DNA from: Gemmatimonadota bacterium
GTDB taxonomy: Bacteria; JAAXHH01
Direction of reading: 5' to 3'
DNA length: 64,000 nucleotides
Assembly (NCBI GenBank): GCA_026705925.1
Contig: JAPOZT010000031.1
Coordinates: 62,001 to 126,000, forward strand
Under the pieces are notes generated by a model, which saw nothing but the letters and a program-made list of their open reading frames with translations, was not told where the DNA came from and searched no databases. This document shows positions 1 to 64,000 of this stretch, in pieces. A program made the position numbers and the translations under genes. Position 1 is the stretch's first letter. The number at the start of each line of letters is the position of its first letter.

Positions 1-12
1 GAAAGCTGATTC

Positions 13-285
13 ATGGCCACCATCTACATTCCGTCCCTCATGCGCGACCTGACCGGCGGCAGGGAGATCATCCAGGTCGAAGGGGCCGACATGCGCCAGG
101 TTATCGCCAATCTCGAGGCAGCTTACCCGGGATTTAAACAGAGACTGCTCGAAGAAGGCACGCAGCGAATAAAACCCAACATCGCGGTCATGATCGACGG
201 CCGCAACGCCCGCCGCATCCTGATCGACAAGGTAAACGAGAGCAGCGAGATCCATTTCCTGCCCGCTATAAGTGGGGGAATCTAA
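13..285 (+). CDS. MoaD/ThiS-family ubiquitin-like sulfur carrier protein
   Basis: Small 90-residue protein of the beta-grasp MoaD/ThiS family, whose members carry sulfur as a C-terminal thiocarboxylate for molybdopterin, thiamine, cysteine or tRNA thiolation. The N-terminal strand (MATIYIPSLM), the middle helix and the C-terminal HFLPAISGGI fit the fold. The end is unusual: the usual terminal Gly-Gly is followed by one extra Ile, so either trimming is needed or the tail differs. The start is an ATG 12 bases into the window, so any upstream partner (a MoeB/ThiF-like activator or cysteine synthase) lies outside. mobA is about 23 kb away and not clearly linked. The family call is good; the exact pathway is not determinable. 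Confidence 0.8.
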   Translation: MATIYIPSLMRDLTGGREIIQVEGADMRQVIANLEAAYPGFKQRLLEEGTQRIKPNIAVMIDGRNARRILIDKVNESSEIHFLPAISGGI

Positions 286-302
286 GAGGAGTTAAAGGGG
301 AT

Positions 303-2771
303 TTACAGCTTCCGATTCAACTTGAGCAGATGATCGACTGTCAGGACCTTGTTGGCCGCGGAGCTCCGTTGGCCAGCTGACTTCCGATTCGAGGGTTTTT
401 TTCTCCGGTTCTTTCGTGAGACGACTTTCCCGGACGCTTCGGTCTTCCCGGCGTCTTGTGCCTTCGAGGTCGAGTCCGCCTTCACGGACGGATCGCCCTT
501 TTCGGTTGCTTCCGCCTTCCCTTCCGCACTCGTGCGCTCCGCCGTCTTCACATTCCCGCCGTCGGTCTGCCCATCCTGCCGGCGCTTCGATGGCCGGCGC
601 CTTCGCCGGCGCTCGGGTTTCCCGTTGGCCCGTTCTTTGCCCTCCCGCATCGACAGCGAGATCCGGTTTCGTTCGTGGTCTACGCCAAGCACCCGCACCT
701 CGACCAGTTGCCCCACCTTGACGGCTTCGCCGGCATGCTTGACATACCGGTCCACGAGCTGGCTGATATGCACGAGCCCATCGAGGTGGACCCCGACATC
801 CACGAAGGCGCCAAAGTTCGTGACGTTGGTCACGACGCCGTTGAGCCGCATGCCCTCCTTGACTTCATCGATGGTATTTACCCCTTCGGTATACTGGACG
901 GGCTTGAACTCCTCGCGGGGGTCGCGCCCGGGCCGCGCCAGTTCCTCCAGGATATCTTCGAGGGTAGGCAACCCCACGGCCTCATTCACGTAAGCATCGA
1001 GCTTGATGCGGTCGCGGACCGCCGAATCGTCCATGAGCTCCTTGACGCTGCAACTTTGATCCGAAGCCATACGGTCCACGATTTCGTAGCTTTCGGGGTG
1101 CACGGCACTGGCGTCCAGGGGGTTTTCGGCGTTCCCGATTCTCAGGAAACCCGCGGCCTGCTCGAAGGCCCGCGGGCCGAGGTTCGGCACCTGCTGCAGA
1201 TCCGTCCTCGAGACGAAGGGACCCGCTTTCTCCCGGTGGGCCACGATGTGTTTCGCCAGCGCGGGCCCGATGCCGGATACGTAGGAGAGGAGTTGAGCGC
1301 TCGCCGTGTTCACTTCGACGCCGACATTGTTCACGCAACTCGTCACCACGTCGTCCAGGCTCTTCTTCAGCGATGACTGGTCGACGTCGTGCTGGTACTG
1401 CCCGACGCCGATGGACTTGGGATCGATCTTGACCAGCTCGGCCAGGGGGTCCATGAGCCGGCGGCCGATGGAAATCGCCCCGCGTACCGTGACGTCGAGC
1501 CGCGGGAATTCCTGCCGGGCCTCGGACGACGCCGAGTAGACCGAAGCGCCGCTTTCGTTCACGAGCACGATGGACGGATTACCGGCAAGCTCGATCGTAC
1601 GGAGGAACTGGGTGGTCTCCCGGCCGGCCGTCCCGTTGCCCACGGCGATGGCATCGAAATCGTACTGCTCGTGCAGGGACCGCACGATCCGTGCCGCCCT
1701 TTCCTTCTTCTTGTCCCCGGAATGGGGAAAGATGCTGGCCCGGTCCATCAGTTTGCCCTGCTCGTCGAGGCACACGACCTTGCAACCCGTGCGGAAACCG
1801 GGGTCGACCGCCATGATGCGGCGGCGGCCCAGGGGAGGCGCCATCAGCAGCTCCCGCAGGTTCCGCGCGAAAACGAGGGTCGCCTCCTGCTCGGCCTTCT
1901 GCCGGACAAGGGACCTCAACTCCGTTTCGAGGGAGAGCGAGAGCAGGCGGCGGTAGCCGTCGGTAACGGCCAGGCGGACCTGATCGGACACGGGACCTTC
2001 TCCCTTGACGAACAGCTCCTCGAGCCGCGCAATCGCCTCGCCTTCCGGCGGGGCAATGGTCATTCGCAGCACGTCTTCTTTCTCGCCGCGCCGCATCGCG
2101 AGCACGCGGTGAGAAGGCGCTTTCACCGCCGGTTCGGACCAGTCGAAATAGTCCCGGAACTTGATCCCCGACGACTCCTTCTCCTCGACCACCGTGGACC
2201 GGATGACGGCCTTTTCTTGGAACAGCCGGCGCAGGGCCGACCGTGCCGTCGTATCTTCATTGATCCATTCGGCGATGATGTCACGCGCGCCGGAAAGTGC
2301 GTCCTCGGCGGTATCGACTTTCTTCTCCGGATCGACGAAAGGAACGGCTTCGGCTTCCAGATCCATTTCACCCTGGTCGAAGATGCGCTTCGCCAGGGGT
2401 TCCAGGCCCCGTTCACGGGCCGCCGTGGCCCGCGTGCGCCGCTTCGGCCGGTAGGGAAGGTAGGTATCTTCCAGTGCGGTCAGGGTTTCCGCGGTCCGTA
2501 CCTTCGATTCCAGCTCGTCCGTGAGCAGGGCGCGGTCCTTCAGGGAGGCAAGGATCGAGGTCCGGCGCTTCTCCAGTTCCCGGAGCTGGCCGATCCGGTC
2601 GCGGATCGCCGTAACGGCCACCTCGTCGAGCGAACCGGTTCTTTCCTTGCGGTAACGCGCGATGAAGGGGACCGTGGCCTCTTCGTCCAGCAGGCGCGCG
2701 ACGGCTTCCACCTGATCGGGCCGGATCCCCAGTTCACCGGATATCTTCGTGATGTGCGTATCGTCACTCAT
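303..2771 (-). CDS. tex: Tex-family RNA-binding transcription accessory protein
   Basis: 822-residue cytoplasmic Tex/Spt6-like protein, thought to act in transcription and RNA metabolism. Domain order matches the family: N-terminal helical Tex region (about 1-300, with the conserved VPFIARYRKE stretch), YqgF RNase H-like domain (about 315-450, starting near MAVDPGFRTG), helix-hairpin-helix pair (about 490-555, with SGIGPALA and VPNLGPRAF) and an S1 domain (about 635-710, NFGAFVDVGVHLDGLVHIS). A tail of about 110 residues rich in Lys, Arg, Glu, Ser and Thr follows S1, longer than in typical Tex proteins of about 720-780 residues, and is probably disordered or RNA-binding. It converges with the MoaD-like gene, with 17 bases between the two stop codons and no visible terminator. 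Confidence 0.95.
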   Translation of the reverse strand: MSDDTHITKISGELGIRPDQVEAVARLLDEEATVPFIARYRKERTGSLDEVAVTAIRDRIGQLRELEKRRTSILASLKDRALLTDELESKVRTAETLTALEDTYLPYRPKRRTRATAARERGLEPLAKRIFDQGEMDLEAEAVPFVDPEKKVDTAEDALSGARDIIAEWINEDTTARSALRRLFQEKAVIRSTVVEEKESSGIKFRDYFDWSEPAVKAPSHRVLAMRRGEKEDVLRMTIAPPEGEAIARLEELFVKGEGPVSDQVRLAVTDGYRRLLSLSLETELRSLVRQKAEQEATLVFARNLRELLMAPPLGRRRIMAVDPGFRTGCKVVCLDEQGKLMDRASIFPHSGDKKKERAARIVRSLHEQYDFDAIAVGNGTAGRETTQFLRTIELAGNPSIVLVNESGASVYSASSEARQEFPRLDVTVRGAISIGRRLMDPLAELVKIDPKSIGVGQYQHDVDQSSLKKSLDDVVTSCVNNVGVEVNTASAQLLSYVSGIGPALAKHIVAHREKAGPFVSRTDLQQVPNLGPRAFEQAAGFLRIGNAENPLDASAVHPESYEIVDRMASDQSCSVKELMDDSAVRDRIKLDAYVNEAVGLPTLEDILEELARPGRDPREEFKPVQYTEGVNTIDEVKEGMRLNGVVTNVTNFGAFVDVGVHLDGLVHISQLVDRYVKHAGEAVKVGQLVEVRVLGVDHERNRISLSMREGKERANGKPERRRRRRPSKRRQDGQTDGGNVKTAERTSAEGKAEATEKGDPSVKADSTSKAQDAGKTEASGKVVSRKNRRKKPSNRKSAGQRSSAANKVLTVDHLLKLNRKL

Positions 2772-2842
2772 GTATGATTGTGGCCTTGTCTGTCCTCAGC
2801 TCGTCCGCTCTCACCTGGCCCTGCCTGGTCTGATCTACTTGT

Positions 2843-4048
2843 TCACGCGTCCAGAATCTCTCTCAACCGCTGGGCTACCCGTTCCGGTTCGCCCGCCTTC
2901 AGGCAAACCGGGCCGAAGAGCACGATCCCTTCCGAGACCCTCCCGGTATTGGCCTGGATAGGGGGATCGCCCCCCTGCAGTGCGAGGACCACGTCCAGGG
3001 CGGTCTTGCCCGCCACGGGCTCGTCCAGTTTCAGCACGGCCATCGGTACCTCGCTGGGCCTGCTGTCGGTATCGATCGTGAACCGGCAACCGGGAATATC
3101 TCCGGCGGCGGCCACGAGTTCGTCTATGCGGTCCCGCCACGCCGCGGCGCGTGTATCAAGGTGTTCTCCGGCAAAACGCTCCAGCGCGGTCAGCAGGCCC
3201 ACGATCTGTTCCTTGCCGACCTTGCAGGGTCTCCCGATGCCGTGATGGGGCGCGCCGGGCAGGATCGACTTGTCGATGAGGGTTACCGGTGGATTCCACT
3301 GCGGCTTCAGTACGTCCATGTCCAGGTGTTGTAGCGCCACGCACATGATGAGGTCCCGGCGGCCGCATAGGATACCTGAACCCTGGGGACCGCCGATGGC
3401 CTTTCCGCCGCTGAAGGCCACGAGGTCGGCTCCCATGGAGATGTATGCCTGCAGGTTCGACCGCGGCGGCAACTGCCCGGCGGCGTCGACGATCACCGGT
3501 ACGCCGCGGGCGTGGGCGACTTCGACGACTTCTTCCAGGGGAGGCAGGGCGCGGGGATTGGCGACGTAGCAGACGGCCGCCGTGCACTCCGTGATGGCGT
3601 CGGCGATCTCCCACGCTTCGGTGTCCCGCACGCCGGCCCCGCTGTACCGGTCCGCGATCCCCACCTCGACGAGCTTTACGCCGACGGACCGGATCGCGTG
3701 GTCGTAGAAATTCCGCTGGCTGCGGGAGATGATGACTTCGTTCTTCATACCCTCCGTATCCGGCAGCCGGTTCATCCTGCCGGGGTCCGGACCGGTGACG
3801 CAGGCCGCGGTGCCCAGGAGGAGTCCCGCCGCCGCGCCGGAGGTGACGTATCCCGCTTCCGCACCGGTGATCTCCGCGATCACCTCGCTCGCGCGGGCCT
3901 GCAGTTCGGCGATGTCGACGCAGTACTGCGACGCCTCGTGCATGGCGTCGGCGACTTCCGGATCCAGGATGCCGCCGCTGAGCCGGGTGGACGGACCCGA
4001 AGCGTTGATGATCGGCCGGACGCCGATGCGTTCGTAGATGTTGGGCAT
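2843..4048 (-). CDS. SelA-like PLP-dependent enzyme (aminotransferase fold type I)
   Basis: 401-residue PLP enzyme of the family containing selenocysteine synthase SelA and D-glucosaminate-6-phosphate ammonia lyase. The N-terminus (YERIGVRPIINASGPSTRLS) and the lysine in FSGGKAIGGPQ (about residue 214, the likely Schiff-base lysine) are typical of this group. DAAGQLPP supplies the cofactor-binding Asp. It ends 71 bases from the tex start on the same strand. No tRNA-Sec, selB or selD is seen, and members of this subfamily are often catabolic beta-eliminases or aldolase-like enzymes, so true SelA function is unlikely. Substrate unknown. Confidence 0.8.
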   Translation of the reverse strand: MPNIYERIGVRPIINASGPSTRLSGGILDPEVADAMHEASQYCVDIAELQARASEVIAEITGAEAGYVTSGAAAGLLLGTAACVTGPDPGRMNRLPDTEGMKNEVIISRSQRNFYDHAIRSVGVKLVEVGIADRYSGAGVRDTEAWEIADAITECTAAVCYVANPRALPPLEEVVEVAHARGVPVIVDAAGQLPPRSNLQAYISMGADLVAFSGGKAIGGPQGSGILCGRRDLIMCVALQHLDMDVLKPQWNPPVTLIDKSILPGAPHHGIGRPCKVGKEQIVGLLTALERFAGEHLDTRAAAWRDRIDELVAAAGDIPGCRFTIDTDSRPSEVPMAVLKLDEPVAGKTALDVVLALQGGDPPIQANTGRVSEGIVLFGPVCLKAGEPERVAQRLREILDA

Positions 4049-4175
4049 GCAGAACCCTGGCGTGATTCGAAGGATGGTGTTTCGAAAGCAGCACTAATGC
4101 TATTACATCGTCCCGTGGTTAGCAACCTGTTTTTTCGCGGTCTCGGCCGGGGCGCGCCAAACCGCCAGTAATGAA

Positions 4176-4204
4176 TTGACTTGGCCCATCGCCAGGGGTA
4201 CTTT
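4176..4204 (+). promoter_or_regulatory. Candidate sigma70-type promoter for the ubiD-like gene
   Basis: TTGACT at 4176-4181 and TACTTT at 4199-4204 with a 17-base spacer, about 85 bases upstream of the UbiD-family start. The -35 is good and the -10 is weak. It lies in the 242-base divergent region between the SelA-like gene and the UbiD gene. Confidence 0.4.
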
Positions 4205-4290
4205 ACACGGGTGGAAATACCATCGCGGCGTGGCGCCGAATCCCATGCCGGACCCCATGTCGAATCGAACTCTTTTCAGACTGTAAAATA

Positions 4291-5736
4291 ATGGCTCACA
4301 AAGACTTAAATACGTTCGTCGATCTGCTTCGGGAAGAAGGCGAGTTAAAGGAAATCACCGCGGAGATCGATCCCGAACTGGAGATCAGCGCCATCGCGGA
4401 CCGCGTAGTCAAGCAGAATGGGCCGGCATTGCTCTTCACCAACGTAAAGGGCCATTCCGGCATACCCGTGCTCATCAACACCTTTGGGTCGAAACGCCGC
4501 ATGGAGCTGGCCCTGGGTACCGGGGACCTGGACGACATAGCGGCCGAGATCGCCGATCTGATCAATCCCCAGGTGCCCGCCTCCCTCGCGGGAAAACTGC
4601 AGCTCCTGCCCCGGCTCGCCCGGTTGAAGGATACCCAGAGCAGGACCGTGCGCAACGGCCCTTGCCAGGAAATAGTCGAGACCGACGCGGCGTCTCTCGA
4701 TAGCGTTCCAGTCATCAAGTGCTGGCCCGGCGACGGCGGAAGGTACATCACCTTTCCCCAGGTCATTACGAAACACCCTGGAAAGGACACGCGGAACGTG
4801 GGCATGTACCGGCTCCAGGTCTTCGACGAGAAAACCCTGGGGCTTCACTGGCAACGGCACAAGGGCGGCGCCCATCACTACCGCGTCGCGGAGGAGATGG
4901 GCGAGCGGCTTGAGGTCGCCATCGCGCTCGGACCGGATCCGGAGACCATGTACGCCGCGACGGCGCCCCTGCCCGACGAGATCGATGAATACATGCTGGC
5001 CGGATTCCTTCGCAGGCAACCGGTCCAGCTGGTGAAGTGCCGCACGGTGGACCTGGAGGTGCCGGCCAACGCCCAGATCGTCCTGGAGGGGTACGCCGAA
5101 CCCCATGAACGGCGCGTGGAAGGGCCCTTCGGAGATCACCAGGGCTACTACTCGCTGCCCGACGAGTACCCCGTGTTCCACCTCACCGCCATCACGCGGA
5201 GAAAAGACGCCGTCTACCCGACGACCATCGTCGGACCGCCGCCGCAGGAAGACGGCTGGCTCGGGAAGGCCACCGAACGCATCTTTCTCCCGCTGCTCAA
5301 GACCACCCTGCCGGAAATCGTGGACATCGACCTGCCCGTCGAAGGCATCTTCCACAACCTGGCCATCGTGTCCATCGACAAGCGCTATCCGGGCCACGCC
5401 CGGAAGGTGATGCACGCCCTCTGGGGCCTGGGCCAGATGATGTTCACCAAGGTGATCATCGTTGTGGACAGGGACGTGGACGTGCATAATATGCGGGAAG
5501 TCGTCTGGCGGGTCGGTGTCGCCATCGATCCTAAGCGGGACCTGCTGATCAGCGAGGGGCCCTGCGACGTCCTGGATTTCGCGGCGCAGACCGCCGACGT
5601 GAGCGGCAAGCTGGGCATTGACGCCACCGAGAAATGGCCGGACGAGGGATTCGACCGGGGTTGGCCGGAAATCCTGCGCATGCCCGAAGAAGTCGACCGG
5701 CGCATCGACAAGCTCTGGCCGGAACTGGATCTGTAA
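4291..5736 (+). CDS. UbiD-family (de)carboxylase
   Basis: 481-residue UbiD-family enzyme, which catalyses reversible decarboxylation of aromatic or alpha,beta-unsaturated acids using prenylated FMN. Seen: N-terminal MAHKDLNTFVDLLREEGELK, the GDGGRYITFPQVITKHP block near residues 149-165, TRNVGMYR (prFMN/metal region) and RHKGGAHHYR (about 190). Length is normal for UbiD. No UbiX flavin prenyltransferase lies in the window, so prFMN must come from elsewhere in the genome. It could act on 4-hydroxybenzoate-type acids or, since this organism makes menaquinone through futalosine, in late menaquinone decarboxylation (MqnL-like). The sequence alone does not decide between these. Confidence 0.88.
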   Translation: MAHKDLNTFVDLLREEGELKEITAEIDPELEISAIADRVVKQNGPALLFTNVKGHSGIPVLINTFGSKRRMELALGTGDLDDIAAEIADLINPQVPASLAGKLQLLPRLARLKDTQSRTVRNGPCQEIVETDAASLDSVPVIKCWPGDGGRYITFPQVITKHPGKDTRNVGMYRLQVFDEKTLGLHWQRHKGGAHHYRVAEEMGERLEVAIALGPDPETMYAATAPLPDEIDEYMLAGFLRRQPVQLVKCRTVDLEVPANAQIVLEGYAEPHERRVEGPFGDHQGYYSLPDEYPVFHLTAITRRKDAVYPTTIVGPPPQEDGWLGKATERIFLPLLKTTLPEIVDIDLPVEGIFHNLAIVSIDKRYPGHARKVMHALWGLGQMMFTKVIIVVDRDVDVHNMREVVWRVGVAIDPKRDLLISEGPCDVLDFAAQTADVSGKLGIDATEKWPDEGFDRGWPEILRMPEEVDRRIDKLWPELDL

Positions 5737-5948
5737 CCCGGCCAATGCAGGAGATGGACCGTCCGGTTTCGGTTCCGACCTATCCTGAAACCGCTGGCGC
5801 AACTAAGTCTTGCGGAGCCATTCCTACTTAGTTTATTTACTTAACATTTCTCATTTAGCACTACGTTTTGGAACCAGGCCTTGCCGGCTGCCCGTGCGAT
5901 CGCGTGTCGGTATGATCTTACGTGCATCCAGGCAGGAAGGGAGAACAC

Positions 5949-6248
5949 ATGTTTTTCGTAGTCTCTGCGACGCATAAGGCGGAAATGGCACAGGAAAGAC
6001 TTCGTCTGCAGGAATCGTTTGCCGCCTACATCCACGATTCCACCCATCATCCCGAAGTGACCGTGCATCACGGCGGGCAAACGCTTAGTGAGGATGACCG
6101 GTCCGTCACCGGTTTCGTCCTCGTGCTCGAGGCGCCCTCCATCGAGGTGGCACGGGCATTCGTTGACGGCAGTCCCTATGCCCAGGCGGGCACCTTCGCC
6201 GAGTCTCACGTCCGCCCATGGAACTGGTTGACCGGACGGCCTGGCTGA
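5949..6248 (+). CDS. YciI-family protein
   Basis: 99-residue protein of the YciI/dimeric alpha-beta barrel family. Seen: FFVVSATHKAEMAQERL at the start, then SFAAYIH, a G-rich middle, and the typical EVARAFVDGSPYAQAGTF segment. The ATG at 5949 is preceded by a strong AGGAAGGGAG at 5933-5943, so it is preferred over in-frame codons upstream. YciI homologues are small cytoplasmic proteins with a His/Asp pair and mostly unknown roles. It is monocistronic here, 116 bases before the NCS2 permease. Confidence 0.8.
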   Translation: MFFVVSATHKAEMAQERLRLQESFAAYIHDSTHHPEVTVHHGGQTLSEDDRSVTGFVLVLEAPSIEVARAFVDGSPYAQAGTFAESHVRPWNWLTGRPG

Positions 6249-6364
6249 GCGCGGTACAGCGCCGCTCAGTCCTGGTCCGGTCCACGGTGGATTCCGTACA
6301 CTTCTATCCGTACATCTCCAGGTGCTAGATCACCCGGTGCGCATATACCGGCCAGGGGTTTCCT

Positions 6365-8134
6365 GTGAGCAGCCGTGACGGGCAAAGCGCTTCTGGCGTT
6401 CAATACGAACCCGACGAACATCCTCCGGCGCTTGTGTCGCTGGGCAGCGGCCTGCAACTGGTCGTTCTCGGCATAACAAGCATCATCTTCATCCCCACGA
6501 TCATCATACGGGCCAGCGGCGGAACCGAGGCGTACCTGTCCTGGGCCGTATTCGGCGCCGTCGCCGTCAGTGGGATCTGCACTGCGCTGCAAGCCGCAAG
6601 GTTCAGCCGGGTCGGTGCGGGATACCTGCTCTTCATGGGTCCCGCCGGAGCCTTTATCGGGGTCTGCGTGAGCGCCCTCGTCGAAGGCGGTCCGGCGCTG
6701 CTCGCCACCCTCGTCGTCGCATCGTCACTGGTCCCGATCGTGATATCGATGCGCCTGGCCCTTTTCAGGCGGCTTCTCACACCGACCATCGTCGGCACCG
6801 TGAACATGCTGATCCCGGCGACCGTGCTGCCGGTCGTATTCAGTCGCCTGGCCGACGCGCCGCAGGACGCGGCGCTCAGTGCACCGCTCACCGCAGTGGC
6901 AACGGGTCTGGTCATCGGCGGCATTTCCCTCACGGCCGGGGCAACGCTGCGTTTGTGGGCTCCGCTCATCGGGGTGATCGTGGGTTCGGTCATCGGCGGA
7001 TCGCTGGGTCTTTACGACTTCGATCTGATCGCCCGGGCACCATGGTTCGGGTTGCCACAGGGCGGTTGGCCGGGTTTCGGTTTCGACCTCGGGCCGGCCT
7101 TCGTGAGTCTTCTGCCTGCCTTCGCTTTCGTGGCCCTCATCGGCGCTATCCAGACGATAACCGGTGCCGTCGCCATCCAGCGCGTGTCGTGGCGCCGGCC
7201 GAAAGCCGTGGACTACCGGGCCGTGGAGGGGGCGGTGACGGCGGACGGAATCGGCAAACTGCTGTCAGGCATCGCCGGGATCGTGCCGACGCAGACCATT
7301 GGCGTCAGCGTCCCGACCGTTGAGCTCACGGGGGTCGCGGCCCGCCGCGTGGGCATCATTGCCGCCGGCGTGCTGATTGTGCTGGCGTTCCTGCCCAAGT
7401 TCCTCGCCATGATCCTGGCTATTCCCAGCGCGGTCGTGGTCGCCTATCTGACCGTCGTGCTGGCGTTGACCTTCGTCCGAGGGATGACCGAGGTGGTGCA
7501 GGGAGGGATCGACCATCGCAAGGCACTGATCGCGGGCGTCGCCTTCTGGGTCGGCGTCGGCTGCCAGAACGACCTGCTGTTCCCCGAAGTGCTCGCGGAG
7601 TTGGGGGGAGGCCTGCTGGCGAACGGCATAACGGCCGGCGGGATCATGGCGATCCTCATGACCCTGTTTCTGGAAGCGACGGCCCCGCGCAGCAGCCGGA
7701 TCGAAGTGGAGCTCAATCTGTCCGTGCTGCCGAAAATCAGGACGTTCCTCGAAGCGTTCGCATCCCGCAACGGCTGGGGACCGGAGATGGTCGGCCGTCT
7801 CGACGCCGCCAGCGAAGAGACGCTGCTGACGCTGATCGAGCAGGACGAGGACCGGGAGAGCAGCGAGCGAAGGCGCCTGCTCCTGAAGGCGCGCAGGGAA
7901 AGCGGCGGCGCCGTCCTCGAGTTCATAGCCGCGGCGGGTGAGGAGAACGTTCAGGACCGGATCGGGTTGTTGGCGGACCGGCCCGATGACGTGCTGGTGG
8001 AGCGGGAAGTCTCGCTTCGGCTGTTGCGGCATATCGCTTCCTCCGTCCGCCACCAGCAGTTCCATGACACGGATATTGTTACCGTCCACGTGAAAGTACC
8101 CGAGCCGGACGGGAACCAGCCGAACACATCATGA
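6365..8134 (+). CDS. NCS2 xanthine/uracil-type permease with C-terminal ATPase-like extension
   Basis: 589-residue membrane protein. Residues about 20-450 form an NCS2 (nucleobase-cation symporter 2) permease: many hydrophobic segments, a PTQTIGVSVPTVELTGVAARRVG block like the family's NVG/TRVASR region, and a QTITGAVAIQ helix. Residues about 455-589 are soluble and absent from ordinary NCS2 proteins. Their pattern (LPKIRTFLEAFASRNG, then RLDAASEETLLTLIEQ, then AVLEFIAAAGEE, then SLRLLRHIASSV and a last beta strand) follows the helix-strand order of RsbW/SpoIIAB-type HATPase_c domains, but the N-box Asn and the DxGxG loop are not preserved. The start is a GTG with a weak GGGG-type ribosome site. 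The next gene follows after 10 bases. Confidence 0.82.
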   Translation: MSSRDGQSASGVQYEPDEHPPALVSLGSGLQLVVLGITSIIFIPTIIIRASGGTEAYLSWAVFGAVAVSGICTALQAARFSRVGAGYLLFMGPAGAFIGVCVSALVEGGPALLATLVVASSLVPIVISMRLALFRRLLTPTIVGTVNMLIPATVLPVVFSRLADAPQDAALSAPLTAVATGLVIGGISLTAGATLRLWAPLIGVIVGSVIGGSLGLYDFDLIARAPWFGLPQGGWPGFGFDLGPAFVSLLPAFAFVALIGAIQTITGAVAIQRVSWRRPKAVDYRAVEGAVTADGIGKLLSGIAGIVPTQTIGVSVPTVELTGVAARRVGIIAAGVLIVLAFLPKFLAMILAIPSAVVVAYLTVVLALTFVRGMTEVVQGGIDHRKALIAGVAFWVGVGCQNDLLFPEVLAELGGGLLANGITAGGIMAILMTLFLEATAPRSSRIEVELNLSVLPKIRTFLEAFASRNGWGPEMVGRLDAASEETLLTLIEQDEDRESSERRRLLLKARRESGGAVLEFIAAAGEENVQDRIGLLADRPDDVLVEREVSLRLLRHIASSVRHQQFHDTDIVTVHVKVPEPDGNQPNTS

Positions 8135-8144
8135 GACGCGAAGG

Positions 8145-8912
8145 ATGAAACGCGAAAAAACGCACGAAGCGGAAGGCGCCGGCGTTCCGGGAGAAACCGG
8201 CGTTCCGGGAGAAGCCGGCGTTCCGGGAGAAGCCGGCGTTCAGGACGGCGCCGGCATGTCGGGAGAACCCGCGGCGCCCGTCAGTCCTCCGACACATGAA
8301 GCAGAATTCGAACGGGCCTGGGCCGACCCGGACAACACCCGAATCGAGCTGGCGCCCGTCGACATCAACCGGACGCTGGCCCGGTATTACCGCACGAACA
8401 AGCCGCTCAGGTTTACCCGGACCATGCTGTGGGACATGGAGGTAAAGAAAGCGTTCCGGCCCGATCTCTACATCCCTTCTGTGGTAACGAAAGGCAGTTC
8501 CCAATATTGGAACCAGCGGGCTGTGGCCGGCGGAACCGAATCCTTCGTGCGATGCTCGCGGCAGCGCCTCTGGCTTGTGCCGTCGGAGCACGGACTGGTC
8601 CTCGAACGCGTCTTCCTCAACCCCGGACGGCAGCGTGTCACATTCATCGGCACGGCGGAACTGCCCGGCAGGGATGGGGATCCACTTCGAGCGGGCGAGG
8701 GACAGCCGCTCTTTCACGTAGAGCATTCCGTCGATGGCAGCGAATCGCGCCCGCTGAACCTGTGGCGTATCGTTTTCCTCACCGACGGACCCAGGCAGCA
8801 GCTGATCGATCGGTTCACGCTGGCGAAGGACGTGTGGCTGCGCGAGTTCGTCGAAATCTACATCCGGCGGGACTTGAAGATCGCGTTGAATCGGAGGGAG
8901 CTTCCCGGATGA
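8145..8912 (+). CDS. Protein of unknown function with GVPGE repeats at the N-terminus
   Basis: 255 residues, no family recognised. After a charged start, three in-frame 18-bp repeats encode GVPGET/GVPGEA units (residues about 13-31), then a Pro/Ala-rich stretch to about residue 50. The remaining 200 residues look like one globular domain rich in Trp, Arg and aromatic residues (TMLWDMEVKKAF, YWNQRAVAGG, LWRIVFLTDGPRQQLID). There is no signal peptide or membrane segment. It sits 10 bases after the permease and overlaps the VOC gene start by 4 bases (ATGA), so the three are almost certainly cotranscribed and it may act with the dioxygenase-like protein. Confidence 0.7.
   Translation: MKREKTHEAEGAGVPGETGVPGEAGVPGEAGVQDGAGMSGEPAAPVSPPTHEAEFERAWADPDNTRIELAPVDINRTLARYYRTNKPLRFTRTMLWDMEVKKAFRPDLYIPSVVTKGSSQYWNQRAVAGGTESFVRCSRQRLWLVPSEHGLVLERVFLNPGRQRVTFIGTAELPGRDGDPLRAGEGQPLFHVEHSVDGSESRPLNLWRIVFLTDGPRQQLIDRFTLAKDVWLREFVEIYIRRDLKIALNRRELPG
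8181..8242 (+). repeat. 18-bp tandem repeat, 3.4 copies, inside a coding region
   Basis: Units at 8181-8198, 8199-8216 and 8217-8234 read GGCGTTCCGGGAGAARCC with one A/G difference; a partial fourth unit follows. The unit length keeps the frame and encodes GVPGEx. Confidence 0.9.
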
Positions 8913-9859
8913 AGATCCAGGACATCCGCCACGTGGGGTTGCTGTCAGCCGCGACCGCGACCCATGCGAAGTTCTACCTCGAGGCCTGGGGACTCGGCTC
9001 GGCCGGCGAGGACCGGCACGCACGGTATTTCCGCGGAGCGTCGACCGAGCACCACATTCTCAGTCTGCATGCGGCGAAGCGGCGTGGGCTGCACCACCTG
9101 GCCTTCAGCGTTGACGGATGCGGAGAGGTCGATGCGGCGGCCACCGAGCTCGAACGCCGGGGAATCACCATCGTGGCCCCTCCGGGCGTCCTGGACGAAC
9201 CGGGCGGCGGGTACGGGCTGCGATTCCTGGACCCGGAAAACCGCTGCATCGAGCTGTCGGCCGGCGTGGCCCGGCACGCGAACGGAGGAGCCGATGCGAT
9301 CGGAGGAGCCGATGCGAACGGCGGGTCCGGCGAAATCGATGGGCCCCGCAGGTTGTGCCACGTGGGTCTCAACACGGCGCGGTTCGATCAGATCCTGGCA
9401 TTCTACACCGATGTGCTCGGGTTCCGTATCTCGGACTGGATCGAGGATCAGATGGTCTTCCTGCGATGCGGCCGGAGACACCACGCCATCGTGTTCACCC
9501 GCGCGGATCACGCATCGGTCAACCACGTCGCGTACGGGATGTCCGGCTTGGACGCCTTGATGAAAAGGGTCTCCAACCTTCGTGACCGGGGGCAGGAACC
9601 CGACTGGGGGCCGGGACGTCACGGCCCGGGCAACAACATCTTCTGCTACTACAAGGACCCGGCCGGATACGTGAACGAGTGCTCCAGCGACCTGGCGTAC
9701 ATCGAAGACGAAGCATCCCACGAACCCGCGGTGTGGCGGCGGGAGGCGGAGACTCTGGATTACTGGGGTATGGCAGGGCCGCCCGGTCCCGGCGTTCGGA
9801 AGGCGATGGCCGGCGACCCGGATCCCGGCTGGACGGCGCAGGGCCTCTTCGAGGAATGA
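8909..9859 (+). CDS. Two-domain VOC family protein (extradiol dioxygenase-like)
   Basis: 316-residue protein with two vicinal-oxygen-chelate domains, the architecture of catechol 2,3-dioxygenases. The N-terminal domain has IRHVGLLS (His8) and LHHLAFSV; the C-terminal domain has LCHVGLN (about His151), VNHVAYG (about His207) and GYVNECSSD (about Glu257), a 2-His-1-Glu iron site at positions close to those of known extradiol enzymes. A Gly/Ala/Asp-rich linker with an 18-bp repeat joins the domains. The ATG overlaps the previous stop (ATGA) and is preceded by GGAGGGAG at 8892-8899. Likely cytoplasmic ring-cleaving or related oxygenase; substrate unknown. Confidence 0.85.
   Translation: MKIQDIRHVGLLSAATATHAKFYLEAWGLGSAGEDRHARYFRGASTEHHILSLHAAKRRGLHHLAFSVDGCGEVDAAATELERRGITIVAPPGVLDEPGGGYGLRFLDPENRCIELSAGVARHANGGADAIGGADANGGSGEIDGPRRLCHVGLNTARFDQILAFYTDVLGFRISDWIEDQMVFLRCGRRHHAIVFTRADHASVNHVAYGMSGLDALMKRVSNLRDRGQEPDWGPGRHGPGNNIFCYYKDPAGYVNECSSDLAYIEDEASHEPAVWRREAETLDYWGMAGPPGPGVRKAMAGDPDPGWTAQGLFEE
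9287..9325 (+). repeat. Short in-frame repeat in the VOC interdomain linker
   Basis: About two copies of an 18-bp unit close to GGAGGAGCCGATGCGATC encode ANGGADAIGGADANGG between the two VOC domains. Confidence 0.75.
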
Positions 9860-9997
9860 CCGGGAGATTGCCGAGGTGATTCTTATTGTGGTAAAGGACC
9901 CGAAAGTGCATTATAAGAAGGGAAGCGTGCGGCGGGTCGGTGTCCGCAGAGGACGCCCGCCAGTTGAAACTGAACGACTGTTTATGAGGAGACGGTT

Positions 9998-11212
9998 TTG
10001 TTCGAAGCATTGATCGCCGCGGCGGGACTGGAAGACATCCACGAAAAGGTCGCGGCGGGCGAGCGGCTATCGGCCGACGACGGGAGAAGGCTGTACCGGA
10101 ACGGGAACCTGCCCGCTATCGGCTACCTGGCCAACCTGGTGCGCGAGCGCATGCACGGCGACCGGGTTTACTTCGTGCGCAACCAGCACCTGAACTACAC
10201 CAACATCTGCAACAAGAGCTGCCTGTTCTGTTCGTTCTACGCCCTGCCCAAAGACCCCGAGGGATACGTGCTTTCTCCCGAAGACATTAGGGCGAGGATG
10301 GAGACCTACGCCGACATTCACATCTCCGAGATCCACATGGTCGGAGGTGTGAACCCGAAGCTGCCCTACGCCTATTACATGGACATCGTCCGGGTGATCA
10401 AGGAAGTCCGGCCCGGGGTGTCCCTCAAGGCCTACACCATGATCGAACTCGAGCAGATCCGGCGCATCGGAAAGAAGTCCATGGCCGAGACCCTGGTGGA
10501 CCTGAAAGAAGCCGGGGTGGACGCGCTGCCCGGCGGCGGGGCCGAGGTCTTCAGCGAACGGGTCCACGAGGAACTTTTTCAGGCCAAGTCGGATTCGGAC
10601 AAGTGGCTCGAGACCGCGCGCGTCGCCCACGAGGTGGGCCTGCCGTCGAACGCCACCATGCTGTACGGCCACGTGGAACAGACGGAGGAGAAAGTCTACC
10701 ACCTCATGAAACTGCGTGAACTGCAGGACGAGACGAACGGCCTGCTGGCCTTCATCCCCCTGTCGTGGCACCCAGAACGTACGGCGATCGAACACCTGCC
10801 GGGACCTACGGGCCAGATGGACCTCCGGGAGATCGCGGTAGCGCGGCTCATGCTGGACAACGTGCCCCACATCAAGTCGTTCTGGATCATGAACACACCG
10901 GCGGTGACGCAGGTGTCGCTGTGGTACGGCGCGGATGACATGGACGGCAGCGTCCTGGAGTACGAAATCACCCGAAACCCGGTTACCGACCGCATGCAGG
11001 CCCTGACCCACACCCAGATGCTCGATATGATCAGCGAATCGGGGCGGCAGCCCGTCGAACGCGACGCGCTCTACCATATCGTCGAACAGCCCGAAACGAT
11101 CCGCCCGGCCTATATGGAGACCGCCAACGGGGCGACGGCCGCCGGGGCGAAGACCGCCAACGGGGTGACGGCCGCCGGGGCGAAGACCGCCGTGGCGCCG
11201 AACCCGGGGTAA
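9998..11212 (+). CDS. mqnE: Aminofutalosine synthase MqnE
   Basis: 404-residue radical SAM enzyme that joins 3-[(1-carboxyvinyl)oxy]benzoate to S-adenosylmethionine to form 6-amino-6-deoxyfutalosine in futalosine menaquinone synthesis. The cluster motif CNKSCLFC (CX3CX2C) lies near residues 70-78 after LNYTNI; VGGVNPKLPYAYYMD and LPGGGAEVFSERV are characteristic of MqnE. The start is a TTG with AGGAG at 9986-9990, which fits better than later codons. The last 30 residues are an added low-complexity tail from two 33-bp repeats (ANGATAAGAKT). First gene of an mqnE-mqnC-mqnA operon, 5 bases from mqnC. Confidence 0.95.
   Translation: MFEALIAAAGLEDIHEKVAAGERLSADDGRRLYRNGNLPAIGYLANLVRERMHGDRVYFVRNQHLNYTNICNKSCLFCSFYALPKDPEGYVLSPEDIRARMETYADIHISEIHMVGGVNPKLPYAYYMDIVRVIKEVRPGVSLKAYTMIELEQIRRIGKKSMAETLVDLKEAGVDALPGGGAEVFSERVHEELFQAKSDSDKWLETARVAHEVGLPSNATMLYGHVEQTEEKVYHLMKLRELQDETNGLLAFIPLSWHPERTAIEHLPGPTGQMDLREIAVARLMLDNVPHIKSFWIMNTPAVTQVSLWYGADDMDGSVLEYEITRNPVTDRMQALTHTQMLDMISESGRQPVERDALYHIVEQPETIRPAYMETANGATAAGAKTANGVTAAGAKTAVAPNPG
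11120..11185 (+). repeat. 33-bp direct repeat, two copies, at the 3' end of mqnE
   Basis: Units 11120-11152 and 11153-11185 are nearly identical, differing by one C/T, and add an 11-residue Ala/Gly/Thr repeat to the MqnE C-terminus beyond the conserved fold. Confidence 0.9.
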
Positions 11213-11217
11213 TTCCC

Positions 11218-12342
11218 ATGATCACCGATATCGCGGAAAAAGTACTGGCCGGAACGCGGCTGACCGCCGAGGAAGGGAGGCGTCTGTTCCAGCACCCGAA
11301 CGTCACCGAACTGGGCATGCTGGCCGACCACGTGCGCCGAACCAGACATCCCGAACCGGTGGTGACCTATAACATCGGGCGAAACATCAATTACACCAAC
11401 GTGTGCTGGGTGCGGTGCAAATTCTGCGCCTTCTACCGCCCCCCGGGCGACCTGGAAGGATATACGCTGCCGGACGAGGAAATCTTCGCCAAGGTCGAGG
11501 AACTGATCAGCGTCGGCGGAAACACGCCGGAATCCTGCGAGATACTCATGCAGGGCGGTTTGAACCCGAAGCTGAAGATCGACTACTACGAACGGCTTTT
11601 CTCGGAAATCTCACGGCGTTATCCCGCGGCCTATCTCCATTCGTTGTCCGTGGCGGAAATCGTCTATCTCGCCCATATCTCGCGAATCACGGTCGAGGAA
11701 GCACTGATCCGGCTGCGCGCGGCCGGACTGAAATCCCTTCCGGGCGCCGGCGCCGAGATCCTGGATACCGAGGTGCGCGACGCCATCGCCTATCGCAAGG
11801 AAACGGTGCAGGAATGGCTGGACGTACACAGCCTGGCCCACCGCCTCGGCATGAAGTCGACGGCCACCATGATGTTCGGTTCGGTGGAAACCGTCGAACA
11901 CCGGTTGAAACACCTTCTGCGGGTCCGCGAAGTGCAGGACGAGTCCCAGGCTCGTCACGACGGTTACTTCACGGCCTTCATCGCATGGAGCTTCCAGCCG
12001 GAGGGCACGGAACTGCCGGATACGCGAAAGGCGACCGGGTACGACTACCTGCGCACCGTGGCGATCGCCCGGCTCATGCTGGATAATATCGAGAACGTCC
12101 AGGCGTCATACGTGACCCAGGGGCCCAAGATCGCGCAGATCGCCCTGGGTTACGGCGTGAACGATTTCGGCAGCACGATGATGGAAGAGAACGTCATCAG
12201 TGCCGGAGGAACGAGTTTCGTGATGCCTACGCATGAGATCGAACGCCTCATCAGCGACGCGGGATTCACACCGCGCCGACGGAACACGCGTTACGAGTAC
12301 GTGGGAAACGGCGCGACGGAAAAGCACGAAGCCACCGCGTAA
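11218..12342 (+). CDS. mqnC: Cyclic dehypoxanthinyl futalosine synthase MqnC
   Basis: 374-residue radical SAM enzyme that cyclises dehypoxanthine futalosine, the ring-closing step of the futalosine pathway. Seen: NIGRNINYTNVCWVRCKFCAF with the CX3CX2C cluster at about residues 62-69, ILMQGGLNPKLKIDYYE, LPGAGAEILD and the C-terminal GTSFVMPTHEIERLI typical of MqnC. ATG start 5 bases after mqnE; mqnA follows after 14 bases. It is homologous to MqnE but distinguished by the CWVRC spacing and the C-terminal block. Confidence 0.95.
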   Translation: MITDIAEKVLAGTRLTAEEGRRLFQHPNVTELGMLADHVRRTRHPEPVVTYNIGRNINYTNVCWVRCKFCAFYRPPGDLEGYTLPDEEIFAKVEELISVGGNTPESCEILMQGGLNPKLKIDYYERLFSEISRRYPAAYLHSLSVAEIVYLAHISRITVEEALIRLRAAGLKSLPGAGAEILDTEVRDAIAYRKETVQEWLDVHSLAHRLGMKSTATMMFGSVETVEHRLKHLLRVREVQDESQARHDGYFTAFIAWSFQPEGTELPDTRKATGYDYLRTVAIARLMLDNIENVQASYVTQGPKIAQIALGYGVNDFGSTMMEENVISAGGTSFVMPTHEIERLISDAGFTPRRRNTRYEYVGNGATEKHEATA

Positions 12343-12356
12343 TTGCGTAGGAAGCG

Positions 12357-13193
12357 GTGACGGATTCAACCGGCAACGACTTCCGAATGGTCAACAGAAC
12401 CCGTATCTACGCCGTCAGTTACCTGAATTCCCGGGCCTTGACCTACGGCCTCGAACACGGCGGCCTGGATCACGGGTTCGAAATCCTCTACGATATCCCC
12501 TCCGAGTGCGCCCGGCAGGTAAGGACGGGCGGGGCTCCGGCGGGCGTCATCCCGTCGATCGAGTATGCGCGCGCCGGGGCGGCCTACGCCATCGTGCCGG
12601 AGATCGCCATTGCGTCTGATGGTCCGGTCGCCAGCATCCTCCTTTTCCACAGGATGCCCGTACACCGGATCCGCAAGGTGGCGATGGACGCGAGTTCCCG
12701 GACCTCGGTCGCCCTGGCGCGGATCGTCCTGCATGAGCGTTACGGAATTGAAATCGATTCCTTCGACCATCCGCCGGACGTCTCCGCGATGCTGGAACGG
12801 GCGGATGCGGCTCTGGTCATCGGCGACCCGGCTTTGGAATACACGGACCGGCCGGAACCGCGGGTCGATCTGGGGGAAGCCTGGCAGGAACTGACCGGTC
12901 TGCCTTTCGTATATGCCTTCTGGGCGGGAAAGGACGGCGGTCTCACCCCCGCTGAGGTCGAACGCCTGATCGCGTCGAAGGAACAGGGCGTGTCCGCCCT
13001 GGACGAGATCGCCGAACTACACGCCGGGAACCGTTCCCGGCCCACGTCTTTTTATGCGTCGTACCTGAAGGACAACCTGGCCTACGACCTGGGTGACCGC
13101 GAGCGAAACGGGCTCATGGAGTTCTACGGCCTGGCCCATGCCCGCGGCCTGATCCCTGAAGTGCCGGAACTGCGGTTCTATCCGCGTCAATGA
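12357..13193 (+). CDS. mqnA: Chorismate dehydratase MqnA
   Basis: 278-residue periplasmic-binding-protein-fold enzyme that dehydrates chorismate to 3-[(1-carboxyvinyl)oxy]benzoate, the first futalosine step. Seen: IYAVSYLNSRALTYGL, GVIPSIEYAR, DASSRTSVALARI and ALVIGDPALEY, all family features. The GTG at 12357 has AGGAAG only two bases upstream, which is short; ATG 12387 (MVNRTRIYAV) is an alternative. Its stop region overlaps the possible start of the DUF362 gene. With mqnE and mqnC it gives three of the core menaquinone steps; MqnB and MqnD are not in the window. Confidence 0.93.
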   Translation: MTDSTGNDFRMVNRTRIYAVSYLNSRALTYGLEHGGLDHGFEILYDIPSECARQVRTGGAPAGVIPSIEYARAGAAYAIVPEIAIASDGPVASILLFHRMPVHRIRKVAMDASSRTSVALARIVLHERYGIEIDSFDHPPDVSAMLERADAALVIGDPALEYTDRPEPRVDLGEAWQELTGLPFVYAFWAGKDGGLTPAEVERLIASKEQGVSALDEIAELHAGNRSRPTSFYASYLKDNLAYDLGDRERNGLMEFYGLAHARGLIPEVPELRFYPRQ

Positions 13194-13204
13194 AGGAGAT
13201 GACC

Positions 13205-14164
13205 ATGGCATCGACAACGACGGTCGGAATCGGAACGGGAAGCAACCGCCGGGAAAACGTGCGGACGGCCGTAGAACGCTCCTCTCCGCAACTGGCCTCC
13301 CTCATGCGCGAGGAGGTCATGCTCAAGCCCAATTTCCTTTCCGGCACGAACCCGGTGGTTTGCACTCATCCGGACGCGGTCCGCGGCGTGCTGGACGTGA
13401 TCATGACGCTGCCCGACAGGCCCCGGCGGGTCCTGATCGCCGAGGGCGGGAACGAGTCCGTACCCGGGGAGTGCTTCCACCACATGGGGTACGCCGACAT
13501 CCCGGACGAATACGACCTCCCCATCGAGCTGGTGGACCTGAACCAGGAGACAAGGTGGCGCAACACCCGGGTATACATGGTCGATGGCACCTGGACCACG
13601 GTCCGAATGCCCCGAACCGTGCTGGACTGTCCCTGCGTCATCTCGGTCGCCGTGGCCAAGACCCACGACGGCGCCATGGTTACCCTGGCACTGAAGAACC
13701 TCATTATGGGCACGATCCTGAAGAAGGACCGCATCAAGGTACACGGCTACACGACTCACCACGATCGGCACCACCCCCAGGAGGCTCGAGCCCTCAGCAG
13801 GAACCTGATCCGCCTTGCCCGCCACCTCTACCCCCACTACAGCGTGGTGGATGGTACGGTGGGCATCCAGGGCAACGGTCCCGGTGGTACCGACACGGTA
13901 CCGCTCGGGTTGGCGGCGGCCGGCGAGGACACCATCGCCGTGGACGCCGTCATTTCAAAGGCCATGGGATTCGAGCCCCTTGAAGTGGGCACGGTCTTCT
14001 ACGGGGATGCCATCGGGCTGGGTGTGGGCGACCTGTCACGCATCCGCGTCGCCGGCGGCCGGCTGGATGAGCTCGCCCTGTCCTTCAAGGGCCACGAATC
14101 CATCGAGCTGCAGCGCCAGTGGGCCATCGAAGGGGCGTGGGAGACGGCGGCGGTCGGCGGCTGA
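13205..14164 (+). CDS. DUF362 domain-containing protein
   Basis: About 319-residue protein with the DUF362 fold: MLKPNFLSG near residue 38, AEGG, AKTHDGAMVTLALKNLIMG and DGTVGIQGNGPGG, the Lys/Asn-rich signature of the family. It lacks the 4Fe-4S ferredoxin cysteines that many DUF362 proteins carry. ATG 13205 is chosen because AAGGAG at 13193-13198 sits 6 bases upstream; ATG 13190, overlapping the mqnA stop, would add five residues. It is probably cotranscribed with mqnA, so a role tied to quinone or redox metabolism is possible but unproven. Its stop codon lies inside a 19-bp tandem repeat. Confidence 0.85.
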   Translation: MASTTTVGIGTGSNRRENVRTAVERSSPQLASLMREEVMLKPNFLSGTNPVVCTHPDAVRGVLDVIMTLPDRPRRVLIAEGGNESVPGECFHHMGYADIPDEYDLPIELVDLNQETRWRNTRVYMVDGTWTTVRMPRTVLDCPCVISVAVAKTHDGAMVTLALKNLIMGTILKKDRIKVHGYTTHHDRHHPQEARALSRNLIRLARHLYPHYSVVDGTVGIQGNGPGGTDTVPLGLAAAGEDTIAVDAVISKAMGFEPLEVGTVFYGDAIGLGVGDLSRIRVAGGRLDELALSFKGHESIELQRQWAIEGAWETAAVGG

Positions 14165-14196
14165 AGCGGCGGTCGGCGGCTGAAGCGGCGGTCGGC
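14147..14196 (+). repeat. 19-bp tandem repeat carrying the DUF362 stop codon
   Basis: Units at 14147-14165, 14166-14184 and a partial 14185-14196 read GCGGCGGTCGGCGGCTGAA. The TGA at 14162-14164 in unit 1 ends the gene; unit 2 carries the same TGA in another frame because 19 is not a multiple of 3. Confidence 0.9.
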
Positions 14197-14246
14197 ATGA
14201 TGCTGCGGCGTGGCGGACCGGGCATTCCTGATGCGGCTGACCGCGG

Positions 14247-15374
14247 TCAGTGCCCCGGAAGCGCGGCCACGACGCGAAGTACTTCATCTTCCGTGTTGTA
14301 GAAATGCGGGGATATGCGAATGCCGCCTCCGCGGCGTGCGCCGATGATCTGGTGGCTCCGCAGCGTGCGATGCAGGGCTTCGGTCTCGTGTACCGGACTG
14401 TCGAACGTCACGATGCCCGACCATTCGGATGCACCCCGTGGACTCAGGACGCGGTAGCCTGCGTCGCGCAGCCCGTCGACCAGCCGGTCGGTCAGCAGTC
14501 GCAGTCTCCCCTGCACCGCGTCGATACCCACCTCCAGCAGCAAATCCAAGGAAGCGCCCAGTGCGTGTATGCCCAGCGTATTGTGGGAACCGCACTCGAA
14601 GCGCCGCGCCGTCGGTGCCGGCGTGGGATCGTAGGCATCGTAGTTGCCGGCGTCGGCCACCGAGTTCCAGCCCACTTCGTAGAGCCTCAGCCGATCCGTC
14701 AGGTGCGGCGCGCAGTAGAAGACGCCGATCCCTTCCGGACTCAGCAGCCATTTGTGGCCGTCGGCCGTGAGGAGGTCGATGGCCATCTCCTCCACGTCCA
14801 CCGGCGTCTGCCCGAGGGACTGAATGGCGTCGACGACGAAACAGACGTCCTTCTCACGGCACAGCGCACCGATTGCCGCAAGGTCGTTGCGGAATCCGTT
14901 CCCGAACTCGACGTGGCTGATCGAAACGGCGCGCGTCCGTGTATCGATCCTGTCCGCGATCGAATCCACCGTGAGCCGGCCGTCCACGGACTCGACCATC
15001 CGTGTTTCCACGCCGTATTGGGCAAGATTGAACCAGGGATATACGTTCGAGGGGAATTCCAGGTCGTTCAGGACCACGTTGTCGCCTGAACGCCAGTCGA
15101 TGCCGTTGGCGGCGAAACACAGGCCTTCGGTCGTATTCTTGACGAAGGCGATCTGCTCGGGTGTGGCGTTGATCAGCCGGGCAGCCCGGGACCGGGCGGT
15201 CTCGATGGCGGCTTCCCAGTCTCGATAGTTAGAGGCGGCGTGCTCGTTGAAGTCCTCCACGTAGGCGCGCACGGCTTCCCTGGCGCGCGTGGGCAACGTG
15301 CCGACCGCCGCGTGGTTCAGATAGGTGCAGCGCTGGACGACAGGGAATTCCTGGCGGATGCGGTCCAGGTTCAA
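14247..15374 (-). CDS. Class V aminotransferase-fold PLP enzyme
   Basis: 375-residue cysteine-desulfurase-like PLP enzyme. Seen: TYLNHAAVGTLP at the N-terminus, FVKNTTEGLCFAAN, SHVEFGNGFRNDL, FVVDAIQSLGQTPVD (cofactor Asp) and TADGHKWLLSPEGIG with the Schiff-base Lys near residue 206. It lacks the active-site Cys loop expected of IscS/NifS-type desulfurases, so it is more likely an isopenicillin-N-epimerase-like or kynureninase-like enzyme. It converges on the DUF362 gene and ends 82 bases from it. Substrate unknown. Confidence 0.83.
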   Translation of the reverse strand: MNLDRIRQEFPVVQRCTYLNHAAVGTLPTRAREAVRAYVEDFNEHAASNYRDWEAAIETARSRAARLINATPEQIAFVKNTTEGLCFAANGIDWRSGDNVVLNDLEFPSNVYPWFNLAQYGVETRMVESVDGRLTVDSIADRIDTRTRAVSISHVEFGNGFRNDLAAIGALCREKDVCFVVDAIQSLGQTPVDVEEMAIDLLTADGHKWLLSPEGIGVFYCAPHLTDRLRLYEVGWNSVADAGNYDAYDPTPAPTARRFECGSHNTLGIHALGASLDLLLEVGIDAVQGRLRLLTDRLVDGLRDAGYRVLSPRGASEWSGIVTFDSPVHETEALHRTLRSHQIIGARRGGGIRISPHFYNTEDEVLRVVAALPGH

Positions 15375-15474
15375 TTCAGGCCGGTCCGGTTCGACGGGAC
15401 AGTGTGCGGCAAGGCAGGGACGGGTGCCGGACCGTGTGGTACGGCAGCCTGATCGACGACAGTCCGATCAACAG

Positions 15475-15807
15475 TTAGAAACTTGCCGCGGCGTCCTCTG
15501 CCGAGTCGAAGATGTTGAAAACGGAATCCAGCCGGGTAACGACGACCAGCACGTTGTGCGTACGTTCGCTCAGGTTGGCCAGCTTCAGGTCGCCTCCGGC
15601 TTCACGGAGGGTCTTGGCACTGCCCACGAGCGCGCCGACGCCCGAACTGCTGATGAGGTTCAACCTGCCCAGATCGACGACGGCCGCGGTCGTGCCCTCG
15701 GCCTTCAATGCCCTCACGCGGTCATGGAATGCGGACACTTCGGGATCGCCCAGGAAGCTGCCTACGAGTTCGATAACCGGTACTCCGTTAATCCTGCTTT
15801 CGTTCAT
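15475..15807 (-). CDS. STAS-domain anti-anti-sigma factor-like protein
   Basis: 110-residue single STAS domain, the fold of SpoIIAA/RsbV antagonists of anti-sigma kinases. Seen: VIELVGSFLGDPEVSAFHDRVRAL, VVDLGRLNLISSSGVGALV with the loop Ser that partner kinases phosphorylate, and LANLSERTHNVLVVVTRLDSVFNIF. The ATG at 15807 has GGAGG seven bases upstream; an upstream in-frame start would add only MYRRRRA. No RsbW-like kinase gene is adjacent; the ATPase-like tail of the NCS2 permease is the only related-looking domain in the window. It lies between the class V enzyme and the IorA-like gene. Confidence 0.88.
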   Translation of the reverse strand: MNESRINGVPVIELVGSFLGDPEVSAFHDRVRALKAEGTTAAVVDLGRLNLISSSGVGALVGSAKTLREAGGDLKLANLSERTHNVLVVVTRLDSVFNIFDSAEDAAASF

Positions 15808-16008
15808 TGCACGCCTCCGTCTATACACTGCTAAAACAAAGACCAGCCAATGGATGGTGTAACATTAAACATCAGGTAGCCGGCCACCGCAAGGATAATT
15901 TGCGCGGGTCGCGGCGGACTCGAAAGCGGCTTGGACGGCGCTAAAAAGCGGCACGTTCGACCGGTCATACAGCCGGACTTTCGGCCGGTTTCGCCATTGG
16001 CCGAACGG

Positions 16009-17703
16009 TCAGGGATTCGACGCGAAAACGGCGGTCTCGGCGCCCTTGGCACTATATCCCGGGCAGTGCCCGCCCTCGATGTAGGGACAGGGACTCCGGG
16101 CGATGATCACGCGGACGCCCGACTGCCGCAGGCCCCGCCCGATCACGTCGCGCGCCCGGTCCTCGTCCCATGGATCGATGGTCTCGTTCAGCGAGACCGG
16201 GCAGGCTTCCACGATGCCGTCGATGCTGAGCGGCATCGTCTCGCGTCCCGGTTCGGATCCGCCCAGGTTGGGCGTGCCCTGGAACCCGGACAGGGCCGTC
16301 GTGGCGTTGTCCAGGATGAGGATGATCAGATCGGACCCCTGGTGGGCCACGTTGAAGAGCGCGTTGGCGCTCAGGTGAAAGAAGTCGGAATCCCCTACGA
16401 CGGCGATCACGGGGTCGGTCACACCGGCCAGGACCAGACCCGATGCGATGCCGATGCTCGAACCCATGGAGTATTTCACGTCGAGCATCTCGAAGGGCGG
16501 CGTGCTGATCTTGATCGCGCAGCCGGGGTCCACCACGTACACCGGCGACAGGCCGAAGCGGCCGCTCAAATCGCGCAGGATTTCAAACACGGGCGTGTAA
16601 GGACAGTTCTCCGGCAGGCCCGCCTCACTGGGCAGTTCTTTGTGTTCCGCTTGTGGCGGGAAGTCGCGGGCCGGCTTGAATCCGGGGACGAATCCGGCCA
16701 GGGCCTCCGCGATCTGCCCGCGGAACAACTCCCCTTCCCGCGACACGGCCCCGTCGTGCTTGCCACTGATCGGTGTCGAGATCTTCGCGTCAAAGGAGAC
16801 CGATTTGATCAGCGTTTCGAGAAAGGGTTCGTTCTCCTCCAGGATCAGGACCTTCTCGGTGGCGCGAAGAAAGCGGGTGATCTGAGCGGTGGGCAGCGGC
16901 CACAGGGTGGACAGCTTGAGGATAGACAGGCCGGAGGTATCCACCCCTCGAAGCACGTCCATCAACTTGGTGTGGATCACGCCCGCGGCGATAACGCCGG
17001 TCTTACCGGTTCCGGAGACCTGGTTGAAGCCCGCGGACTCGAAATGCAGGGCGACCGCCTCAAGACGTTCGTGCAGCCGCCGGTGCAGCTGGACGGCGTT
17101 TCCGGGCACCGATACCCACCGCATGGGATGTCGTTTGAAAGCATGGGGCCGTACGGGGGCCGCACGGGGTATTTCCGGGGGATCCACTTCTTCTTCCAGC
17201 GCGCCGTACGTCTTCGTGATGCGCACGATGACGGGCATCTGCGTCTCGCGGGACAGGCGGAAGGCCTCCCGCGTCATCGTGATCCCTTCGGAGGGCGTCG
17301 CCGGTTCCAGCATAGGCAGCTCGCTTCCCCAGGCGATCGGACGGGTGTCCTGGTCGTTCTGGGTGGCCCAGGCGCCCGGATCGTCCCCGAGCAGGATGAC
17401 GAGCCCGGCGCCCGCGTCCGTCAGGTTGGCCACCATGACGGTATCCAGGGCGACGTTGAACCCGACGCCCTTGCAGCCCATCAGGGCCGGGACACCGCCG
17501 ATGGATGCGCCCACCGCCGTTTCGAAGGCGACCTTCTCGTTGGTGGACCATTCCACGTACAGCCCGTGGCTTTCCGAGAAACCGCGCAGAAACTCGATGG
17601 TACTGCTGCTCGGTGAACCAGGATAGCTCGTCGCCACCGCGACGCCCGACTGCAGCGCGCCGTACGCGATCGCCTGGTCACCGGTGATACGCATCCCGGC
17701 CAT
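16009..17703 (-). CDS. IorA-like 2-oxoacid:acceptor oxidoreductase subunit lacking the ferredoxin domain
   Basis: 564-residue protein similar to indolepyruvate ferredoxin oxidoreductase alpha. The N-terminal domain (about 1-180) has the GDQAIAYGAL, SYPGSPSSSTIEFL and NEKVAFETAVGAS blocks; the C-terminal TPP domain has VVGDSDFFHLSANAL with a downstream Asn (LDNATTALSGFQGTP). IorA normally ends with two 4Fe-4S clusters; here the protein stops after a short CPYIEGGHCPGY stretch with no cluster motif. No iorB neighbour is present. ATG 17703 follows GGGAG and a clear promoter about 38 bases before it; the longer upstream frame is probably untranslated. Confidence 0.82.
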   Translation of the reverse strand: MAGMRITGDQAIAYGALQSGVAVATSYPGSPSSSTIEFLRGFSESHGLYVEWSTNEKVAFETAVGASIGGVPALMGCKGVGFNVALDTVMVANLTDAGAGLVILLGDDPGAWATQNDQDTRPIAWGSELPMLEPATPSEGITMTREAFRLSRETQMPVIVRITKTYGALEEEVDPPEIPRAAPVRPHAFKRHPMRWVSVPGNAVQLHRRLHERLEAVALHFESAGFNQVSGTGKTGVIAAGVIHTKLMDVLRGVDTSGLSILKLSTLWPLPTAQITRFLRATEKVLILEENEPFLETLIKSVSFDAKISTPISGKHDGAVSREGELFRGQIAEALAGFVPGFKPARDFPPQAEHKELPSEAGLPENCPYTPVFEILRDLSGRFGLSPVYVVDPGCAIKISTPPFEMLDVKYSMGSSIGIASGLVLAGVTDPVIAVVGDSDFFHLSANALFNVAHQGSDLIILILDNATTALSGFQGTPNLGGSEPGRETMPLSIDGIVEACPVSLNETIDPWDEDRARDVIGRGLRQSGVRVIIARSPCPYIEGGHCPGYSAKGAETAVFASNP

Positions 17704-17747
17704 GTAACGCTCCCGCAAGGGCAAAACCATGCTTGAATGAACGTGTG

Positions 17748-17777
17748 AATATAGGTTTTTCGGCCCTTGACGGTCAA
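17748..17777 (-). promoter_or_regulatory. Sigma70-like promoter for the IorA-like gene
   Basis: On the minus strand TTGACC (17777-17772), 18-base spacer, TATATT (17753-17748), giving a leader of about 38 bases to ATG 17703. The -35 is one arm of the palindrome TTGACGGTCAA, a possible operator. Confidence 0.65.
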
Positions 17778-17812
17778 GCGATATCCATCGCGGAGAACCG
17801 GCCAGAAACCGC

Positions 17813-17841
17813 TTGCGACCGTTCCGCCGTCCGGCTATATT
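17813..17841 (+). promoter_or_regulatory. Candidate promoter for the rightward class V enzyme gene
   Basis: TTGCGA at 17813-17818, 17-base spacer, TATATT at 17836-17841. The leader to ATG 18020 would be about 170 bases and includes the repetitive GC-rich stretch. Confidence 0.5.
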
Positions 17842-18019
17842 TGACGCGTTTCCCTTCAAGGTTCAGCACCGGGACCGCATGACACGGCACCACATGTAGC
17901 GGCGCCGCAAGTAGTGGCCCCGCAAGCACCGGCACCGCGTGACGCGGGCATGTCCGCACCAGTCTTTCGGTGCCACGTTTTTCGTTCCGAAGATCCACGC
18001 AGGCGATGGAGAAACGCAG

Positions 18020-19315
18020 ATGGCAAAAGGGCGTCAGACATCCGGACGGAAAAAGGTGGCGGAAAGCAGCCGGTCCGGACAGACCGGACAGACCAGGCGG
18101 ATTGCCAGGATGGCGGACACCATCGAGGAACTGGACGGTATACTGGCCGGCGCCGGACCGGCTGAAACGGACAACGAGAAGTACTGGCAGGCCGTGAGGG
18201 CCCAGTTTCCCTATAACGGCTCCATACACTACACCAACAACGGGACGATCGGCATCCTGCCCCACATGGTCCTGCAGGCCCAGATCGCGGTCCTGAAGGA
18301 GACGGAGATCCAGGACGGGGACACCGGGGGCGTCGCCTATCCGGCGCCTCACGAGGCCCACGGGAAGCTGGCCGCGCTGATCAACGCGGATCCTTCCGAG
18401 ATCGCCATCACGAGGAACTCGACAGAGAGCATGAACATCATCGCCCTCGGCCTCGACCTGAAACCGGAAGACGAGATCCTGACGACGACCCACGAGCACT
18501 ACGGCGGCTGGTCCTGCTGGCAGCACCGGCACGCACAATTCGGCAACCCGATCCGGAAGCTCGACCTGTACGATCCGCCGGAAGACGAGGACGAGATCGT
18601 CCGGCTGTTCGAGGAAGCCATTCGGCCGGAGACCCGCGTGCTCAGCTTCTGCCACGTCACCTGCACGACGGCCTGGCGCCTGCCCGTCCGGAAGATCTGT
18701 GCCATGGCCCGCGAGCGCGGGCTCATCACCGTCGTCGACGGGGCGCAGTCGGTGGGGATGATCGCGGTCGACGTGAAGGACCTCGGCGGCGACTTCTACG
18801 TGAGCAGCACGCACAAATGGCTGTTTACGCCCAAGGGCACGGGCCTGTTGTACGTGGATGACGCCGCACAGGACAAGATCGGACTGGGATACTACACGGG
18901 CGGCGGCCCGCCGACGGCGAGGCGGTTCGAGAACAACGCGTCCCAGAGTCACGCACCGCTGGTGGGATTCGCCGTGGCTGTGGATTTCCACAACGCCATC
19001 GGCACCGGCCTGGTCGAGGACCGCGGCGCGGCCATGGCGAAATGGCTCAAGACCCGTCTTTCCGACATCCCCGGCGTCAGGGTCTGGACGCCGATGAACC
19101 GCGCACTTTCCGCGTCCATGGTATCCTTTTCCATCGCCGGCATGACCTCCTCTGACGTGGGCACGCCGCTCCGGGAAAGGTACCGGGTCCACAGCCGCGG
19201 CCTGCACGAAGGGGGCTACCACGGCGCACGCATTTCCTGCGCCATGCACAACAGTTACGAAGAAATGGAGCGAGTCGCCGGCGCCGTGAGCGAAATCGCG
19301 GCCAACCGGTGCTGA
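18020..19315 (+). CDS. Class V aminotransferase-fold PLP enzyme (second copy type)
   Basis: 431-residue PLP enzyme of the cysteine-desulfurase superfamily. Seen: SIHYTNNGTIGILPHMVLQ, ITRNSTESMNIIALGL, THEHYGGWSCWQ, SFCHVTCTTAWRLPV, VVDGAQSVGMIAVDV and SSTHKWLFTPKGTG with the Schiff-base Lys near residue 267. GGAG lies 8 bases before ATG 18020; the start at 18110 (MADTIEELD) would remove a basic, low-complexity 30-residue N-terminus and is a real alternative. It is only distantly similar to the class V gene at 14247-15374. Substrate unknown. Confidence 0.82.
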   Translation: MAKGRQTSGRKKVAESSRSGQTGQTRRIARMADTIEELDGILAGAGPAETDNEKYWQAVRAQFPYNGSIHYTNNGTIGILPHMVLQAQIAVLKETEIQDGDTGGVAYPAPHEAHGKLAALINADPSEIAITRNSTESMNIIALGLDLKPEDEILTTTHEHYGGWSCWQHRHAQFGNPIRKLDLYDPPEDEDEIVRLFEEAIRPETRVLSFCHVTCTTAWRLPVRKICAMARERGLITVVDGAQSVGMIAVDVKDLGGDFYVSSTHKWLFTPKGTGLLYVDDAAQDKIGLGYYTGGGPPTARRFENNASQSHAPLVGFAVAVDFHNAIGTGLVEDRGAAMAKWLKTRLSDIPGVRVWTPMNRALSASMVSFSIAGMTSSDVGTPLRERYRVHSRGLHEGGYHGARISCAMHNSYEEMERVAGAVSEIAANRC

Positions 19316-19375
19316 GAAACCGAGTTCATACAAGCGACCGTCAGCACAGGTGCAAATAACGCGGGAGAACGAATC

Positions 19376-21058
19376 ATGTCCGATACTGCACTTACCATTA
19401 AGGCACTGAAAGAACAGTTGGGAGATACGTTCGCGGAAAACGTCGTCCTCCGCATCAAACGCGACGGCGAGTACGCGGAATTCACGGGGTCGGAAGCAGC
19501 CCGCCGGGCCGACGCGCTCGCCGGACTGCTCGCCTCCCTCGGCCTGCAGCACGGCGACCGGGTCGCGCTGCTGGCGGCCAACCAACCCGAATGGGGCATC
19601 GCGTACCTGGCCATCGTAGGGCACGGGATGACGGCCGTACCCATCGACCGGCTGTTGAAGCCCGGTGAATACCAGCGAATTCTGGAGGATTCCGGCGCAA
19701 GGGCCATCGTGGTGTCGGACGCCTTCCGGGACGACTTCCATTCCATCGCCGGTTCTTTGCCCGAACTCAAGCACGTGCTGAGCCTGGAAGAGGTGATGAC
19801 CAGCGAGACGGACGCCGCCGCGCCGGACAGCCAGGTCGGACCGGACGACCTCGCCGTCCTGATCTACACTTCGGGCACGACCGGCCGGCCCAAGGGCGTG
19901 ATGCTGTCCCACCGCAACATCATGTCCAACGTGGTGGCCGCCAGCCAGGTTATATCCATCACCTCCGACGACAGTTTCGTCTCCGTGCTCCCCCTGCACC
20001 ATACCTTCGAGTGCACCGCCGGGTTCCTCGCGCCGGTCTACAACGGCGCCATGGTGTCCTACGTGGGCAGCCTCAACTCAAGAGACATCGTCGAGACCAT
20101 GAAGGACTCCAGTGCTACGATCATGCTGGCCGTCCCGCTGCTTTACGAGAAGATGTACCAGGGGATCATGCGCAAGGTCGGCTCCCAGCCCGCGGTCACG
20201 CGGACGGTGTTCAATCTCCTGATGGGCGTGGTGAAAATGGGCGAGAAGTTCAACAAGCGCATGGGCACGGCCCTGTTCCGAAGCCTGCGCGACAAGGGCG
20301 GGCTGGGGACGATCCGGTTCTTCGTGTCCGGCGCCGCCGCCCTGCCGCCCGAGGTGGCCGAGGGATTCGATCGGCTGGGTCTGCGCATCCTGCAGGGTTA
20401 CGGGCTCACGGAGACGTCTCCGGTCGTTTCCGTGCACCGTGTGGAGCAGCCTCCGAAACCCGATTCCGTCGGACCGCCCATTAACGGCGTGGACGTTGAA
20501 GTCGTGAATCCGGACGACACGGGCGTGGGAGAACTCGTCGTGCGGGGCGAGAACGTGATGCTGGGTTACTACAACAATCCCGAGGCCACGGCCGAAGTCC
20601 TCAAGGACGGCGCGCTATATACCGGCGATTCGGGATGGATCGACGATGAGGGGCATGTCCATATCGCGGGCCGGCTCAAGAACGTGATCGTCACCCGGGC
20701 CGGCAAGAACATCTATCCGGAGGAAATCGAGGGTGAACTCGTCCTCAGTCCCTACATCGCGGAAGCGCTCGTCTTCGGCGCCGAAAACGCGGACACGGGA
20801 GAGGAATACGTCCGTGCGGTCGTGGTGCCCGACTTCGAAGTACTGGAAGAAGAAGGCACACCGGACGACGACGAGACCCTGACCGCGCTCATGAACCACG
20901 AGGTACGGGAGCGTTGCGGGAACCTCGCGGACTACAAGCGCGTCAGAGAAGTGGAGCTGCGCCGGGAAGAGTTTTCGAAGACTTCCACGCGCAAGATCAA
21001 GCGTTTTCTCTTCAAGACCGGGCAGGAAAGCCCCGCGGAGGACACCGCCGGCCAGTGA
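19376..21058 (+). CDS. AMP-binding acyl-CoA synthetase (long-chain fatty acid-CoA ligase type)
   Basis: 560-residue adenylate-forming enzyme that activates a carboxylic acid with ATP and CoA. Seen: P-loop YTSGTTGRPKGVMLSH near residue 164, FVSGAAALPPEVAEGF, the GYGLTETSPVVS motif near 342, TGDSGWIDDEGHVHIAGRLKNVIVTRAGKNIYPEEIE, and a C-terminal Lys in STRKIKRFLF. Length and motif order fit FadD-like or long-chain acyl-CoA ligases. ATG preceded by GGGAGAACG. The M50 protease gene starts 39 bases downstream, so the two may form an operon. Confidence 0.9.
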   Translation: MSDTALTIKALKEQLGDTFAENVVLRIKRDGEYAEFTGSEAARRADALAGLLASLGLQHGDRVALLAANQPEWGIAYLAIVGHGMTAVPIDRLLKPGEYQRILEDSGARAIVVSDAFRDDFHSIAGSLPELKHVLSLEEVMTSETDAAAPDSQVGPDDLAVLIYTSGTTGRPKGVMLSHRNIMSNVVAASQVISITSDDSFVSVLPLHHTFECTAGFLAPVYNGAMVSYVGSLNSRDIVETMKDSSATIMLAVPLLYEKMYQGIMRKVGSQPAVTRTVFNLLMGVVKMGEKFNKRMGTALFRSLRDKGGLGTIRFFVSGAAALPPEVAEGFDRLGLRILQGYGLTETSPVVSVHRVEQPPKPDSVGPPINGVDVEVVNPDDTGVGELVVRGENVMLGYYNNPEATAEVLKDGALYTGDSGWIDDEGHVHIAGRLKNVIVTRAGKNIYPEEIEGELVLSPYIAEALVFGAENADTGEEYVRAVVVPDFEVLEEEGTPDDDETLTALMNHEVRERCGNLADYKRVREVELRREEFSKTSTRKIKRFLFKTGQESPAEDTAGQ

Positions 21059-21097
21059 GGGAGATGCCGCGATCCCCGGAAGGCGGAATCACGATCC

Positions 21098-22096
21098 ATG
21101 GATAACAGGCTACACCCACCCGATTCGGATCCGGCGCCGCATTCCTCGAAGGATACGCTCCCCCATGCCCTGCGGCCGGACGAAGCCGGGCGGCACCGCA
21201 CCCACTGGCGCCGCCCCACCGTCCTGTTCGCCTGTACCTTCCTGACCACCCTGATCTCCGGCACCATCATGGAACACCCCGCGGTTCCCCCGCTGGTGGT
21301 GCTGTTCACCCTGGTGACCGTCCCGTCGCTTCTCCTGGACGGACTGCCCTTTTCCCTGTCGGTGCTCGGCATCCTCATGGCCCACGAGATGGGCCACTAT
21401 CTCTACGCCAGGTGGTACGGCGTCCACACCTCCCTTCCTCATTTCATTCCGTCGCCCTTCTTCTTCATCACACCGAATCCGGGTACCTTCGGCGCCGTCA
21501 TCGTGACGAAGGCGCCCTACCCGAACCGGCAGGCCCTGATGGACATCGGCGCCGCCGGTCCCATCGCCGGATTCATCGTGGCGGTCCCGATCATGGCGTA
21601 CAGCCTGGTCGGCGCCCGGGTGGATCTCATGCCCGGAGAAGGGGAGGGCCTCTACCTTGGCGAACCCCTGGTGTTTCAGGCGCTCGCCTACCTGATACAC
21701 GGCCCGCTGCCCGAGGATTACACCATTTACCTCGATTCCGTGGGCCTGGCGGCATGGTTCGGCTGCCTGGTCACCATGCTCAACCTGCTGCCGGTGGGCC
21801 AGCTGGACGGCGGCCATATCCTGTATGCCTTCACGGGGGGCGCGGCCGGAGGCAGGCGCCTGCAGAAAAACCTCGCGTTCGCGAGTTTTGCGGCTCTGGC
21901 CGTGCTGGGGTGGTATTCGCCGGGATGGTGGGTGTTCGGGGTACTGCTGCTGTTGATGGGCCGGTTCAGCGGTTTCCATCATCCCGCGCCGGTGGACGAC
22001 GCGGCGCCGCTGCCCCGGCACAGCAAGTGGCTGGGCTGGCTCGCAGTCCTGGTCTTCATCCTGACCTGCATGCCGGTGCCGATCTCGTTCACTTGA
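21098..22096 (+). CDS. M50 (site-2) family membrane metalloprotease
   Basis: 332-residue integral membrane protein. The zinc motif HEMGH is near residue 95, followed by YARWYGV and PHFIPSPFFF. The third ligand region LNLLPVGQLDGGHILY near residue 228 completes the site-2 protease signature. The protein is mostly hydrophobic after a 40-residue polar N-terminus. It is the compact form without a PDZ domain, similar to plant EGY-type and other bacterial M50 proteins. It probably cleaves membrane-anchored substrates such as anti-sigma factors. It converges on the TPR gene with an 85-base gap. Confidence 0.92.
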   Translation: MDNRLHPPDSDPAPHSSKDTLPHALRPDEAGRHRTHWRRPTVLFACTFLTTLISGTIMEHPAVPPLVVLFTLVTVPSLLLDGLPFSLSVLGILMAHEMGHYLYARWYGVHTSLPHFIPSPFFFITPNPGTFGAVIVTKAPYPNRQALMDIGAAGPIAGFIVAVPIMAYSLVGARVDLMPGEGEGLYLGEPLVFQALAYLIHGPLPEDYTIYLDSVGLAAWFGCLVTMLNLLPVGQLDGGHILYAFTGGAAGGRRLQKNLAFASFAALAVLGWYSPGWWVFGVLLLLMGRFSGFHHPAPVDDAAPLPRHSKWLGWLAVLVFILTCMPVPISFT

Positions 22097-22181
22097 CCTT
22101 AGCTTTAGCGGGCGGTGCGGGCGAAGTAGGCGATGTAGGTGTTGCGGGAGGGCCGGGCGGTCAGAGCGGACAGTGCGGGGA

Positions 22182-22937
22182 TCAGCTGATCAGCAACCGT
22201 TCCAGTTTCTTGTGGATTCGTTCGTCGTCCCCGTCGATACGATGGGCCTTGAGCAATTCGTCGATCGCCCGGGCGTTCTCGCCCATGATCTCGAAGATGG
22301 ACCCCAGTGCGTAGTGGGCCGCGAAATTGGTGGCGTCGAGCTCGAGCGCCTTCTGGTACTCTCCGACCGCCAGGTCCCACTTCTCCTGCCGGACGAAGAT
22401 CTCCGCGAGACTCATGTGGATTTCCGAGTTGTCTCCATCCCATCGCAAGGATTCCCGGTATGCGGCGACGGCCTCGTCGTACATGGTCCGCCGCTTGTAC
22501 ACCATGCCCAGGAGCTTGTAGGCCTCGCCGTTCCGGGGTGAACGGCGGATGACCTCGCGGAAGCAGTTGGTCGCTTTCTCGAATTCGCCAAGATAGCAGT
22601 AGATCCGGCCCAGATCCTGGAAGAGAGCGTCCGTTCGGTATCCGCCCTCGAGGGCGTTCAGCATGTAGCCGCGGGCTTCGCTGTAGCACTCCTGCTTCAT
22701 GTAGATCAGGCCGATATCGTACTGTACCGCGACCTTTTTCGGATACGCCCGCGCGCACTTGCTGAGCCATTCGAAGGCTTCGCTCGTGCGGCCGGTATAC
22801 ATGAGTCCGAGACCCAGGCCCCGCAGGGTCCAGTAGTCGGCCTGGTTCCGCTCCACGCGCTCGAAGCAGAGGCGCACGATGGTCTCGTAGTCCTTCTTCA
22901 CCAGGAGGAGCTTGAGCTTATGAGACCAGAACCACAT
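22182..22937 (-). CDS. Tetratricopeptide repeat protein
   Basis: 251-residue protein made almost wholly of TPR units of 34 residues, for example residues containing WTLRGLGLGLMYTGRTSEAFEWLSKCA, YDIGLIYMKQECYSEARGYM, AYKLLGMVYKRRTMYDEAVAAYRE and IHMSLAEIFVRQEKWDLAVGEYQ. It begins with MWFWSHKLKLLL and has no clear cleavage site; it is likely a scaffold. ATG 22937 is preferred over upstream in-frame TTG 23057 because the latter is the -35 box of the promoter. Partner unknown. Confidence 0.85.
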   Translation of the reverse strand: MWFWSHKLKLLLVKKDYETIVRLCFERVERNQADYWTLRGLGLGLMYTGRTSEAFEWLSKCARAYPKKVAVQYDIGLIYMKQECYSEARGYMLNALEGGYRTDALFQDLGRIYCYLGEFEKATNCFREVIRRSPRNGEAYKLLGMVYKRRTMYDEAVAAYRESLRWDGDNSEIHMSLAEIFVRQEKWDLAVGEYQKALELDATNFAAHYALGSIFEIMGENARAIDELLKAHRIDGDDERIHKKLERLLIS

Positions 22938-23028
22938 ATTGTCTACTCTTTCACGAACGGCCGGCACCGTATATCGGGGTTCGATTCCGGAGGATCGGGA
23001 CACGCGGCGCGAACATCCCGATACCCAG

Positions 23029-23057
23029 AATATACGGCGGTTCGGCAGGGGTGTCAA
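23029..23057 (-). promoter_or_regulatory. Strong sigma70-like promoter for the TPR gene
   Basis: Minus strand TTGACA (23057-23052), 17-base spacer, TATATT (23034-23029). Perfect -35 and five of six -10 bases; the leader to ATG 22937 is about 85 bases. Confidence 0.7.
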
Positions 23058-23146
23058 GCGGACCCGGCTGGCTAGGCTTCGGGGTTTTTCCTATGGTCGG
23101 GGGAAGTGAAATCGTGGGTCGGAATCAGATGGAGCGAACACGATAA

Positions 23147-23749
23147 ATGACAGCAAGAGAAGAAGTTACGGGCATCATCCTCGCGGGAGGAAAGAGCAGC
23201 CGGTTCGGCTCGAACAAGGCACTCAGCCGGATCGATGGAGACCGGTTGATCGAACGGCTCTGCCGGACGGTCGGCTCGATGACCGGACGGATGATGCTGA
23301 TCACCCATACCCCGGCGGACTACGCCTTCCTGGAGCTGGAAAGCCGGCAGGACCTGGTCCCGCGATGCGGGCCCATCGGCGGCATTTATACGGCGCTCAG
23401 GACGGCGCAGACGCCGCTGTGCCTGTGTGTGGCCTGCGATATGCCCTTTGTCAGGCCGGAATTCCTGGAATACATGGTGGAGCGGTCGGCCGGTTATGAC
23501 GTGGTCGTCCCCGTGAACGACGGACGCGTGGAACCGCTGTGCGCGGTTTACCGGGAGACCTGCGTCCCGGCGATCGAGGACCGGATCCATGCACGCAGAT
23601 ACAAGATCGCCGGATTCTTCGACGAGGTCCGCGTCCTGCGTCTTGCACCGGAGGAGGGTGGGTTCCACGATGACGACATGTTCTTCAACATCAACAACAG
23701 GACGGATTACGACGAAGCACTGAAGCGCATGACGGACCAGGCGCGCTAG
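23147..23749 (+). CDS. mobA: Molybdenum cofactor guanylyltransferase MobA
   Basis: 200-residue nucleotidyltransferase that attaches GMP to molybdopterin to make the guanine dinucleotide cofactor. Seen: GIILAGGKSSRFGSNKAL (nucleotide-binding loop, residues about 9-26), CGPIGGIYTAL, CDMPFVRPEFLEYMV (metal-binding Asp near 105) and FFNINNRTDYDEAL at the end. Length fits MobA. The TAG stop lies in the first unit of an 18-bp repeat array shared with the convergent rsmI. This implies at least one molybdoenzyme of the bis-MGD type in the genome. Confidence 0.93.
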   Translation: MTAREEVTGIILAGGKSSRFGSNKALSRIDGDRLIERLCRTVGSMTGRMMLITHTPADYAFLELESRQDLVPRCGPIGGIYTALRTAQTPLCLCVACDMPFVRPEFLEYMVERSAGYDVVVPVNDGRVEPLCAVYRETCVPAIEDRIHARRYKIAGFFDEVRVLRLAPEEGGFHDDDMFFNINNRTDYDEALKRMTDQAR

Positions 23750-23837
23750 CCGGACCGGGCGCGCTAAAGCGCTGGCCAGACCAGGCTCGCTAGCCAGACC
23801 AGGCGCGCTAGCCGGACAAGGCGCGCTAGCCGGACCG
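23733..23837 (+). repeat. 18-bp tandem repeat array providing stop codons for mobA and rsmI
   Basis: Five units of about CGGACCAGGCGCGCTAGC at 23733-23750, 23751-23768, 23777-23794, 23795-23812 and 23813-23830, with an 8-base insert at 23769-23776 and a partial last copy. Four of five contain CTAG, which gives TAG on both strands. mobA ends in unit 1 (23747-23749) and rsmI in unit 5 (23826-23828). Confidence 0.92.
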
Positions 23838-24494
23838 TCCCTCCACCAGCAGGATGAACTCCCCGCGCAGGCGGCGGTCCCGGGTCTCTTCACGCAGCTC
23901 CGACAGCAGACTCCGGTCGATTTTCTCGTGAAGCTTGGTCAGGTCGTTCGCCAGGGCCGCCCTGCGGTCCCCGAACGCCTCCAGGGCGTCGGCGATGAGC
24001 GCGTGCACCCGGTGGGGGCTTTCGAAATAGATGAGCGTGTCCGCACGGTCCGCGTCCGCTTCAAGATAGCGGCGCCGGGCCGTAGGCCTGCGAGGCGGGA
24101 ATCCGCAGAATGAAAACCGGTGGACCGGCAGGCCCGAGAGGACGAGCGCCATGATCGGCGCGCTCGGGCCAGGGGCCATGCTTACGGGGATTTCGGCCTG
24201 TATCGCGGCCTGGACGAGCCGGTATCCGGGATCGGCGATTCCGGGCGTGCCCGCATCCGTGACCAGGGCGAGGTCCCGTCCCTGTTCCAGGACGGCCAGG
24301 GCCCTGGGTACGGCCCGCTGCTCGTTGTGTTCATGGTAGGACATCTGCCGCGCGCTGATCCCGTAACGCTTGAGCAGTCGTCCGGTCCTGCGCGTGTCTT
24401 CGCTGAGCACGGTATCCACGCCGCGCAGGATCTCCAGCGCCCGGAGCGTGATGTCGTCCAGATGGCCGATCGGCGTGGCAACCAGGTAAAGCAT
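23826..24494 (-). CDS. rsmI: 16S rRNA 2'-O-ribose C1402 methyltransferase RsmI
   Basis: 222-residue tetrapyrrole-methylase-fold enzyme that methylates C1402 of 16S rRNA with SAM. Seen: [22 protein letters not shown] at the N-terminus, [42 protein letters not shown] and [13 protein letters not shown], all signature blocks. It is shorter than E. coli RsmI (about 286) because the C-terminal RsmI-specific HTH region is missing after FILLVEG; this short form is common outside Proteobacteria. The start is 3 bases after the Gfo/Idh stop, so the pair is probably translated from one mRNA. Confidence 0.93.
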
Positions 24495-24497
24495 GGA

Positions 24498-25544
24498 TTA
24501 GTTCGTCTGTTCGGGGAACGGCGCGCGTATGTCGTAGCGGCCGTGTATCTCCACGGGAAGCGCTCCCTCCTCAACCATCAGGTCCAGCGGATTGTCTCCC
24601 GTCTGCAGCGGCAGTTCGAACACGTCGCGGATGCGGGCCGATTCGTAGATCGACATCATGAGTTCCATGGTCAGACGGGCGGTTTCGCCGTCGTTGCGGT
24701 GTTTTTCTCCGCTGCCGTCCAGCCAGGAAATGAACTCGTCGTACTGGTCAACCTCTACCGGCGGCGGCGTGATGGACTGCCAGTCGCCGGCATGGCGGTT
24801 CAGCAGGAGCAGGCCGCCTTCGGGACCGCGTTTCAGGATCCCCTCCGTGCCGTAGATCACGTCGCCCTGCAGCCCGGGATCGGGCAGGTCGCTTTCGTAG
24901 GTGCCCCTGATCCCGCCTTCGAAGGCGATGATCGCCGCACACCGGTCCTCGCACCGCACCCGGCGCTCCCAACGGTCCGTCTTGCGGGTCACCTGGCCGA
25001 TCACCCAGACCGGAGCGGGGTCGCCCAGCACGTACAACATTTCGTCCAGTTCGTGAGTGCCCCGGTTGAGCAGGCCGTGGGCGTCCCGGCGCAGCATGGC
25101 CGTGGGCGATCCGATCGCGCCGTCCATCACCAGGCGGCGCGCTTCCACGTTCTGCGGGGTGTACCTGCGCTGGTGGCCGATGGCGAGCTTGACGCCGTGC
25201 TGCGCGCAGGATGCCAGCATGAGGTCGGCTTCGCGGAGGCTGGACGCCATCGGCTTCTCGCCCAGAATGCCCATTGCGCCCGATTCCGCGGCTTTCACGG
25301 TGATTTCGGCGCGGACGTTCTGCCAGGTGGTGATGCTGACGATGTCACAGGCTTCTTGCTTCAGCATATCCGCGTAATCCGTGTAGGGTTTCGCGTCGAA
25401 TTCGTCGGCCAGCTTGCGGGCGCTTCGCTCACTGACGTCGGCGACCGCCACCACGTCGGTCTGCGGTTTCTGCGTCCAGTGCCGCGCGTGCGAACCGCCC
25501 ATTCCTCCGCAGCCTATGATGCCGACCCGATATGACCCGGACAT
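24498..25544 (-). CDS. Gfo/Idh/MocA-family oxidoreductase
   Basis: 348-residue NAD(P)-dependent sugar or inositol dehydrogenase-like protein. Seen: Rossmann YRVGIIGCGGMGGSHARHW at residues 5-23, DVVAVADVSERSARKLA, the EKPMA motif (about 98) with the conserved Lys, and a C-terminal alpha/beta domain containing HELDEMLYVLGDP. ATG 25544 is preceded by AAGGAG with 5-base spacing. Immediately upstream of rsmI on the same strand. Substrate unknown; the family oxidises or epimerises sugars, inositols and related polyols. Confidence 0.9.
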   Translation of the reverse strand: MSGSYRVGIIGCGGMGGSHARHWTQKPQTDVVAVADVSERSARKLADEFDAKPYTDYADMLKQEACDIVSITTWQNVRAEITVKAAESGAMGILGEKPMASSLREADLMLASCAQHGVKLAIGHQRRYTPQNVEARRLVMDGAIGSPTAMLRRDAHGLLNRGTHELDEMLYVLGDPAPVWVIGQVTRKTDRWERRVRCEDRCAAIIAFEGGIRGTYESDLPDPGLQGDVIYGTEGILKRGPEGGLLLLNRHAGDWQSITPPPVEVDQYDEFISWLDGSGEKHRNDGETARLTMELMMSIYESARIRDVFELPLQTGDNPLDLMVEEGALPVEIHGRYDIRAPFPEQTN

Positions 25545-25822
25545 GTGAACTCCTTGATTGCGTGTGCATTCCCGCTCCCCGCGGCCTGTCGTTCCGCGCA
25601 ATGTACCACTTGCCGATTGAACCCGCAACCACTGTTTGGCAGGGCTTTGCACGCCCGGGATGGGCCGGTGGACCCAGCACGGACCGGTGAGCCCCGGCAG
25701 GTCCGGACACTGCCAGGTTCGCCCGTGCAGGGCCGGCGGATCGATCGCCGCACCGTACTAATATATTGCTCCCCTCTATCGTCGGTTGTAGGTTAGCACA
25801 GTACAACTGCGGGAGGAAAGGA

Positions 25823-27328
25823 ATGGACTATAACAGCCTTCAGGTCGCGACATTGGACGGGTCGCTGCGGGACGCTATTGCCGCACGCGGCGGCAGACCC
25901 GTGGTAGCCAACGCCGACGATCCGGAGCGCGTGGACGCCTTTATCGACGGCCTGGCCAGGGACGACATCGCGGTACTGTTGCTGACGGAGCCTGAGCATA
26001 TCCGCGCGTTACTCGGCCGGGCGGCCGCTACGGGACGGATCGAGGTCCTGCTGGATGCCGTCAGGCAGATTGCCGTGGGCTCGGCCGGACCGGCCTGCAC
26101 GGACGTCTGGAGAAACCACCGTCTCTCGGTCGACTTCGAGCCCGACGGAACGGGAGGTGAGGCACTCGTATCAGGCATGGCGCGCCTTGCAGGCTACCTG
26201 GTCAACAAGAAACGTACCGCCGTGGACGGAGGCGTGGACACCTCCTACTGGCATCGCACCGACATGCGATGGCATTTCGAGAGCGATCCGTACGGTACCC
26301 GGGGTGAATCGGCCTTCCTCAGGGCGTGCCGCCGCGAACCGACGGAGTATACGCCCATATGGCTGCTGCGCCAGGCCGGCCGCTACCAGCGGGCCTACCG
26401 GGAACTCAAATCCGACCTGGACTTCCTGGACATGTGCAAGACGCCGGAGCTCACGGCGGAAATCACGTTGATGGCCGCGGAACGCCTCGGGGTGGACGCC
26501 GCCATCCTCTTCGCGGACATCCTGCCCCTGCTGCAGCCCATGGGGTTCCGCCTGGAATATGTCACGGGCCAGGGGCCGGTCATTCACAACCCGTTACGAT
26601 CGGCCGAAGCAGTGGACCAACTTGAAGAGGGGGAACCGGCGTCCCAACACTTCGTCTACGAGGCCATCCGCATGGTGCTGCCCGCGCTGCCGCCCCATAT
26701 CCCGCTCATCGGTTTTTCCGGCGCCCCCTTCACCCTGGCGGCCTATGCCATCGAAGGCCAGAGTACGAAAGACTTCAGGCACCTCAAGACCTTCATGTAT
26801 AACGATCCGGGCGCGTGGCACGCCTTCATGTCTAAACTGTCCCGGACCGTCACGGCATATCTCAACGAACAGATCGAGGCCGGCGTCCACGCCGTGCAGC
26901 TCTTCGACAGCTGGGCCGGCTGCCTTTCACCCGACGATTACCGGGCTTTCGTACTTCCACATACGGGTTACGTCTTTTCCAATCTTCGCCGGGGCGTCCC
27001 CAGGCTTCACTTCGGCGTGGGCACGGGGTCCCTGCTCGAACTGATGCGGGAGGCGGGAGGAGACGTCATCGGACTGGACTGGCGGGTGGACCTTGCCGAG
27101 GCCTGGCGCCGGCTCGAATACGATACGGCGGTACAGGGGAACCTTGATCCCGTGATCCTGTTCGCCTCCCCCGATGAAATCCGCAAACAGGCCGCGGCCA
27201 TCCTGCACAAGGCCGCCGGACGTCCCGGCCACATATTCAATCTCGGCCACGGCATACTCCCCGGCACGCCGGAAGACCACGTGATCGCCCTGGTAGACGC
27301 CGTACATGAGATGGGAAGCGGTCGATGA
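25823..27328 (+). CDS. hemE: Uroporphyrinogen decarboxylase HemE with a HemD-like N-terminal extension
   Basis: 501 residues. From about residue 160 this is a full HemE, which decarboxylates uroporphyrinogen III to coproporphyrinogen [21 protein letters not shown] (about 176), [54 protein letters not shown] and [16 protein letters not shown]. Residues about 15-145 look like one lobe of uroporphyrinogen-III synthase (HemD): an [16 protein letters not shown] strand-helix, [23 protein letters not shown] and a Glu-Ala-Leu-Val helix. Strong GGAGGAAAGGA precedes ATG 25823. The stop overlaps the hemY start (ATGA). HemE normally has 340-360 residues, so the extension is real. Confidence 0.9.
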
Positions 27329-28833
27329 AGGTCGTCGTGGTCGGCGGGGGCATCGCGGGACTGAGCGCGGCCCACCGGCTGACGGAATCCGGGCATCCCG
27401 GACTGGAAGTAACGCTGCTCGAGCGGTCGGACCGTTTCGGCGGGACGATTCGTACGGTCGAGCGCGAAGGCTGCCTGGTCGAACTGGGGCCGGATTCCTT
27501 TCTCACATCCAAGCCCTGGCTGTCGGATCTCGCGGGCCGCCTGGGTGTGGCGGACCGGATCATCCCCACCGCACGTACCCATCGCCGGTCCCACGTGGTC
27601 CATCGCGGGAAGCTGCATCCGCTGCCCGACGGTTTTCTGATGATGGCGCCCACCCGGCTTTGGCCCATGGTGGGCACCTCCCTCTTTTCGTGGAAGGGCA
27701 AGGCCCGGTGCGCCCTGGACCTGGTACTGCCCAGGGGATCCGCAACCGGCGACGAGAGCCTCGGCGCCTTCGTCCGCAGGCGGTTCGGCGGCGAAGTGCT
27801 CAAGCGGGTCGTCCAGCCGCTCATCGGGGGCATCTACGCGGGAGACCCGGACACTCTCAGCCTGAAGGCCACCATCCCGAGGTTCTTCGAGATGGAACAG
27901 CGTCACCGCAGCGTCATCAAAGCCACGGTCGCGCAGCGGCGCGCGGCCGCGAGGCAACAGCGCGGGGCGTCCGCCGGCAGCGGTGACCCCGCCAGTAGCG
28001 GTGACCCCGCCAGTAGCGGTGACCCCGCCGGCAGAGGTGACCGCGCAGGCAGCGGCGCCCGTTACGGCGAACTGGCTTCCTTCGACCGGGGCATGGAAAC
28101 TATCGTGCAGGCGCTGCTGAGGCGACTGCCCTCGGACACCATGCATACCCAGGCCGAGGTGACGCGGCTGACCCGTGACGGCAGCAGCTGGGACCTGTCC
28201 TGCGGCGACGGGCGGCATTTCCAGGCGGACGGCATCATTCTCGCCGTGCCCTCCCGACATGCCGCGGAACTGCTGCGCGGTACCGACACGGGTCTTTACG
28301 ACGAGCTGACGGCCATCCCCCACGCGTCGTCGGCCGTCATGAACCTCGCGTACCGGCGTTCGGACGTGCCCCATCCGCTGGACTGCTTCGGTTTCGTGGT
28401 GCCCGCGGTAGAGGATCGCAAAATCATCGCCTGCACCTTCAGCAGCGTGAAGTTTCCGAACCGGGCGCCGGAGGGCCTCGTCCTGTTGCGCGTGTTTTTA
28501 GGTGGCATGCTTCAACAGGAAATGCTCAAGTCCGGCGACGAAATCCTGCTGCGGATCGTACGCGGGGAGTTACGGGACCTCATGGGCATCGAAAGCGAAC
28601 CGCTGCACACCGAACTGGCGCGCTATCCGGACGCCATGCCGCAGTACCTGGTCGGCCATGGCCGGCGTGTCGAGCGGATCGAATCGCTGCTCGGGCGGCA
28701 TCCAGGGCTTGCACTGGCGGGTAATGCCTACGGAGGCGTGGGCCTGCCGGACTGCGTGCGCTCGGGAGAACTGGCGGCGGAGCGGATCCTGGACGGCGCG
28801 GTTGCAGCCCATCTCACCGGACCAGCCTCCTGA
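27325..28833 (+). CDS. hemY: HemG/HemY-type protoporphyrinogen (coproporphyrinogen) oxidase
   Basis: 502-residue FAD enzyme of the oxygen-dependent porphyrinogen oxidase family. Seen: dinucleotide motif [16 protein letters not shown] at residues 4-19, [53 protein letters not shown] and C-terminal [19 protein letters not shown]. An insertion at about residues 215-247 is a Gly/Asp/Pro/Ser repeat from four 18-bp units. ATG overlaps the hemE stop. Which intermediate is oxidised (coproporphyrinogen or protoporphyrinogen) is not clear from sequence. Its last 20 bases overlap the convergent aminotransferase gene. Confidence 0.92.
27973..28056 (+). repeat. 18-bp in-frame tandem repeat in hemY, four copies
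   Basis: Units at 27973-27990, 27991-28008, 28009-28026 and 28027-28044 resemble GCCAGTAGCGGTGACCCC, followed by a partial copy. They encode (A-G/S-S-G-D-P) repeats inserted in the enzyme. Confidence 0.92.
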
Positions 28834-30151
28834 AGGGTTCCTTCTTGAGGTCGCACTCCAGCAGTTCCGCCAGGTTGCCGCGGTCCAGGCCTGACTTGAT
28901 GAGCCCGAAGACCTCGGCAGCCGCCTCGCCCAGTTGCCGGACGTCTTCCTCCGTGTGGGCCATGGTGACCCGAAACGAGGTAGGGGTGAAGATGCCCCGA
29001 CGCGACATCTCCTGGACGAACAGCGTGGAGACGATGGGGGTGAGTTCCGGATCGGGCAGGTCGAAGGCAAGGCCGGGATTGTAGGAAAGGCCCACGCAGG
29101 CGCCGGGCAGACCCGCGCTCGCGAAGGCTTCGTTCATCGTCTTCTTGACCAGCTCGCCCATGGCTTCGAAGAAGGGTACCGAGTTCCGGCGCTTCAACTC
29201 GCGAATGGTGGTCAGCGCCGCGGCCAGGCCCACGTTGTCGCTCCAGTAGGAACTGGAAACGAACATCGACGCGGCGGGCTCCATGGCTTCGCGGGAACCC
29301 ACGACGGCGCCCATGGCGTATCCGTTCGACATGGCCTTGGCCAGGGTGGTCACGTCGGGCGTCACCCCGGTATACTCCTGGAAACCCCCTATGCGAAAGC
29401 GCCAGCCGCAGGACACCTCGTCGAACACGAGCAGCGCCCCGTGTTCGTGGGTCAGCGACTTGACGGCTTCCAGGTAGCCCGGAGGCGGGAGCTCGGACCG
29501 CGCGGGCTCCATCATGACCGCCGCGACCCGTCCGGCATATCGCTTGAGCAGGTCCGAGAGCATGTCCAGGTCCCCGTAGGTGAATGGGATGGCCGTGCCC
29601 GCGAGAACGCGCGGCACGCCGATCGGCTCGATGCCGGCGAAGGGGTACTCGCCGCTCTCCGGATCGACGAGATAGTTGGCGGACTGGTACCAGTCGTGCC
29701 AGCCGTGATAGCCGCAGAAGAGAATGGTGTCCCTGCCGGTGGTTCCCCGTACGATCCGTACCGCCAGGGCGCAGGTCTCCCCCCCGGCCTTGGCGTACCG
29801 CACCATCTCGGCGCTGGGAATAGTGTCGACAAGCTCCTCGGCCAGTTCGATTTCTAACGGACCGTTCAGCGTGTAGATACTGCCCCGGTCGATCTGTTCC
29901 TTCACCGCGCCGTCTACCACATCATCGGCATGGCCCAGGATGATGGCGCTGACCGCGTTCATCATGTCCAGGTACTCGTTACCGTCCACGTCTACGAATC
30001 GGGCGCCCTTGGCGCTTTCAGCGTAGACGGGGCTGACGCCGTTGGCAAACTGGCTTGCCCGCCGGCTGATGAGTTGCGTCCATCCGGGGATCAGTTCCTC
30101 GGCACGTCGATACATGCGCATCGACTGTTCTACGGAACGGGTGACGGACAT
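28814..30151 (-). CDS. Class III aminotransferase, glutamate-1-semialdehyde aminomutase-like
   Basis: 445-residue PLP enzyme. Seen: [24 protein letters not shown] near the N-terminus, [44 protein letters not shown] (cofactor Asp) and [17 protein letters not shown] with the Schiff-base Lys. This resembles HemL but the GSAM gate segments are not obvious, and many close relatives act on unknown amino sugars or acids, so hemL is not assigned. It follows a PhyH gene on the same strand by 22 bases, suggesting a shared pathway. Its 3' end overlaps that of hemY by 20 bases. Confidence 0.85.
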
Positions 30152-30173
30152 TTATACCATCCTTTCCTGGTGA

Positions 30174-31022
30174 TTATGCTTTACTGCTCCGGGTCCAGCC
30201 CCGCGGCCTGTGCCAGGGCTTGAAAAGCGCGCGCTGGTCGTCGTCCCAGCGGGCGAAAGTAGCTTCCGTCACGTAAGGCAGTTCGTCCATGGTCGCCTGG
30301 TTCTGCGAAAGCATCCAGTAGGGCCCATAGCCCACGTGGATGGTCTTGCGGACCTGGTCGGACCGGTTGGTAACCCCACCGTGGCGGAGGTTTTCCGTGA
30401 ACAGTATGGCGTCACCGGCCTTGACTTCCAGCGCGACCACGCCGGGCTCCTCGTCCGGGTTGCCGTCGTAGGGACAGGGCAGGTTCGTCTTGTGGGATCC
30501 GGGTACGACGCAGAACGCCCCGTGATCCCGGGACACGTCATGGATGAAGTAGACCATGCGCACCATCATGCAGTCGATTCCGTTGGCGTTGAACCCGTAC
30601 CGGTACTTCTGATTCTCGGGCCGCATGCCGCCGTGCAGTCCCGACAGGTTCCCGCGGTAGCGGATCCGGATCTCGGAGTTGTTGATCGTGGACCTGCCCT
30701 GGACGATCCCTCCTATATAGGCCATGGTGCGCCCGTCGTTTACCAACACGTCGAAGCGCTCGTCGGCATTCCAGAAGTCCTCGATGATGACGGTTCGGCC
30801 CTCCGCGTTCGATCCGTCCACGTGGTATCCCCGTTCGGGATTCAGGTGATAGTCCGGCCCCCACGGACTGGCCTTGCGCGGTGGCTTTTCCAGATTTGCC
30901 AGTGCGTGGGTTTCCAGTTCGTCCACCGCGGCAGAAAGCGAAGAGACGGTCCCCGGATCCAGCAGGTCCTCGATCACGATGTAGCCCTGCCGGTCGAATT
31001 CATAGCGTTCGGTTTCGTTCAT
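30174..31022 (-). CDS. PhyH-family dioxygenase-like protein with LHGG motif
   Basis: 282-residue phytanoyl-CoA dioxygenase-family protein: N-terminal FDRQGYIVIEDLLDPGTVSSL, then SGLHGGMRP, FCVVPGSHKTN, EVKAGDAILFTENLRHGG and a final VRKTIHVGYGP strand. The usual HxD iron motif is LHGGM (about His 128), with Gly where Asp is expected; the distal His (LRHGG) and the Arg are kept. ATG 31022 follows CAGGAGT with 5-base spacing. It is first in a two-gene unit with the class III aminotransferase. Substrate unknown. Confidence 0.85.
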   Translation of the reverse strand: MNETERYEFDRQGYIVIEDLLDPGTVSSLSAAVDELETHALANLEKPPRKASPWGPDYHLNPERGYHVDGSNAEGRTVIIEDFWNADERFDVLVNDGRTMAYIGGIVQGRSTINNSEIRIRYRGNLSGLHGGMRPENQKYRYGFNANGIDCMMVRMVYFIHDVSRDHGAFCVVPGSHKTNLPCPYDGNPDEEPGVVALEVKAGDAILFTENLRHGGVTNRSDQVRKTIHVGYGPYWMLSQNQATMDELPYVTEATFARWDDDQRALFKPWHRPRGWTRSSKA

Positions 31023-31023
31023 G

Positions 31024-31200
31024 ATGACTCCTGGAGCTGCCGGTCTCCCATAGCGGAACGTAGCCCGCCCGTTCCACCACGGCCAGGCCTGCGTCACTCA
31101 GGATCCAGTCGACGAAGGACTTGATCGCTCCGCGCGGCGATTGGGCGATGTGATTTAGCGGTACCTGACTCAAAATAACGCGCGGCCCGGGCCATGACAA
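31024..31200 (-). pseudogene. Remnant of a PstS-like phosphate-binding protein (C-terminal fragment)
   Basis: Reading minus from 31200, the frame gives RVILSQVPLNHIAQSPRGA, then IKSFVDWILSDAGLAVVERA and GYVPL, which closely follows the C-terminal end of PstS-type substrate-binding proteins (proline strand, GA..F.DW.LS..G, GYVPL). The rest of the gene is absent: an in-frame stop (TAA on the minus strand, at 31224-31222) lies just upstream and the only start is a TTG without a ribosome site. It runs into the first bases of the PhyH gene in another frame. Likely debris of a deleted pst gene. Confidence 0.6.
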
Positions 31201-31212
31201 TATGCGCGTGGT

Positions 31213-31238
31213 CCGTCCGGGTTATTTTGCCCGGACGG
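31213..31238. repeat. Perfect 9-bp inverted repeat
   Basis: CCGTCCGGG at 31213-31221 and CCCGGACGG at 31230-31238 around an 8-base AT-rich loop. No T-run follows on either strand, so it is a hairpin or binding site rather than a clear terminator. Confidence 0.7.
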
Positions 31239-31258
31239 CGAAGACGCCAATCTGGGAG

Positions 31259-31287
31259 TTGACGCGTCCGGCAGGATTCCTTATATA
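31259..31287 (+). promoter_or_regulatory. Sigma70-like promoter of the pnt operon
   Basis: TTGACG at 31259-31264, 17-base spacer, TATATA at 31282-31287. The leader to the pntAA start is about 155 bases. Confidence 0.65.
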
Positions 31288-31448
31288 TAGAACTCGGTCC
31301 GCGATTTGGCCTGCAATTCGGTCCGCGTCGCGGCGTAGGCATGCGGTCCGCATAGTCCGCACCGTCGGAACAGCCAGCATGTTCAAATCCGCAATCCCAT
31401 TCGAAACTGCAAGCATATTTTGAGCCGTCAGTGGAGTCGGAGCAGTAC

Positions 31449-32606
31449 ATGACCATCGGCGTCCCTACCGAAACCAGTCCGGGCGAGCGGCGCGTATCCA
31501 TCGTTCCGGCCGGGGTTGGCGCCCTGGTGCGGGCTGGTTGCGCCGTCCGGGTCTCCGCGGGAGCGGGCCTGCAGGCGGGCATTTCGGACGCAGATTACGA
31601 AGCGGCCGGCGCCGTGGTAGTGCCGGATCGCGGATCGGTGTTTTCCGAAGCGGACGTGATCGTGCAGGTACGAGGAGGCGGAGCGAATCCCGACTCGGGT
31701 ATGGCGGACGTAGAGCTGCTGCGCGAGGGACAGGTATTGATCGGGTTTCTGGAACCGCTGTCCGCTTCCGCCGAGATCCAGGCCCTTGCAGACCGTCGCG
31801 CAACCGCCTGTGCCATGGAGTTGATCCCGAGGACCTCCCGGGCGCAAAGCATGGACGCCCTTTCCTCCCAGGCCAACATTGGCGGGTACAAGGCCGCGCT
31901 GATGGCGGCCGAATACCTCCCCAGACTGTTCCCCATGATGATGACGGCGGCCGGGACCATCACGCCCGCCCATGTATTCGTGGTGGGTGTCGGCGTGGCG
32001 GGCCTGCAGGCCATTGCGACCTGCAAGCGGCTGGGCGCCGTGATCCAGGCCTATGACGTGCGTCCGGCCGTCAAGGAACAGGTCCAGAGCGTCGGGGCGC
32101 GATTCGTGGAGCTGGAACTCGACACCGCCGAATCCGAAGGATCGGGGGGTTACGCCCAGGCCATGGACGAGCAGTTCTACGCGAAACAGCGGGAAATGAT
32201 GGCCCGCGTCGTATCCGAGAACGACGTGGTGATCACCACGGCCGCCGTGCCCGGAAAACCGGCGCCCGTGCTGGTGACGGAAGACATGGTCAAGAGCATG
32301 AACCCCGGATCGGTCGTGATCGACCTGGCGGCGGAACGGGGAGGAAACTGCGAGATCACGGAACCGGGCAAGACCGTCGTCAAGCACGGCGTGACCCTCG
32401 TAGGTGAACTGAACCTGCCTTCGACCGTGCCTTTTCATGCGAGCCAGATGTACTCCAACAACATCGTGAACTTCCTGAAACTGATGATCAACGACGGCGC
32501 GCTGGACGCGACCGTGGACGACGATATCGTGCAGGGCGCGACCGTTACCCGCGACGGCGAGATCGTCAACGAACTGGTCCGTTCCGTACTTGACGGTACC
32601 GGCTGA
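31449..32606 (+). CDS. pntAA: NAD(P) transhydrogenase alpha subunit, part 1 (NAD-binding)
   Basis: 385-residue domain I of proton-translocating transhydrogenase, which transfers hydride from NADH to NADP+ using the proton gradient. Seen: IGVPTETSPGERRVSIVP, ELIPRTSRAQSMDALSSQANIGGY (the conserved RAQ loop), VVGVGVAGLQAIATCKRLGAVIQAYDVRP (NAD-binding fold near residue 178) and the DLAAERGGNCEITEPGK block. ATG 31449 has GGAG 6 bases upstream; an upstream GTG would add six residues. The alpha subunit is split, as in Rhodospirillum, and the membrane part is the next gene. Confidence 0.95.
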   Translation: MTIGVPTETSPGERRVSIVPAGVGALVRAGCAVRVSAGAGLQAGISDADYEAAGAVVVPDRGSVFSEADVIVQVRGGGANPDSGMADVELLREGQVLIGFLEPLSASAEIQALADRRATACAMELIPRTSRAQSMDALSSQANIGGYKAALMAAEYLPRLFPMMMTAAGTITPAHVFVVGVGVAGLQAIATCKRLGAVIQAYDVRPAVKEQVQSVGARFVELELDTAESEGSGGYAQAMDEQFYAKQREMMARVVSENDVVITTAAVPGKPAPVLVTEDMVKSMNPGSVVIDLAAERGGNCEITEPGKTVVKHGVTLVGELNLPSTVPFHASQMYSNNIVNFLKLMINDGALDATVDDDIVQGATVTRDGEIVNELVRSVLDGTG

Positions 32607-32661
32607 GCGGGTTTGTACCGGCGAACGGCCTTGCACCGGCGAGCGAATCGAGGAGTGCGAC

Positions 32662-32943
32662 ATGGGTGAAACCATTGCCATACTGACCATATTCGTCCTG
32701 GCGGTATTCGTCGGATTCGAAGTCATCACCAAGGTCCCGCCCATCCTGCACACCCCGCTGATGTCCGGCTCGAACGCCATATCGGGGATCACGATCATCG
32801 GCGCCATCCTTTCGGCCGGGACCCAGTACTCTACGCTGACCACGGTCCTCGGAACCGCCGCCGTGGTTTTCGCCACGATCAACGTGGTCGGCGGCTACCT
32901 CGTGACCAACCGCATGCTGGACATGTTCAAGAGAAAGGAGTAG
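32662..32943 (+). CDS. pntAB: NAD(P) transhydrogenase alpha subunit, part 2 (membrane)
   Basis: 93-residue protein with three membrane helices (ILTIFVLAVFVGFEVI, AISGITIIGAILSAG and VVFATINVVGGYLV) and the VPPILHTPLMSGSNAISG signature of the transhydrogenase proton channel. ATG 32662 follows GAGGAG with 6-base spacing. It lies between the NAD-binding subunit and pntB, 4 bases before the latter. The 55 bases before it contain two short GTACCGGCGA/GCACCGGCGA words. Confidence 0.95.
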   Translation: MGETIAILTIFVLAVFVGFEVITKVPPILHTPLMSGSNAISGITIIGAILSAGTQYSTLTTVLGTAAVVFATINVVGGYLVTNRMLDMFKRKE

Positions 32944-32947
32944 GCGG

Positions 32948-34348
32948 ATGTCCCCCGATCTCGTCCGCTTCGCCTATCTCGTCGCCGCCTCCCTGTTCGT
33001 ATTCGGGCTGAAGGGTCTCTCCCATCCCCGCACCGCGGTGCGGGGCAACCGCCTGAGTGCCCTGGGCATGTTCATCGCCATCGTGGTGACGCTGATCGAC
33101 CAGCAGATCGTCCGGTTCGAGTTCATCGTCGCGGGTATCGTCCTCGGCGGAGCCATCGGCGCCATCTGGGCGCTCAAGGTGCCCATGACCGCCATGCCGC
33201 AGTTCGTGGGCCTGTGCAACGGTTTCGGCGGCGGAGCGTCGGTGCTCGTGGCCGGCGCGGCCTACGTCGAGGCCGCGCTGCGGTCCGCGGACACGATCTC
33301 GATGCAGTTCGGCATCGCGACCATGGCGTCCGGACTGATCGGCGGCGTCACCTTCTGGGGCAGCCTGATCGCCTTTGGCAAGCTGCAGGGCATCGTCTCC
33401 GAGAAAGCGGTTCGCTTCACCGGAGATCACGTGCTCAAAGGTCTCTTCCTGCTGGCCGCACTGGCGGCGGGCGTCCTCGTCATCCTGCAGCCGGAGAACA
33501 CCCTGTACTTCTGGATCATGGTGGCGATCGCCTCCGTGCTGGGCATACTGCTCGTGGTGCCCATCGGAGGCGCAGACATGCCGGTGGTCATCGCCCTGCT
33601 CAACTCCTACTCGGGCATGGCCGCCGCGGCGACCGGCTTCGTACTGTCCAACAACGTGCTGATCATTTCGGGCTCGCTGGTCGGCGCTTCAGGGTTCATC
33701 CTGACGAGTATCATGTGCAAGGCCATGAACCGGTCGCTCGCCAACGTGATGTTCGCGGGGGTCGGCGGCGATTCGGGCGGCGACGACGCGGGTCCTGCCG
33801 ACGACCTCTACGAAGGCAAAGTGAAATCCACCACCGCCGAGGAGGTCGCCATGGTGCTCGACAGCGCGCGGCGCGTGGTGTTCGTCCCCGGTTACGGCAT
33901 GGCGGTGGCCCAGGCGCAGCACGCCGTGCGAGACCTGGCCAATAAACTGGAGGCCGACGGCATCGAGGTGGAGTTCGCCATTCATCCCGTCGCGGGCCGC
34001 ATGCCCGGCCACATGAACGTGCTGCTGGCCGAAGCGGACGTCCCCTACGACCGCCTGAAGGAGATGGACGAGGCCAATACGGGGTTCGAACAGACCGACG
34101 TAACCATCGTCATCGGCGCCAACGACGTGGTCAATCCCCTGGCCCGCGACGCGGCGGACACGCCGCTGACCGGCATGCCGATCCTGAATGTGGACAAGTC
34201 GCGGACCGTCGTGGTCATCAAGCGCAGCCTGAGCCCCGGCTTCGCCGGCATCCCCAATCCGCTCTTCGCCGCGGACAACTGCCTGATGCTCTTCGCCGAC
34301 GGCAAGGATGCGGTGCAGGAACTAACGGCGGCGGTGAACGAAATCTGA
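32948..34348 (+). CDS. pntB: NAD(P) transhydrogenase beta subunit PntB
   Basis: 466-residue inner-membrane subunit. Residues about 1-270 are hydrophobic helices of the proton channel, with GLCNGFGGGASVLVAGA and PVVIALLNSYSGMAAAATGFVL. Residues about 290-466 are the NADP-binding domain III: VVFVPGYGMAVAQAQHAV, HPVAGRMPGHMNVLLAEADVPYD, IGANDVVNPLARD and KRSLSPGFAGIPNPLF. With the two alpha genes it completes the enzyme that makes NADPH. purT follows 54 bases later. Confidence 0.96.
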   Translation: MSPDLVRFAYLVAASLFVFGLKGLSHPRTAVRGNRLSALGMFIAIVVTLIDQQIVRFEFIVAGIVLGGAIGAIWALKVPMTAMPQFVGLCNGFGGGASVLVAGAAYVEAALRSADTISMQFGIATMASGLIGGVTFWGSLIAFGKLQGIVSEKAVRFTGDHVLKGLFLLAALAAGVLVILQPENTLYFWIMVAIASVLGILLVVPIGGADMPVVIALLNSYSGMAAAATGFVLSNNVLIISGSLVGASGFILTSIMCKAMNRSLANVMFAGVGGDSGGDDAGPADDLYEGKVKSTTAEEVAMVLDSARRVVFVPGYGMAVAQAQHAVRDLANKLEADGIEVEFAIHPVAGRMPGHMNVLLAEADVPYDRLKEMDEANTGFEQTDVTIVIGANDVVNPLARDAADTPLTGMPILNVDKSRTVVVIKRSLSPGFAGIPNPLFAADNCLMLFADGKDAVQELTAAVNEI

Positions 34349-34402
34349 CCGCGGTGCATCGGGAATGATGGATTCAGCAACACATACCGGAAGGACGACC
34401 CG

Positions 34403-34444
34403 ATGGCCGCGCTAGGCACGCCGATGGCCGCGCTGGGCACGCCG
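34403..34444 (+). repeat. 21-bp direct duplication at the purT start
   Basis: Two copies of ATGGCCGCGCTRGGCACGCCG in frame give [14 protein letters not shown] and two possible start codons for one gene. Confidence 0.92.
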
Positions 34445-35605
34445 CTGTCCCCTTCGGCGACCCGGGTGCTGATGTGCGGTTCGGGCGAACTGGGCAAGGA
34501 AGTGGTCATCGAGTTCCAGCGCCTGGGCGTGGAAGTGGTCGCGGTGGACCGCTACGCCAACGCGCCGGCCATGCAGGTAGCACACCGCTCCCACGTGGTG
34601 GACATGCTGGACCCTTCCGCCTTGCGCGCGGTGATCGAGCGGGAAAACCCCGATTTCATCGTACCCGAGATTGAAGCCATCGCCACCGGCGCCCTGGTGG
34701 AACTGGAGTCGGAAGGGTATCACGTCGTTCCCACCGCGCGTGCGGTCCACCTGACCATGAACCGGGAGGGGATACGGCGGCTCGCCGCGGAGGAGCTCGG
34801 ACTTCCCACGTCGCCCTATCGCTTCGCCGAGACCCGGGAAGCCTACGAACGCGCGGTGCGCGAGATCGGCCTGCCCTGCGTCATCAAGCCCGTCATGAGC
34901 TCTTCCGGCAAGGGACAGAGCACGGTGCGGCATGCATCGGAGGCGGCCGGCGCCTGGCAGCGCGCACACGACGAGACCCGCGGCGGAGCGGGCAAGGTGA
35001 TCGTCGAGGGATTTGTCGAATTCGATTATGAAATCACGCTCCTGACGGTACGCCACGCGGACGGAACGGGTTTCTGCCCGCCCATCGGCCACGAACAGGT
35101 CGACGGGGACTACCGGTACTCCTGGCAGCCCCAGCCCATGAGCGAAAAGGCGTGGGCGGAAGCCAGGCGGACGGCGGAAAAGGTCACTACCGCACTCGGC
35201 GGCCGCGGCGTCTTCGGCGTCGAGCTGTTCGTCAGGGGCGACAACGTGATTTTCAGCGAAGTCTCGCCCCGCCCCCACGATACGGGCATGGTCACGCTCA
35301 TCTCACAGGACCTGTCCGAATTCGCCCTGCATGCGCGGGCCGTGCTGGGTCTCCCGATCCCGGAGATCCGCCAGCACGGTCCTTCCGCTTCGGCGGCCCT
35401 CGTGGTGGAAGGCGAGTCCGACCGGATGAAGTTCGGCAACCTGGGTTCCGCCCTTGCCGAACCGGACACCGGCCTGTTTCTCTTCGGCAAGCCCGAGGTC
35501 TCCGGTCACCGGCGCCTCGGCGTAGCCGTCGCCCGGGGGGATGACATCGACGCGGCCCGCGCAAAAGCGGCCCGGGCCATGGAAGCGGTTCGCGTCGAAC
35601 TGTAG
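34403..35605 (+). CDS. purT: Formate-dependent phosphoribosylglycinamide formyltransferase PurT
   Basis: 400-residue ATP-grasp enzyme making N-formyl-GAR from GAR, formate and ATP in purine synthesis. Seen: [30 protein letters not shown], the VPEIEAIAT segment, [16 protein letters not shown] (ATP-binding lysines near 155-168), [14 protein letters not shown] and [18 protein letters not shown]-like metal site. A 21-bp direct duplication at 34403-34444 doubles the MAALGTP start, so either of two ATGs (34403 or 34424) may be used. It sits downstream of pntB and may be read through. Confidence 0.95.
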
Positions 35606-35645
35606 CGCTCCGACGGCACCGCCCGCATCACCGGAGAAAGGAGGG

Positions 35646-36506
35646 ATGATGCACAGTCAAGCGGAACAGCAGATCAATGTGGACGACCGGGACTGGCGCG
35701 CCCTCACCCGGGGCGAGCGGATCCGGATGATCGAGGAGGAGGGCTACCTGATCATCCCGGACTGGATCTCACCGGACTACCTGGCCGAGTTGAAAGCGGA
35801 AAGCGAAAGACTCGAAACCGTCGGACGGGATTACAGCGAAAAGCAGCGGGGCTGCAGGGATCCGCATCTTGCCAGTTCGAAGCTGGCCGAACTCATCGCC
35901 TACGAACCCACGGTGCGTTTCCTGGAGGAGTTGTTCGGCGACCGCCTGGTTTTCATTCACTATACCTACGACCGGTCCGAACCCGGCACGCCGGGGATCA
36001 GTCTCCATACGGACGGCCAGCCCTACGGCTCGAAGATATTCGGGTACGAGGGGAGCTGTCCCATAACCGTCCGGGTACTCTACTATCTCGACGACCTGAC
36101 GATGGACGTCTCGCCCTTCCGGGTCGTGCCCAGGTCTCATCTCTGCATGCACGCGGACGCCCATCCGTACAAGCGGTATGAGCGCCATCCCGAGGAGGTG
36201 GTCGTGCCCTGCACGGCGGGATCGGCGCTGTTCCTGAACCACCGGACGTTCCACGGCACGCTGCCCAACAGGGGCAACCGGTCGCGGGCCATGCTCGCGG
36301 TGGCCTACCGACCGGCCTGGGCCGGACCGATCGTCGACGTGGAGCCGCGAAATCCGTCGGACCTGGAACGGATGCCCGATTCCGTCCGGCCCTTCCTGGG
36401 CGATCCCAGCATGCGGACCTACGAGTTCGGCGTCGGCAACAAGCCGGAGGGCATGTCGGCCAGCGCGCCCGGCATGAACCCGAGCCGCTGGGAACGGCGG
36501 GCATAG
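35646..36506 (+). CDS. PhyH-family non-haem iron dioxygenase (canonical HxD)
   Basis: 286-residue phytanoyl-CoA dioxygenase-family protein with an intact facial triad: SLHTDGQPYG (His and Asp near 120-122) and RTFHGTLPN (distal His near 202), then Arg in RSRAMLAV for 2-oxoglutarate. Other landmarks: EEEGYLIIPDWISPDYL at the N-terminus and FRVVPRSHLCMH. ATG 35646 or 35649; AAGGAGGG at 35638-35645 is closer to ideal spacing for 35649. ThuA-like gene follows 78 bases later. Substrate unknown. Confidence 0.87.
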   Translation: MMHSQAEQQINVDDRDWRALTRGERIRMIEEEGYLIIPDWISPDYLAELKAESERLETVGRDYSEKQRGCRDPHLASSKLAELIAYEPTVRFLEELFGDRLVFIHYTYDRSEPGTPGISLHTDGQPYGSKIFGYEGSCPITVRVLYYLDDLTMDVSPFRVVPRSHLCMHADAHPYKRYERHPEEVVVPCTAGSALFLNHRTFHGTLPNRGNRSRAMLAVAYRPAWAGPIVDVEPRNPSDLERMPDSVRPFLGDPSMRTYEFGVGNKPEGMSASAPGMNPSRWERRA

Positions 36507-36584
36507 CGGGCGGGACGGCCACTAATCCGCGGTGTCCCGGTCCGCACAGGACAGTGAACGTTTTGCAACCATAGGAGCAACCAA

Positions 36585-37229
36585 ATGCCTAAGGCCCTCT
36601 TCGTCTGGGGAGGATGGGAAGGACACGAACCCAGGCAGTCCCAGGACATCTTCATCCCGCTGCTTGAATCGGAAGGATACGATATCACGCAGCGCGACAC
36701 GCTTGACGCCTACCTGGACGCGGAAGCCATGCCCACGTACGATCTCATCGTGCAGACCGTGACCATGAGCACGATCAACGGCGCGCAGGAGAAGGCGCTC
36801 CTGGATACCGTCTCCGCCGGGGCCGGGTTCGGAGGCTGGCACGGCGGACAGGCGGACGCCTTCCGCAACAACACGAACTACCAGTACATGGTGGGCGGAC
36901 AGTGGGTTTCCCATCCTGGCGGGATCATCGACTACGAAGTCAACATCATCGATCACGAAGATCCCGTCACGGCGGGCCTCAACGATTTCGCCATGCACTC
37001 GGAACAGTACTACATGCACGTCGATCCGGCCAACCACGTGCTCGCGACCACGACCTTCAGCGGGGATCACGACGCCTGGATCGACGGCACGGTGATGCCC
37101 GTGGCGTGGAAGAGGCCGTGGGGAAAGGGGAAGGTATTCCATTGTTCGCTGGGACACGTCGCTAGCGACTTCGACGTGCCCGAGGCGCGTGAAATCGTCC
37201 GTCGCGGCCTGATCTGGTGCACGCGCTGA
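36585..37229 (+). CDS. ThuA-like domain protein
   Basis: 214-residue class I glutamine-amidotransferase-like ThuA domain protein. Seen: [58 protein letters not shown], the [13 protein letters not shown] block and [22 protein letters not shown]. These are features of the ThuA family found near sugar and glycoside catabolic genes; some are linked to trehalose use. No catalytic Cys nucleophile is evident. It follows a PhyH gene and precedes a separately promoted peroxiredoxin gene. Confidence 0.87.
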
Positions 37230-37237
37230 TTTTATTC

Positions 37238-37266
37238 TTTACTTTGTTGACCTAGATAGGTATATT
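37238..37266 (+). promoter_or_regulatory. Candidate promoter for the peroxiredoxin gene
   Basis: TTTACT at 37238-37243, 17-base spacer, TATATT at 37261-37266, in an AT-rich 115-base gap; leader about 75 bases. Confidence 0.5.
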
Positions 37267-37344
37267 ATCGAGGCCAATAGACGGATCAGGCCACTGATCA
37301 CACCACCTTATCATCTGTAGCAGGCTCTTTGCAGGAGGATTGTC

Positions 37345-37977
37345 ATGGCGTTACGTTTAATGGACGAAGCCCCGGATTTCACCGCTGAAACCACCGAGGG
37401 AACGATTCGTTTTCACGAATGGCTCGGGGACGGCTGGGGCATACTCTTTTCCCATCCCGCGGATTACACACCGGTCTGCACCACGGAACTGGGTTACATG
37501 GCCAACATCGCCCACGAGTTCGCCCGGCGGAATGTCAAGATCCTGGCCATCAGCGTGGATCCCCTCGATTCGCACCGCGGTTGGATCAGCGACATCAACG
37601 AGACGCAGAACGCGAACGTGAGCTACCCGCTGATCGCGGACCCCGACCAGGAAGTCGCCCAGCTCTACGACATGATCCATCCAAACGCCGACGACAAGAT
37701 GACGGTGCGTTCGGTATTCGTCATCGGACCGGACAAGAAGATCAAGCTGATGCTGACCTACCCCGCGTCCACGGGCCGTAATTTCGACGAGATCCTGCGT
37801 GTCGTGGATTCCCTCCAGTTGACGGCTCATCACAAGCTCGCCACGCCGGTCAACTGGACCAGCGGTGAAGACTGCATCATCGTACCGGCGGTCACGGACG
37901 AGGAAGCGGACCAGACCTACTCCGACATCCGCCGCGTGAAGCCCTACCTGCGCTACGTGAAGCAGCCCCAGGGCTGA
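37345..37977 (+). CDS. 1-Cys type peroxiredoxin (Prx6/AhpC-TSA)
   Basis: 210-residue thiol peroxidase that reduces hydrogen peroxide and organic hydroperoxides. The peroxidatic Cys is in HPADYTPVCTTELG (about Cys45) with the catalytic Pro/Thr before it; Arg is in MTVRSVFVIGPDKKIKL. The long C-terminal arm (TPVNWTSGEDCIIVPAVTDEEA) is that of the Prx6 subfamily and is followed by the usual YLRYVKQP end. AGGAGG-like site before the ATG. Monocistronic: own promoter and a strong terminator about 62 bases after the stop. Confidence 0.95.
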   Translation: MALRLMDEAPDFTAETTEGTIRFHEWLGDGWGILFSHPADYTPVCTTELGYMANIAHEFARRNVKILAISVDPLDSHRGWISDINETQNANVSYPLIADPDQEVAQLYDMIHPNADDKMTVRSVFVIGPDKKIKLMLTYPASTGRNFDEILRVVDSLQLTAHHKLATPVNWTSGEDCIIVPAVTDEEADQTYSDIRRVKPYLRYVKQPQG

Positions 37978-38039
37978 CTGCGACAGCAGACGGCCGTAAC
38001 AACTCGAACGGTCGCTACAACAGGTTAAATTGAAAGATG

Positions 38040-38074
38040 AAAGGCGCCTCGATTGGGGCGCCTTTTTTATTTTG
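38040..38074 (+). terminator. Rho-independent terminator after the peroxiredoxin gene
   Basis: Stem AAAGGCGCC (38040-38048) pairs with GGCGCCTTT (38057-38065) around an 8-base loop, followed by TTTATTTT. Confidence 0.9.
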
Positions 38075-38094
38075 GCTTTATTTAAAAAGTATGC

Positions 38095-38123
38095 TTGACA
38101 GGCGTTCCGTTATCCTGTAACAT
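38095..38123 (+). promoter_or_regulatory. Sigma70-like promoter of the SPFH-RHH unit
   Basis: TTGACA at 38095-38100, 17-base spacer, TAACAT at 38118-38123. The -10 overlaps the start of an AT-rich operator-like dyad. Leader to ATG 38182 about 50 bases. Confidence 0.6.
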
Positions 38124-38149
38124 GATATCATATTGATATTATAATGTTA
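38118..38149. promoter_or_regulatory. Candidate RHH operator: tandem TGATAT boxes in an AT-rich dyad
   Basis: TGATATCA at 38123-38130 and TGATATTA at 38134-38141 are spaced 11 bp start to start, one helical turn. TAACAT (38118-38123) and ATGTTA (38144-38149) flank them as an inverted repeat. ATGATATCAT (38122-38131) is a perfect palindrome. The position over the -10 suggests autorepression by the RHH protein encoded downstream. Confidence 0.55.
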
Positions 38150-38181
38150 TCCTATCGACCGATGTTTGGAGGAGGAAAGCA

Positions 38182-39084
38182 ATGATAACGGAAAGAAGCC
38201 CTTTGAAATTCAGCGGCTGGAGGGCGCTGGTCTGGCTGATCGTCCTGTTTCCTTTGACGTTTGTGGTCATGGATTGGGTCATCACGTTCAATCCGCCCGT
38301 TCTGGAGCAGGAAATGAGCGTCAGAGACGTGCTCCTGCTGGTCTTTATCTTCATACCGGCCCTCGCCGTACTGGGATTCTGCTTCAAGGGATTCTTCACG
38401 CTGGAACCGAATGAAGCCAGCGTGCTTACGCTGTTCGGCAAATACACAGGGACGGTGAGAGAGCAGGGATTCTGGTGGGTGAATCCCCTCAACAGCAAGG
38501 CGAAGATCTCCCTTCGAGCCAGGAATTTCGACAGCGAGCGGCTGAAGGTAAACGACAAAAACGGAAACCCGATCGAGATCTCAGCCGTCGTGGTCTGGCG
38601 TGTGGAAGATACGGCCCAGGCGAGTTTCGATGTGGACGACTTTGTCGAATACATACAGGTACAGTCCGAATCGGCCATCCGCCACCTGGCCACCAGCTAC
38701 CCTTATGACCTGACCGAGGGAGAGACCGCCAGCCTGAGGTCGTCCATTGAGGAAGTGTCCGAAGCCCTCGGCAACGAAATTCGGGAACGGGTCGGCGCGG
38801 CCGGAGTTTCGGTAGCGGAAGCACGGATCAACCATTTGGCCTACGCCCCCGAAATCGCGCAGGTGATGCTGCAGCGGCAGCAGGCCGATGCCATCATCGC
38901 CGCCCGTCAGAAGATCGTGGACGGCGCGGTGGGCATGGTGGAAATGGCCCTTGAAAGGCTGAAGGACCAGCATGTAGTCGACCTGGACGAAGAACGCAAG
39001 GCCGCCATGGTGAGCAATCTCCTCACCGTGCTCTGCAGCGAATCGTCCACGCAGCCCATCGTCAATACCGGTTCGTTGTACTGA
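38182..39084 (+). CDS. SPFH/Band 7 membrane protein
   Basis: 300-residue membrane scaffold protein of the stomatin/prohibitin/flotillin superfamily. Two N-terminal membrane helices (about 14-34 and 50-68) precede the SPFH domain: [21 protein letters not shown], the [23 protein letters not shown]-type beta core, and [40 protein letters not shown], the coiled-coil helix. AAGCAATG start with GGAGGAGG upstream. The downstream RHH gene starts 24 bases after it, and the promoter carries an RHH-type operator. Confidence 0.92.
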
Positions 39085-39108
39085 TGGGATCTAGGGAAAC
39101 TCGCTATC

Positions 39109-39276
39109 GTGCCGGACAAGAAGAAATCCCTGCTGCTGCGAATCAATACCGAGCTCTGGAATGACCTCAACACCTGGGCGAAGGATGAATTGCGTAGCGT
39201 GAACGCCCAGATCGAGTATATTCTACGGGCGGAAGTGCACAAACGGAAGAAACGGCGGCGGCGCGAGGAAGATTGA
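39109..39276 (+). CDS. Arc-type ribbon-helix-helix DNA-binding protein
   Basis: 55-residue protein. The pattern [20 protein letters not shown], then [19 protein letters not shown] is the Arc/HicB-type RHH fold: a short beta strand (LLLRI), helix A and helix B beginning [12 protein letters not shown] basic tail [11 protein letters not shown] follows. GTG start with AGGGA about 11 bases upstream. RHH proteins bind DNA as dimers of dimers through the beta ribbon. Next to an SPFH gene, it is probably the operon's own repressor acting at the tandem boxes at 38118-38149; a toxin partner is not seen. Confidence 0.82.
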
Positions 39277-39392
39277 AGGAACCGAAACGTGTGCAGGTAA
39301 ACATGTGCAGGTGAATATCGGTAGCGTGCGGCCTGGCCTGAGAGAACTGTCCTGGCCGGCGAATCAGGAGCCGCGCAGTTGACCTGGAGACC

Positions 39393-40259
39393 ATGGGCTT
39401 GGCGGTAGAGACGAATTCAGACCTGGACCGGTTCGAGACAACGGGTTTCGTGATACTGAAGGGATTCTACCCCGACGGGGTGGTGGAGGCGGCCCGGCGC
39501 GATGCCGGCGAACTCGTGGACCGGTTCGCGAACCGGCTGATGGAGGCGGGCAAGATCACGAGCGGCCACGCCGATGCGCCTTTCGAGACGCGCCTGGCCC
39601 GGATCTGCGCGGACGCACCGGACGAGGCGCCCAGTATCTTCCGCAATGAGCTCCACCTGGCGGGCATGTACGAGGTTTTCTTCCACCCGCCGCTGCTGGA
39701 CATCGTAGAAACCCTTCTGGGCGAGGAACTTCGGCTTTATCCCAACTACTCCATCCGCCCCAAACTGCCCGACCACGCCCCGACGCTCGTACTCTGGCAC
39801 CAGGACGGGGGATACACTTACAAGGTCCACCGCGACGGCGATCACAGCGCGGAGACGGTGGACGCCCTGCGCATGATCAACGTTTGGTCTCCCCTGGTGC
39901 CCGCCCGCGAGGACAACGGGTGCATGCAGTTCATCCCCGGAACCCATCGGATCGGCATGGCCCGGCACGAAGACCGCGAATACTATCTCGAAATCACCCA
40001 GGAGGACCTGGAACCCTACGTGGACCAGGCCGTGTCCATCGAACTGGACCCGGGAGACATCGTCCTCTTCCATAACATGCTCTACCACCAGGGACTGCCC
40101 AACCGCTCCGATCAGGTCAGGTGGAGCATGGACTGGCGTTACCAGGATGCGAGGCAGCCGACGCTGCGCAGCACGACGGGGCATCTCGCCCGCAGCCGCA
40201 TGCATCCCGACCAGGTAGTACGCGACGCCGGGGACTGGGTCCGCCGGTCGTTTCAGTAG
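39393..40259 (+). CDS. PhyH-family non-haem iron dioxygenase (canonical HxD)
   Basis: 288-residue protein of the phytanoyl-CoA dioxygenase family with a complete iron site: [10 protein letters not shown] (His and Asp near 136-138), then [17 protein letters not shown] and [10 protein letters not shown] (distal His near 231) with [10 protein letters not shown] giving the 2-oxoglutarate Arg. [17 protein letters not shown] is the usual N-terminal block. ATG 39393 lacks a strong ribosome site. It is 116 bases after the RHH gene and 32 bases before the NatB-like permease gene. Substrate unknown. Confidence 0.88.
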
Positions 40260-40291
40260 CTTAGTCCACGTCCCGCGAACAGGATGGCGTA

Positions 40292-41556
40292 TTGCTCAAT
40301 CTCACCGATACCGGCCTCGTATTCCTCCGGGAACTCCGAGGTGCCCTGCGTGAACGCTCCATCGTCATCAACGTCGTCCTGGTGCCCCTGTTCATGTACC
40401 CGGTCCTCCTCTGGGTGGCCTACACGGGGCTGTCCTTCGTCATCGGCCAGACGGAGAACTTCACGGCCCGCGTGATGATCGCGGGCGAAGTGGAGAAAGG
40501 CGCCGCGCTCGTCCGCAAAATCGAGGACGCGGACCGCGTGGAACGCGTGTCGGCCGCTGACCTGGAAGCCGCCGAGGAAGCGATTCGCGACGGCCGGTTG
40601 GATCTCCTGGTCGAGCTCGCTCCCTGGGAAGGGGTTGGTGCTGACGATATCGAGGTCCGCATAACCGGCGACTCGTCGAAGGACCGGAGCCGGATCGCCA
40701 TGAGCCGGGTCGAAGACGTCGTAAACCGCCACCGGACGGCTTACCTGGAAAGAGCGGGCAGGGAACGCGGGCTGAACGGTTCGGCATACCAGATGATCTG
40801 GATAGAACGGGAGAACGTATCCACCAGCCGGGACATGGGACGCTTCATCCTGGGGATGGCGGTCCCCATCCTCGTCATCATCATGCTGATCGTGGGCGGC
40901 ATGTATCCCGCCCTGGACGCGACGGCCGGAGAACGCGAGCGTTCCACCTGGGAGACCACGTTGACGGCGGCGACGGACCGCGTGAATATCCTCGCGGGAA
41001 AGTACCTGTACGTGGCCACGCTCTCGACCACTGCCGGCATGCTGAACTTCCTGGCCATGAGCCTCTCCATGCGCACCCTCATGGCGCCGCTCCTGGGCGA
41101 CCGGATCCAGGACCTGAGCTTCACGATCCCGTGGTCCGCCGTTCCGCTGATTTTCGTGGTCATCATGCTCCTCGCCCTGTTCGTCTCCGCCTTCCTCATG
41201 GTCGTGGCCAGCTTCGCCCGGACGTTCAAGGACGCCCAGTCCCTGGCGGGTCCCTTCGTAACCGTCATGATCCTGGTGCCGGCGGTCTTCATGCAGTTCC
41301 CCGGCCTGGAACTCACGACCTGGCTGGCTTGCGTGCCCATCATCAACGTCTGCCTGGTGTTCCGGGAAGCCATCGGCGGCGTCTATCAGTGGCCCCTGAT
41401 CGGCCTCACCCTGCTGATGGAAGTCCTGTACATCTGGATCATTCTGCGGATCGCCGCGGCGATCACCCGCTACGAAGACATCATGACCGGCAGCTATGAA
41501 GGCGGGCTGGGCGGTTTCCTGAAACACCGGCTCTTGCGCCGCAACCCTTCAAGAGG

Positions 41557-41560
<4 letters not shown>
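40292..41560 (+). CDS. ABC-2 type permease, NatB-like
   Basis: 422-residue permease of an ABC exporter resembling the NatB sodium/antibiotic exporter. One N-terminal helix (about 27-49), an extracytoplasmic region of about 150 residues (EDADRVERVSAADLEAAEEAIRDG), then five or six helices with SAFLMVVASFARTFKDAQSLAGP and the ERERSTWETTLTAATDR loop typical of NatB. TTG start with AGGA 7 bases upstream. It overlaps the ATPase gene (ATGA), so it forms one operon with the next two genes. Confidence 0.88.
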
Positions 41561-42308
<748 letters not shown>

Positions 42309-42312
<4 letters not shown>

Positions 42313-44555
42313 ACCGCGCAACGATCGGACTGCTGTACAGGAACGAAATGCGCATGCTGCTGCGGGACCGCCGGACGGTGGTACTGAGCATTCTCCTGCC
42401 GCTCCTCGTTCTGCCGGCGATCCTCTTCGGTTTCAAGTTCATGAACGAATGGCGCCAGGAACAGCAGGATACGACGACGTATCGCTACGCCGTCGTGGGC
42501 GCCTACGCCGACTCCGTCCGTGCGCTCATCGCGAGGGGCGAAACACGCGCTGCTGGTGGTCCGGCCGAGAACGTGGATCTGGTCGAGAATGGGGATCCGG
42601 CCGAAACCGGGGATCCGGCCGAGGACGGCGGTCCGGCCGGAAACGCGGAGCCCGCCGATACCGGGGATGACGACCGGCAGCCTGCCTCATTTCTGGAGGT
42701 GGAGGCCGCGATGCCCGATTCGAGCCTTGAAGCCGGCGACCTGGATTTCTACCTGGAAGCCCTGACCGGATCCGAAGCCGATTCGCTCGACCTGGCTCGC
42801 GCCGCGGCCGACACCGCGGAAACCGGGGATGGAGACGACACCACGGAACACGGGGAGGAAGCCGTCGTTGAGGTGACCGTGGCGGACGAGCGGTATCCGG
42901 GGGTCCCCGTGGTCAGGGTCTACTACCGCGCCAACCGGGACGATTCCAGAAGGGGCAGCGCCCTGCTGGTGGACCGGATGATGGACGCGAGGAAACAGGA
43001 CCGCGCCGAAGCGCTCCGTGAAAGCGGGCTCGAGACGGACCCCGATGAAGCCATCCGGCTATCACGGGTGGACGTCGCCACCCCCGCGCAGGCGGCGGGG
43101 TTCTATTTCGGACGATTACTGCCCCTGCTGCTCGTTTTTCTGACGCTCACCGGCGCGTCGGTGGCGGCCATGGACAGCGTCGCGGGCGAGAAGGAGCGGG
43201 GATCGCTGGAAACCCTCCTGACCACGTCGGTCCGCCGGATCGAGATCATCGCCGCCAAGCAGTTGACGATCCTGTCCGTCGCGCTCTTCATCACCCTGGC
43301 GCAGGCAGGGAACCTCTTCGTGTACCTCGGTCTCGGGTTCATCGATCTCCCCGCGGAAATGGACATCGATGTATCGCCGGTGGCCGTACTGGTGCTTTTC
43401 GTCATGTACATCCCCGTGGCCATCGTGGTATCTTCCCTCCTGCTGCTGATCTCGGCCTATGCGAAGACCTACAAGGAGACGCAGCTCTACCTCCTGCCGG
43501 TGTTTCTCGGACTCATGGTCCTGACGGCGGCGGGGTTGCTCCCGGCGGTATCCCTGCGCTCGCTGATCGCCGTCGTGCCGGTCGCGAACGTCAGCGTGGC
43601 CGTACGGGAAATCATGGTCGGCCATTACGACATCCCCATGCTCCTTGTAGCCAGCGCATCCATGTTGCTTGCCGCCTTCCTGATGCTCAGATGGTCGTCC
43701 CGCATGCTGGACAATGAAAGGCTCGTCACCGCGCAGGACATGGACGAGGCGGACCTGGCGGGCGGCGCGGCGCTGTTTCCCAAACGGGTGCTCCTGTGGT
43801 TTCTCGGCATGTGGGCCATCGTCATCATCGCCCCTTCGAACATAGACGCGCTGACCCGGCTCGAGGGGCAGTGGGCCTTCAACATGTTCGGCGTTTTCTT
43901 CCTGGGCTCGCTGCTCATGATCCAGGTACACCGGCTCGACTGGCGCCAGGCCCTGGCGATCCGCCCGGTGCGGCCCCAGGTATGGCTGGCGGTGCTGCTT
44001 CTGGTGCCGTCGACCCTGTTGACCGGGATCTTCGTCGTGGGGCTGTCCAGCGTATTCCTGCCCTTCCCGGAAGAATTGCTGGAGCAGTTCGCCAGCGAAC
44101 TTCTTCCAGACGACTTCCCGTTGTGGCAGATCATGCTCATGATGGCCCTTACGCCCGGCATCGTGGAGGAAATGGCCTTTCGAGGCCTGCTGCTGCACGG
44201 TCTGCACCGCCGGCTGAGGCCGGTCGTGCTCATCCTGGTGGTCGGCATCATATTCGGATTGTTCCACCAGGCCCTGTTCCGCATCATTCCGACGACCTAC
44301 CTGGGCGTGGTAATCACCACCGTAGCGGTCCTCACCGGATCGATCTTCCCGTGCATGCTGCTCCACGCGGGCAACAACGCCTTCGCCTTCCTCCTCTACC
44401 GCTATGGCGTCGAGATCGAGACCTGGCCCCCGGAGCTGCTCCTGCTGAACGTGCCGGTCTTTGTCTTCGCGCTCTATCTGCTGTACCGGTACCGTACGCC
44501 CTATCCGGGCCTGCTGCCCTTCAGGAAAGGGGTACGCGGAGACCCGGCGGACTAG
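42309..44555 (+). CDS. NatB-like ABC permease fused to a CPBP intramembrane protease
   Basis: 748 residues. The first part (about 1-440) is an ABC-2/NatB permease with an N-terminal helix, a large extracytoplasmic region and the GEKERGSLETLLTTSVRR loop. The last 280 residues are a CPBP (CAAX protease/bacteriocin-processing) domain with all three motifs: EEMAFRG near 617, FGLFHQALFR (FxxxH) and LLHAGNNAF (HxxxN). An extracytoplasmic stretch at about 84-117 is a degenerate Glu/Asn/Gly/Asp/Pro repeat encoded by 18-bp units. It completes a permease-ATPase-permease/protease operon; fused proteins of this kind are known in several phyla. Confidence 0.92.
42555..42665 (+). repeat. Degenerate 18-bp in-frame repeats
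   Basis: Five or six imperfect units near GGGGATCCGGCCGAAACC encode ENGDPAETGDPAEDG-type repeats in the permease extracytoplasmic region. Confidence 0.7.
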
Positions 44556-44579
44556 CGTATTCAGCCATAGCGATAGGTA

Positions 44580-44608
44580 TTGCCTCCCGTGGCCCGCAAC
44601 CATATATT
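44580..44608 (+). promoter_or_regulatory. Candidate promoter for the PmtA-like gene
   Basis: TTGCCT at 44580-44585, 17-base spacer, TATATT at 44603-44608; leader about 62 bases. Confidence 0.5.
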
Positions 44609-44676
44609 GGCTCCGGTATATTGCGATATCCGTGTGCCTGCGCTGACCTGGACTCCGGCTGCCATCCTTCCCGTAC

Positions 44677-45270
44677 ATGTCTCGATCCGCACAACATCCG
44701 TTTTTGCTGTTTCTCCGGGTCATGATGAAGAACCCGCTGAGCGTGTGCGCCCTGACCCCCAGTTCGAGAATACTCGCCCGGGCCATGGCCAGGGGACTGG
44801 AAATCCGGCCCAACGAGTCCGTCATGGAACTGGGACCGGGCACCGGCGCGCTTACGGACCAGATCCGGCATATCCTCCCCGATGACGACGGTTATATCGG
44901 CATAGAACTGGAACCACGATTCGTTCACCTGCTGAGGGACCGGTTTCCCAACCTTCGTTTCGAACACGATACCGTCACCCGGGCGTTCCAGGTGCACACG
45001 GAATCGGGCGTACCGCCGGTCAAGGCCGTCATCTCAGGACTGTCCATATCCACCATGCCGGTCCCGGTAATCGACGAGATCATCGGCAACCTGGACCGGC
45101 TCCTGGGGCCCGGTTCCGTGTTCCGCATGTTCCAGTACGTCCACGCCTACTATCTGCCTTCGGCAGTTCGGTTTCGCCGCCGCATGACCCCGCTGTTCTC
45201 CGACTACCGTTGCGAATCCCTCGTCGTGCGGAACCTGCCCCCGGCTTTCGTACTGACCTGGACCCGCTAG
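44677..45270 (+). CDS. SAM-dependent phospholipid methyltransferase, PmtA-like
   Basis: 197-residue class I methyltransferase similar to Rhodobacter-type phosphatidylethanolamine N-methyltransferase. Seen: N-terminal FLLFLRVMMKNPLSVCALTPSSRILARAMA, SAM loop MELGPGTGALTDQI near residues 49-61, YIGIELEPRFVHLL with the acidic Glu, and VISGLSISTMP in place of the catalytic motif. The PSSRILAR helix near the N-terminus is characteristic of membrane-associated PmtA. It would methylate a phospholipid headgroup; this is inferred from similarity. A separate promoter precedes it. Confidence 0.85.
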   Translation: MSRSAQHPFLLFLRVMMKNPLSVCALTPSSRILARAMARGLEIRPNESVMELGPGTGALTDQIRHILPDDDGYIGIELEPRFVHLLRDRFPNLRFEHDTVTRAFQVHTESGVPPVKAVISGLSISTMPVPVIDEIIGNLDRLLGPGSVFRMFQYVHAYYLPSAVRFRRRMTPLFSDYRCESLVVRNLPPAFVLTWTR

Positions 45271-45482
45271 CACCTGGCGGCTCGCTGCCCGATATTTTAA
45301 AGTTTTTCCATGCGCATATTGTAATATAAGGTGATTTCCCGCCGTGGCTCTGGCGGGCAGTGTAGCCTTTTCGCGCCGTCATGGAATATAACCGCTGGCG
45401 AGGTATAGGCCTGACGGAAGACGCAAACGTCGAAGTTTCCTGGTTCGATCTGCACCACGCACAGGAAGGAACACCTGCGAAC

Positions 45483-48182
45483 ATGCATTTGAAATCCATT
45501 TTCCCGCCGATCTCCGCTCTGGTGGTCCTTTGCACCCTGTCCACCCGTACTGTTACCGCCCAGTCGGTCGCTGGCGAATCATCCGTCCCCGCCATGGAGG
45601 CGGCGCAACGCACCGGCCAGATTTCGATCGACGGACGGTTGGATGAAACAGCCTGGGCGGCGGCCATCCCCGCGACGCGGTTTGTTCAGCGGGAGCCGGT
45701 GGAGGGGGCCGAGCCCGGTGAGGCCACCGAGGTCCGTATACTCTACGACGACGGCGCCGTTTATATCGGCGCCCGGATGTACGACGATCACCCGGACCAG
45801 ATCGGCAGGCAACTCGTCCGGCGGGACGAACGGGGTGCTTTCGACCTTTTCTCCGTTTCCATCGATCCGAACAATGACCGGCTGACCGGCTACCAGTTCC
45901 GTGTGAGCGCCGCCGGGGCGCAGCGGGACGCCTACCTTTATGACGACGTGCGCCAGGACGACGCGTGGGACGCCGTATGGGAGTCCGGCGTGACGATCGA
46001 CGATCAGGGCTGGGTCGCCGAGATGCGGATTCCCCTGTCCCAGATTCGGTACGAACCGAGGAACGAGCCCCAGACCTGGGGCGTTAACTTCATGCGAAGG
46101 CGCCTGGCCGCGAACGAGTCGATCGACTTCGCCCTCCAGTCCCGGCTACGGCACGGAAGGGTCAGCGTCCTCGGTCGCCTGAACGGCCTGGTCCTTCCTT
46201 CGGGGGCCAGCCGCCTCGAAATCCGTCCCTACGTCCTCGGCAGCGCCCGGACCGCCCGGGCCGAACAGGGGAACCCTTTCTTCGACGGATCCGACTTCAG
46301 TGGGCGGGGAGGGTTTGGTTTGCGTTACGGACTCAGTCCATCCTACCACCTGATCCTTACCGTCAACCCGGACTTCGGGCAGGTGGAAGTGGATCCCGCC
46401 GTTATAAACCTCTCGGCCTTCGAGACTTTTTTCCGGGAACAGCGGCCGTTTTTCGTGTTAGACGCCCAGGAGTTTGAATTCGGCCTGTCGGGCCGGGATG
46501 AACTGTACTACAGTCGGCGGATCGGCCGGCAGCCCCGGGGCGGCACGCCGGACGATGCGGATTTCGCCGATATCCCCACGGAGACCAGCATTCTCGGCGC
46601 GGCCAAGATCACCGGGCGTTCGCCGGGCGGCGTGTCCATCGGTGCCCTGGCCGCGGTCACGGGCCGGGAGTCGGGAAAAGCCCACTCGATTTCGGACGGC
46701 AGAATCCGGGAATTCACGGTCGAGCCCCGGGCGGAATTCGGCGTTTTCCGGATCCGCAAGGACTACCGAAGCGGCGCCAGCCAGGTCGGCGCCGTCGGAT
46801 CGTTGGTGCACCGGGCCCTTCCGGATGACGGCGCCTTCGACTACCTCACGTCCGAGGCCTTTTCCGGCGGGGTGGACTTCGAGCACAACTGGGGGGGCGC
46901 GCGTTCGCGGGACTGGGCAGTCTACGGTTATCTGGCGGGCAGCCGCGTCCAGGGAAGCCCTGAGGCGCTGACCCGGATTCAGCGGTCCAGCAATCATTAC
47001 TTCCAGCGTCCGGACGCCACGCGGCTGGCCGTGGATTCGACCGCCACCTCCATGAACGGGTACAACTGGCGGTTGCAGTTCGCCCGCCGGGACGCCGAAC
47101 ACTGGACCGGAGCGCTCTGGTTCGCCCAGATATCGCCCGGTTTCGAGATCAACGACCTGGGTTTCTCGCGCTCAGGCGAACGTCTCGACGGCGGCGCGCG
47201 GATCGAATACCAGCACATCACGCCGGGACGCTACCTCCGCAACTACCGGTTCAATTTCTTTACCTTCTACAACTTCCGGCACGAGGCGCTCGATGACCCC
47301 TGGGCCTGGTCGTCCTGGCGGAACAACTACAAGAACGGCCGGTTCTGGGCCGGGGCGGATTTCGAACTGAACAACAACTGGGACGTTTTCCTGGGCTCCA
47401 GTTACAGCCCCACCCAGTTCAGTGACACGCGGACCCGGGGCGGTCCGGTGATGGAGGATCCCGGGTCCTATTCATTCGACATCGGAGTCGGCACGGACCG
47501 CCGGAAACGGATCTCCCTGGAGACGGAACTCGACTACGAGAACTACCAGCGGGGCGGCCATGAGTGGGGAGCGGAAGTCGAAGCCACGATTCGCCCAACC
47601 CCGAACTGGGAACTGGAAGTTTCGCCTAATTTCAGCTGGGAGCGGAACGCGGCCCAGTATGTTACCCGGACCGACGCCCTGCCCTTCGCACCCACTTACG
47701 GCAGCCGTTACGTGTTCTCGGACCTTGAGCGGCGGTCCTTTTCCCTCGAAACCCGGTTGAACGTCGCCTTCTCCCCCGACCTGACTTTGCAGCTGTATGC
47801 ACAGCCCCTGCTTTCATCGGGCGATTATCTCAACTACAAGCAGTTGCTAAGGGCGAGCAGCTTCGATTTCGACGTATTGAACGAGGGAACGCGTTCCTTC
47901 ATCGATCCGGCGGACGGTTATCGTTACCTCGATTTCGACGGGGACGGGATGCCAGATATCAATTTCTCGGACCGGGACTTCAACATCCAGTCCCTGCGCA
48001 TGAACGTGGTGCTGCGCTGGGAGTACCGCCCCGGTTCCAGGGTCTTTCTCGTCTGGCAGCAGACCCGGAGCGAACGGGACGAGAACGGGACGCTGAACAT
48101 CGGCAGAGACTTCGGAAATCTCTTCGGCGGCGAATCGGAGAACATATTCATCGTCAAGTTCAATTACTGGTTCGGCGTGTGA
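45483..48182 (+). CDS. DUF5916-type outer-membrane protein with N-terminal CBM9-like domain
   Basis: 899 residues from ATG 45483. A signal peptide (about 1-26, ending VTAQS) leads to a beta-sandwich with the family 9-like GQISIDGRLDETAWAAA, DDGAVYIGARMYDDH and WVAEMRIPLSQIRYEP strands (about 40-210). The remaining 650 residues are alternating polar/aromatic beta strands of a barrel, with FFREQRPFFVLD-type turns and a C-terminal FIVKFNYWFGV. DUF5916 proteins are abundant in Bacteroidota and relatives and their role is unknown; sugar or polymer handling is only a guess. AGGAAGGA lies 12 bases before the ATG. Confidence 0.85.
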   Translation: MHLKSIFPPISALVVLCTLSTRTVTAQSVAGESSVPAMEAAQRTGQISIDGRLDETAWAAAIPATRFVQREPVEGAEPGEATEVRILYDDGAVYIGARMYDDHPDQIGRQLVRRDERGAFDLFSVSIDPNNDRLTGYQFRVSAAGAQRDAYLYDDVRQDDAWDAVWESGVTIDDQGWVAEMRIPLSQIRYEPRNEPQTWGVNFMRRRLAANESIDFALQSRLRHGRVSVLGRLNGLVLPSGASRLEIRPYVLGSARTARAEQGNPFFDGSDFSGRGGFGLRYGLSPSYHLILTVNPDFGQVEVDPAVINLSAFETFFREQRPFFVLDAQEFEFGLSGRDELYYSRRIGRQPRGGTPDDADFADIPTETSILGAAKITGRSPGGVSIGALAAVTGRESGKAHSISDGRIREFTVEPRAEFGVFRIRKDYRSGASQVGAVGSLVHRALPDDGAFDYLTSEAFSGGVDFEHNWGGARSRDWAVYGYLAGSRVQGSPEALTRIQRSSNHYFQRPDATRLAVDSTATSMNGYNWRLQFARRDAEHWTGALWFAQISPGFEINDLGFSRSGERLDGGARIEYQHITPGRYLRNYRFNFFTFYNFRHEALDDPWAWSSWRNNYKNGRFWAGADFELNNNWDVFLGSSYSPTQFSDTRTRGGPVMEDPGSYSFDIGVGTDRRKRISLETELDYENYQRGGHEWGAEVEATIRPTPNWELEVSPNFSWERNAAQYVTRTDALPFAPTYGSRYVFSDLERRSFSLETRLNVAFSPDLTLQLYAQPLLSSGDYLNYKQLLRASSFDFDVLNEGTRSFIDPADGYRYLDFDGDGMPDINFSDRDFNIQSLRMNVVLRWEYRPGSRVFLVWQQTRSERDENGTLNIGRDFGNLFGGESENIFIVKFNYWFGV

Positions 48183-48219
48183 ATGCAGACGGACAGGCGG
48201 ATCCACACCCCGAAGCGGC

Positions 48220-48249
48220 TTGACACGGGGACGTTTTTGTGGCCATATT
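48220..48249 (+). promoter_or_regulatory. Sigma70-like promoter for the scsB-like gene
   Basis: TTGACA at 48220-48225, 18-base spacer, CATATT at 48244-48249; leader about 65 bases. Confidence 0.6.
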
Positions 48250-48318
48250 GTGCTTGTGTAACTGATTACGCCGCATGAATATCCGGGCGGCATCCACCCG
48301 CACGAACCGAAACACGCC

Positions 48319-50571
48319 ATGAAATCAACTCAAGACGCCATGAGATCGATGCGCACCTCCCTATTGACGCTCGCGGTCCTGTTCGCCTTCGGCGCCGGCG
48401 CCTGGTCCGTCCATGGTCAGGCGGTCCGCACCGATTACATGGAGACCGAACTGGTCGTGGAGACGACGTCCGTCAAGCCCAGGCAGCCTTTCTGGGCCGG
48501 CCTGCGGATGAAGATGGACGAGCACTGGCACACCTACTGGCGCAACCCGGCCGATTCGGGGCTTCCTACGAAGATACACTGGGCGCTGCCCGATGGGTTC
48601 AAGGCCGGTGAGATCAACTGGCCCTATCCCCAGAAGATCGAACTCGACATCCTGGCCAGCTACGGGTACGAAGGCGAGACGCTCCTGCTCGTGGAAATCA
48701 CGCCTCCGGCCGACCTGGAGACCGGCGGGACGGTCGACGTCGGGGCCTTTGCCTCCTGGCTGGTCTGCGCGGAAATCTGTCTCCCGGGAGAATCCGGATA
48801 CCAGGTGACGCTGCCCGTTTCCACGGAGGTGCCCCAGGCCGATGAGCGATGGACCGATCTCTTTGCCCGCACCCGGGAGCAACTTCCGGTCCCGGTCCCC
48901 GGATGGCACGTCGAGGCCGCTATTTCCGATTCCACCGTGGCGCTGCACGCCGCGCCGCCAGAATGGTTCCCTGGAAACCTCACCGGCGCCGAGTTCTACC
49001 CCTACAACGCTGACCTGATCGACTACATATCTCCCCAGAAACTGGAGAAGACGGAGACCGGGTACCTTTTGACGATGCGCCGGTCGGGCTTTTACACGAG
49101 CAGGCCGGAACAGATCGCGGGCGTGCTGGTGTCCGCGGATGGATGGCGCGGCCCCGGATCGGAACGCGCCCTGGCCGTGAGCGCCGTCTATGCGGATGTG
49201 CTGCCGGCCGCGGTCGCTGCGATCGGTTCGCCAGGTTCGCCAGGTTCCGGCAACGTTTCGGCGGTTTCCGGTCTTGCTGCCACGGCGATTTCCGGCGATC
49301 TCGTGTCCGGCCTGTGGCAGGCTCTGCTCTTCGCCCTCATCGGCGGCCTGATCCTCAACCTGATGCCCTGCGTCCTCCCCGTGCTGTCCATCAAGGTACT
49401 CGGGTTCATCCACCAGGCGGGCGACGACCCGGCAAAGGCCCGCCGGCACGGGCTGGTCTTCACCGCGGGCGTCCTGGTCTCCTTTCTCGCGCTGGCGGCC
49501 GTCCTGATCGCCCTGCGGGCCGGGGGAGAGCAGTTGGGCTGGGGATTCCAGCTCCAGTCGCCGGTCTTCATCGTCATCCTGTCAGTCATCATCTTCATGT
49601 TCGGCCTGAGCCTCTTCGGCGTCTTCGAGATCGGCACGTCACTGGTCGGTCTCGGCGGGCGAATGGATTCGGGCAGCGGACTCGGCGGATCCTTCCTGAG
49701 CGGCGTCCTGGCCACGGTCGTGGCCACGCCGTGCACCGCGCCGTTCATGGGCGTGGCCCTGGGATACGCCCTGACGCAGTCGGCGGCGCAGTCCCTGGCG
49801 ATCTTTGGGTTCCTCGGCCTGGGCATGGCCCTGCCCTACCTGACCCTGTCATCCGTTCCCGCCCTGCTGCGGTACGTGCCGAAACCCGGCGCGTGGATGG
49901 AATCCTTCAAGCAGTTCATGGGCTTCCTCATGATGGCCACCGTGGTCTGGCTGCTCTGGGTGCTGAACCTCCAGACGGATCCCAACCTGGTCGCCCTGGT
50001 GATGGTTCTGCTGGTGCTGGTAGCCCTTGGAAGCTGGATTCTCGGCCGCTGGGGAGGCATCGCTGCCGGCAGCCGTTCCAGGATAGCTGCCCGTGCTGCC
50101 GCCGCGGTGATCATCATCGCGAGCATGGTAACTGTACTGAGCCAGGTGCCTGCCCCGGCCAAGGCGGAACGGACCGCCGCAGCCACGACGTACAGCGCGG
50201 GGCTGGAGTGGGAACCCTTCTCCCGGCAGCTGGTGCAGGACCTGCGCACATCGGGAAAGTCGGTTTTCGTGGACTTCACCGCGGCCTGGTGCCTGAGCTG
50301 CCAGGTCAACAAGCGCGTGGCGCTGAGCGACAGCCGCGTGGTCGAACAGTTCGAGACCCTGGGCGTCGTCCCGGTCCAGGCCGACTGGACGTCGAGGGAC
50401 CCCGAGATCACGCGGGCACTGGCCGAGTTCGGTCGCAACAGTGTCCCGCTTTACGTGCTGTATACGGGCGGTCCGGATTCCGTACCGGAGATCCTTCCGG
50501 AATTGCTCACGCCCGGCCTGGTGCTGGACGCGTTGAAGAAGGTGGAAAGCGGGAGCGCGGCCAGCAGGTAG
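48319..50571 (+). CDS. DsbD/ScsB-type thiol:disulfide interchange protein
   Basis: 750-residue inner-membrane protein that carries reducing power from cytoplasmic thioredoxin to the periplasm. After a signal peptide (about 1-35), an N-terminal DsbD-alpha/ScsB-like domain contains CAEICLPG (about 151-158); eight membrane helices (about 330-600) contain NLMPCVLPVLSIK and VATPCTAPFMG with the intramembrane cysteine pair; a C-terminal thioredoxin domain has VDFTAAWCLSCQVNK (CLSC near 656). Size and the large N-terminal domain fit ScsB better than DsbD. A redoxin gene follows 43 bases later and may be its substrate. Confidence 0.9.
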   Translation: MKSTQDAMRSMRTSLLTLAVLFAFGAGAWSVHGQAVRTDYMETELVVETTSVKPRQPFWAGLRMKMDEHWHTYWRNPADSGLPTKIHWALPDGFKAGEINWPYPQKIELDILASYGYEGETLLLVEITPPADLETGGTVDVGAFASWLVCAEICLPGESGYQVTLPVSTEVPQADERWTDLFARTREQLPVPVPGWHVEAAISDSTVALHAAPPEWFPGNLTGAEFYPYNADLIDYISPQKLEKTETGYLLTMRRSGFYTSRPEQIAGVLVSADGWRGPGSERALAVSAVYADVLPAAVAAIGSPGSPGSGNVSAVSGLAATAISGDLVSGLWQALLFALIGGLILNLMPCVLPVLSIKVLGFIHQAGDDPAKARRHGLVFTAGVLVSFLALAAVLIALRAGGEQLGWGFQLQSPVFIVILSVIIFMFGLSLFGVFEIGTSLVGLGGRMDSGSGLGGSFLSGVLATVVATPCTAPFMGVALGYALTQSAAQSLAIFGFLGLGMALPYLTLSSVPALLRYVPKPGAWMESFKQFMGFLMMATVVWLLWVLNLQTDPNLVALVMVLLVLVALGSWILGRWGGIAAGSRSRIAARAAAAVIIIASMVTVLSQVPAPAKAERTAAATTYSAGLEWEPFSRQLVQDLRTSGKSVFVDFTAAWCLSCQVNKRVALSDSRVVEQFETLGVVPVQADWTSRDPEITRALAEFGRNSVPLYVLYTGGPDSVPEILPELLTPGLVLDALKKVESGSAASR

Positions 50572-50614
50572 TATTTGAAGTAGTTTGACGTTACTATTCA
50601 CAAGGAGGATGTTC

Positions 50615-51241
50615 ATGAAGAGGATTCTGATTCCGGCAGCCGTGGTGGCCGTCGCCGCCGCGTTCGTGCTGGTTAACTTTTCCACGCCGATGGCCGCAGG
50701 GGATGCCAAGGTGGGAAGCGCGGCCCCGGATTTCACGCTGACGGATACGAATGGCAACAGCGTGACGCTTTCGGACTACAGCGGCAAGTATGTGGTCCTG
50801 GAGTGGATCAACTACGACTGTCCCTTCGTGGCCAAGCACTACGACGCCAAGAACATGCAGGGCCTGCAGGACAAGTACCGCGAGCAGGGCGTGGTCTGGC
50901 TGGCCGTCAACTCGTCGGCCGAAGGCAAGCAGGGCCAGTTCTCCAATGAGGAAATCCACTCGCGCCTTAAGAAGCACGCGTCGACCGTGGACGCCTACCT
51001 GCTCGATGGTAACGGCGACGTCGGCAGGGCGTACGGCGCCACCCACACGCCCCACATGTATATCATCAACCCGGAAGGCACCCTGATCTACATGGGCGCC
51101 ATCGACAGCATCAACTCGGCCAACATCGCCGACATTCCCAAGGCCGACAATTACGTCGTCATGGCCCTGGACGCGGCTTTTGCCGGCAATGAAGTGCCCG
51201 TCGAGATGACCCGGGCCTACGGCTGTACGGTGAAGTACTAG
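50615..51241 (+). CDS. Exported redoxin-domain (AhpC/TSA) protein
   Basis: 208-residue thioredoxin-fold protein with an N-terminal membrane/signal segment (ILIPAAVVAVAAAFVLVNFS). Seen: GSAAPDFTLTDTNGNSVTLSDYSGKYVVLEWINYDCPFVAKHY with one Cys (about 69) instead of CxxC, a TPHMYIINPEGTLIYMG strand, and a second Cys near the end (AYGCTVKY). These features fit the redoxin group whose disulfide is regenerated by ScsB/DsbD-like proteins such as the preceding gene. ATG 50615 has AAGGAGG with 6-base spacing; two earlier in-frame ATGs are less well placed. Confidence 0.87.
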   Translation: MKRILIPAAVVAVAAAFVLVNFSTPMAAGDAKVGSAAPDFTLTDTNGNSVTLSDYSGKYVVLEWINYDCPFVAKHYDAKNMQGLQDKYREQGVVWLAVNSSAEGKQGQFSNEEIHSRLKKHASTVDAYLLDGNGDVGRAYGATHTPHMYIINPEGTLIYMGAIDSINSANIADIPKADNYVVMALDAAFAGNEVPVEMTRAYGCTVKY

Positions 51242-51255
51242 CGGGATTGAAGTCA

Positions 51256-51296
51256 GGGGGAGGTCACGCCGCTTTACGGGTTGTCGGCGCTCCCCC
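51256..51296 (+). terminator. Possible hairpin after the redoxin gene
   Basis: GGGGGAG (51256-51262) pairs with CTCCCCC (51290-51296), with an inner CGCCG/CGGCG stem. No T-run follows, so termination is uncertain. Confidence 0.35.
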
Positions 51297-51351
51297 GGAC
51301 CGTTTATATCTGAAGCCACATGATTGCCGTGACGGCATCTGCGGAGCCATT

Positions 51352-51561
51352 ATGACTTGTAATTTCACTTTGGACTTCTGGAAAGAAGAAGGCTGGTACG
51401 TTGGAAAACTCCGCGAAGTACCAGGTGTATTCAGTCAAGGCAAGAATCTTGAAGAACTGAAAACAAACATCAAGGATGCTTACGATTTGGTGATGCAGGA
51501 GACCGTACCGACTCCTGTAAAAGAATTTGAGTCAACGGAACTGAGCCTGGAAGTACCTTGA
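51352..51561 (+). CDS. hicB: Short HicB-like antitoxin
   Basis: 69-residue partial-RNase H-fold HicB domain: NFTLDFWKEEGWYVGKLREVPGVFSQGKNLEELKTNIKDAYDLVMQE. It has no DNA-binding C-terminal helix-turn-helix or RHH part that many HicB proteins have. ATG 51352 with GGAG 5 bases upstream. It lies directly upstream of, and overlaps by four bases, the HicA-like toxin gene. The order is antitoxin first, the reverse of the classical hicAB. Base composition is clearly more AT-rich than its neighbours, pointing to acquisition by transfer. Confidence 0.85.
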   Translation: MTCNFTLDFWKEEGWYVGKLREVPGVFSQGKNLEELKTNIKDAYDLVMQETVPTPVKEFESTELSLEVP

Positions 51562-51743
51562 AACGAAGAGCGTTTATTAAGAGACTGACGGACGATGGTT
51601 GTTTCTTGAAAAGACACGGCAGAAGGCATGATCTCTACTTCAACCCCAAGAACAATAAATGGGCGCCCGTACCGAGACATCGGGAAATCAGCGAGAGCTT
51701 GTGTAAACTAATTAGGCAGCAGTTACAACTAAACGACTCATAG
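51558..51743 (+). CDS. hicA: HicA-like mRNA interferase toxin
   Basis: 61-residue dsRBD-like HicA/YcfA protein: FIKRLTDDGCFLKRHGRRHDLYFNPKNNKWAPVPRHREISESLCKLIRQQL, with the conserved His in RHGRRHD, the family's catalytic residue. It would cleave mRNA when the antitoxin is lost. It starts at TTG overlapping the hicB stop (TTGA), implying translational coupling, and stands before a very strong hairpin at 51809-51851. The AT-rich codon use matches hicB. Confidence 0.88.
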   Translation: MKRRAFIKRLTDDGCFLKRHGRRHDLYFNPKNNKWAPVPRHREISESLCKLIRQQLQLNDS

Positions 51744-51808
51744 GCTTCGTCCAGATTGCCTAGCATTACAGCGGGTCGCGCCATCGTAAGGTAGAAGCCG
51801 TACAAACG

Positions 51809-51855
51809 AAAATGCCGTTGTCGCCGCTCGTATGGCGACAACGGCATTTTTAGAG
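51809..51855. terminator. Strong bidirectional rho-independent terminator
   Basis: A perfect 17-bp stem: AAAATGCCGTTGTCGCC (51809-51825) and GGCGACAACGGCATTTT (51834-51850) with an 8-base loop, then more T. A-run on the left makes it work in either direction. It separates hicBA from the PhyH unit. Confidence 0.92.
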
Positions 51856-51861
51856 TTATCT

Positions 51862-51889
51862 TTGACTACGCTCCCCCGTTTTCTATATT
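51862..51889 (+). promoter_or_regulatory. Sigma70-like promoter of the tandem PhyH unit
   Basis: TTGACT at 51862-51867, 16-base spacer, TATATT at 51884-51889, right after the terminator. Leader to ATG 51992 about 95 bases. Confidence 0.6.
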
Positions 51890-51991
51890 CCTGAACAAGC
51901 GATTTTGTTTCCACCGACGCCGGGACGGATCGTTTCCGTTCGTGTCGACTGGATACCCGTTTATACAACGCATGCCGCCAGGAGAGCCGCT

Positions 51992-52876
51992 ATGGCCATG
52001 TTCGGCGACCCGGAAGATTTCGTCGTGATGAGCGAGCGCGAGAAGTACCTCTACGACCTCCAGGGATTTCTCGTGGTGCGCAAACTCCTTTCCACCGATG
52101 AGGTTCGGGCGCTGAACGACGCCCTGGACGCCCATCCCGACCGGACCGGCGACCACGGACCGGGCGGCGCGCTGGACGGGACCCCGCTGGCGGGGCCCGA
52201 TACGCAGTACGTCCACTACGAAGGAATGCTGACCTGGGACCAACCCTGGTGCCAACCTTTCCGAGACCTGCTCGCCCACCCGAAGCTGATTCCCTATCTG
52301 AATACCATGATGGGCCGGGGCTGGAAACTGGATCACAACATCGACGTGCTCACCTCGAAGCCGGGCGCCCAGGGCACGCCCTTCCACGGCAACAGCACAG
52401 GGATGTTCGCCGGATCGACCTACTACATGTACGACGATGGCCGCATGCGGAGCGGTCTGATCGTCTGCCAGTTCTACCTGACCGACGTGAACCCGGACGA
52501 TGGCGGGCTGACCGTGATTCCGGGCAGCCACAAGGCCAATTTCCCCATGCCGGGATACGTACGCCACTACGAGGACCACCAGGAGATCTTCCATCATGTC
52601 ACTGTGAAAGCCGGCGACCTGGTGATCTTCAACGAGGCCACGACCCACGGCGCGCTGCCGTGGAGGGGAAAGGGTGAGCGACGCTGCGTGCTTCACCGTT
52701 ACATCCCGAAATACATGCACTACGAGGGCGGCGTCTACGAAACGCGCCTGCCCGAATGGACGAAAGAGCTCACCGAAGCCCAGCGCGCGGTCCTGGAACC
52801 CCCGTACATCTACAACCGTCCCTTGATCGAGGACGACGGCGAATCGATCGCGCGTCCCCGCAGGGAGGGGATCTGA
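51992..52876 (+). CDS. PhyH-family protein with HGN in place of HxD (tandem copy 1)
   Basis: 294-residue PhyH-family protein. Fold landmarks: KYLYDLQGFLVVRKLLSTDEV, LTDVNPDDGGLTVIPGSHKANFPMP and VKAGDLVIFNEATTHGALPW with the distal His (about 219) and RRCVLHRYIPK with Arg. At the first iron-ligand position it reads PFHGNST (about His 132), giving His-Gly-Asn, so the carboxylate ligand is missing. ATG 51992 follows AGGAGAG. About 60 percent similar by eye to the next gene, so a recent duplication. Likely iron-dependent oxygenase or a divergent homologue; substrate unknown. Confidence 0.85.
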   Translation: MAMFGDPEDFVVMSEREKYLYDLQGFLVVRKLLSTDEVRALNDALDAHPDRTGDHGPGGALDGTPLAGPDTQYVHYEGMLTWDQPWCQPFRDLLAHPKLIPYLNTMMGRGWKLDHNIDVLTSKPGAQGTPFHGNSTGMFAGSTYYMYDDGRMRSGLIVCQFYLTDVNPDDGGLTVIPGSHKANFPMPGYVRHYEDHQEIFHHVTVKAGDLVIFNEATTHGALPWRGKGERRCVLHRYIPKYMHYEGGVYETRLPEWTKELTEAQRAVLEPPYIYNRPLIEDDGESIARPRREGI

Positions 52877-52890
52877 ATGATTCAGTCTAC

Positions 52891-53757
52891 ATGAACCCGT
52901 CCACACCATACCTCACCATGGAGCCCCATGAAAAGTACCTCTTCGACCTGCAGGGGTTCATCGTGGTGCGCAACGCCCTTGCGCCCCAGCAGGTTGCGGC
53001 ACTAAACGAGGCCCTGGACGCCAATCGCGACAAGCGGAAGGACGATACGGCGAGCAGCACGAGCGAAACGCTGAAGGGCAAGCAGCTTCGCGGCCTCTAC
53101 GAGGGCATGCTGACGTGGGAGCAACCCTGGTGCCGGCCATTCCGCGAGGTGCTGGCCAATCCGAGGATCATCCCTTATCTGAACACCCTGCTGGGCCGGG
53201 GGTGGAAGATGGACCACAGTCCCTTCATCTTCACGTCCGCGGCGGGGACCGAGGGACTGCGCCTTCACGGGTACGGACAGGCAGAATACTACGGATCCCG
53301 GTCCTACCACTACCAGAACGGCGCTATGCGTTGCGGGCTGATCAACTGCCAGTACCAGCTGAGCGACGTGAACCCGGGCGACGGCGGCCTGTGCGTCATC
53401 CCGGGCAGCCACAAGGCGAACTTCACCCTTCCGGACGAAATCTCCCGCTACGAGGCCGATCAGGATATCGTGTACCACGTGCCCATGAAGGCCGGCGACC
53501 TGGTCATCTTCAACGAGGCCACGACCCACGGCACGCTGCCCTGGAAGGGGCAGGGAGAGCGCCGCTCGCTGTTCTACCGGTACACCCCGAAGTACATGCA
53601 TTATACCGGCGGCGTGTACGAAACCGGCCTGCCGGAGTGGACGAAAGAACTAAACGAAGCCCAGCGGGCCGTGCTCGAACCGCCCTATGTCTATAACCGT
53701 CCTTTGATCGATGACGACGGTCGGACGCTTTCGACCCCTCGGCGCGAAGGAGAGTAG
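52891..53757 (+). CDS. PhyH-family protein with HGY in place of HxD (tandem copy 2)
   Basis: 288-residue paralogue of the preceding gene: EKYLFDLQGFIVVRNALAPQQV, LSDVNPGDGGLCVIPGSHKANFTLP, MKAGDLVIFNEATTHGTLPW with distal His (about 213) and GERRSLFYRYTPKYMHYTGG. The HxD motif is LRLHGYGQ, that is His-Gly-Tyr. ATG 52891 lacks an obvious ribosome site; ATG 52918 (MEPHEKYLF) is an alternative that matches the start of the first copy. The TPP enzyme gene begins 21 bases later. Confidence 0.85.
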   Translation: MNPSTPYLTMEPHEKYLFDLQGFIVVRNALAPQQVAALNEALDANRDKRKDDTASSTSETLKGKQLRGLYEGMLTWEQPWCRPFREVLANPRIIPYLNTLLGRGWKMDHSPFIFTSAAGTEGLRLHGYGQAEYYGSRSYHYQNGAMRCGLINCQYQLSDVNPGDGGLCVIPGSHKANFTLPDEISRYEADQDIVYHVPMKAGDLVIFNEATTHGTLPWKGQGERRSLFYRYTPKYMHYTGGVYETGLPEWTKELNEAQRAVLEPPYVYNRPLIDDDGRTLSTPRREGE

Positions 53758-53778
53758 AAAGAGAGTAGAGGGAAATCC

Positions 53779-55413
53779 ATGACCGGAAACGAAGCGATTG
53801 CGAAGATCCTGAAGGCGGAAGGGCTGGACTGGTTCAGCTGTTTTCCCCACCATCCCCTCATCGACGCCTGTGCGATCGAGGGCCTGCGTCCCATCCTATG
53901 CCGGCAGGAACGGGCCGGCGTCAACATCGCCGATGGATTCAGCCGGATACGCAACGGGCATACCATCGGCGTTTTCATGATGCAGATGGGGCCGGGTGCT
54001 GAGAACGCCTTCGGCGGGGTGGCCCAGGCCTACGCGGATTCGGTGCCCGTCCTTCTGCTGCCCGGCGGGCCGCCGCGGTCCCGTGCAGGCGCCGACCTGG
54101 CCTTCGAATCGGTGGAAAACTACCGGGGCATCACCAAGTGGGTCTCGAACATCAACTCGGCGGCCCGGATTCCGGAAATGATGGGGCGGGCGTACAGCCT
54201 GCTGAAACAAGGCAAACCAGGGCCGGTCATGCTGGAGATCCCCGGGGACGTGGGCGAGGAGGAGATCCCAGACGACGCCTTCGACTACACGCCTGTAAAA
54301 CCGTTCAAAAGCGGCGCATCGCCCGAGGACGTCCGGGACCTGGTCGCGGCCCTGCTGAAATCTGAATGTCCCATCATCAGCGCCGGCCAGGGCGTGCTGT
54401 ACGCCGAGGCCACCGATGCGCTGATCGAGTTCGCCGAATGGACGAAGACCCCGGTCATGACCACGCTGGCCGGCAAGAGCGCATTCCCCGAAACCCATCC
54501 CCTCTCGCTGGGCACGGGAGCGGCTTCCCATTCCCTCATGGTGGCGGAATACCTGAAGAAGACCGATTTCTTCTTCGGCATCGGCACAAGCATGACGTCA
54601 GGGTTCAAATCGGATGTGCCGGCAGGCGCCGCGCTCGCCCAGTGCGTCGTCAGCCACGGGGACCTGAACAAGGAGCACCGCGTCGACTACGGTGCCGTGG
54701 GCGACGCGGGGGTGGTGCTTCGGCAACTGGTCGAGGAAGCGAAACGCCAGCTCGACGGGCGTCCCCGGGACGATGAACGGGGCGATATCGCGGAGATCGC
54801 ACGGCTCAAGCAGGCATGGCTGGCCGAATGGGAACCCCGGTTCCGCTCCGACGAGGTGCCCCTGAGCCCGTACCGCGTGTTCCGCGAGATTGCGGGGGTG
54901 GTGGATGGGGCACGCACGATTATCACCCACGACTCCGGATATCCGCGGGAGCAGCTCGCGCCCTTCTGGGAGACCGATACGCCGCGGGGCTACATCGGCT
55001 GGGGCGCTTCCACGCAGCTGGGTTACGGACTGGGACTGGCCATCGGCGCCAAGATCGCCGACCCGGAGAAGCAGGTCGTCAACGTTATGGGAGACGCCGC
55101 CTTCGGCATGGCCGGCCTGGACGTGGAGACCGCCGTGCGGTCGGAGATTCCCATCATCACGGTGATCCTGAACAACGGGGTCATGACCCACTACGACCAC
55201 CACATGGCCTACGCATCGGAACGCTGGGGAAGCAACCGGCTGGGTGGGGATTACGCCGCCATCGGGGCGGGGTTGGGCGCTTACGCGGAGAAGGTGACGA
55301 CGCCCGATGAGATCGCCCCGGCAATACGGCGAGCGGTGGAGGCCAACCGCGATGGCCGGCCGGCGGTCATCGAGACGATCACCAAGGTGGAAGAGCACAC
55401 GTCGAGGTATTGA
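53779..55413 (+). CDS. Thiamine-diphosphate-dependent enzyme (acetolactate synthase/2-hydroxyacyl lyase type)
   Basis: 544-residue enzyme with the three-domain TPP-lyase architecture. Seen: N-terminal ILKAEGLDWFSCFPHHPLIDA, catalytic Glu in RQERAGVNIADGFSR (about residue 44), FGGVAQAYADSVPVLLLPGG, the central domain with PVMTTLAGKSAFPETHPLSLG, and the diphosphate motif GDAAFGMAGLDVETAVRSEIP with LNNGVMT (GDG-type, about 440-480). It resembles acetolactate synthase, oxalyl-CoA decarboxylase and 2-hydroxyacyl-CoA lyase; the sequence does not choose between them. It follows two PhyH genes on one transcript, as hydroxylation followed by cleavage would require. Confidence 0.88.
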   Translation: MTGNEAIAKILKAEGLDWFSCFPHHPLIDACAIEGLRPILCRQERAGVNIADGFSRIRNGHTIGVFMMQMGPGAENAFGGVAQAYADSVPVLLLPGGPPRSRAGADLAFESVENYRGITKWVSNINSAARIPEMMGRAYSLLKQGKPGPVMLEIPGDVGEEEIPDDAFDYTPVKPFKSGASPEDVRDLVAALLKSECPIISAGQGVLYAEATDALIEFAEWTKTPVMTTLAGKSAFPETHPLSLGTGAASHSLMVAEYLKKTDFFFGIGTSMTSGFKSDVPAGAALAQCVVSHGDLNKEHRVDYGAVGDAGVVLRQLVEEAKRQLDGRPRDDERGDIAEIARLKQAWLAEWEPRFRSDEVPLSPYRVFREIAGVVDGARTIITHDSGYPREQLAPFWETDTPRGYIGWGASTQLGYGLGLAIGAKIADPEKQVVNVMGDAAFGMAGLDVETAVRSEIPIITVILNNGVMTHYDHHMAYASERWGSNRLGGDYAAIGAGLGAYAEKVTTPDEIAPAIRRAVEANRDGRPAVIETITKVEEHTSRY

Positions 55414-55434
55414 AAGAAAAACCACCGGAGCGCC

Positions 55435-56919
55435 ATGCCCAGGATCCTGATCGGTACCTTCTTCCAGGAAACCAACGATTTCCATCCCAACGATACGGTG
55501 TACGAAGATTTCGGCACCCTGCGCGGCCACGAGATGCTGGAGGGTCCGGTCGGCCTCGAGGACCCGGATGACCAGGGCGGCGCCGACAGCCTGGGTGGCG
55601 TGATCGGCGGGGCCGTCCATACCCTTTCCGTCCGGGATGACGTGGAAATCGTGCCCACCTACAGCGCCGCCATGGGCGCGGGTGGCACGATCACGCAGAA
55701 GTGTTTCGAGCGGACCGCGTCGGAGTTGCTCGACGCGATCGAACGGGAAAAGGCCGGCGCCGACGGCGTGTACCTGAACCTGCACGGCGCCATGGCCGCG
55801 GAAACCGAAAAGGATCCGGAAGGATACGTCCTGCGGGAGGTGCGCCGGATCGTCGGCCCCCACGTGCCCGTGGTCGCATCCTTCGATATGCACGGCACGA
55901 TCACCCGGCGCATGCTGTCCCATATGGACGGTTGCGCCATCCTGCACACCTATCCCCACATCGACTGGTACGAAACGGGCGCACGGGCCGCCGGGGTGCT
56001 GCTGCGTATCCTCGACGGGGCCCGGCCCGTGATCGCCAGCGTATACACGCCCACCATGGTCCGGGGCGACGAACTCAAGACCGCCACCGGCGTGCACGGC
56101 ACGTTCATCCGGTACCTGGAGCGCCTGGAGGAGCGGGACGATGTCCTCGCCGGAGGGATCATGCTGGGCCATCCCCCCACGGACTGCCCGGAACAGGGCT
56201 CCCGCGTCGTCGTGATCACGGATGGCGACCCGGACCTGGCGGCGCGGGAAGCTCTGCATATCGGCCGGAGCTTCTGGAACATGCGTTCCCACATGCAGTG
56301 CGTGCTGCACAGCGTGGAGGCGGGCATCCGGATCGCCGCGGAGGCGAAAGGAACGGTCGTTTTCGCCGACGCCGCCGACGCCACCAGTTCAGGCGCGCCG
56401 GGCACGAGCAACACCATCCTGAAGGGATTCCTCGAGAGCGACTACCGGGGCAGCGTGCTGTTCCCCATCCGCGACGATCCCGCCGTCGCACGCGCCATGG
56501 AGGCGGGCGTCGGGCAGACCATCACCGTCCCCCTGGGCGGAACGCGGGACCCGCGCTTCACCCCGGTGGAAGTCACCGCAACGGTCGAAGTGCTGGGCCG
56601 GCGGGACGACGTTCCCATCGCGGTGCTGAAGTGCCGGAACATTACGATCTTCCTGGCGGCTTCCGGCCCCCTGCTGTGCGACCGGTGGATGTATCCCGCC
56701 TTCGGCCAGGACCCGAAACGCTTCGACGTCGTGGTCAAGAAACTGCCCCATACGCCCGACGAGTGGTACGACGACTGGGCTGAACGGACCATCACCATCG
56801 ATTCGCCGGGGGCGGCGAGTCCCAACATCCCCACGCTGGGCCACCAGTACGTGCCCCGCCCCATCTACCCCCTGGACCCCGACATGACCTTCACGCCGGA
56901 AGTGGAGGTGTACGAATAG
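55435..56919 (+). CDS. M81-family metallopeptidase (MlrC-like)
   Basis: 494-residue protein of family M81, known from MlrC of the microcystin degradation pathway. Seen: RILIGTFFQETNDFHPN at the start, GADGVYLNLHGAMAAET, VASFDMHGTITRRML (metal site), HTYPHIDWYETG with ligand residues, and TPVEVTATVEVL in the C-terminal domain. Many M81 proteins in uncultured bacteria have nothing to do with microcystin and probably act on small cyclic or D-amino-acid peptides. It follows the TPP gene by 21 bases and precedes an EamA-type transporter. Confidence 0.88.
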   Translation: MPRILIGTFFQETNDFHPNDTVYEDFGTLRGHEMLEGPVGLEDPDDQGGADSLGGVIGGAVHTLSVRDDVEIVPTYSAAMGAGGTITQKCFERTASELLDAIEREKAGADGVYLNLHGAMAAETEKDPEGYVLREVRRIVGPHVPVVASFDMHGTITRRMLSHMDGCAILHTYPHIDWYETGARAAGVLLRILDGARPVIASVYTPTMVRGDELKTATGVHGTFIRYLERLEERDDVLAGGIMLGHPPTDCPEQGSRVVVITDGDPDLAAREALHIGRSFWNMRSHMQCVLHSVEAGIRIAAEAKGTVVFADAADATSSGAPGTSNTILKGFLESDYRGSVLFPIRDDPAVARAMEAGVGQTITVPLGGTRDPRFTPVEVTATVEVLGRRDDVPIAVLKCRNITIFLAASGPLLCDRWMYPAFGQDPKRFDVVVKKLPHTPDEWYDDWAERTITIDSPGAASPNIPTLGHQYVPRPIYPLDPDMTFTPEVEVYE

Positions 56920-56965
56920 CGCCGCGCGGCCGTCCTCTCGTAACCGTCCCGCCCGCGGGGAAGGC

Positions 56966-57898
56966 ATGAACCGGCACGTCACCAGCGGCCGCTGGGGCCT
57001 GGGGCTGGTCCTCAGCCTGTTCACGATCTTCGTATGGGGCGGACTGCCCATCATCCTTAAAATCATGCTGATCAGCCTGGACGCCTTCACGATGACGTGG
57101 TACCGGTTCGTCGTCGCGGCCGTGTTGATGGCGCCGATCGTGTACCGGCAGGGGCACTTCGGCCTGGTCCGTCGACTCAAGGGCGGTTACGCGCTGGTCT
57201 TCCTCGCGTCGGTGATCGGGTTCAGCTGCGCGTACGTGTTCTATCCCCAGAGCCTGCAGTACATCTCGCCCAGCGCCGCCCAGGTGGTCAACCAGATCTC
57301 GCTGCTGTTCCTGCTGCTGGGTGCCATGCTGTTCTTTCACGAACGGATGGCCCTGATTCAGGTCCTGGGCCTCCTGCTGCTCACGGGCGGCATCGTCCTG
57401 TTCTTCAACGAACAGCTGTCGGAATTGTGGTCCGGGGACAGCGCCATGATTCCCGGAATTCTGTGGGTGACTGCCGCTGCGCTTGCGTTGTCGACCTATA
57501 CCCTCACCCAGAAGCAGTTGCTGCAGATCCTGCCTACCTCCGTCATCCTGTTCCTGATTTACCTGTTCGGTTCGATACTGATCCTGCCCTTCGTTCGATT
57601 CGAATCGTTGCTGGTGCAGGACACCCAACAGATGATCCTGCTCAACGCTTCGGCGGTGATCTCGCTCGTTGCCTTCGTTACGCTGGTGGAATCCCTGAAA
57701 CACCTCGAAGTGTTCCGGGTCAGCATGGTCCTGGCGGCCGTGCCCCTGGTCACCGTCGTGGACATGATGATCCTGGCGCCGCTCCTACCCGGTCTGTTGC
57801 AACCGGAGCACCTGAATCTGCTCAGTATATCGGGCGCCGTACTCGTCGTCATCGGGTCCATACTCGGCAACCTGCGGCGGTCTGTGAAGTCCGTGTAG
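56966..57898 (+). CDS. DMT-superfamily (EamA) transporter
   Basis: 310-residue inner-membrane protein with ten predicted helices in the two-repeat EamA pattern: LVLSLFTIFVWGGLPIILKIML, TMTWYRFVVAAVLM, SPSAAQVVNQISLLFLLLGAMLFFHERM (typical end of repeat one), SVILFLIYLFGSILILP and LVVIGSILGNLRRS. It is probably a drug/metabolite exporter for a product or substrate of the adjacent genes. ATG 56966 follows GGGGAAGG. Upstream M81 gene is 46 bases away. Confidence 0.9.
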   Translation: MNRHVTSGRWGLGLVLSLFTIFVWGGLPIILKIMLISLDAFTMTWYRFVVAAVLMAPIVYRQGHFGLVRRLKGGYALVFLASVIGFSCAYVFYPQSLQYISPSAAQVVNQISLLFLLLGAMLFFHERMALIQVLGLLLLTGGIVLFFNEQLSELWSGDSAMIPGILWVTAAALALSTYTLTQKQLLQILPTSVILFLIYLFGSILILPFVRFESLLVQDTQQMILLNASAVISLVAFVTLVESLKHLEVFRVSMVLAAVPLVTVVDMMILAPLLPGLLQPEHLNLLSISGAVLVVIGSILGNLRRSVKSV

Positions 57899-58001
57899 CG
57901 GGTTGCCCGCGCGGTTCCGTCGAAAGGAGTGCGGGCCGGGCAGCCCCGCCGAGACCGTGCCGGCCTGAGTCTTTAGTTCTCGCTGAAGGGAGTTCGATAC
58001 C

Positions 58002-58508
58002 TTGAAGCCACTCATGGTCATGGGCCTCAGGACCCTGGCTCACCTGGACACGAAAGAAACCTTGTACGAGCAGATCGACCGGGACGAGATTCAGGCGACG
58101 GGACGATTCCCGGTGGAGCACCTCGAAGCCATCGCCCGGGGATTCGCCCTCGGGATCCTGTCCAGCCACAGCATTCCGCGCATCGAGCGGGTGATCGGCC
58201 ACCTGGGATGGTTCCGCCTGTTTCCGGCAGAACACCTGATCTCATCGGATCCGATGGATCGAAAGGACCCGGCGAACTGGGTAAATTGGCGGCGGGAATA
58301 CGAAGCGCGGGGGCTTGCGCTGCACACGGTGGTGGATATCGGCGAGGTGCTGGTACACAACCTCGCCGGTTCGCCTGTCTTCGGGGATGTGGACAAGTAC
58401 TACGTCACGGGAGACACGGGCGTACGCATCGAGGGAGCGACGCGCATCACGGCCCTGGACCAGACGCGGGCTTACCGTCAGACCGTCCGGGGTCCGCGGG
58501 GCCGGTGA
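58002..58508 (+). CDS. Conserved-looking protein of unknown function
   Basis: 168 residues, no family recognised. It has no signal peptide or membrane helix and looks like a single domain: MGLRTLAHLDTKETLYEQIDRDEIQ, FALGILSSHSIPRIERVIGHLGWFRLFP, HTVVDIGEVLVHNLAGSPVFGDVDKYYVTGDTGVRIEGA. The last stretch vaguely recalls the C-terminus of M24 peptidases, but this is weak. TTG start with AAGGGAG 9 bases upstream; the ATG at 58014 is an alternative. It converges with the M20 amidohydrolase. Codon and base use match its neighbours. Confidence 0.65.
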   Translation: MKPLMVMGLRTLAHLDTKETLYEQIDRDEIQATGRFPVEHLEAIARGFALGILSSHSIPRIERVIGHLGWFRLFPAEHLISSDPMDRKDPANWVNWRREYEARGLALHTVVDIGEVLVHNLAGSPVFGDVDKYYVTGDTGVRIEGATRITALDQTRAYRQTVRGPRGR

Positions 58509-58539
58509 CCGGTTGTTTCCAACACGGGACGGGGCGGAC

Positions 58540-59865
58540 CTACCGCGGCGCCCGGGCGTTCAGGAACTCCAGCACCAGGTGGGTCATCGCGCGCATGCCC
58601 ACTCCCACGGATTCGCTGTCCGCCGTCATGGTCGGGGTGTGCAGGCCGCCCGACGACTGGCCGGGTCTGGTGGTACCAAGCCGGTAGAAGAAACCGGGAA
58701 TCTCGTTGGCGAAATAGGCGAAGTCCTCGCCGCCCATGGTCGGAGGCAGTTCGAGCACCTGCTCGACGCCGGGCGCACTCGCCAGGTAACCGGCCATCTC
58801 CCGGGACAGGTCCGGATCGTTGATCACGGAAGGCGTGCCGCGGTTGTAGTCAAGTACGAAGGAACCGCCATAGGCCCCGGTTATGCCTTCCAGGATGGTT
58901 TTCATCCGGCGCTCCACCGTGTCCCTGACCACGGGATTGTAGGTGCGTACCGTTCCTTCGAGATGAACTTCCCGGGGAATGATATTGAAGCGTTCGCCGC
59001 CGCGGAAGATACCCACCGTGACCACGCTGGGCTCGAGGGGCGACAGGGTGCGGGACCGGATCGTCTGCAGGGCGAACACGATCTCGGAAGCCATGACGAC
59101 CGGGTCGATGCCCTCTTCGGGACGGGCGCCATGGGCTTGTTTGCCCCGGACCTTAATGGTGAAGTGATCCACGGCGGCAAAAGCCGGCCCGATGGTGTAT
59201 CCGACGGTGCCCACCTCGAGGGAGGGCAACGCGTGGAGGCCGAAAATCGCCTCGGGCGCGGGGTCTTCGAGGACTTTCTCGCGCACCATCAGGTCCGCGC
59301 CGCCCTCTTCACCGGGCGGCGCTCCTTCTTCCGCCGGCTGAAAGATGAACTTGACGGTGCCGGGCAGGTCGTCTTTCATTTCGGCCAGCACGGAAGCGAC
59401 ACCCAGTTGTACGGCGGTGTGCACGTCATGGCCGCAGGCGTGCATGACGCCCACTTCCTGACCCAGGTAGGTCGTCCGTACGGTCGACCGGAAAGGCAAT
59501 TCCGTTTCCTCCGTCACGGGCAACGCGTCCATGTCGGCCCGTATGGCCACTACCGGACCCGGTCGGCCGCCTTTGAGCACGCCCACCACGCCGGTATGGG
59601 CAACGCCCGTCCGGATCTCGATACCGAGCACGGTGAGATGTTCCGCCACCAACGCGGCCGTCTTGAATTCCCGGTTGCTCAGTTCCGGGTTCCGGTGGAT
59701 GTGCTCCCGCATGCGGATGGCTTCCGTCCGGTGCTTTGCCACCAGGACGGCCACGTCTTCCTGCCGAACGGCCGTGTTTTCCTGCTGGGCTACCGCGTCC
59801 CGAGACGTGTTCGTGATAGACACTAAACCCAGGATGAGCAGCGCCCGCGTCAGTCTTCTCTGCAT
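58540..59865 (-). CDS. M20-family metallo-amidohydrolase, exported
   Basis: 441-residue M20D-like amidohydrolase that hydrolyses N-acyl amino acids or similar amides, probably in the periplasm: signal peptide ending DAVAQQ (about 1-27). Seen: HIHRNPELSNREF, AIRADMDALPVTEE, MHACGHDVHTAV (metal His/Asp near 142), FIFQPAEEG (Glu pair) and VRGKQAHGARPEEGID, all hallmarks of the hippurate hydrolase/indole-acetyl-amino-acid hydrolase group; the final PPTMGGEDFAYFANEIPGFFYRLG block contains the last ligand region. It follows the 593-residue protein on the same strand by 10 bases. Confidence 0.92.
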   Translation of the reverse strand: MQRRLTRALLILGLVSITNTSRDAVAQQENTAVRQEDVAVLVAKHRTEAIRMREHIHRNPELSNREFKTAALVAEHLTVLGIEIRTGVAHTGVVGVLKGGRPGPVVAIRADMDALPVTEETELPFRSTVRTTYLGQEVGVMHACGHDVHTAVQLGVASVLAEMKDDLPGTVKFIFQPAEEGAPPGEEGGADLMVREKVLEDPAPEAIFGLHALPSLEVGTVGYTIGPAFAAVDHFTIKVRGKQAHGARPEEGIDPVVMASEIVFALQTIRSRTLSPLEPSVVTVGIFRGGERFNIIPREVHLEGTVRTYNPVVRDTVERRMKTILEGITGAYGGSFVLDYNRGTPSVINDPDLSREMAGYLASAPGVEQVLELPPTMGGEDFAYFANEIPGFFYRLGTTRPGQSSGGLHTPTMTADSESVGVGMRAMTHLVLEFLNARAPR

Positions 59866-59875
59866 AAAGTCTTTC

Positions 59876-61657
59876 CTACCTCTCCCAGGGGAAGTCGAAG
59901 GACGGCCGGTTGGCGTACCGGTCCATGGCCACGCGCAGCCGGCTGCCGCATCCGGGCTCGAGCGTCACCGTAAAGCTGGCGCCGCCGACCGGGGTTGACC
60001 CGCTTCCGTCGTCCACTTCCAGGATCTGATGCTCCCCGTAAGCGCCGCCCTGGACGGTCACGGTACGGGATGAGACCTGGTTGGTATTGACCAGCGTGAC
60101 CACCGCGCTGTCGTCGTGAAGCTCTTCCACGAGTGCGCCGACGTCTTCCGGCACTCCCGGACGCACGCGCGCCGGATCGAAGTACCGGAACCGGCAGTGC
60201 AGAGGGTGGCCCAGGTGCCCGGTGGGCATGCCACCGAGCATGAGCTGGATCAGGGCGTCCACCGCCGCGGGATTCGTGCCGTTCATATCGTCCGATAATC
60301 GCGTATCCGGCGTGGACAGGTCGTTCCGCATTCTTTCCATCTTCGAACGAACGGTCGAGATATCCTCCAGCAACGCTTCTTCAGGATAGTCCGGGTTCTG
60401 CCCTTCCAAAAAGGCGATCCAGCCCTCCATGGGCACCCGTTCGAGATCGCGGCGGTCCATGGACCAATAATAGACCTGCTCCGCGCCCACGTCGAAGGGT
60501 TCGGGACGGTAGTCGTACCAGCCGTCGTCGCCGTGCATGCGCGGATAGAGCGTCCGGCCGTCCTCGACCTTGCTGTTCGCGTTGACGCCGTCGATGACGC
60601 CGCGCCAGGTGTCGACGTATTTCTGGTCGCCGGTCAGCAGCAGCCCATTGCCGAAACTCCAGTGGGCCCGGATCAGGAAGTAGGGCCGGTGCGCGGTCTC
60701 GCCGGTCTGGGGCACGATCGTCGAGAATCCCCACCCGTACGCCCCGCCGTACCATCTTCCGCCACACTCCCCGCCGATGCTCCCGTCCAGTCCGATATTG
60801 GAGGGGATGATCCCGTTGTTCTTCTCGGTGCGCTCCACCCAGGCGTCGAGGTAATCCTTCGTCCAGTCAAAGTACCTCTCATCGCCGTCGATCATGTAGG
60901 CGTTCATCGTCATCGTGGTTACGCCCATGTTCAGCGGGTGATCGCCGGCCACATCGTTGTAGTCCTTGAAGTGGGCGACCATCTCCTCGTAGTTGCGTTC
61001 CCCGTGCCCCAGTCTGAAACGGCCCTCGACCTCGATGGAATCGCCGGCCCAGTCGAGCCCCGTGGCCTTTCGCAGCATGGCCCCCCGGCTTCCGTTGAAC
61101 ATGCTCTTGATCACGCGGTGCTCGGGGATCCAGTTGTCGGCGATGGGATCGTCACCCATGTAGAAGCCGCAGAAACGCCGGGTACGGTCCACGAACTTCT
61201 TGTCGCGGGGGTCGCACAGCCCTTCGAGGAAGAAGGCCGTGAATCCCTCCCCGTTGTGCATCCAGTCGAACATCGTGGGGAACTCCTTGAAATACATACC
61301 GTCCCGTGCGAATTCGACCTCGGTGGTCTTCGCCTCCGTGTACTGCAGCAGGTGGCCGTCCCACGCCTTCCGGTACAGGTCATATACGCGTTTGGAAGCG
61401 CCGATCGCGTAGAGCTCCGGCCAGTTCGCGAAGTTCTCGGCCGCATCGTCCGGTCCGTCGTCTCCGCCCCAGCGGGGCACGCAGAGCAGGTATCCGCGCT
61501 CGTCGAAGTATTGATCGTAAAACGCTTCCACGGCCTCTTCCTGCTGTTTGATCAGGCTCAGTTCAAGCAAGGCCCAGGACGGAGGCGGCATGGGCGTGTC
61601 GATATGCACGGTACGCCCGGCCGGCACGGGGCGTCCCCCTGTTGAGACGGCCGACAT
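59876..61657 (-). CDS. Large protein of unknown function, probably (alpha/alpha) toroid
   Basis: 593 residues with no confident family. Trp- and Tyr-rich sequence with repeated helix pairs such as AVEAFYDQYFDERGYLLCVPRWGGDDG, MFDWMHNGEGFTAFFLEG, MNAYMIDGDERYFDWTKDYLDAWVERT and VGAEQVYYWSMDRRDLERVP suggests an (alpha/alpha)6 toroid as in many glycosidases and lyases, followed by a beta-rich C-terminal 110 residues. No signal peptide. ATG 61657 follows AAAGGAC. It is 10 bases from the M20 gene, suggesting cotranscription, and is 84 bases downstream of lpxA, so it could be read from the lipid A operon. Confidence 0.7.
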   Translation of the reverse strand: MSAVSTGGRPVPAGRTVHIDTPMPPPSWALLELSLIKQQEEAVEAFYDQYFDERGYLLCVPRWGGDDGPDDAAENFANWPELYAIGASKRVYDLYRKAWDGHLLQYTEAKTTEVEFARDGMYFKEFPTMFDWMHNGEGFTAFFLEGLCDPRDKKFVDRTRRFCGFYMGDDPIADNWIPEHRVIKSMFNGSRGAMLRKATGLDWAGDSIEVEGRFRLGHGERNYEEMVAHFKDYNDVAGDHPLNMGVTTMTMNAYMIDGDERYFDWTKDYLDAWVERTEKNNGIIPSNIGLDGSIGGECGGRWYGGAYGWGFSTIVPQTGETAHRPYFLIRAHWSFGNGLLLTGDQKYVDTWRGVIDGVNANSKVEDGRTLYPRMHGDDGWYDYRPEPFDVGAEQVYYWSMDRRDLERVPMEGWIAFLEGQNPDYPEEALLEDISTVRSKMERMRNDLSTPDTRLSDDMNGTNPAAVDALIQLMLGGMPTGHLGHPLHCRFRYFDPARVRPGVPEDVGALVEELHDDSAVVTLVNTNQVSSRTVTVQGGAYGEHQILEVDDGSGSTPVGGASFTVTLEPGCGSRLRVAMDRYANRPSFDFPWER

Positions 61658-61741
61658 GGTACAGGTCCTTTCTTTTTAATGATGGGAAGTGTGGGTAGTG
61701 AAGGGGACCGCGGCAGCTTCTCTTCTTAAGATTCCACGAGG

Positions 61742-62554
61742 TCAGGAAGTCAGGCCGCGGCCGTACCGCTTGCTCCTCAGGGCGCTTTCCTCTATAAACG
61801 CGAGCAGGTACTTGACCTCGTCGGTTTGTTCCACTTCCGCCGTCACCGCTTTCACGGCCTGGGAGATGTTGAGCGAGGAACGGTGGAGCAGGCGGTAGAC
61901 CAGTTTGAGCGTACGGATGGCTTCGTCGGAGAACCCACAGCGCTTCAGGCCAATGGTGTTGAGTGAAACGGGCTTGAGCGGATCGTGGCCATACTTGAAG
62001 TACGGGCAGATGTCCTTGGTCACCATGCCGCCACCGCTGATGAAGGCGTTGCGGCCGATCCGGACGAACTGGTGGACGGCGACGAGTCCGCCCGTTATGG
62101 CGAAATCCTCAATTTCCACGTGACCGCCCAGTTGCGTGCCGTTGGCGAGGATCACCCGGTTGCCGATCACGCAGTCGTGGGCGACGTGCACGTAGGCCAT
62201 GACCAGGGTATCGCTTCCGATCACCGTCTTCCCGAGCGCGCTCGTCCCGCGGTTCAGCGTGGTGAACTCCCGGATGGACGTCCGGTCTCCGATCTCCAGG
62301 ATGGACTGCTCGCCGATGAATTTCTGATCCTGGGGGATCGACCCCACGACGGCCCCGTGATAGATCCTGCATTCGGCGCCGATTCGGGTATGGGCGCCGA
62401 TCAGCGCGCTGGATGCAATCTCGGTACCGGCCCCGATGGTCACATTGGGTTCCACGATCGTGTAGGGCCCGATACTGCACCCGGCGCCCAGCTCCGCGTC
62501 GGGATGCACGATGGCCGTGGGATGTATCTGGACTTCGGCGGTTATATCCGTCAC
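61742..62554 (-). CDS. lpxA: UDP-N-acetylglucosamine acyltransferase LpxA
   Basis: 270-residue left-handed parallel beta helix acyltransferase that adds a 3-hydroxyacyl chain from ACP to UDP-GlcNAc, first step of lipid A synthesis. Hexapeptide repeats run from IHPTAIVHPDAELG to about residue 190; the catalytic His is in MAYVHVAHDCVIGN (about 125); HQFVRIGRNAFISGGG and the C-terminal helical part (KRCGFSDEAIRTLKLVYRLL) are typical. Its ATG overlaps the stop of the lpxC/fabZ gene by 4 bases, so the genes are translationally coupled. Confidence 0.96.
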   Translation of the reverse strand: MTDITAEVQIHPTAIVHPDAELGAGCSIGPYTIVEPNVTIGAGTEIASSALIGAHTRIGAECRIYHGAVVGSIPQDQKFIGEQSILEIGDRTSIREFTTLNRGTSALGKTVIGSDTLVMAYVHVAHDCVIGNRVILANGTQLGGHVEIEDFAITGGLVAVHQFVRIGRNAFISGGGMVTKDICPYFKYGHDPLKPVSLNTIGLKRCGFSDEAIRTLKLVYRLLHRSSLNISQAVKAVTAEVEQTDEVKYLLAFIEESALRSKRYGRGLTS

Positions 62555-64000
62555 TGTGAGGCCTCCCGGTCCGCCTGGTCCGCACGATCCGCCTGGTCCG
62601 CACGGTCCGCACGGTCCGCCTGGTCCGCACGGTCCGTGATCATGGCCATGAGGGTCGCTTCGGCGACCAGTTCATCGTTTACATAAGCCTTGCCTTCCAT
62701 CTTGCAGGCGTGCATGCGCATCCGGATCGTTTCCAACTCGAAGCGGAGCTGGTCGCCGGGTTTTACCAGTCTGCGGAATCGGGCATGGTCGATGCCCATG
62801 AAATAGGCCATCTTGCTTTTCGGCTCATCGATCGTATTAAGCAGCAGCAGGCCGCCCGCCTGGGCCATGGCTTCCACGATCAGGACGCCCGGCATGACGG
62901 GATGGCCGGGAAAGTGGCCCGCGAAGAAGGGTTCGTTGATGGTCACGTTCTTCAGCGCGGTCACCCGTTTCCCCGATTCCATGTGGATCACCCGGTCGAT
63001 GAGCAGGAAGGGGTACCGGTGGGGGAGGATGCGCAGGATGTCCTCGATGCCCAGGACCGCTTCGGGTGCGGGCGCTGCAGGGGCAGATGCTGCAGGTGCG
63101 GGCGCCGCAGGGGCAGTAGACGCAGCAGGCGAATCAGACGCAGAAGACGCGGGTGCAGACGAATCGGCCTTCCTGGTTTCCGGCTTTTTCTTCACGCACG
63201 CGCCGCGGATCCTTCGCACGAGTTCCACGTTGGCGGCATGGGAGGACCGCGCGCCGAACACCTGCGCCCTGAGCGGCGCGCCGAGCAGGGCCAGGTCGCC
63301 GATCAAGTCGAGGGCCTTGTGCCGGCAGGGCTCGTTGTCGAACCGCAGCGGCTGGGAGCCCACGATCCCGTTCTCGCCGATCACCACCCTGTCCTCCACG
63401 CCGAACAGATCCTTCAATTCGTCCAGTTCCTCGTCGGACAGGTCCATGTCCGCGATGACCACCGCGCTTTCCAGGCTGCCGCCCTTGATCAGTCCCCTTT
63501 CGCGCAGGGCCTTCACGTCGCTCAGGAAGGTCCAGGTCCGCGCCGGGGCGAACTCGGTGACGAACTCGTCCTCCAGGGAATAGAGCACGGTGTGCTGGCT
63601 GGCCAGGTTGGATTTCTGGTAGTCGACCATGTAGGTGAGATGGAAATCGTCGGAGGGCATGACGACCAGTTCCTTAAGCAGGCCGTTCTCCCGCTCCGAA
63701 TACAGCACGGGGCTGTCCAGTTCCAGGTATTCCCTGGGGGCGTCCTGTTCGACGATGCCCGCTTCAATCAACGCGTTCACGAAGGGAATGGCGCTACCGT
63801 CGCAGATCGGCGGCTCGTCCCCGTCCAGTTCGATCTGGATATTGTCCAGGCCCAGGCCCGCGACGGCGGCCAGGACGTGCTCCACGGTGTGGATCCGGAC
63901 GCCATCCCGCGCCAGGTTCGTCCCCCGGGTCGTATCGATCACGTAGTCTATGTCCGCCGGGATTTCCAGCCGGTCGGGATGGTCGACGCGCACGAACCGG
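62551..64000 (-). CDS. lpxC/fabZ: Bifunctional UDP-3-O-acyl-GlcNAc deacetylase/3-hydroxyacyl-ACP dehydratase (5' end cut by window edge)
   Basis: Partial gene; the frame stays open to the edge (codons for RFVRVDHP just inside). The LpxC part has [17 protein letters not shown] (zinc His pair) and [14 protein letters not shown] (third ligand and catalytic His/Lys/Asp). A linker of about 45 residues rich in Ala, Ser and Pro leads to Fab[40 protein letters not shown] (active His and Glu) and [14 protein letters not shown]. The last 24 residues are a low-complexity Ala-Asp-Gln/Arg repeat from 9-bp units. Fused LpxC-FabZ is known in the FCB group. About the first 40-45 residues lie outside the window. 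Confidence 0.95.
62568..62636 (-). repeat. 9-bp repeats at the 3' end of lpxC/fabZ
   Basis: About eight units alternating GTCCGCCTG and GTCCGCACG on the plus strand encode (A-D-Q/R) repeats at the protein's C-terminus, after the FabZ fold is complete. Confidence 0.85.

Follow-up and report, generated by a model that had tools for sequence, protein, structure and literature searches.

Loss of the HxD aspartate in HygX-like PhyH proteins is accompanied by a glutamate that may replace it as an iron ligand

The window, a stretch of 64,000 nucleotides, encodes a tandem pair of PhyH proteins (A and B) and a separate third one (C) in which the HxD...H iron triad is absent, and the question they raise is what became of the missing carboxylate. 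A sequence-only reading of this locus had left three answers standing: a site freed for a halide, as in SyrB2-type halogenases; another ligand in place of the aspartate; or proteins that no longer perform iron catalysis. All three open reading frames proved to be PhyH proteins, matching PF05721 with scores of 69-81 bits, where the curated cut-off is 22; the place of the HxD motif reads FHGN in A, LHGY in B and LHGG in C, and both histidines of the triad are kept (Table 1). These departures, as well as the normal HTD and HQD of the remaining two PhyH proteins in the window (35541-36506 and 39393-40259, respectively), had been read correctly, as the translations of the open reading frames confirm; the distal histidine and arginine, described in that reading as retained, are indeed invariant in a 72-sequence alignment (A3), as is the proximal histidine. 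We take the arginine, Arg230 in A, to be the 2-oxoglutarate-binding residue of the family. A and B are 60% identical, and B probably starts at position 52891 (ATG, MNPSTPYL).

Table 1 Positions in the window of the three PhyH proteins that lack the HxD aspartate and of their putative active-site residues
Feature	Position	Strand	Description
PhyH protein A	51992..52876	+	294 aa, HGN
A, His132 and Asn134	52385..52393	+	Proximal His; Asn replaces the HxD Asp
A, Glu215	52634..52636	+	Four residues before the distal His; candidate replacement iron ligand
A, His219	52646..52648	+	Distal His
A, Arg230	52679..52681	+	Invariant Arg
PhyH protein B	52891..53757	+	288 aa, HGY; in tandem with A
B, His126 and Tyr128	53266..53274	+	Proximal His and Tyr
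B, Glu209	53515..53517	+	Candidate replacement ligand
B, His213	53527..53529	+	Distal His
PhyH protein C	30174..31022	-	282 aa, HGG
C, His130 and Gly132	30627..30635	-	Proximal His and Gly
C, Glu210	30393..30395	-	Candidate replacement ligand
C, His214	30381..30383	-	Distal His

What the sequence-only reading had overlooked is a glutamate four residues before the distal histidine (position H-4; E215 in A, E209 in B and E210 in C). Across the source genome, an acidic residue occupies H-4 in 13 of the 14 PhyH proteins scored as having lost the aspartate, against 3 of the 96 that keep HxD; among the PhyH proteins of this genome, we found no such pattern at any other position from -1 to -7 before the distal histidine. 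The true Asp-less proteins of the genome number 13, with glutamate at H-4 in 12 and aspartate in one. The same relationship held in a wider set of 321 PhyH-type proteins from the source phylum and from Poribacteria, Chloroflexi, Gemmatimonadetes and Armatimonadetes MAGs, where H-4 is acidic in 143 of 144 Asp-lacking proteins but in only 23 of 177 Asp-keeping ones. The sole exception, L009:2239-3087, is a misaligned WelO5-family (PF22814) protein of the source genome whose PHID lies nine residues further on; since it keeps HxD and is not a PhyH protein, we set it aside, so that the true count becomes 143 of 143, and the retained PHID also means that it is probably not a halogenase. The acid is glutamate in 141 of these 143 proteins.

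The residue left at the old aspartate position depends on whether this glutamate is there. Where it is present, the third residue of the motif is Ser in 42 proteins, Gly in 28, His in 25, Asp in 20, Tyr in 17, Asn in 13, Ala in 11, Glu in 2, Val in 2 and Trp in 1; where it is absent, the third residue is Asp in 157 of 160. Such free drift of the old site only in the company of the glutamate is what would be expected if the duty of the carboxylate had moved there. In the proteins with the glutamate, E215 (A numbering) is by definition fully conserved, and H132, H219 and R230 are present in at least 99%, as they are in the HxD proteins; the set is further marked by K181 (99% vs 28% in HxD proteins) and N183 (90% vs 2%).

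In about 20 proteins (L178, L170, L190, L193, L204 and others), glutamate at H-4 occurs alongside HGD or HFD, so that both acids are present; by their sequences, these could be intermediates of a ligand move, and the glutamate in them need not act as a ligand. Two others, L049:767-1612 and L235:2233-2994, read HSG and have aspartate rather than glutamate at H-4, as does human AspH, by analogy with which they are candidates for a site of two histidines plus water. A further 23 proteins (within L287-L312, from genomes sampled in the phylum of L170, a Poribacteria record) combine HMH with glutamate at H-4 and the distal histidine; this HxH...E...H arrangement resembles the cupin-type set of three histidines and one glutamate and could be another variant of the metal site.

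Because of shared ancestry, the Asp and Glu counts are not independent and Fisher p-values on them are inflated; we did not rely on these values. changes at the aspartate and about three at the glutamate; an independent-pairs test of the exchange was not significant, and with so few events it has no power. Two features of the tree nonetheless favour an exchange. L076:638-1492 (HRD, no glutamate) is sister to L075 (HNG, glutamate) at a fork with support of 98, which has the look of a reciprocal swap, and L085:671-1519, likewise HRD without the glutamate, sits inside the glutamate clade, so that L076 and L085 together represent an apparent reversal. Far off in the tree, L235 lost the aspartate of HxD separately and has aspartate at H-4.

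The motifs are conserved between genomes. In other genomes of the genus, the orthologues of A retain HGN and those of B retain HGY wherever they were read, and HGG was found in 13 of 13 orthologues of C read from the phylum, in which 15 of 16 genomes have a single orthologue of C. The ratio dN/dS is about 0.05-0.15, and strong purifying selection together with the kept motifs means that loss of the aspartate reflects neither chance nor decay. Downstream of A and B, at 53779-57898, are genes for a TPP-dependent enzyme (a match to PRK06154 above its cut-off), a protein of M81/MlrC type and an EamA transporter, which perhaps form one catabolic cluster; the order A-B-TPP enzyme is kept in most genomes of the genus that were read and is not kept among the more distant relatives read. 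C adjoins a gene for a class III aminotransferase.

The closest solved structure was the same by every route. HygX is the best PDB match by sequence (E 3e-10) and by profile (E 1e-29), and Foldseek placed HygX chains in the first 15 positions for an AlphaFold model of A (mean pLDDT 88, pTM 0.89) and in the first 16 for a model of C (pLDDT 81), with moderate TM-scores of 0.58-0.76 between the models and their matches. In the alignment, HGG of HygX falls on the HGN, HGY and HGG columns, and its NEALMH falls on NEATTH; when included in the tree, HygX nests within the glutamate clade (23 rows, support 95; FastTree), on a long branch. A, B and C are members of a HygX-like PhyH subfamily, and the deviation at the aspartate is common to all of it, HygX included. 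According to their titles, PDB entries 4zpi and 4xca describe crystals of HygX that contain iron and Ni plus 2-oxoglutarate, respectively. The abstract of the HygX paper by McCulloch and colleagues (PNAS, 2015) reportedly mentions variation in metal coordination in HygX; our literature search found no other discussion of its metal ligands, nor the motif HGx plus glutamate at H-4 for other PhyH proteins. The subfamily seems far larger than the searched literature describes. A search for viral relatives found none.

We consider it probable, with good though not complete confidence, that A, B and C are active HygX-type oxygenases, dependent on Fe(II) and 2-oxoglutarate, in which the carboxylate ligand has moved from HxD to the glutamate at H-4. 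With the HxD aspartate gone or free to drift, the glutamate, at the end of the strand that precedes the distal histidine, would give a His...Glu-x3-His site; Fe(II) would be held by His132, Glu215 and His219 (A numbering), Arg230 would bind 2-oxoglutarate, and oxidation of C-H bonds by the usual Fe(IV)-oxo chemistry would then follow. From the sequence pattern and the analogy with AspH, we infer direct contact between the glutamate side chain and iron, and either hydroxylation or oxidative cyclisation as the reaction. Of the options left by the sequence-only reading, a different ligand is thus the one favoured, given that the glutamate accompanies every loss of the HxD aspartate; this comes near to the finding that the reading itself had named as counting against a halide site, that is, a nearby acidic residue in the ligand role.

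The analogy comes from human AspH, whose iron has only two histidine ligands, H679 and H725; D721 lies 2.9 A from the water that occupies the empty carboxylate site, activity falls strongly in the D721A variant, and the reaction is hydroxylation, not halogenation (PMC13168262). H725 follows D721 by four residues, and since D721 holds the water of that site, the acid at H-4 faces the vacated carboxylate position in the AspH structure; going by residue numbering, the AspH and PhyH folds may share their register here. The arrangement in AspH suggests another way in which A, B and C might work: the two histidines alone would bind iron, the glutamate would be a second-sphere residue holding water in the empty site, and the outcome would again be hydroxylation. 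AspH itself, with an acid at the same offset, is a precedent, and the aspartate at H-4 in L049 and L235 would not reach far enough to take the place of the ligand. We think this unlikely, because H-4 is almost always glutamate, one carbon longer than aspartate, because bulky Tyr, His, Trp or Asn two residues after the proximal histidine (H+2) restrict the space in which a water could be held, and because HygX carries the glutamate as well. We found no member of the AspH family (Asp_Arg_Hydrox) in the source genome, in a search run without a positive control.

If the vacated site instead held a halide, as in SyrB2- and WelO5-type halogenases, the Fe(IV)-oxo enzyme would chlorinate its substrate. 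HxG and HxA are known halogenase motifs, and C (HGG) and the paralogues in L080 and L091 (HCA) fit them; A and B, in contrast, have the bulky residues Asn and Tyr at the vacated position, close relatives have Ser, His, Tyr, Trp, Asn or even Asp there, and the nearest solved relative, HygX, is no halogenase. The invariant glutamate would be a rival for the site or would repel an anion, and if the geometry of AspH is a guide, it would face the very place that the halide should occupy; AspH also demonstrates that a missing carboxylate does not by itself yield halogenation. We therefore regard the halide option of the sequence-only reading as highly improbable overall: it was rejected for A (Asn) and B (Tyr), and for C, which has Gly but also the glutamate at H-4, it is unlikely. 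A variant confined to C-type members (HGG or HCA), whose residue at H+2 is small, in which the glutamate swings off the metal and the site opens to a halide or another anion, is likewise highly improbable; if it were true, some oxygenases in the clade could alternate between group transfer and either hydroxylation or cyclisation. A missing canonical ligand is also a usual sign of a pseudoenzyme, and the proteins could have kept the fold while losing iron catalysis; the invariance of both histidines, the arginine and the glutamate, the low dN/dS and the crystallisation of HygX, from the same clade, with iron and with Ni and 2-oxoglutarate all speak against this, and we give it hardly any credence.

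A, B and C belong to a large complement: the 3.77 Mb source genome has about 111 PhyH matches, of which the 13 Asp-less ones are part. An expansion of PhyH was previously reported for Poribacteria (PMC3909097), and we counted 151 matches in a Poribacteria chromosome (L170) and 156 in a Latescibacteria chromosome (L227); the family has grown enormously in uncultured bacteria, sponge-associated ones among them. The source genome is that of a sponge-symbiont-type bacterium, and the MAGs closest to it among named relatives bear the titles Latescibacterota or Gemmatimonadetes; the mixture of these titles on records whose A proteins are 91-97% identical (L159-L164) implies that some of them are wrong or outdated. 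In genome mining, Asp-less PhyH proteins are easily mistaken for halogenases or dead enzymes, and a check of one residue, glutamate four before the distal histidine, tells the HygX-like clade apart from true open-site enzymes. Taken as a whole, the set suggests that a metal ligand can move from strand to strand in evolution, with living proteins that have both acids and one apparent reversal.

Among known systems, HygX (PDB 4xc9, 4xca, 4xcb and 4zpi), an oxygenase of hygromycin B biosynthesis that acts on an aminoglycoside in Streptomyces, with orthoester formation on an oligosaccharide as the activity expected of its subfamily, is the nearest: it shares with A, B and C the PhyH fold, a motif (HGG) in place of HxD, the glutamate at H-4 and the clade, and for A and C it ranks first among matches in both sequence and fold, although it is only about 20% identical and has a longer loop after HGG. 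Human PHYH and EctD share the family (PF05721), the fold, both histidines and the arginine, but keep the HxD aspartate, and 154 of the 177 collected HxD proteins have no acid at H-4. SyrB2 and WelO5 resemble C and some paralogues in having HxG or HxA for HxD; we found no close relation to them, the corresponding residues of A and B are Asn and Tyr, and all three proteins carry the additional glutamate. AspH, like A, B and C, is without the carboxylate ligand of HxD and has an acid at H-4 (D721, with H725), but it belongs to a different family, its acid is an aspartate that merely holds water, and it is a published two-histidine hydroxylase.
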